Positions 1 through 14,811 of a stretch of DNA of 14,811 nt are shown here, piece by piece; the stretch's first letter is position 1, and each line of letters opens with the position of its first letter. Position numbers and translations under genes: made by a program. Under the pieces are notes generated by a model. The model was not told the origin of the DNA. It worked only from the letters and a program-made list of their open reading frames with translations, and searched no databases. The stretch lies in NCBI GenBank assembly GCA_021739805.1, contig JAIPBB010000113.1:1-14811 (forward strand), in the 5' to 3' direction. This stretch comes from Saprospiraceae bacterium (GTDB lineage: Bacteria; Bacteroidota; Bacteroidia; Bacteroidales; JAIPBB01).

Positions 1-1602
1 ACTGACATAATAACAAGAGATGGAAATTGTATAATCAAGCAAGATTGGTTTGCTCGACTTTATGAAACTGAATTAAAAAACATAAACAAAAAAATAAAAG
101 ACTTCCAAAAAGAACTGGAAGATCCAAAATCTGATATTTCTGAATCGAGAAAAAGAGATTACAAAATATATCAATCATGTTTACATACAGCATTTTATAA
201 TGATCTTCAAAATAATAGAGAACCGAAAATAACAGACGATGAGTTGTCCATTTTATTGACTTTATCTAACAAATTAGAACTTTCGCAAGAAGAAATAAAA
301 CTAATTAACTACTTGATTCTTCCAGCCAAAAAAATGGAAATTGACTGTATAATTAACGACTTAAAAAATCTTGGTATAATTTTCTATTCTAAAAAATTGA
401 GTACAATTTATGTTGCTGACGAAATGGTCAGAGTTCTAAGAAAAATTCGAGAAAAAGAAATTGCGGATAAGTTTTTTAGACGAATTCTAAAATTATTCAG
501 AGAGCCACAAATCAACTTAATTTGTAAAAAATATAATATTGACCGGAAATTAATTCTCAATCAAAAAATTAAAGAAATTATTAAAGCCGGAATATCCTTC
601 AAAGGTGTTTTAACAAATGATGTTTACAAAATTGACGCATCTCTTTCAGATAAAAAGAATTTCCTAAATGATCTTTGGAGTAATGGATTAAAAATATCAT
701 CACCTCTTAAAGGAACAACTACAGAAGATAAAATAGAAAATATCATTGCATATTTTGAAGCTATAGAAAGAGATGATAAAGTTAGCATATCAATTGATGG
801 GTATGAAAAATTATTAATGGATCTTAGTGAAACATTACCAAATTTAAATAATCAAATTAAATCTGAGTTTGAGATTCAAGATGAAAATGTTTTTAATAGT
901 AGTCTCCTACTTGATTACAATATTAAGCCAAGAGATATTATAGATATTATTAATACTGAGGATTTAGAAGCTTTTTGCAAAGTTAGAAATATTAAAACAA
1001 GAGGAGATATTACTGATAATATACTTGACACCTATAAAGACTCTGAAAATCTATATCTTGAAAATTATGTTAATATTGGGTTTAGAGATTTAAATACTCT
1101 TAAAGAAAATGGAATTAATATCAAAGAAATTGATTTAGGGTTAAAATTTGAAGAATTAACAAAATTCATATTTGATCAATTAGGATTCAATGTTGATGAA
1201 AAACTTAAAAAGGAATTAAATACTAAAAAGGATAAGATTGATATTCTGCTCAATTTAGGTGACAAAAATTTGATTTTAATTGAATGCAAAACGGTAAAAG
1301 AAAGTGGTTATAATAAATTTAGTTCAGTTTCAAGGCAAATGAAAGCATATACTGGTCTTGCAAAATCCAATGATTACAATATCATTAAATCTTTATTAAT
1401 AGCTCCAGATTTTAGTGATGATTTTATTAATGAAACTGAACTTGAATATGATTTAAATTTGTCTTTAATTACTGCATCTTCGCTTCTTAAAATACTTGAT
1501 GGATTTAAAAAATCAAAAAAACACAAACAATTTCCTTACAAACTATTAATGAGAGATGTTTTAATTCAAGAGGATAGAATTATAAAAGCTATTGGAAATT
1601 AG
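1..1602 (+). CDS. PD-(D/E)XK (Mrr-like) restriction-endonuclease-fold protein, 5' end outside window
   Basis: The frame is open from base 1 without a stop, so 533 residues of the C-terminal part are visible and the true start lies upstream; the TTG at 244 is only an internal codon. Numbering from the first visible codon, the C-terminal domain (about 375-515) carries a nuclease core: E384/E385 in GLKFEELT, D414 in KIDILL, and E428-C429-K430 in LIECKT. This is the E...D...ExK arrangement of Mrr-type restriction endonucleases. The N-terminal visible part is charged and helical (EELS-type helices near 82-105), with no motif I can name. By family knowledge this would be a DNA-cleaving enzyme; target and partners are unknown. 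It ends 73 bp before a convergent HEPN-like operon, suggesting a defence-rich neighbourhood. The nuclease fold is fairly sure, the specific family is not. Confidence 0.75.
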   Translation, partial: TDIITRDGNCIIKQDWFARLYETELKNINKKIKDFQKELEDPKSDISESRKRDYKIYQSCLHTAFYNDLQNNREPKITDDELSILLTLSNKLELSQEEIKLINYLILPAKKMEIDCIINDLKNLGIIFYSKKLSTIYVADEMVRVLRKIREKEIADKFFRRILKLFREPQINLICKKYNIDRKLILNQKIKEIIKAGISFKGVLTNDVYKIDASLSDKKNFLNDLWSNGLKISSPLKGTTTEDKIENIIAYFEAIERDDKVSISIDGYEKLLMDLSETLPNLNNQIKSEFEIQDENVFNSSLLLDYNIKPRDIIDIINTEDLEAFCKVRNIKTRGDITDNILDTYKDSENLYLENYVNIGFRDLNTLKENGINIKEIDLGLKFEELTKFIFDQLGFNVDEKLKKELNTKKDKIDILLNLGDKNLILIECKTVKESGYNKFSSVSRQMKAYTGLAKSNDYNIIKSLLIAPDFSDDFINETELEYDLNLSLITASSLLKILDGFKKSKKHKQFPYKLLMRDVLIQEDRIIKAIGN

Positions 1603-1645
1603 AAACAGTATGGTTAGGATCTATTGGAGTCTTAATTTAAAAAAC

Positions 1646-1668
1646 TTATTCTTTTAATATAAGAATAA
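1646..1668. terminator. AT-only hairpin between convergent genes
   Basis: TTATTCTT (1646-1653) and AAGAATAA (1661-1668) form a perfect 8-bp inverted repeat with a 7-nt loop, in the 72-bp gap between the convergent nuclease and HEPN genes. A-rich sequence lies on its left and AT-rich sequence on its right. It could serve as a weak bidirectional terminator, but the stem is nearly all A:T, so the call is tentative. Confidence 0.35.
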
Positions 1669-1674
1669 ATAATT

Positions 1675-2061
1675 TTAGTTGCTATTATAGCATTCATTGT
1701 AAATTGTTGACAAATATTGTTTAGACTTTTCAGCTTCGGCAATTGTTACCTTGTAAGTTGTATATCTTGAATATCTTGACCTATCATCTAACCATTTATA
1801 TTTATGTGCAATAATTGGAAATTTATCATATACTAATCTTTCTCTTGCAGCATGTCTTCCATTCATTTGATATGCATTTTTAACTTCACTTATGTTTTTG
1901 CAATATTTAGAATTAATATCACATGGCAGTATAGAGTCTTCAACAAAATGAATTGCAGCATAAAAAGCCGTGGTAATTACCCAATCATAATACTTTTTAC
2001 CTGCTAATATTTCGTCCGAAAATTTTCTGTTTCTTTCTCCGTGTGTTTTTTTATTACTCAT
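1675..2061 (-). CDS. HEPN-like domain protein, second gene of a two-gene module
   Basis: A 128-residue, mostly helical protein. The segment YYDWVITTAFYAAIHFVED (24-42) matches the first long helix of HEPN-type proteins, where an A-F-Y-A-A-x-H pattern is common. Residues 69-100 hold R69-H70, F81-P82 and RSRYSRY (94-100), like the second conserved helix of small HEPN proteins. HEPN proteins are often RNases in toxin-antitoxin, abortive-infection or CRISPR ancillary systems. The canonical R-x4-6-H catalytic motif is not obvious here, so nuclease activity is inference and a non-catalytic HEPN role is possible. The ATG overlaps the stop of the preceding gene by one base (TAATG), implying translational coupling. 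The operon is driven by the promoter at 2598-2627. It has no visible targeting signal and is probably cytoplasmic. Confidence 0.6.
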   Translation of the reverse strand: MSNKKTHGERNRKFSDEILAGKKYYDWVITTAFYAAIHFVEDSILPCDINSKYCKNISEVKNAYQMNGRHAARERLVYDKFPIIAHKYKWLDDRSRYSRYTTYKVTIAEAEKSKQYLSTIYNECYNSN

Positions 2062-2576
2062 TAATATTCTTCAGTATAGCCAAAACCATCTTCAAGCAAT
2101 AACTTTTTATTAAGGTTATTATTTCCAATTATACCTATATCTAATTGCTCATTAAATAGTTTTAAAAATATATTTCTATTTTCATGTATTTTTGTATAAG
2201 CCTTATCAACAAAATCATCATTTATTAATATATCATCCGGAACAGATAAAATTACACTTGGACGATTTGGTTGTAAATTAATGTGTAATGAAATGGAATT
2301 ATAACCTTCTTCTTTAAGATATGAAATTACATTTTGAGAAAGTATATATATTTGATTCGCCTTTTGAGTAAACTTTTCAATTTCATTAGCGATAATCCTT
2401 TCTATAAATTCTTTTTGTCCTGACTTCTCTCCATCCGAGAATCCCTGACTATAAGCCTCGGCAACTACATTAACAGGGTAGTAACCTTCTGAACTTTTAG
2501 ACTTAACATGATCTTTGCAATTATCTAAATATTTATAGAATGATTCTGAACCTCGTGATAATACTTTTGCTTCCAT
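2061..2576 (-). CDS. Unrecognised 171-aa protein, partner of the HEPN-like protein
   Basis: I do not recognise this family. The N-terminal two thirds look helical, with a glycine-containing stretch (EAYSQGFSDGEKSGQKEF, about 41-58) and a helix rich in E, K and Q up to about residue 90. The last part alternates beta- and alpha-like segments (ISLHINLQPNRPSVILSVPD, about 95-114). It has no signal peptide, membrane segment or DNA-binding helix-turn-helix that I can see. It is the first gene of a two-gene operon and its stop overlaps the ATG of the HEPN-like gene by one base, so the two products are probably made in fixed ratio and may interact. Position and size suit an antitoxin or a regulatory partner, but this is inference from context only. 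The ATG lies about 20 nt downstream of a good promoter. Confidence 0.6.
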   Translation of the reverse strand: MEAKVLSRGSESFYKYLDNCKDHVKSKSSEGYYPVNVVAEAYSQGFSDGEKSGQKEFIERIIANEIEKFTQKANQIYILSQNVISYLKEEGYNSISLHINLQPNRPSVILSVPDDILINDDFVDKAYTKIHENRNIFLKLFNEQLDIGIIGNNNLNKKLLLEDGFGYTEEY

Positions 2577-2596
2577 CTTTTTTGATTAAACAGTTC

Positions 2597-2653
2597 GCAA
2601 ATATAACGGTTTTTGTGTAAATGCAAATATAATAACAATATTAGCAAATATAA
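2597..2653. repeat. Three copies of GCAAATATAA upstream of the HEPN operon
   Basis: The identical 10-mer GCAAATATAA occurs at 2597-2606, 2623-2632 and 2644-2653. On the minus strand each copy contains a perfect -7 box (TATATTTG). The first copy is the best -7 element and the second supplies its -33 TTTG. The others may be alternative start sites or operator copies for autoregulation. Confidence 0.5.
2598..2627 (-). promoter_or_regulatory. Bacteroidota-type promoter of the HEPN operon
   Basis: Read on the minus strand, TTTG (2624-2627) is followed after 18 nt by TATATTTG (2598-2605), matching the Bacteroidota -33 TTTG / -7 TAnnTTTG consensus. Transcription should start near 2592, leaving a short leader of about 15 nt before the ATG at 2576. 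Confidence 0.6.
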
Positions 2654-2752
2654 AAATAAAAAAAACTTTTCTCAACATTTATCTGTTTATTATTTTGATA
2701 CAAATAAGTATAGTTATTTTTTCCTAAATTTACCCTCCCAAAAACCAAATCA

Positions 2753-3988
2753 ATGAACAATATTTTCAAATTTGATTTAAGTGTTAAAGACTATAAAACC
2801 AGATTCTTATTTCTGTTTGGATTCTTTATTATTCTGTTTTTTATAATGCAGAATATAAATGACAGATTTTGGTTAAACGATTTTAAAGTTTATTATTCAT
2901 CTACAAAGGCATTTCTTAGTGGTGAGCAGATTTATGGAGTGTCCCATGGTTTAAGTTCAGGTTTTTTCAAATACTCTCCTTTTTCATTGATATTGTATGT
3001 TCCATTAGCAATTTTACCTTTTGGAGTGGCAAAAATTATATTCTTTTTCTTAACTGCTTTCTTTGCTGCTACAACGATTTTAATTTCAGAATCACTCTTT
3101 AAAGAATACTTTGAGAATTCAGTTTTAAAAAATGGTTGGATATTGTTTACTGTTTTCATTGTAATTGCAACTCATCTTTATCGTGAACTGCATTTGGGAA
3201 ATGTTAACCTTCTTTTGCTTTTGTTTTCATTAGTCTGCCTAAGTTTTTTACTAAAAGAAAAAAATATCTCTGCCGGATTAATGTATGCTTTGATTGTTTT
3301 GCTTAAGCCACATTTTTTGGTTCTGCTGCCATTACTAATTCTTAGAAAGAAATTCAAAACTACAATCACTTTTATTGCATCACTTTTTATTGGCTTTTTG
3401 TTTCCGGTTTTGTTTGTTGGTTTTAGCGGTAATACTTCATTGCACCAGGCTTGGCTCTCAACCATGAAAACTCATAATGTCAATTTGATTGAAAGTCAGG
3501 AGACAATATATTCATGGATTTATAAAATCATTAACCCAATTTTAAATATTAGTTCAACAAACGTTTTTATGATTGTGGTTTTGCTAATTGTAGGAGCTTT
3601 GATTCTTTGGTTGGTATTATCAAATTTTAAAAATGAGAAAAAGGATATTTACAAACAAAAAGACCTGAGTTTCACTTTTGAATTTGTTTTACTTATTGCA
3701 CTTATCCCAAATATCACTCACACTGATTCAGAGCACTTTCTTTTATCTTTACCACTAATATTTGTTGTAATACAGCAAGCGTTTTACTCTAAACCCAAGA
3801 ATTATTTGGTTTTGATTTTATCAATAATTGCATTTTTGCTCTATGGAGGAAATTTTTATGATTTGCTTGGAAAAGACTTATCATTGTGGGTAACAAAAAC
3901 AGGATTTTTAGGCTTGGGGAATGTGATAATAATTCTGATTAGCATTTATATTTTTAAAAGGAATTTGAATGTTCGGTTGGATGATTAA
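2753..3988 (+). CDS. GT87 / DUF2029 family membrane glycosyltransferase
   Basis: A 411-residue polytopic membrane protein with about nine to ten hydrophobic segments spread over its length. After the first TM (about 18-34) comes WLNDFKVYY, whose D43 sits where the catalytic Asp of GT-C enzymes of the DUF2029/GT87 family is found. It is followed by FKYSPFSLILYVPLAILPF, then HLGNVNLLLLLF (about 154-165) and KPHFLVLLPLLILRKKFK, all typical conserved blocks of this family. Members transfer sugars, usually mannose or arabinose, from polyprenyl-phosphate donors on the outer face of the inner membrane. The acceptor cannot be told from sequence. The gene stands alone. A weak -7-like TAAATTTA lies at 2725-2732 without a well-spaced -33. 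A repeat array begins directly after the stop codon. The family call is fairly confident; substrate is unknown. Confidence 0.8.
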   Translation: MNNIFKFDLSVKDYKTRFLFLFGFFIILFFIMQNINDRFWLNDFKVYYSSTKAFLSGEQIYGVSHGLSSGFFKYSPFSLILYVPLAILPFGVAKIIFFFLTAFFAATTILISESLFKEYFENSVLKNGWILFTVFIVIATHLYRELHLGNVNLLLLLFSLVCLSFLLKEKNISAGLMYALIVLLKPHFLVLLPLLILRKKFKTTITFIASLFIGFLFPVLFVGFSGNTSLHQAWLSTMKTHNVNLIESQETIYSWIYKIINPILNISSTNVFMIVVLLIVGALILWLVLSNFKNEKKDIYKQKDLSFTFEFVLLIALIPNITHTDSEHFLLSLPLIFVVIQQAFYSKPKNYLVLILSIIAFLLYGGNFYDLLGKDLSLWVTKTGFLGLGNVIIILISIYIFKRNLNVRLDD

Positions 3989-4053
3989 GTCATTGATGGT
4001 CATTAAGTAGTCATTAAGTGGTCATTAGGTTGTCATTAAGTTGTCATTCAATT
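3989..4053 (+). repeat. Tandem 11-bp GTCATTAAGTn repeat, six copies
   Basis: GTCATT begins at 3989, 3999, 4010, 4021, 4032 and 4043, giving spacings of 10, 11, 11, 11 and 11 bp with spacers such as AAGTA, AAGTG, AGGTT and AAGTT. The first copy touches the stop codon of the GT87 gene. The spacing is about one DNA turn. It is the left half of an inverted composite whose right half carries AAATGAC boxes (4069-4145). Confidence 0.85.
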
Positions 4054-4075
4054 GCTAATATTACAATTAAATGAC
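4043..4075 (+). terminator. Hairpin at the centre of the first repeat array
   Basis: GTCATTCAATTG (4043-4054) pairs with CAATTAAATGAC (4064-4075) over 11 of 12 positions around a 9-nt loop. It joins the GTCATT half to the AAATGAC half of the array. It could stop transcripts of the upstream GT87 gene or be a by-product of repeat inversion. No U-tract follows, so a classical terminator is doubtful. Confidence 0.4.
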
Positions 4076-4145
4076 GCAAAGCAAATGACGGCGGAGCCTA
4101 ATGTCAGCGAAGCGAATTACATCCGACAACTAAGGGATAAATGAC
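4069..4145 (+). repeat. AAATGAC boxes with intervening mini-hairpins
   Basis: AAATGAC at 4069-4075, 4083-4089 and 4139-4145, with decayed copies TAATGTC (4099-4105) and GAATTAC (4114-4120), alternate with short self-complementary inserts: GC-AAA-GC (4076-4082), GGC-GGA-GCC (4090-4098), GC-GAA-GC (4107-4113) and ATCC-loop-GGAT (4121-4138). Stem sequences differ between inserts but stay paired. This is the same family as 4859-4940. Confidence 0.75.
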
Positions 4146-4182
4146 CAAAAGTACTATAGAGATTTAAATCAATAAAGAAAAT

Positions 4183-4692
4183 ATGGACGCAAACGAAGCA
4201 ATTTTTACAAGAAGAAGCATAAGAAAATACACCAGTCAAACAATTTCTGATGAATTGGTTAAGCTGTTAATTGAAGCAGGAATGTTCGCACCTTCAGCAC
4301 GGAATCTTCAACCCTGGCATTTTCTTGTTGTCAGAGACAGAAAGACACTTGATGAATTAGCCGAAATTCAACCTAATGGAAAAATGTTAAAACATGCACC
4401 TTTAGCAATTCTAATTTGTGGCGATATAAGCATTGAGACTATGGAAAGTTATCTGATTCAAAATTGTACGGCAGCATTACAAAACATCTTGCTTTCGGCT
4501 CACGCTAATGGGCTTGGAGCTGTTTGGACCGGAGTTCATCCAAAAGAAGATAGAATAAAAGGAATTATAGATTTATTCAATCTTCCTGAGAAGATTGTTC
4601 CAATTGCACTTTTGTCAATTGGTTATCCTGCTGAAACAGTTAAAAAACCGGAAAGGTTTAATGAAGATAAAGTGCATTATGAAAGATGGTAA
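4183..4692 (+). CDS. Nitroreductase-family FMN-dependent NAD(P)H oxidoreductase
   Basis: A 169-residue protein of the short nitroreductase class. The N-terminal RRSIRKY (10-16) is the phosphate/FMN-binding start typical of the family, followed by APSARNLQPWHFLVV (about 38-52), the core FMN-contacting segment. Later blocks are QNCTAALQNILLSAHANGLG with AVWTGVHP, which lines the flavin pocket, and LLSIGYPAE near the end, with a family-typical HYERW terminus. Such enzymes act as cytoplasmic homodimers and transfer hydride from NAD(P)H through FMN to quinones, nitroaromatics or other acceptors; the natural substrate here is unknown. No Bacteroidota promoter is evident in the 37 bp between the repeat array and the ATG, so it may depend on a promoter inside or upstream of the array. 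It converges on the DUF4197 gene across another repeat element. Confidence 0.9.
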   Translation: MDANEAIFTRRSIRKYTSQTISDELVKLLIEAGMFAPSARNLQPWHFLVVRDRKTLDELAEIQPNGKMLKHAPLAILICGDISIETMESYLIQNCTAALQNILLSAHANGLGAVWTGVHPKEDRIKGIIDLFNLPEKIVPIALLSIGYPAETVKKPERFNEDKVHYERW

Positions 4693-4723
4693 ATTCACCA
4701 CAGTTCTAATACAAATTTCTATT

Positions 4724-4780
4724 GTAATTAAGTAGTCATTCAGTAGTCATTCAGTGGTCATTCGAAGCGTCATTGCGAGG
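4724..4780 (+). repeat. GTCATT tandem repeat, left arm of composite element
   Basis: GTCATT begins at 4735, 4746, 4757 and 4769, with a decayed GTAATT at 4724. Periods are 11, 11, 11 and 12 bp, with spacers AAGTA, CAGTA, CAGTG and CGAAGC. The last copy runs into the GTCATTGCGAG palindrome. It is the same unit as the 3989-4053 array. Confidence 0.8.
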
Positions 4781-4860
4781 GAGGAACGACTGAAGCAATC
4801 CCTTGTAGTATAGTTCGGTGATAAATCAAACAGATTGCTTCGCTTCGCTCGCAATGACGC
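4767..4860. repeat. GTCATTGCGAG...GAAGCAATC palindromic intergenic repeat
   Basis: GCGTCATTGCGAG (4767-4779) and CTCGCAATGACGC (4848-4860) are a perfect 13-bp inverted repeat. Inside them GAAGCAATC (4792-4800) pairs perfectly with GATTGCTTC (4833-4841), giving a 94-bp element with a 32-bp centre. This GTCATTGCGAGCGAAGCGAAGCAATC sequence is a known dispersed palindrome in many bacterial groups and gives spurious CERSEAI translations. It lies between convergent genes, as REP/MITE-like elements often do, and carries no gene. Confidence 0.85.
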
Positions 4861-4940
4861 CCAAAGGGCAAATGACGTCCGAAGGACAAATGACATGCGA
4901 AGCATAAATGACACGAAGTAAATGACACGAAGTAAATGAC
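4859..4940 (+). repeat. AAATGAC boxes with variable-stem mini-hairpins, right arm of composite element
   Basis: AAATGAC at 4870, 4888, 4906, 4920 and 4934 alternates with five perfect mini-palindromes: GCCC-AAA-GGGC (4859-4869), GTCC-GAA-GGAC (4877-4887), ATGC-GAA-GCAT (4895-4905) and AC-GAA-GT twice (4913-4919, 4927-4933). Boxes and three-base loops are nearly constant, while stems differ in sequence and length yet remain fully self-complementary. It ends 13 bp before the stop codon of the convergent DUF4197 gene. Confidence 0.85.
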
Positions 4941-4953
4941 AACTTTATGGTAT

Positions 4954-5658
4954 TTACTTTGCAAACACCTTCTTCAGTATATCTGTAACTCTGGCAACAG
5001 GGTCTGTTCGGATTTTCTTTTCTTCTTCAGCTATTTTGAAAAACAATCCGTCCATTGCTTTTTCAGTTACATATTTTGTGAGATCGGTTTCAACTTTAGT
5101 TACAAATGGAATTTTATTGTAAATGCCGGTTATATCATCCCAGTATTTTGTTACGGCAACCTGGTCGAGAGTTTGTTGTACTTTTGGTTGAAACAATTTA
5201 AACAACTCTGCACTTGTTTTATCCTTGAAATAGTTGGTTGCTGCATTGTCAGGTCCTTGCAAAATTTGCTTAGCATCAGCAAAACTCATTGATTTAACTG
5301 CATTAGCAAAAATTGGAGTTGCTTGTTTAACTGCTTCACTTGCTCCTTTGTTCATATTCACAACAAATTCATCAACTTTATTACCCATACCTATTTGACG
5401 AAGCTTTTCTTCAACTTTCTGAGCTTCGGGTGGGAAAGGAATTTTTAAAACAGGATTATTAAGAAAACCGCCCTCTTGACTTAAATTGCCAACTGCATTC
5501 TTGGTTCCTACATTAAGAGCGTCTTTTAAACCTGCAACAATTTCGCTATTAGTAAGTGGTGCCGGACCTTGAGGAGCCATACCAATTATGGATTCCAAAA
5601 CATCACATGATGATAATGTGAAAATTATTGCAATTAGAACTAGATTAAATTTTTTCAT
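4954..5658 (-). CDS. DUF4197 domain lipoprotein
   Basis: A 234-residue protein starting with a lipoprotein signal (MKKFNLVLIAIIFTLSSC), with the lipobox cysteine at position 18, so it should be lipid-anchored in the periplasm or outer membrane. The body reads LTNSEIVAGLKDALNVGTKNAV, then PFPPEAQKVEEKLRQIGMG, VNRAAE-like KGASEAVKQATPIFANAV, ADAKQILQGPDNAATNYF and KYWDDITGIYNKIP. These are the hallmark blocks of DUF4197, a widespread all-helical family in Bacteroidota and Proteobacteria with no established function. The length is usual for the family. It is divergent from frr across 165 bp; I see no perfect minus-strand TAnnTTTG there. It converges with the nitroreductase gene across the composite repeat. 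Confidence 0.9.
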   Translation of the reverse strand: MKKFNLVLIAIIFTLSSCDVLESIIGMAPQGPAPLTNSEIVAGLKDALNVGTKNAVGNLSQEGGFLNNPVLKIPFPPEAQKVEEKLRQIGMGNKVDEFVVNMNKGASEAVKQATPIFANAVKSMSFADAKQILQGPDNAATNYFKDKTSAELFKLFQPKVQQTLDQVAVTKYWDDITGIYNKIPFVTKVETDLTKYVTEKAMDGLFFKIAEEEKKIRTDPVARVTDILKKVFAK

Positions 5659-5756
5659 GTCTTTTTATTTAATTGTTTATTAATAAATGATTTAATTTCT
5701 GTGTAACAAATTATTTTTATAAAAGTATAATTATTCAAAAAAACTGATTTTGAAAA

Positions 5757-5786
5757 TTTGAATTAGCAAGATAAGTATTAAATTTG
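5757..5786 (+). promoter_or_regulatory. Bacteroidota-type promoter of frr
   Basis: TTTG (5757-5760), an 18-nt spacer, then TAAATTTG (5779-5786) match the -33/-7 consensus with the same spacing as the HEPN operon promoter. Start of transcription is expected near 5793, about 30 nt before the frr ATG. Confidence 0.6.
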
Positions 5787-5823
5787 CTTCTGCAAAATTT
5801 TAAACGCAAAAATAATAATAATC

Positions 5824-6387
5824 ATGACTGAAGAATCGGAACTTTGCCTTGAGATGGCAGAAGAAGGTATGCAAAATTGCATTATTTACCTTGAAAAAGA
5901 GCTTCAAAAAATTCGAGCCGGTAAAGCAAGCCCTGCGATGCTTGATAGCATAAAAGTTGATAATTATGGCGTTATGGCTCCAATTAATCAGGTTGCTAAC
6001 ATAAACACTCCTGATGCACGACTGATTATTGTTCAACCCTGGGATAAAAGCATGCTTGAGAAAATCGAAAGAGCCATTATAAATGGAAATCTTGGTTTTA
6101 ATCCAATGAATGATGGGGTTGTTATCAGAATTAGCGTTCCACCATTAACAGAAGAAAGAAGAATTGATCTTGTTAAAAAGGCAAAAGCTGAAGGAGAAAG
6201 TGGAAAAGTTGCAGTTAGAAATATTAGAAGAACTGCAAATGATGAGGCTAAAAGCCTTGAAAAAGATGGTGTTCCGGAAGATGAAGTAAAACGCTTAATT
6301 GAAAAAATTCAAGAACTCACAAATAAATTCACTGATGCAATCGATAAGCTTCTGGAAAAGAAGGAAAAAGATATTATGACGGTTTAA
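5824..6387 (+). CDS. frr: Ribosome recycling factor
   Basis: A 187-residue protein with the normal RRF length and blocks: an N-terminal helix leading to LEKELQKIRAGKASPAML, then IKVDNYGVMAPINQVANI, DARLIIVQPWDKSMLEKIERAI, NLGFNPMNDGVVIRISVPPLTEERR and the C-terminal KVAVRNIRRTANDEAKSLEKDG coiled helix. With elongation factor G it splits post-termination ribosomes into subunits so they can be reused, and it is generally essential. The start MTEESELCLEMAEEGM fits the Bacteroidota version. In many bacteria frr follows pyrH; here it is preceded by a divergent lipoprotein gene and has its own promoter at 5757-5786. Its 3' end abuts a GTCATT repeat array. Confidence 0.97.
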   Translation: MTEESELCLEMAEEGMQNCIIYLEKELQKIRAGKASPAMLDSIKVDNYGVMAPINQVANINTPDARLIIVQPWDKSMLEKIERAIINGNLGFNPMNDGVVIRISVPPLTEERRIDLVKKAKAEGESGKVAVRNIRRTANDEAKSLEKDGVPEDEVKRLIEKIQELTNKFTDAIDKLLEKKEKDIMTV

Positions 6388-6396
6388 ATAAAAAAA

Positions 6397-6478
6397 GTCA
6401 TTCGCTTCGCGTCATTCAGTAGTCATTCTCTTCGCGTCATTCAGTAGTCATTCGCTTCGCTGTCATTTAATTGTTATT
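6397..6478 (+). repeat. Alternating 14-bp and 11-bp GTCATT repeat array
   Basis: GTCATT begins at 6397, 6411, 6422, 6436, 6447 and 6462, with a decayed GTTATT at 6473. Two unit types alternate: GTCATT plus CGCTTCGC or CTCTTCGC (14 bp), and GTCATT plus CAGTA (11 bp). This gives a 25-bp higher-order period (6397, 6422, 6447). The CGC-TTC-GCG insert is the mini-hairpin of the other arrays in reverse orientation. The array lies between the convergent frr and radical-SAM genes. CATTAT-rich degenerate sequence continues to about 6520. Confidence 0.85.
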
Positions 6479-6520
6479 CAAATATTATCTCATTATAGCA
6501 TTACATCATTATATCATTAT

Positions 6521-7510
6521 TTATTCAGTACAATTCTGACAAATATCAATTTCCTTGCGGGATTTTAAAATTTTATTCCGAAATGATTTATAATCCTGGT
6601 TTTTCCAAATATCAATTAACTTTTCTTTTTGCAAATCACCAAACTGATATTTTGCATCCTTATCAAAACAACAAGGAACGACTTTTCCATCCCAGCTTAT
6701 AACGCAGGAAGTCCACATTCTCAAACATTTGTTTGGCATTTTTCCTTTTATTACGAATTTTCCATTTTCTTCAATATAGCGGGAGTATTTTTTGTTTGCA
6801 GGTATTAAATCAGCATTTTGAGAAGGCTCATAAATTTGAGCTGACTTTATTTCAACTTTATTTACACCCAAATCCTTTGAAAGTTTTTTAATATCTTCAA
6901 TTTGATGCTCATTATGTTTGAAAACTATAAACTGAATAACGATATACGGAAAAGAAGATTTCAATTCTTTTTTTTGTAAAACAAGGTTTTTTATTCCTTC
7001 TAAAACTTTATTTAATTCTCCGCCTTTTCTGTATTTTTCATAGGTTTCCTGATTGGTGCCATCAACTGAGATTATCATTTTATCTAAACCCGATTCAATA
7101 ATCTTTCTTGAGTTTTCAATATCTAAAAAGTGAGCATTAGTAGATGTTGTAGTGTAAATGTTTTTGCTTTTTGCATATTTCACAAAATCAAAGAATTTGT
7201 CATTAAGCAAAGGTTCGCCCTGAAAATAAATAATTAGGTAAAATAGTTTTTTATAGAGTTGGTCGATTGTTGTTTTAAAAAGCTCAAAATCCATTTTGCC
7301 GGTTGGACGGGTGAATTGCTTTAATCCTGAAGGGCATTGAGTACAACCCAAATTGCATGAAGTTGTTGGTTCGATTGAAATGGAATAAGGCATTCCTTTA
7401 TGGAATGATTTTTTTATAATAATTGAAAAATAATAACTGAAAAACAATTTTAGCAAATTGAATATTCGCTTAAATGTAAGTTTAGAAAGAAGATTTAAAT
7501 TGTCTTTCAT
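6521..7510 (-). CDS. Radical SAM protein with SPASM domain
   Basis: A 329-residue protein. After a basic, hydrophobic N-terminus (about 10-35) that may touch the membrane, SIEPTTSCNLGCTQC carries the radical-SAM cluster motif C52-x3-C56-x2-C59. YFQGEPLLN is the SAM-binding GEP motif and MIISVDGTNQETYEKYRKGG is a typical mid-barrel block. The C-terminus has SPASM-type cysteines: C262, C269, the C280-C281 pair in KVVPCCFD, and C324 and C327 in CQNC. They should bind one auxiliary Fe-S cluster, or two. Such proteins modify peptides, sugars or lipids, or mature other enzymes; the substrate cannot be inferred because there is no precursor-peptide gene beside it. A -7 box (TAAATTTG on the minus strand, 7568-7575) precedes it. 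It is divergent from the ATPase-TOPRIM operon. Confidence 0.9.
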   Translation of the reverse strand: MKDNLNLLSKLTFKRIFNLLKLFFSYYFSIIIKKSFHKGMPYSISIEPTTSCNLGCTQCPSGLKQFTRPTGKMDFELFKTTIDQLYKKLFYLIIYFQGEPLLNDKFFDFVKYAKSKNIYTTTSTNAHFLDIENSRKIIESGLDKMIISVDGTNQETYEKYRKGGELNKVLEGIKNLVLQKKELKSSFPYIVIQFIVFKHNEHQIEDIKKLSKDLGVNKVEIKSAQIYEPSQNADLIPANKKYSRYIEENGKFVIKGKMPNKCLRMWTSCVISWDGKVVPCCFDKDAKYQFGDLQKEKLIDIWKNQDYKSFRNKILKSRKEIDICQNCTE

Positions 7511-7567
7511 TATTAATTATAGAGCTTGTTTGATAGTTTTGGACTAAACGACATAAATTTTTTCATG

Positions 7568-7575
7568 CAAATTTA
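7568..7575 (-). promoter_or_regulatory. -7 element upstream of the radical-SAM gene
   Basis: Minus-strand TAAATTTG matches TAnnTTTG exactly, about 58 bp before the ATG. No TTTG is found at the expected -33 distance, so the promoter is incomplete or relies on an activator. Confidence 0.4.
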
Positions 7576-7622
7576 CACAAACGTATGAATAAAATTTATA
7601 CAGAGTTACGAGATGAATTTTA

Positions 7623-7653
7623 TTTGCACTATGGATATAATTTTTTATTTTTG
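7623..7653 (+). promoter_or_regulatory. Bacteroidota-type promoter of the ATPase-TOPRIM operon
   Basis: TTTG (7623-7626), a 19-nt spacer and TATTTTTG (7646-7653) match the -33/-7 consensus. The predicted start is near 7660, leaving a leader of only about 12 nt before the ATG at 7672. The operon therefore has its own promoter. Confidence 0.6.
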
Positions 7654-7671
7654 CTTATTAACTAATTTAGA

Positions 7672-8943
7672 ATGATAAAAACTATAGAAATAAAAAATTT
7701 TAAATCTATTGATAAGCTGAAATTGGAAATTGATAGATTTAATATTTTGATTGGTGAAAATGGTTGCGGTAAAAGTAATATTTTAGAAGCAATTGCATTT
7801 GGTGCTGCTGCAAGTGCAAATCAGCTAAAAAGTGAGTTTCTGACTTCAAGAGGTGTAAGGACATCAAAACCAGAGTTAATGAGAGCAGGGTTTTCAAAAG
7901 CAAATACTAAAAAAGAAATTCATATTAATTTTAAAATACAAAAATCAGTAGATGCCCTTATTAACAACGTTATGAATGGGGAGAGCCCCAAAGATATTAT
8001 TTTGCATGGATTTAAGAATATTGAATATAAACTTCAAAATGATAATGAGCCATACTCTGACTGGTATGATGTTGAAAAAGTTGAAATGACTGAAAATATT
8101 CCTAGGATTTTATTGGATTTATTTTCTGGGAAAATGATTGCTGAACTTGATGAAAAAGAAAAAATTATAGAAATAAGAAAAATTCTTTATGAATTAATTG
8201 ACAAAATACCAGGTGATGATATTCAAGAAATTTTAAGAAGCAAAGGGACCAAATTAATTTTAGAAGAGCAATATATTAAAGATAAATACGATGCTTCACT
8301 GTCAGATTTTACAATTTATTCACCAGAAAATAATTTTTTAAGAAAGTTTGAAGACGAAGAAAAAACACAACCATTAGGAACCAAAGGCGAAGGATTGTTT
8401 AAGCTTATAAAAGTTTTTTCAGAAGAGAAAAATAGAACTTCAATAAAAGAGATAAAACAATATTTGAAAATTATTGATTGGTTTGAAGATTTTGAAATAA
8501 CAAAAAAAGCCTTTGGTGGTGAGAAAAACATTAATCTAAAAGACAGATTTATTGATGAGCAATTATTCATCCAACAGCATAATGCAAATGAAGGATTTTT
8601 ATTTTTGCTCTTTTATTTGAGTTTATTCATTAGCAAAAATACTCCTTCCTTTTTTGCTGTTGATAACATAGAAGCCTCCTTTAATCCGAAACTTTGTTCA
8701 GAGGTAATAAAAATTTTAAATGAATTATCAAAAAAATATAATAAGCAAGTAATACTCACAACTCATAATCCATTTATTTTAGATGGATTAGACTTAAATG
8801 ATAATGAGCAAAGATTGTTTACAATCAAAAGAAATGTAAATGGTGAAACACTAGCGAAACGAATTTTACCCAATAAATCAAAAATTAAGTTATCAGAAGC
8901 CTGGATGTCAGGTTTTATTGGAGGACTCCCTAAAAATTTTTAA
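7672..8943 (+). CDS. SMC/OLD-like ABC ATPase (AAA_15/AAA_21 type), first gene of an ATPase-TOPRIM pair
   Basis: A 423-residue ATPase. It begins MIKTIEIKNFKSIDKL, typical of RecF/SMC/OLD-like proteins, with Walker A G28-ENGCGK-S35. A helical insert spans about 85-290. The signature-like segment is NANEG (304-308), followed by LLFYLSLF. Walker B is FFAVDNIEASFNP, with D331 followed by N332 where most ABC ATPases have glutamate, and E334 two residues on. The H-loop is TTHNP (363-367). It lacks a fused TOPRIM nuclease, which full OLD proteins carry; instead a separate TOPRIM-like gene follows after 2 nt. By analogy with OLD, PARIS (AriA) and RloA-type ATPases, it probably senses phage infection or damaged nucleic acid and controls its partner. 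That role is inference; the fold is firm. Confidence 0.85.
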   Translation: MIKTIEIKNFKSIDKLKLEIDRFNILIGENGCGKSNILEAIAFGAAASANQLKSEFLTSRGVRTSKPELMRAGFSKANTKKEIHINFKIQKSVDALINNVMNGESPKDIILHGFKNIEYKLQNDNEPYSDWYDVEKVEMTENIPRILLDLFSGKMIAELDEKEKIIEIRKILYELIDKIPGDDIQEILRSKGTKLILEEQYIKDKYDASLSDFTIYSPENNFLRKFEDEEKTQPLGTKGEGLFKLIKVFSEEKNRTSIKEIKQYLKIIDWFEDFEITKKAFGGEKNINLKDRFIDEQLFIQQHNANEGFLFLLFYLSLFISKNTPSFFAVDNIEASFNPKLCSEVIKILNELSKKYNKQVILTTHNPFILDGLDLNDNEQRLFTIKRNVNGETLAKRILPNKSKIKLSEAWMSGFIGGLPKNF

Positions 8944-8945
8944 AA

Positions 8946-9596
8946 ATGTCTATTGGTATTATATCTGAAGGAATAACTGACCAGGTTGTTATTACAAATC
9001 TCATCTATGGGTATTTTAATAATACTGATATTAATGTTGAACCCTTACAACCAAAAGATAAAGAGCCTTTTGGGTGGACAAAAGTTTTTAAGTATTGTGG
9101 AACTAATGACTTTAAGGAAGCTTTTATTTGGTATGATTATGTTATTATTCAGATTGATACTGACACGCATGCAGATTGGGAATATAGTAATATTCCACTT
9201 GTATCTTCAAGAGATGAGAAAACAATAAAGAATCAAATTGATAGAGTAGTTGAAATTTTTGTTGAAATAATTGGAGAAGACTTTTACAAAGAAAATAATG
9301 ATAAAATAATATTTGCTATATCTGTCGAAACTATTGAATGTTGGATTTTGCCTTTTTATACAAATCGAAAAGCACATGCGGGGAAAATAGGAAATTGCTT
9401 GCAAACTCTTAATCGAGAATATATTAATCCAAAATTTGGATTTACTATCGACCCTAAAAGGAAAGCCTATGATAATAGCAGATATTATGAGATTGTAACT
9501 GCTCCAATGAAAAATAATCGTGAATTAAAAAAGAATCAATCCTTAAATCCAAGTTTGAAGATATTTGTTAATAATCTTCAGAAAATAAAGAAATAA
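8946..9596 (+). CDS. TOPRIM-like (DUF4276/RloB-type) protein, partner of the ATPase
   Basis: A 216-residue protein that starts with a hydrophobic strand and SEGITD (7-12), then VIIQIDTDTHADW (66-78). The glutamate E8 and the D71-x-D73 pair fit the metal-binding E...DxD of TOPRIM nucleases. ISVETIECWILPFYTN in the middle resembles the conserved E-x-W block of small TOPRIM-like families such as DUF4276 and RloB. Its ATG lies 2 nt after the ATPase stop, so the two are co-translated and probably form one complex. In PARIS, the TOPRIM partner AriB is released by the ATPase AriA and cleaves tRNA; in OLD proteins the TOPRIM part cuts DNA. Which applies here is unknown. The gene ends 1 bp from the convergent AraC gene. 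Fold confidence is moderate because only motifs were judged. Confidence 0.7.
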   Translation: MSIGIISEGITDQVVITNLIYGYFNNTDINVEPLQPKDKEPFGWTKVFKYCGTNDFKEAFIWYDYVIIQIDTDTHADWEYSNIPLVSSRDEKTIKNQIDRVVEIFVEIIGEDFYKENNDKIIFAISVETIECWILPFYTNRKAHAGKIGNCLQTLNREYINPKFGFTIDPKRKAYDNSRYYEIVTAPMKNNRELKKNQSLNPSLKIFVNNLQKIKK

Positions 9597-9597
9597 T

Positions 9598-10638
9598 TTA
9601 CTTTAATCCATCCTTAAACTCCTTAGGCGACACTCCTGTAAATTCTTTAAAAACCCTGTTAAATGTTGATTTGGAATTAAAACCACAATCGAAAGCAATT
9701 GCAAGCAAAGTGAAAAATCGTTGATCGTCTTCTTGTAGCTTTTTCTTTACTTCTTCAACTCTGTAAGAATTGATTAATTGATAGAAATTTGTATTCATTT
9801 CGTGATTTAGAATTGAAGACAGCTCTGTTGTGTCCATCGATAAATGGTAAGCCAGTTTATCAATTGTCAACTCGTTATCTAGATGGATTTTATCTTGCTT
9901 AAAAGCATTTTCAATTAGTATTTGTTTATCAGGATTTTCGCTGATAATGACTTTCTTTTTGAGTTTTTGGGCTTGGTTGTTTTGTTCTTTAAATTGTTTG
10001 GTGATGCTTAAATATCCAATTAAAAACATTCCAATAGCCATTATTAAGTCGAACCATAGTTTAGTTCCTAAATTGAAATTAAAGTCCACAACATTAAAAA
10101 GAAAAATTATTATAGGTAAAATAACGATTAAAATAACTGCAAAGCTTAGTAGTAAAGACGAAATATATAATGATGAATCATCAAAGAAGCGACCACTAAA
10201 TTGTCTTTTTTTATAAACCCTTATTAATAAAGTAAGAAGTGTATAAAATACATAGATGAGAATTAATGCATAGCTTATTAATAGAATTGGTGCAAAGCTA
10301 AATGCTTCATTAAACAACCAAGTAAGAGCATTAAAAAAAGCAACAATTAATGGTAATATAAATAGATGACTCTTAAAAGGACTTTTTATAGAGATTGTCA
10401 ATTGCAGAATAAATAAAGAAATAAAAGAGGTGATTATAAAAATAAAACTAATATTCAAGATGTCTGACAGTAGAAATCCATATCCTTCAGGAAGAATCAA
10501 AACAGTTAACTGAATCAAAGCACACATTATCATTATAATGCTAAGAGAATATTTTTCGATAGTTTTTAATCTGCTTGAAAGAAGCAAAGAAGACCAAAGC
10601 AAAGCCTGAAGTACGATTAATATATTTATTGTTTCCAT
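9598..10638 (-). CDS. AraC-family regulator with N-terminal multi-TM domain
   Basis: A 346-residue protein. Residues 1 to about 212 hold about seven hydrophobic segments, then a charged linker (KQFKEQNNQAQKLKKK). The C-terminal region, about 245-346, is an AraC/XylS double helix-turn-helix: LTIDKLAYHLSMDTTELSSI is the first HTH, and TLLAIAFDCGFNSKSTFNRV with FKEFTGVSPKEFK is the highly conserved second. It should be a membrane-bound transcription factor responding to an envelope or extracellular signal, an architecture common in Bacteroidota. It is co-transcribed with the PH-like membrane protein 3 nt upstream, which may be its sensor partner or target. Its 3' end faces the TOPRIM gene with a single base between stop codons. 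Ligand and regulon are unknown. Confidence 0.9.
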   Translation of the reverse strand: METINILIVLQALLWSSLLLSSRLKTIEKYSLSIIMIMCALIQLTVLILPEGYGFLLSDILNISFIFIITSFISLFILQLTISIKSPFKSHLFILPLIVAFFNALTWLFNEAFSFAPILLISYALILIYVFYTLLTLLIRVYKKRQFSGRFFDDSSLYISSLLLSFAVILIVILPIIIFLFNVVDFNFNLGTKLWFDLIMAIGMFLIGYLSITKQFKEQNNQAQKLKKKVIISENPDKQILIENAFKQDKIHLDNELTIDKLAYHLSMDTTELSSILNHEMNTNFYQLINSYRVEEVKKKLQEDDQRFFTLLAIAFDCGFNSKSTFNRVFKEFTGVSPKEFKDGLK

Positions 10639-10641
10639 GGC

Positions 10642-11142
10642 TTATCCTTTTTTGATTTGTTGAAGAAAAGATTTTAGCTCTTCAGATTTTTGAGTTCCTA
10701 TAAGGATTTTTTGTCCGTTTTTTAACTCTAATTGCAAACCGATTTTTCCACTGACATTAAAAGCTTTTCCGTGTTTTTTGTTGAAAACAGTACGGTAGCC
10801 ATATCCACCATATTCTTTCATCGGACGATAAATCCTAATATAGCATTTATCAATTTCTTCCCAACTAATTTTTCTGAATTTTGTGTGAAAAGGTTTGTAC
10901 CTGTATGAAATTCCTGTTTCATCAATTTCAGTTATTAAAATTGTTGTTTTTAATAAAATGAATAGGGCAATAGGAACTAAATAAAATCCAATCATAAATA
11001 ATATGCTTGGTGAATCATCACCTAAATGAAAAACATAGCGTTGAATCAGGTCGGCTGTTGGGAGTAAAAAGAAAAGGATAACTACATAATAAATCCATTT
11101 TTGTTTTTGGTCTTGAACTTCGGTAAATTTTAGTGTTTTCAT
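10642..11142 (-). CDS. PH-domain-like membrane protein, first gene of the AraC operon
   Basis: A 166-residue protein with two TM segments (about 17-37 and 47-68) and a cytoplasmic C-terminal part rich in beta strands: TTILITEIDETGISYRYKPF, KISWEEIDKCYIRIYRP, GLQLELKNGQKILIGTQ and the final helix SEELKSFLQQIKK. Two TMs followed by strands with ISWEEI and a closing helix fit bacterial PH-like membrane proteins, for which no biochemical role is established. The gene lies 3 nt before the AraC regulator and is surely co-transcribed with it. A candidate -7 box (TACTTTTG, minus strand, 11175-11182) lies upstream. The domain assignment is by pattern only. Confidence 0.7.
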   Translation of the reverse strand: MKTLKFTEVQDQKQKWIYYVVILFFLLPTADLIQRYVFHLGDDSPSILFMIGFYLVPIALFILLKTTILITEIDETGISYRYKPFHTKFRKISWEEIDKCYIRIYRPMKEYGGYGYRTVFNKKHGKAFNVSGKIGLQLELKNGQKILIGTQKSEELKSFLQQIKKG

Positions 11143-11174
11143 AATTTCAAATTTAAGAATTAATAATTTTGAAA

Positions 11175-11182
11175 CAAAAGTA
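11175..11182 (-). promoter_or_regulatory. Candidate -7 element of the PH-like/AraC operon
   Basis: Minus-strand TACTTTTG matches TAnnTTTG about 33 bp before the ATG, without a clear -33 TTTG. Just upstream, GTCC (11204-11207) and GGAC (11221-11224) form a short inverted repeat that could be an operator. A second match (TAAATTTG, 11148-11155) is so close to the ATG that it would give a leaderless transcript. Confidence 0.35.
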
Positions 11183-11258
11183 GATTTTACAAGACCCTAA
11201 ATCGTCCCGATAAAAAGATAGGACTAAAAAAATGGGTGCTAAAGAAATTGAGACCTGT

Positions 11259-12596
11259 TCAATTGCTCTCAACTGCACCGGTTCGTTCTCTATATAATTT
11301 TATCTTTCCATCCAGCTCAATCGCAACTACTGTAAAGTATTCATCCAGAATATTCTCAGGAAGTTCAATATAAATTATTCCCGGATATTTATTCCATGAA
11401 ACTTTACAAAACATTGTACTATTTAGCTCGCTTCCATTAGCTATCACTGAAATTTTATTGATTTTATTTGATATTCCTTTAATAGAAATTTTACCGTCTT
11501 TTGGTTTATCTCTAACGAACAAATATAAAATTGTGCTGTCTTTTGATAAAGTGCTTGGACCATAAAAATGGTCATAAGGAATTCCCTTTTCAGTGCTGTA
11601 GATTGCTTCACCATGTTTTGAAGTCCATTTCCCTAATTCTTTTAAAATATTGACCTGCTCAGCCGGAATTGTACCATCCGCTTTTGGACCAATATCAAGC
11701 AAAAGATTCCCACCTTTACTAATACAGTCAACAAAAATATCAATTACCTGCTGAGGTGATTTATAAAATGTATCCTTTGGTTGATATCCCCATGAAGTAT
11801 TCATTGTCATGCATAACTCCCAATACTCCCAGTTAGGCCTAACAACCGGAATACCAATTTCAGGAGTTTTATAATCACCATTTCCTTGTAGTCTTGAGTT
11901 GAAAATCACATTTGGACTATTTTCAGTTAAAATCGATTTTGTTTTTTCGATTTCCCATTCTTTTGCATTATGCTCCCAATCACCATCAAACCACCAGAGG
12001 TCAGGATTATAAATGTCTCTTAATTCTTTCAATTGACCTTGATAATAATTTAAAAATTTATTCCACCTTTCAGGCTCATCAGCTATTTTGTACCTTTTAA
12101 CTTTTCGTGTAAAATCAGTATAATCACTATATGACCAATCAGGAAGTGAATAATACAAACCAACTTTAAGATTGTTTTTTCTCAATGCAGTAATAAAAGG
12201 TGATAAAACATCTTTTTTTGCAGCAGAATTTATCGAATTTAAACTTCCGAATTTTGTATCCCAAAGAGCAAATCCATCATGATGCTTTGATGTTATAACA
12301 GAATATTTTGCCCCACTTTCTTTTATCAGTTTAGCCCAATATTCGGGATTGTAATTTTTAGCTGTAAAGCCATCAGTTTGTTTTAGATAGTCTTTGTGTG
12401 AAATATGACCATTATAAAAAGACCATGATTCACTTACTCCGTTTACAGCATAAATTCCCCAATGAATAAAAATGCCAAGCTTTGCATCTTTAAACCATTG
12501 CATTTTATTATGATACACTATTGAATCAGTTTCATTAAAATTTTGAGATTGGACTAAAAATGGAATTATTAGTAGGAAAAACAATATTTTTTTCAT
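11259..12596 (-). CDS. Secreted alpha-L-fucosidase, glycoside hydrolase family 29
   Basis: A 445-residue protein with a Sec signal peptide (MKKILFFLLIIPFLVQSQ, cleavage near 17-18). The GH29 barrel follows: WFKDAKLGIFIHWGIYAVNG (34-53), YSVITSKHHDGFALWD (98-113), VGLYYSLPDWS (145-155), and DLWWFDGDWEH (199-209), in which D204 is the expected catalytic nucleophile. WELCMTMNTSWGY and KGGNLLLDIGPKADGTIP are further family blocks, and a short beta-rich C-terminal domain follows. The enzyme should release alpha-linked L-fucose from fucosylated glycans in the periplasm or at the surface. I did not identify the acid/base residue or assign subfamily A or B. Unlike many Bacteroidota glycosidases it is not beside SusC/SusD genes. 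It lies 27 bp after a secreted protein of unknown function, probably in one operon. Confidence 0.95.
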   Translation of the reverse strand: MKKILFFLLIIPFLVQSQNFNETDSIVYHNKMQWFKDAKLGIFIHWGIYAVNGVSESWSFYNGHISHKDYLKQTDGFTAKNYNPEYWAKLIKESGAKYSVITSKHHDGFALWDTKFGSLNSINSAAKKDVLSPFITALRKNNLKVGLYYSLPDWSYSDYTDFTRKVKRYKIADEPERWNKFLNYYQGQLKELRDIYNPDLWWFDGDWEHNAKEWEIEKTKSILTENSPNVIFNSRLQGNGDYKTPEIGIPVVRPNWEYWELCMTMNTSWGYQPKDTFYKSPQQVIDIFVDCISKGGNLLLDIGPKADGTIPAEQVNILKELGKWTSKHGEAIYSTEKGIPYDHFYGPSTLSKDSTILYLFVRDKPKDGKISIKGISNKINKISVIANGSELNSTMFCKVSWNKYPGIIYIELPENILDEYFTVVAIELDGKIKLYRERTGAVESN

Positions 12597-12623
12597 TTTA
12601 AATTATTTTAGTATGAATTCTAA

Positions 12624-13196
12624 TCAACTTATCCAACATTCAAATTTCTTCACTAAAACCCAGTAATTATTTCCCATATTCTTATATAAATAAATACAAC
12701 TGGATTCGCAAGTCATGCCACAAAGGAAGTTTTTCTGAATCAGCACATAAGCTTCACCCCTTGTAAATAATGGGACAGTATAATTATAGAATTGATAATT
12801 TTTTAATTTCTCCGTTTTCTTAGCATTTTCAAAATCATTTTTCCATTTAACAACAATTCCTTTTGTTGAAACTGTGGATATAGTCCTGTAAAAGTGATTT
12901 TCAATATATTCAAAATCTTTATCCGAAAAATACTCCTTGCATTGTTCATAAAAATGAACGTGAACGATTTGCTTAATATAGGCAGAGTCAAGAGTAAAAA
13001 TTGGTGTTCCAAACCAATCGGCTATTCTTGAATTAATTTGTTTGACCTTTTTCTTATCATCGTCGTTTCTTGGAGAATTGCTAATTTCCCAATTCATAAA
13101 TTTATAAACATCGCTATCATTAACAAAAGGAGAATAAGATTGTGAATTTGCATGAAATGAAATCAGTATTAAAAAAAGCATCAGGATTCTATTCAT
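12624..13196 (-). CDS. Secreted protein of unknown function, upstream of the fucosidase
   Basis: A 190-residue protein beginning with a signal peptide (MNRILMLFLILISFHANS, likely cleavage before Q19), so it should be periplasmic or exported. I do not recognise a domain. Four cysteines cluster near the end (C159, C163 and C167 in CGMTCESSC, and C188), which could form disulphides outside the cytoplasm. The region around 110-150 alternates charged strands, and the protein ends in CWIS. It precedes the fucosidase by 27 bp on the same strand, so co-transcription is likely, but a functional link is not shown by the sequence. No perfect TAnnTTTG was found upstream. Confidence 0.7.
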   Translation of the reverse strand: MNRILMLFLILISFHANSQSYSPFVNDSDVYKFMNWEISNSPRNDDDKKKVKQINSRIADWFGTPIFTLDSAYIKQIVHVHFYEQCKEYFSDKDFEYIENHFYRTISTVSTKGIVVKWKNDFENAKKTEKLKNYQFYNYTVPLFTRGEAYVLIQKNFLCGMTCESSCIYLYKNMGNNYWVLVKKFECWIS

Positions 13197-13619
13197 TTTC
13201 TTGAATTATTTATTTATGGAAATCTTTATTAAACAATAATAGTTGTATTTAGCTAATCCCATATTCTGTCAATAGCTTATTTTAGCAAGTGTAAAATTAA
13301 ATTATTTAAGCTTGTAATCAAAGATGCAAATAAATGGAATAAAATTTAAATGACCTTAGAAAAGCATTGTAATAAAAAAAGAAACGGAAGAATAACAAAT
13401 CCATAAAGACTAAAAATATTGGATAAATCTAGTGCCAAAACAACAACTAATAACCAAAATACTAGAAGTTTCATTTTGATTAAATGATTTTTGGGGAAAA
13501 GTCGCAGTCAACAATATTAATTTTGAATTAAACAAGATGGAAATAGATTCAATTTTATCTTACATTATTAATCCACAATCTAAAATACTGAAATCCTTTT
13601 TTATATCAAAAATCATTAT
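13197..13619. other. 423-bp low-coding stretch
   Basis: This AT-rich interval between a leftward and a rightward gene holds only the small ORF at 13346-13474 (annotated separately). 13197-13345 must include the leader and promoter of the 190-aa secreted protein, but I see no clean consensus there. 13475-13619 contains an open plus-strand frame (ATG at 13536, 31 codons) with no upstream signal or recognisable family, which I do not call as a gene. Confidence 0.5.
13346..13474 (-). CDS. 42-aa hydrophobic small membrane protein
   Basis: A short open frame on the minus strand from ATG at 13474 to TAA at 13346. It encodes MKLLVFWLLVVVLALDLSN followed by a turn (IFSLYG) and a second hydrophobic stretch (FVILPFLFLLQCF), ending SKVI. 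The layout is two closely spaced TM segments around a short polar loop with D16, S18 and N19, a believable small membrane protein rather than random translation. The C-terminal K and short tail suit an in-out-in hairpin. Its function is unknown; small proteins of this kind can be toxin, regulatory or envelope components. No strong promoter box is visible just upstream. It is isolated in an otherwise gene-poor gap, and conservation was not tested. Confidence 0.5.
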   Translation of the reverse strand: MKLLVFWLLVVVLALDLSNIFSLYGFVILPFLFLLQCFSKVI

Positions 13620-13627
13620 TACATTTG
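13620..13627 (+). promoter_or_regulatory. -7 element upstream of the lipoprotein gene
   Basis: TACATTTG matches TAnnTTTG. With a start near 13634 the leader would be about 30 nt before ATG 13664. The -33 position holds only a T-run (13597-13602), so this is half a consensus. It overlaps a TTG at 13625 in the lipoprotein frame and argues against that upstream start. Confidence 0.4.
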
Positions 13628-13663
13628 TTTGAATATTTAATTGAATTACAAATTGATATAATA

Positions 13664-14149
13664 ATGAAAAAATTAGAAATCATCTTTTCCCTATTATTAG
13701 TTATTTTAATAATAAGCTGCAATAATTCTACTGAGCAAGAGAATATTGATTATTTAAAGCTTAAAGCATCAATGCAAGTTTTGCATTGTGGAAATATGAC
13801 ATATGATACAGTGAAATTAGCAGTAGAGCAATTTGCGAAAATTGATGAATCAAAAATTTCTAATGGATTAATTGAATATTATTATGATTATGGACGAGCT
13901 TTACATTTTTTCGGTATAATGTCAGGCTCAGATACTTCAATATTGATTAACTCAAATAAATATTTGCTTTTAACTGCAGAAAATAGCGAAGAATTAAAAG
14001 GAGATGCATACGAAGAAATGTCATGGAATTATTTTATGATGAAAGATTGCCCTAATGCCAAAAAATATATGAAACTGGGTCATAAGTATCAGGACGAGAA
14101 ATATTGGAATCAGTATTTAATAGAAATAGTAGAAAGTGCTTGTAAATAA
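13664..14149 (+). CDS. Small lipoprotein with TPR-like helices, function unknown
   Basis: A 161-residue protein. I chose ATG 13664 because it places a proper lipoprotein signal at the N-terminus (MKKLEIIFSLLLVILIISC), with lipobox cysteine 19 followed by NNSTEQ. The in-frame TTG at 13625 would add 13 residues ahead of the signal and lies inside the -7 box. The mature part is helical, with repeat-like spacing: an ALHFFGIMSG helix, then LLLTAENSEELKGDAYEEMSWNYFMMKD and CPNAKKYMKLGHKYQDEKYW, which recalls tetratricopeptide helix pairs. It is likely anchored in the outer or inner membrane facing the periplasm. TPR-like parts usually bind other proteins; the partner is unknown. The next gene starts 84 bp downstream on the same strand. 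Confidence 0.7.
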   Translation: MKKLEIIFSLLLVILIISCNNSTEQENIDYLKLKASMQVLHCGNMTYDTVKLAVEQFAKIDESKISNGLIEYYYDYGRALHFFGIMSGSDTSILINSNKYLLLTAENSEELKGDAYEEMSWNYFMMKDCPNAKKYMKLGHKYQDEKYWNQYLIEIVESACK

Positions 14150-14233
14150 ATTAAAGCAGAAAAATGTAAATCCTTTCAAACAATAAAACAAATAGGCAAA
14201 TAAACATCTAAAAAACAACTAATTAACAAAATC

Positions 14234-14713
14234 ATGGAAGACAAGCTGAATGAAATTTTAGATTCAGATTTTACTGAAGAATTAATAAGGAGACGAAAAT
14301 TACTTCCCTGGTGGATTAAAATATTTGCATGGATTTTCTTAGTTTTTGGAGCGATATCTCCATTCGGATTGATATTTGGATTTTTGGGAATGAATTTTAT
14401 GCTTTCACTTTATGGAATTCAAACATATCAACCCGTATCAATAATTGGATTATTTTTAATTGGATTATTCTTGCTTAAAGGGATAACTGCATATAGTCTT
14501 TTGATGGAAAAGGATGGGGCAATTAGTCTTGCTCAAATTGATACAATAATTGGGATAGCTGTTTGTACTTTTATGATGCTCATCTACCCATTTATTAATA
14601 ATCTACCCGGCTTTCATCTCACTTTTCGACTTGAATTAGTGTTATTAATACCTTTTTTAATTAAATTGGGGAAAAGAAGTTGTCAAAAGTTGAATGTTGA
14701 AAAGAAAGAATGA
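14234..14713 (+). CDS. Multi-TM membrane protein of unknown function
   Basis: A 159-residue protein with a short charged cytoplasmic N-terminus (EELIRRRKLLPWW) followed by about four TM segments: near 27-47, 66-85, about 100-118, and 133-147. The segment SIIGLFLIGLFLLKGITAYS followed by LLMEKDGAISLAQIDTIIG recurs, as I recall, in unnamed Bacteroidota membrane proteins. I cannot assign a function. It has no promoter consensus in the 84-bp gap and may be read from the lipoprotein promoter. Its last codons and stop lie inside the left arm of a 15-bp inverted repeat (14704-14753). Confidence 0.75.
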   Translation: MEDKLNEILDSDFTEELIRRRKLLPWWIKIFAWIFLVFGAISPFGLIFGFLGMNFMLSLYGIQTYQPVSIIGLFLIGLFLLKGITAYSLLMEKDGAISLAQIDTIIGIAVCTFMMLIYPFINNLPGFHLTFRLELVLLIPFLIKLGKRSCQKLNVEKKE

Positions 14714-14753
14714 TACAATAATATTCAAAGTCAATAATTTGTATCATTCTTTC
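14704..14753. terminator. Perfect 15-bp inverted repeat overlapping a stop codon
   Basis: GAAAGAATGATACAA (14704-14718) and TTGTATCATTCTTTC (14739-14753) pair perfectly around a 20-nt loop. The left arm contains the stop codon (14711-14713) of the membrane-protein gene. A run of 12 A (14754-14765) follows on the plus strand, not the T-run of a classical terminator. It may still end the plus-strand transcript, or be a binding or mobile-element site; no gene was seen in the 46 bp after it. Confidence 0.5.
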
Positions 14754-14811
14754 AAAAAAAAAAAATGTTGTTAAGCAAAAGTATAATAAAAAAGAGATTT
14801 GTCCATATTTA

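Follow-up and report, generated by a model that had tools for sequence, protein, structure and literature searches.

Two adjacent genes, A and B, encode an ABC ATPase and a TOPRIM-like protein that match the candidate system PDC-M31. It seems fairly likely that they form a PDC-M31-type split ABC-ATPase/TOPRIM module, most likely one that protects against phages, in which the ATPase would restrain a putative nuclease until infection. The two genes are tightly coupled across genomes, plasmids and viral contigs, and the ATPases form a single clade in which the catalytic Walker-B glutamate has been lost almost without exception. Throughout, the window denotes the whole stretch of DNA analysed, 14,811 nucleotides in length.

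Layout and family assignment of the gene pair

Genes A and B lie in tandem on the plus strand, separated by 2 nt (8944-8945), and the next gene 3' of B is convergent, with 1 nt between the two ends (Table 1). The element TTTG-N19-TATTTTTG upstream of A is presumably an instance of the Bacteroidota promoter consensus. With spacers of 17-22 nt, this pattern occurs four times in the whole window, both strands counted, and in 7 of 1000 mononucleotide shuffles of positions 7512-7671. The open reading frames, promoter and 2-nt gap proposed in the initial annotation were all recovered, and the ATPase indeed has no fused nuclease, A and B being separate frames. Genes encoding radical SAM and AraC-type proteins flank the pair. 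The GC content of A (0.27) and B (0.28) is close to that of the window (0.29), so composition gives no mark of a recent arrival of the pair. The whole window contained no tRNA and no Rfam RNA at the gathering score, and no terminator-like site was found in 7400-9900.

Table 1. Positions in the window of the two genes, their putative promoter and their conserved motifs
Feature	Position	Strand	Evidence or conservation
Bacteroidota-type promoter TTTG-N19-TATTTTTG (-33/-7)	7623..7653	+	Pattern match; 18 nt upstream of A start codon
Gene A, SMC/OLD-like ABC ATPase, 423 aa, PDC-M31A	7672..8943	+	ORF list and PADLOC
Walker A GENGCGKS, residues 28-35 (K34)	7753..7776	+	
Signature-like motif N306-E307-G308	8587..8595	+	
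Walker B/D-loop FFAVDNIEASFNP, N332 (8665-8667) in place of catalytic Glu	8650..8688	+	
H-loop TTHNP (H365), residues 363-367	8758..8772	+	
C-terminal tail of A, LSEAWMSGFIGGLPKNF, possible B-docking peptide	8890..8940	+	
Gene B, TOPRIM-like, 216 aa, PDC-M31B, putative nuclease effector	8946..9596	+	ORF list and PADLOC
TOPRIM glutamate E8	8967..8969	+	62/62 homologues
TOPRIM DxD, D71-T-D73	9156..9164	+	D71 61/62, D73 60/62 homologues
Third invariant motif E131-C132-W133	9336..9344	+	62/62 homologues; absent from the initial annotation

Among the PADLOC models, PDC-M31A matched A best (239.5 bits, E 1.7e-71), followed by PDC-M25A (112 bits), AriA (91) and HEC-01A (89). PDC-M31B matched B with an E value of 1.5e-9, the best stretch covering residues 2-84, or about the first 40% of the protein, and HEC-01B was far behind (E 0.011). 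PDC-M31B was also matched by 62 of 62 aligned B homologues, and PDC-M31A and PDC-M31B were the best matches for all five scanned pairs from viral contigs or a plasmid. By model scores, as distinct from PADLOC's own system-call cut-offs, the pair matches the PDC-M31 type; the gene order is the same in its relatives, and no measured difference separates it from them. No unrelated housekeeping family matched either protein more strongly than this defence candidate. PDC-x names are described as denoting unpublished candidate systems (PMC11811056). A literature search outside bioRxiv found no published function or mention of PDC-M31 and nothing for DUF4276 combined with TOPRIM or with defense, and the accessible parts of the literature on Walker B held nothing on the PDC-M31 family. 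The suggestion of a separate or poorly characterised class was thus right insofar as the pair matches a PADLOC candidate for which no paper was found.

Other genes of the window were also noted. Directly upstream of the pair, on the minus strand, lies a radical SAM/SPASM gene (6521-7510), whose protein has weak PADLOC matches to pVip (47-50 bits) that probably reflect only the common radical SAM fold. A 452-aa protein (244-1602) ends in a D-x(n)-E-x-K stretch resembling, by eye, PD-(D/E)xK nucleases; it had no Pfam match above the cut-off and no PADLOC match. Two minus-strand genes (1675-2576; 171 and 128 aa) overlap by 1 base and have no family match above the cut-off. For the protein encoded at 4954-5658, the best match among 395 Bacteroidota genomes is 52% identical.

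Conserved residues of the ATPase and the TOPRIM-like protein

The conservation of A was assessed in two sets, an alignment of 51 homologues, picked from 120 listed of 4190 matches, and a locus set of 88 PDC-M31 ATPases (from 84 of 89 loci, three plasmids and the window). The Walker A lysine K34 is present in 51/51 homologues and in 83/88 of the locus set, the remainder being four gaps and one Ala. H365 of the H-loop is His in 87/88 of the locus set (one gap) and in 45/51 homologues, with Gln in six. In ABC ATPases, the Glu after the Walker-B Asp is the usual catalytic base. In an alignment to retron ATPases, D331 of A falls on the Walker-B Asp and N332 on this catalytic Glu, a replacement absent from the initial annotation and found here beside D331. 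The residue is Asn in 51/51 homologues and in 87 of the 88 members of the locus set, the single exception, L095, reading E-S. As a control, ATPase-like open reading frames from 48 DUF4276 or RloB loci of 118 Bacteroidota genomes were placed in a profile alignment, which gave 44 rows from 43 loci. One row was unreadable at Walker B and one was a duplicate gene (L223/L226), leaving 42 distinct readable genes (19 DUF4276, 23 RloB; Bacteroidota), all of which have the Walker-B Glu.

The signature-like motif is also altered. NEG is found in 88/88 of the locus set, and N306 in 48/51 homologues, with Ser in three. N306 aligns with the signature Ser, and the readable DUF4276-locus control ATPases show S-D/E-G at this position, a control that is thinner because most RloB-locus rows are unreadable there. 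The retention of Walker A and the H-loop, together with the change of the Walker-B Glu and of the signature Ser to Asn, predicts a protein that binds ATP and hardly hydrolyses it, if at all, and this is the most likely behaviour of A. ATPases without turnover are known elsewhere. GajA is reported to have no ATPase activity and to be inhibited by nucleotides (PMC8136825), and the Retron-Eco8 OLD protein to have no ATPase activity in vitro, even though conserved motifs are described for it (PMC12887533). What looks new is the loss of the Glu across nearly a whole clade.

The C-terminus of A is the candidate dock for B. GGxP occurs within the final 30 aa in 80/88 of the locus set and, by the same rule, in 6/19 DUF4276-locus rows and 11/24 RloB-locus rows, the latter rising to 21/24 if G[GA]xP is allowed (the 24 include the duplicated gene). 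In the predicted structure of A, pLDDT is 46 over the last three residues.

For B, 62 homologues were aligned, picked from 120 listed of 236 matches. The Walker A, H-loop, E8 and D71-x-D73 motifs named in the initial annotation are all present in the pair, and K34, E8, D71 and D73 proved near-invariant in homologues. The E-x-W of the third motif is also found in RloB proteins, in which E and W are invariant in 16/16 aligned sequences (16 of 27 RloB loci). Pfam scores were below the gathering score for both DUF4276 (18.9 bits, cut-off 30.2) and RloB (16.6 bits, cut-off 31.5). In profile-profile comparison, B reached DUF4276 with a probability of 90 (E 1.5e-6) and RloB with a probability of 47 (E 2e-4), the latter over the C-terminal half only. 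At E<=0.01, 32/62 B homologues reach DUF4276 and 21/62 reach RloB. By these scores B is nearest to DUF4276/RloB, in a distant kinship, which agrees with its earlier description as DUF4276/RloB-like rather than DUF4435; no DUF4435 match was obtained at E<=1.

Structural comparison gave less. Foldseek returned nothing for B at E<=0.001, and comparison with sequences of solved structures, as a single sequence or a profile, gave nothing meaningful. The best structural matches are to GajA and are weak, and retron Eco2 is also among the matches listed. E8 of B would correspond to GajA E379, as judged from the offset of the aligned range. Neither AriB nor RNase M5, nor any TOPRIM protein other than GajA and retron Eco2, was noticed among the structural matches listed, an absence that rules none of them out.

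Many of the named cyanobacterial B homologues carry the label 'phage tail protein' in public records. This identity was rejected for B, since no PHROG match at E<=0.01 was found for the B proteins of the window, two viral contigs (L085, L084) and a Microcoleus locus (L001). Because the Microcoleus member tested matches no PHROG family, the label looks like a propagated error.

Coupling, decay and spread of the pair

The B profile confirmed 178 genome places, of which the best 80 were kept. In 78 of these 80, A, whole or partial, lies directly upstream of B on the same strand, so homologues of A and B do occur together. The gaps are mostly <=6 nt or are replaced by overlaps of 26 or 35 nt, which are approximate since starts were set mechanically. 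The two exceptions are L004, which begins at B, and L060, an A/B fusion. In the latter (L060:2005-2739) the first 43 residues of A run in frame into B at its profile position 14; the TOPRIM glutamate is missing, and the fusion is a decayed copy. Both genes are full length, as single open frames, in 70/80 loci, and contig ends truncate some of the other ten. In seven of nine viral contigs A, whole or partial, lies immediately before B, the remaining two ending at B, and an ATPase gene directly precedes B in all three plasmids examined, of six matches.

Orphan copies of A were sought systematically within one cyanobacterial family. Three Microcoleaceae genomes (G419, G427 and G430) have a full-length A and no B, possibly through one shared event, which indicates that A is not a toxin dependent on B as antitoxin. 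In two others (G425 and G431), B has an in-frame stop and adjoins a full-length A, and at L078, outside that family, B matches only profile positions 1-194 beside a full-length A. An intact B with a split A was found at two loci, L002 (identical to L159) and L012, both possible assembly errors. In the Microcoleaceae, A is split between frames next to an intact B in G422; L012 lies outside the family. Being few and drawn from error-prone drafts, the decay cases only show that A without B is tolerated.

Some of these loci have further peculiarities. Where B would be in the three Microcoleaceae genomes without it, there is a small VapBC-like gene pair with a PIN-type motif, as judged by eye (L112 in G419, L118 in G430, L119 in G427). 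A Saprospiraceae genome has an A-B-A-B tandem duplication (L041:6778-9737 and beyond). In a Thiotrichaceae locus (L052:1080-5267), the ATPase lies in one 1395-aa frame behind a stretch that by eye resembles a methyltransferase/nuclease restriction enzyme.

The occurrence of the pair is scattered. At E<=1e-15 it was found in 2/395 Bacteroidota genomes, one of them the centre genome of the set. In the Microcoleus family, B is present in 22/61 genomes, decayed copies counted, while the gene that flanks it, EamA-type as judged by eye, occurs in 58/61. G423 has an empty site, and in G438 and G424 other genes occupy the corresponding side of the flanking gene. In a tree of 55 ATPases, the 27 rows of PDC-M31, drawn from several phyla, form one clade (support 100/100) apart from 14 DUF4276-locus and 14 RloB-locus ATPases. 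A program warning notes that long branches meet in this tree, which leaves the branching order of the three groups uncertain. Within the PDC-M31 clade, different phyla pair up with moderate support (e.g., 91/90, 93/73), which suggests horizontal transfer.

Mobile elements carry the pair as well. It is found on small MOBQ (mobilizable) Acinetobacter plasmids and on a Pseudanabaena plasmid typed as non-mobilizable. Nine relatives of B were found in viral contigs by profile search; none was confirmed there by single-sequence search, and phage GenBank records gave no match at 1e-5. In three viral contigs (L085, L087, L089) the pair adjoins a portal gene and then a terminase gene, the portal having been scanned as phrog_68 for L085 and assigned by BLAST cluster for the other two. 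The P2 defence hotspot, the home of old and tin, is described as lying between gpA and the portal gene gpQ (PMC9122126). The layout of these contigs appears to match that hotspot, 'P2-type' being read from gene order in contigs that end before gpA. Elsewhere the pair lies beside a baseplate gene (L082, L084) or a DNA methyltransferase (L086). Many chromosomal copies sit among housekeeping-type neighbours common to related cyanobacterial and Bacteroidota genomes. Defence models were not clearly enriched beside the pair relative to four genes away, in a rough comparison that counts models and not genes, and a defence-island setting is thus unsupported.

Proposed mechanism and alternative explanations

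By analogy with PARIS and Gabija, A probably restrains B and frees it on infection. A would assemble as a dimer or a larger ring, bind ATP with poor hydrolysis or none, and so be kept by ATP in one state. In the ATP-bound state, A would bind and restrain B, with the conserved GGLPxNF tail at its C-terminus as a possible point of contact. Infection would lift this restraint through a signal that may be a phage protein, as in PARIS, or a loss of nucleotides, which has been proposed for Gabija. The freed B, a putative two-metal TOPRIM nuclease, would then cut nucleic acid and stop the infection, probably with growth arrest. In PARIS, AriA is reported to hold AriB, which a phage protein releases (PMC12409363).

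One alternative is that the pair serves host physiology, as a TOPRIM nuclease and SMC-like ATPase acting in DNA repair, chromosome maintenance or RNA turnover, and not against phages. Such a role would suit the housekeeping-type neighbourhoods that recur in related genomes of cyanobacteria and Bacteroidota and the lack of a clear enrichment of defence models, and it has a precedent in Cran1, an OLD-family ATPase with a reported cell-cycle role (PMC12796447). It is nevertheless unlikely, given a module that is rare or polymorphic (2/395 and 22/61 genomes), with empty and substituted sites and decayed copies, and that is found on small mobilizable plasmids and adjoining phage structural genes. 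Less likely again is a toxin-antitoxin pair, with B as toxin and A as antitoxin, kept mainly by addiction or plasmid maintenance and giving phage defence as a side effect. The two-gene operon with few-nt gaps or short overlaps and the carriage on small plasmids are both compatible with this explanation, and AbiLii from Fusobacterium nucleatum, which is of a distantly related kind, is reported to be toxic alone in E. coli (PMC3985639). The lactococcal AbiLii, however, is described as non-toxic in the same source, deletion of either PARIS gene is reported to be non-toxic (PMC9122126), and intact B persists with split A at the two loci noted above, assembly errors permitting.

The initial annotation had proposed a possible split-OLD or PARIS-like defence system. 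The pair is indeed a split ATPase/TOPRIM-like module of the OLD/PARIS/AbiL/RloAB kind; membership of PARIS, Gabija or one-gene OLD found no support. It is very improbable that the pair is a PARIS or Gabija variant with the same trigger and the same target (tRNA or specific DNA). PARIS, a split class 4 OLD system, also encodes its ATPase sensor and TOPRIM effector (AriA/AriB) as separate genes (PMC9122126, PMC12409363), and the AriA model does score 91 bits on A, but PDC-M31A scores 239, and B, nearest to DUF4276, has no AriB match at E<=1. GajA of Gabija has an ATPase fold related to that of A and is the best, if weak, structural match of B. GajA is reported to be regulated by nucleotides that it binds but does not hydrolyse (PMC8136825), a mode of control that is predicted for A. 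In contrast to the present two polypeptides, GajA is one polypeptide with a fused TOPRIM, accompanied by the helicase GajB; no helicase gene adjoins A and B, and A has the Walker-B Asn. One-gene OLD (class 1) likewise has its ATPase and TOPRIM in one polypeptide rather than two. The DUF4276/RloB pairs (RloAB, AbiLi/AbiLii, HEC-01) resemble the module in the adjacency of an ABC ATPase gene and a TOPRIM-like gene, in the Glu, acidic and later Glu motifs in common with B, and in related ATPase C-terminal tails; they differ in that their ATPases keep the Walker-B Glu (42/42 readable) and fall in separate clades.

Phage defence is the preferred reading, and it is favoured by the PDC-M31 matches, the coupling of the genes, the P2-like layout, the scattered occurrence, the Walker-B contrast and the precedents of GajA and AbiLii. 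Confidence in it is kept moderate by the shared chromosomal neighbours, the lack of clear defence enrichment, the non-toxic lactococcal AbiLii and the Cran1 precedent. A more specific proposal is tentative: PDC-M31 may be a separate split OLD-type class in which A is an obligate, non-hydrolysing ATP gauge that locks a TOPRIM nuclease through ATP binding alone, until a phage protein, or nucleotide loss driven by the phage, unlocks it.

Defence systems that combine an ATPase with a nuclease, in split or fused form, are widespread, and in some of them the ATPase shows no ATPase activity (GajA, PMC8136825; Retron-Eco8, PMC12887533). The PDC-M31 clade, which spans several phyla and has lost the catalytic Glu in 87/88 members beside related clades that keep it, offers a ready comparison for the role of ATP in such sensors. 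The candidate system PDC-M31 thereby gains a testable mechanism, and the results suggest that the cyanobacterial 'phage tail protein' entries are the PDC-M31 effector B.
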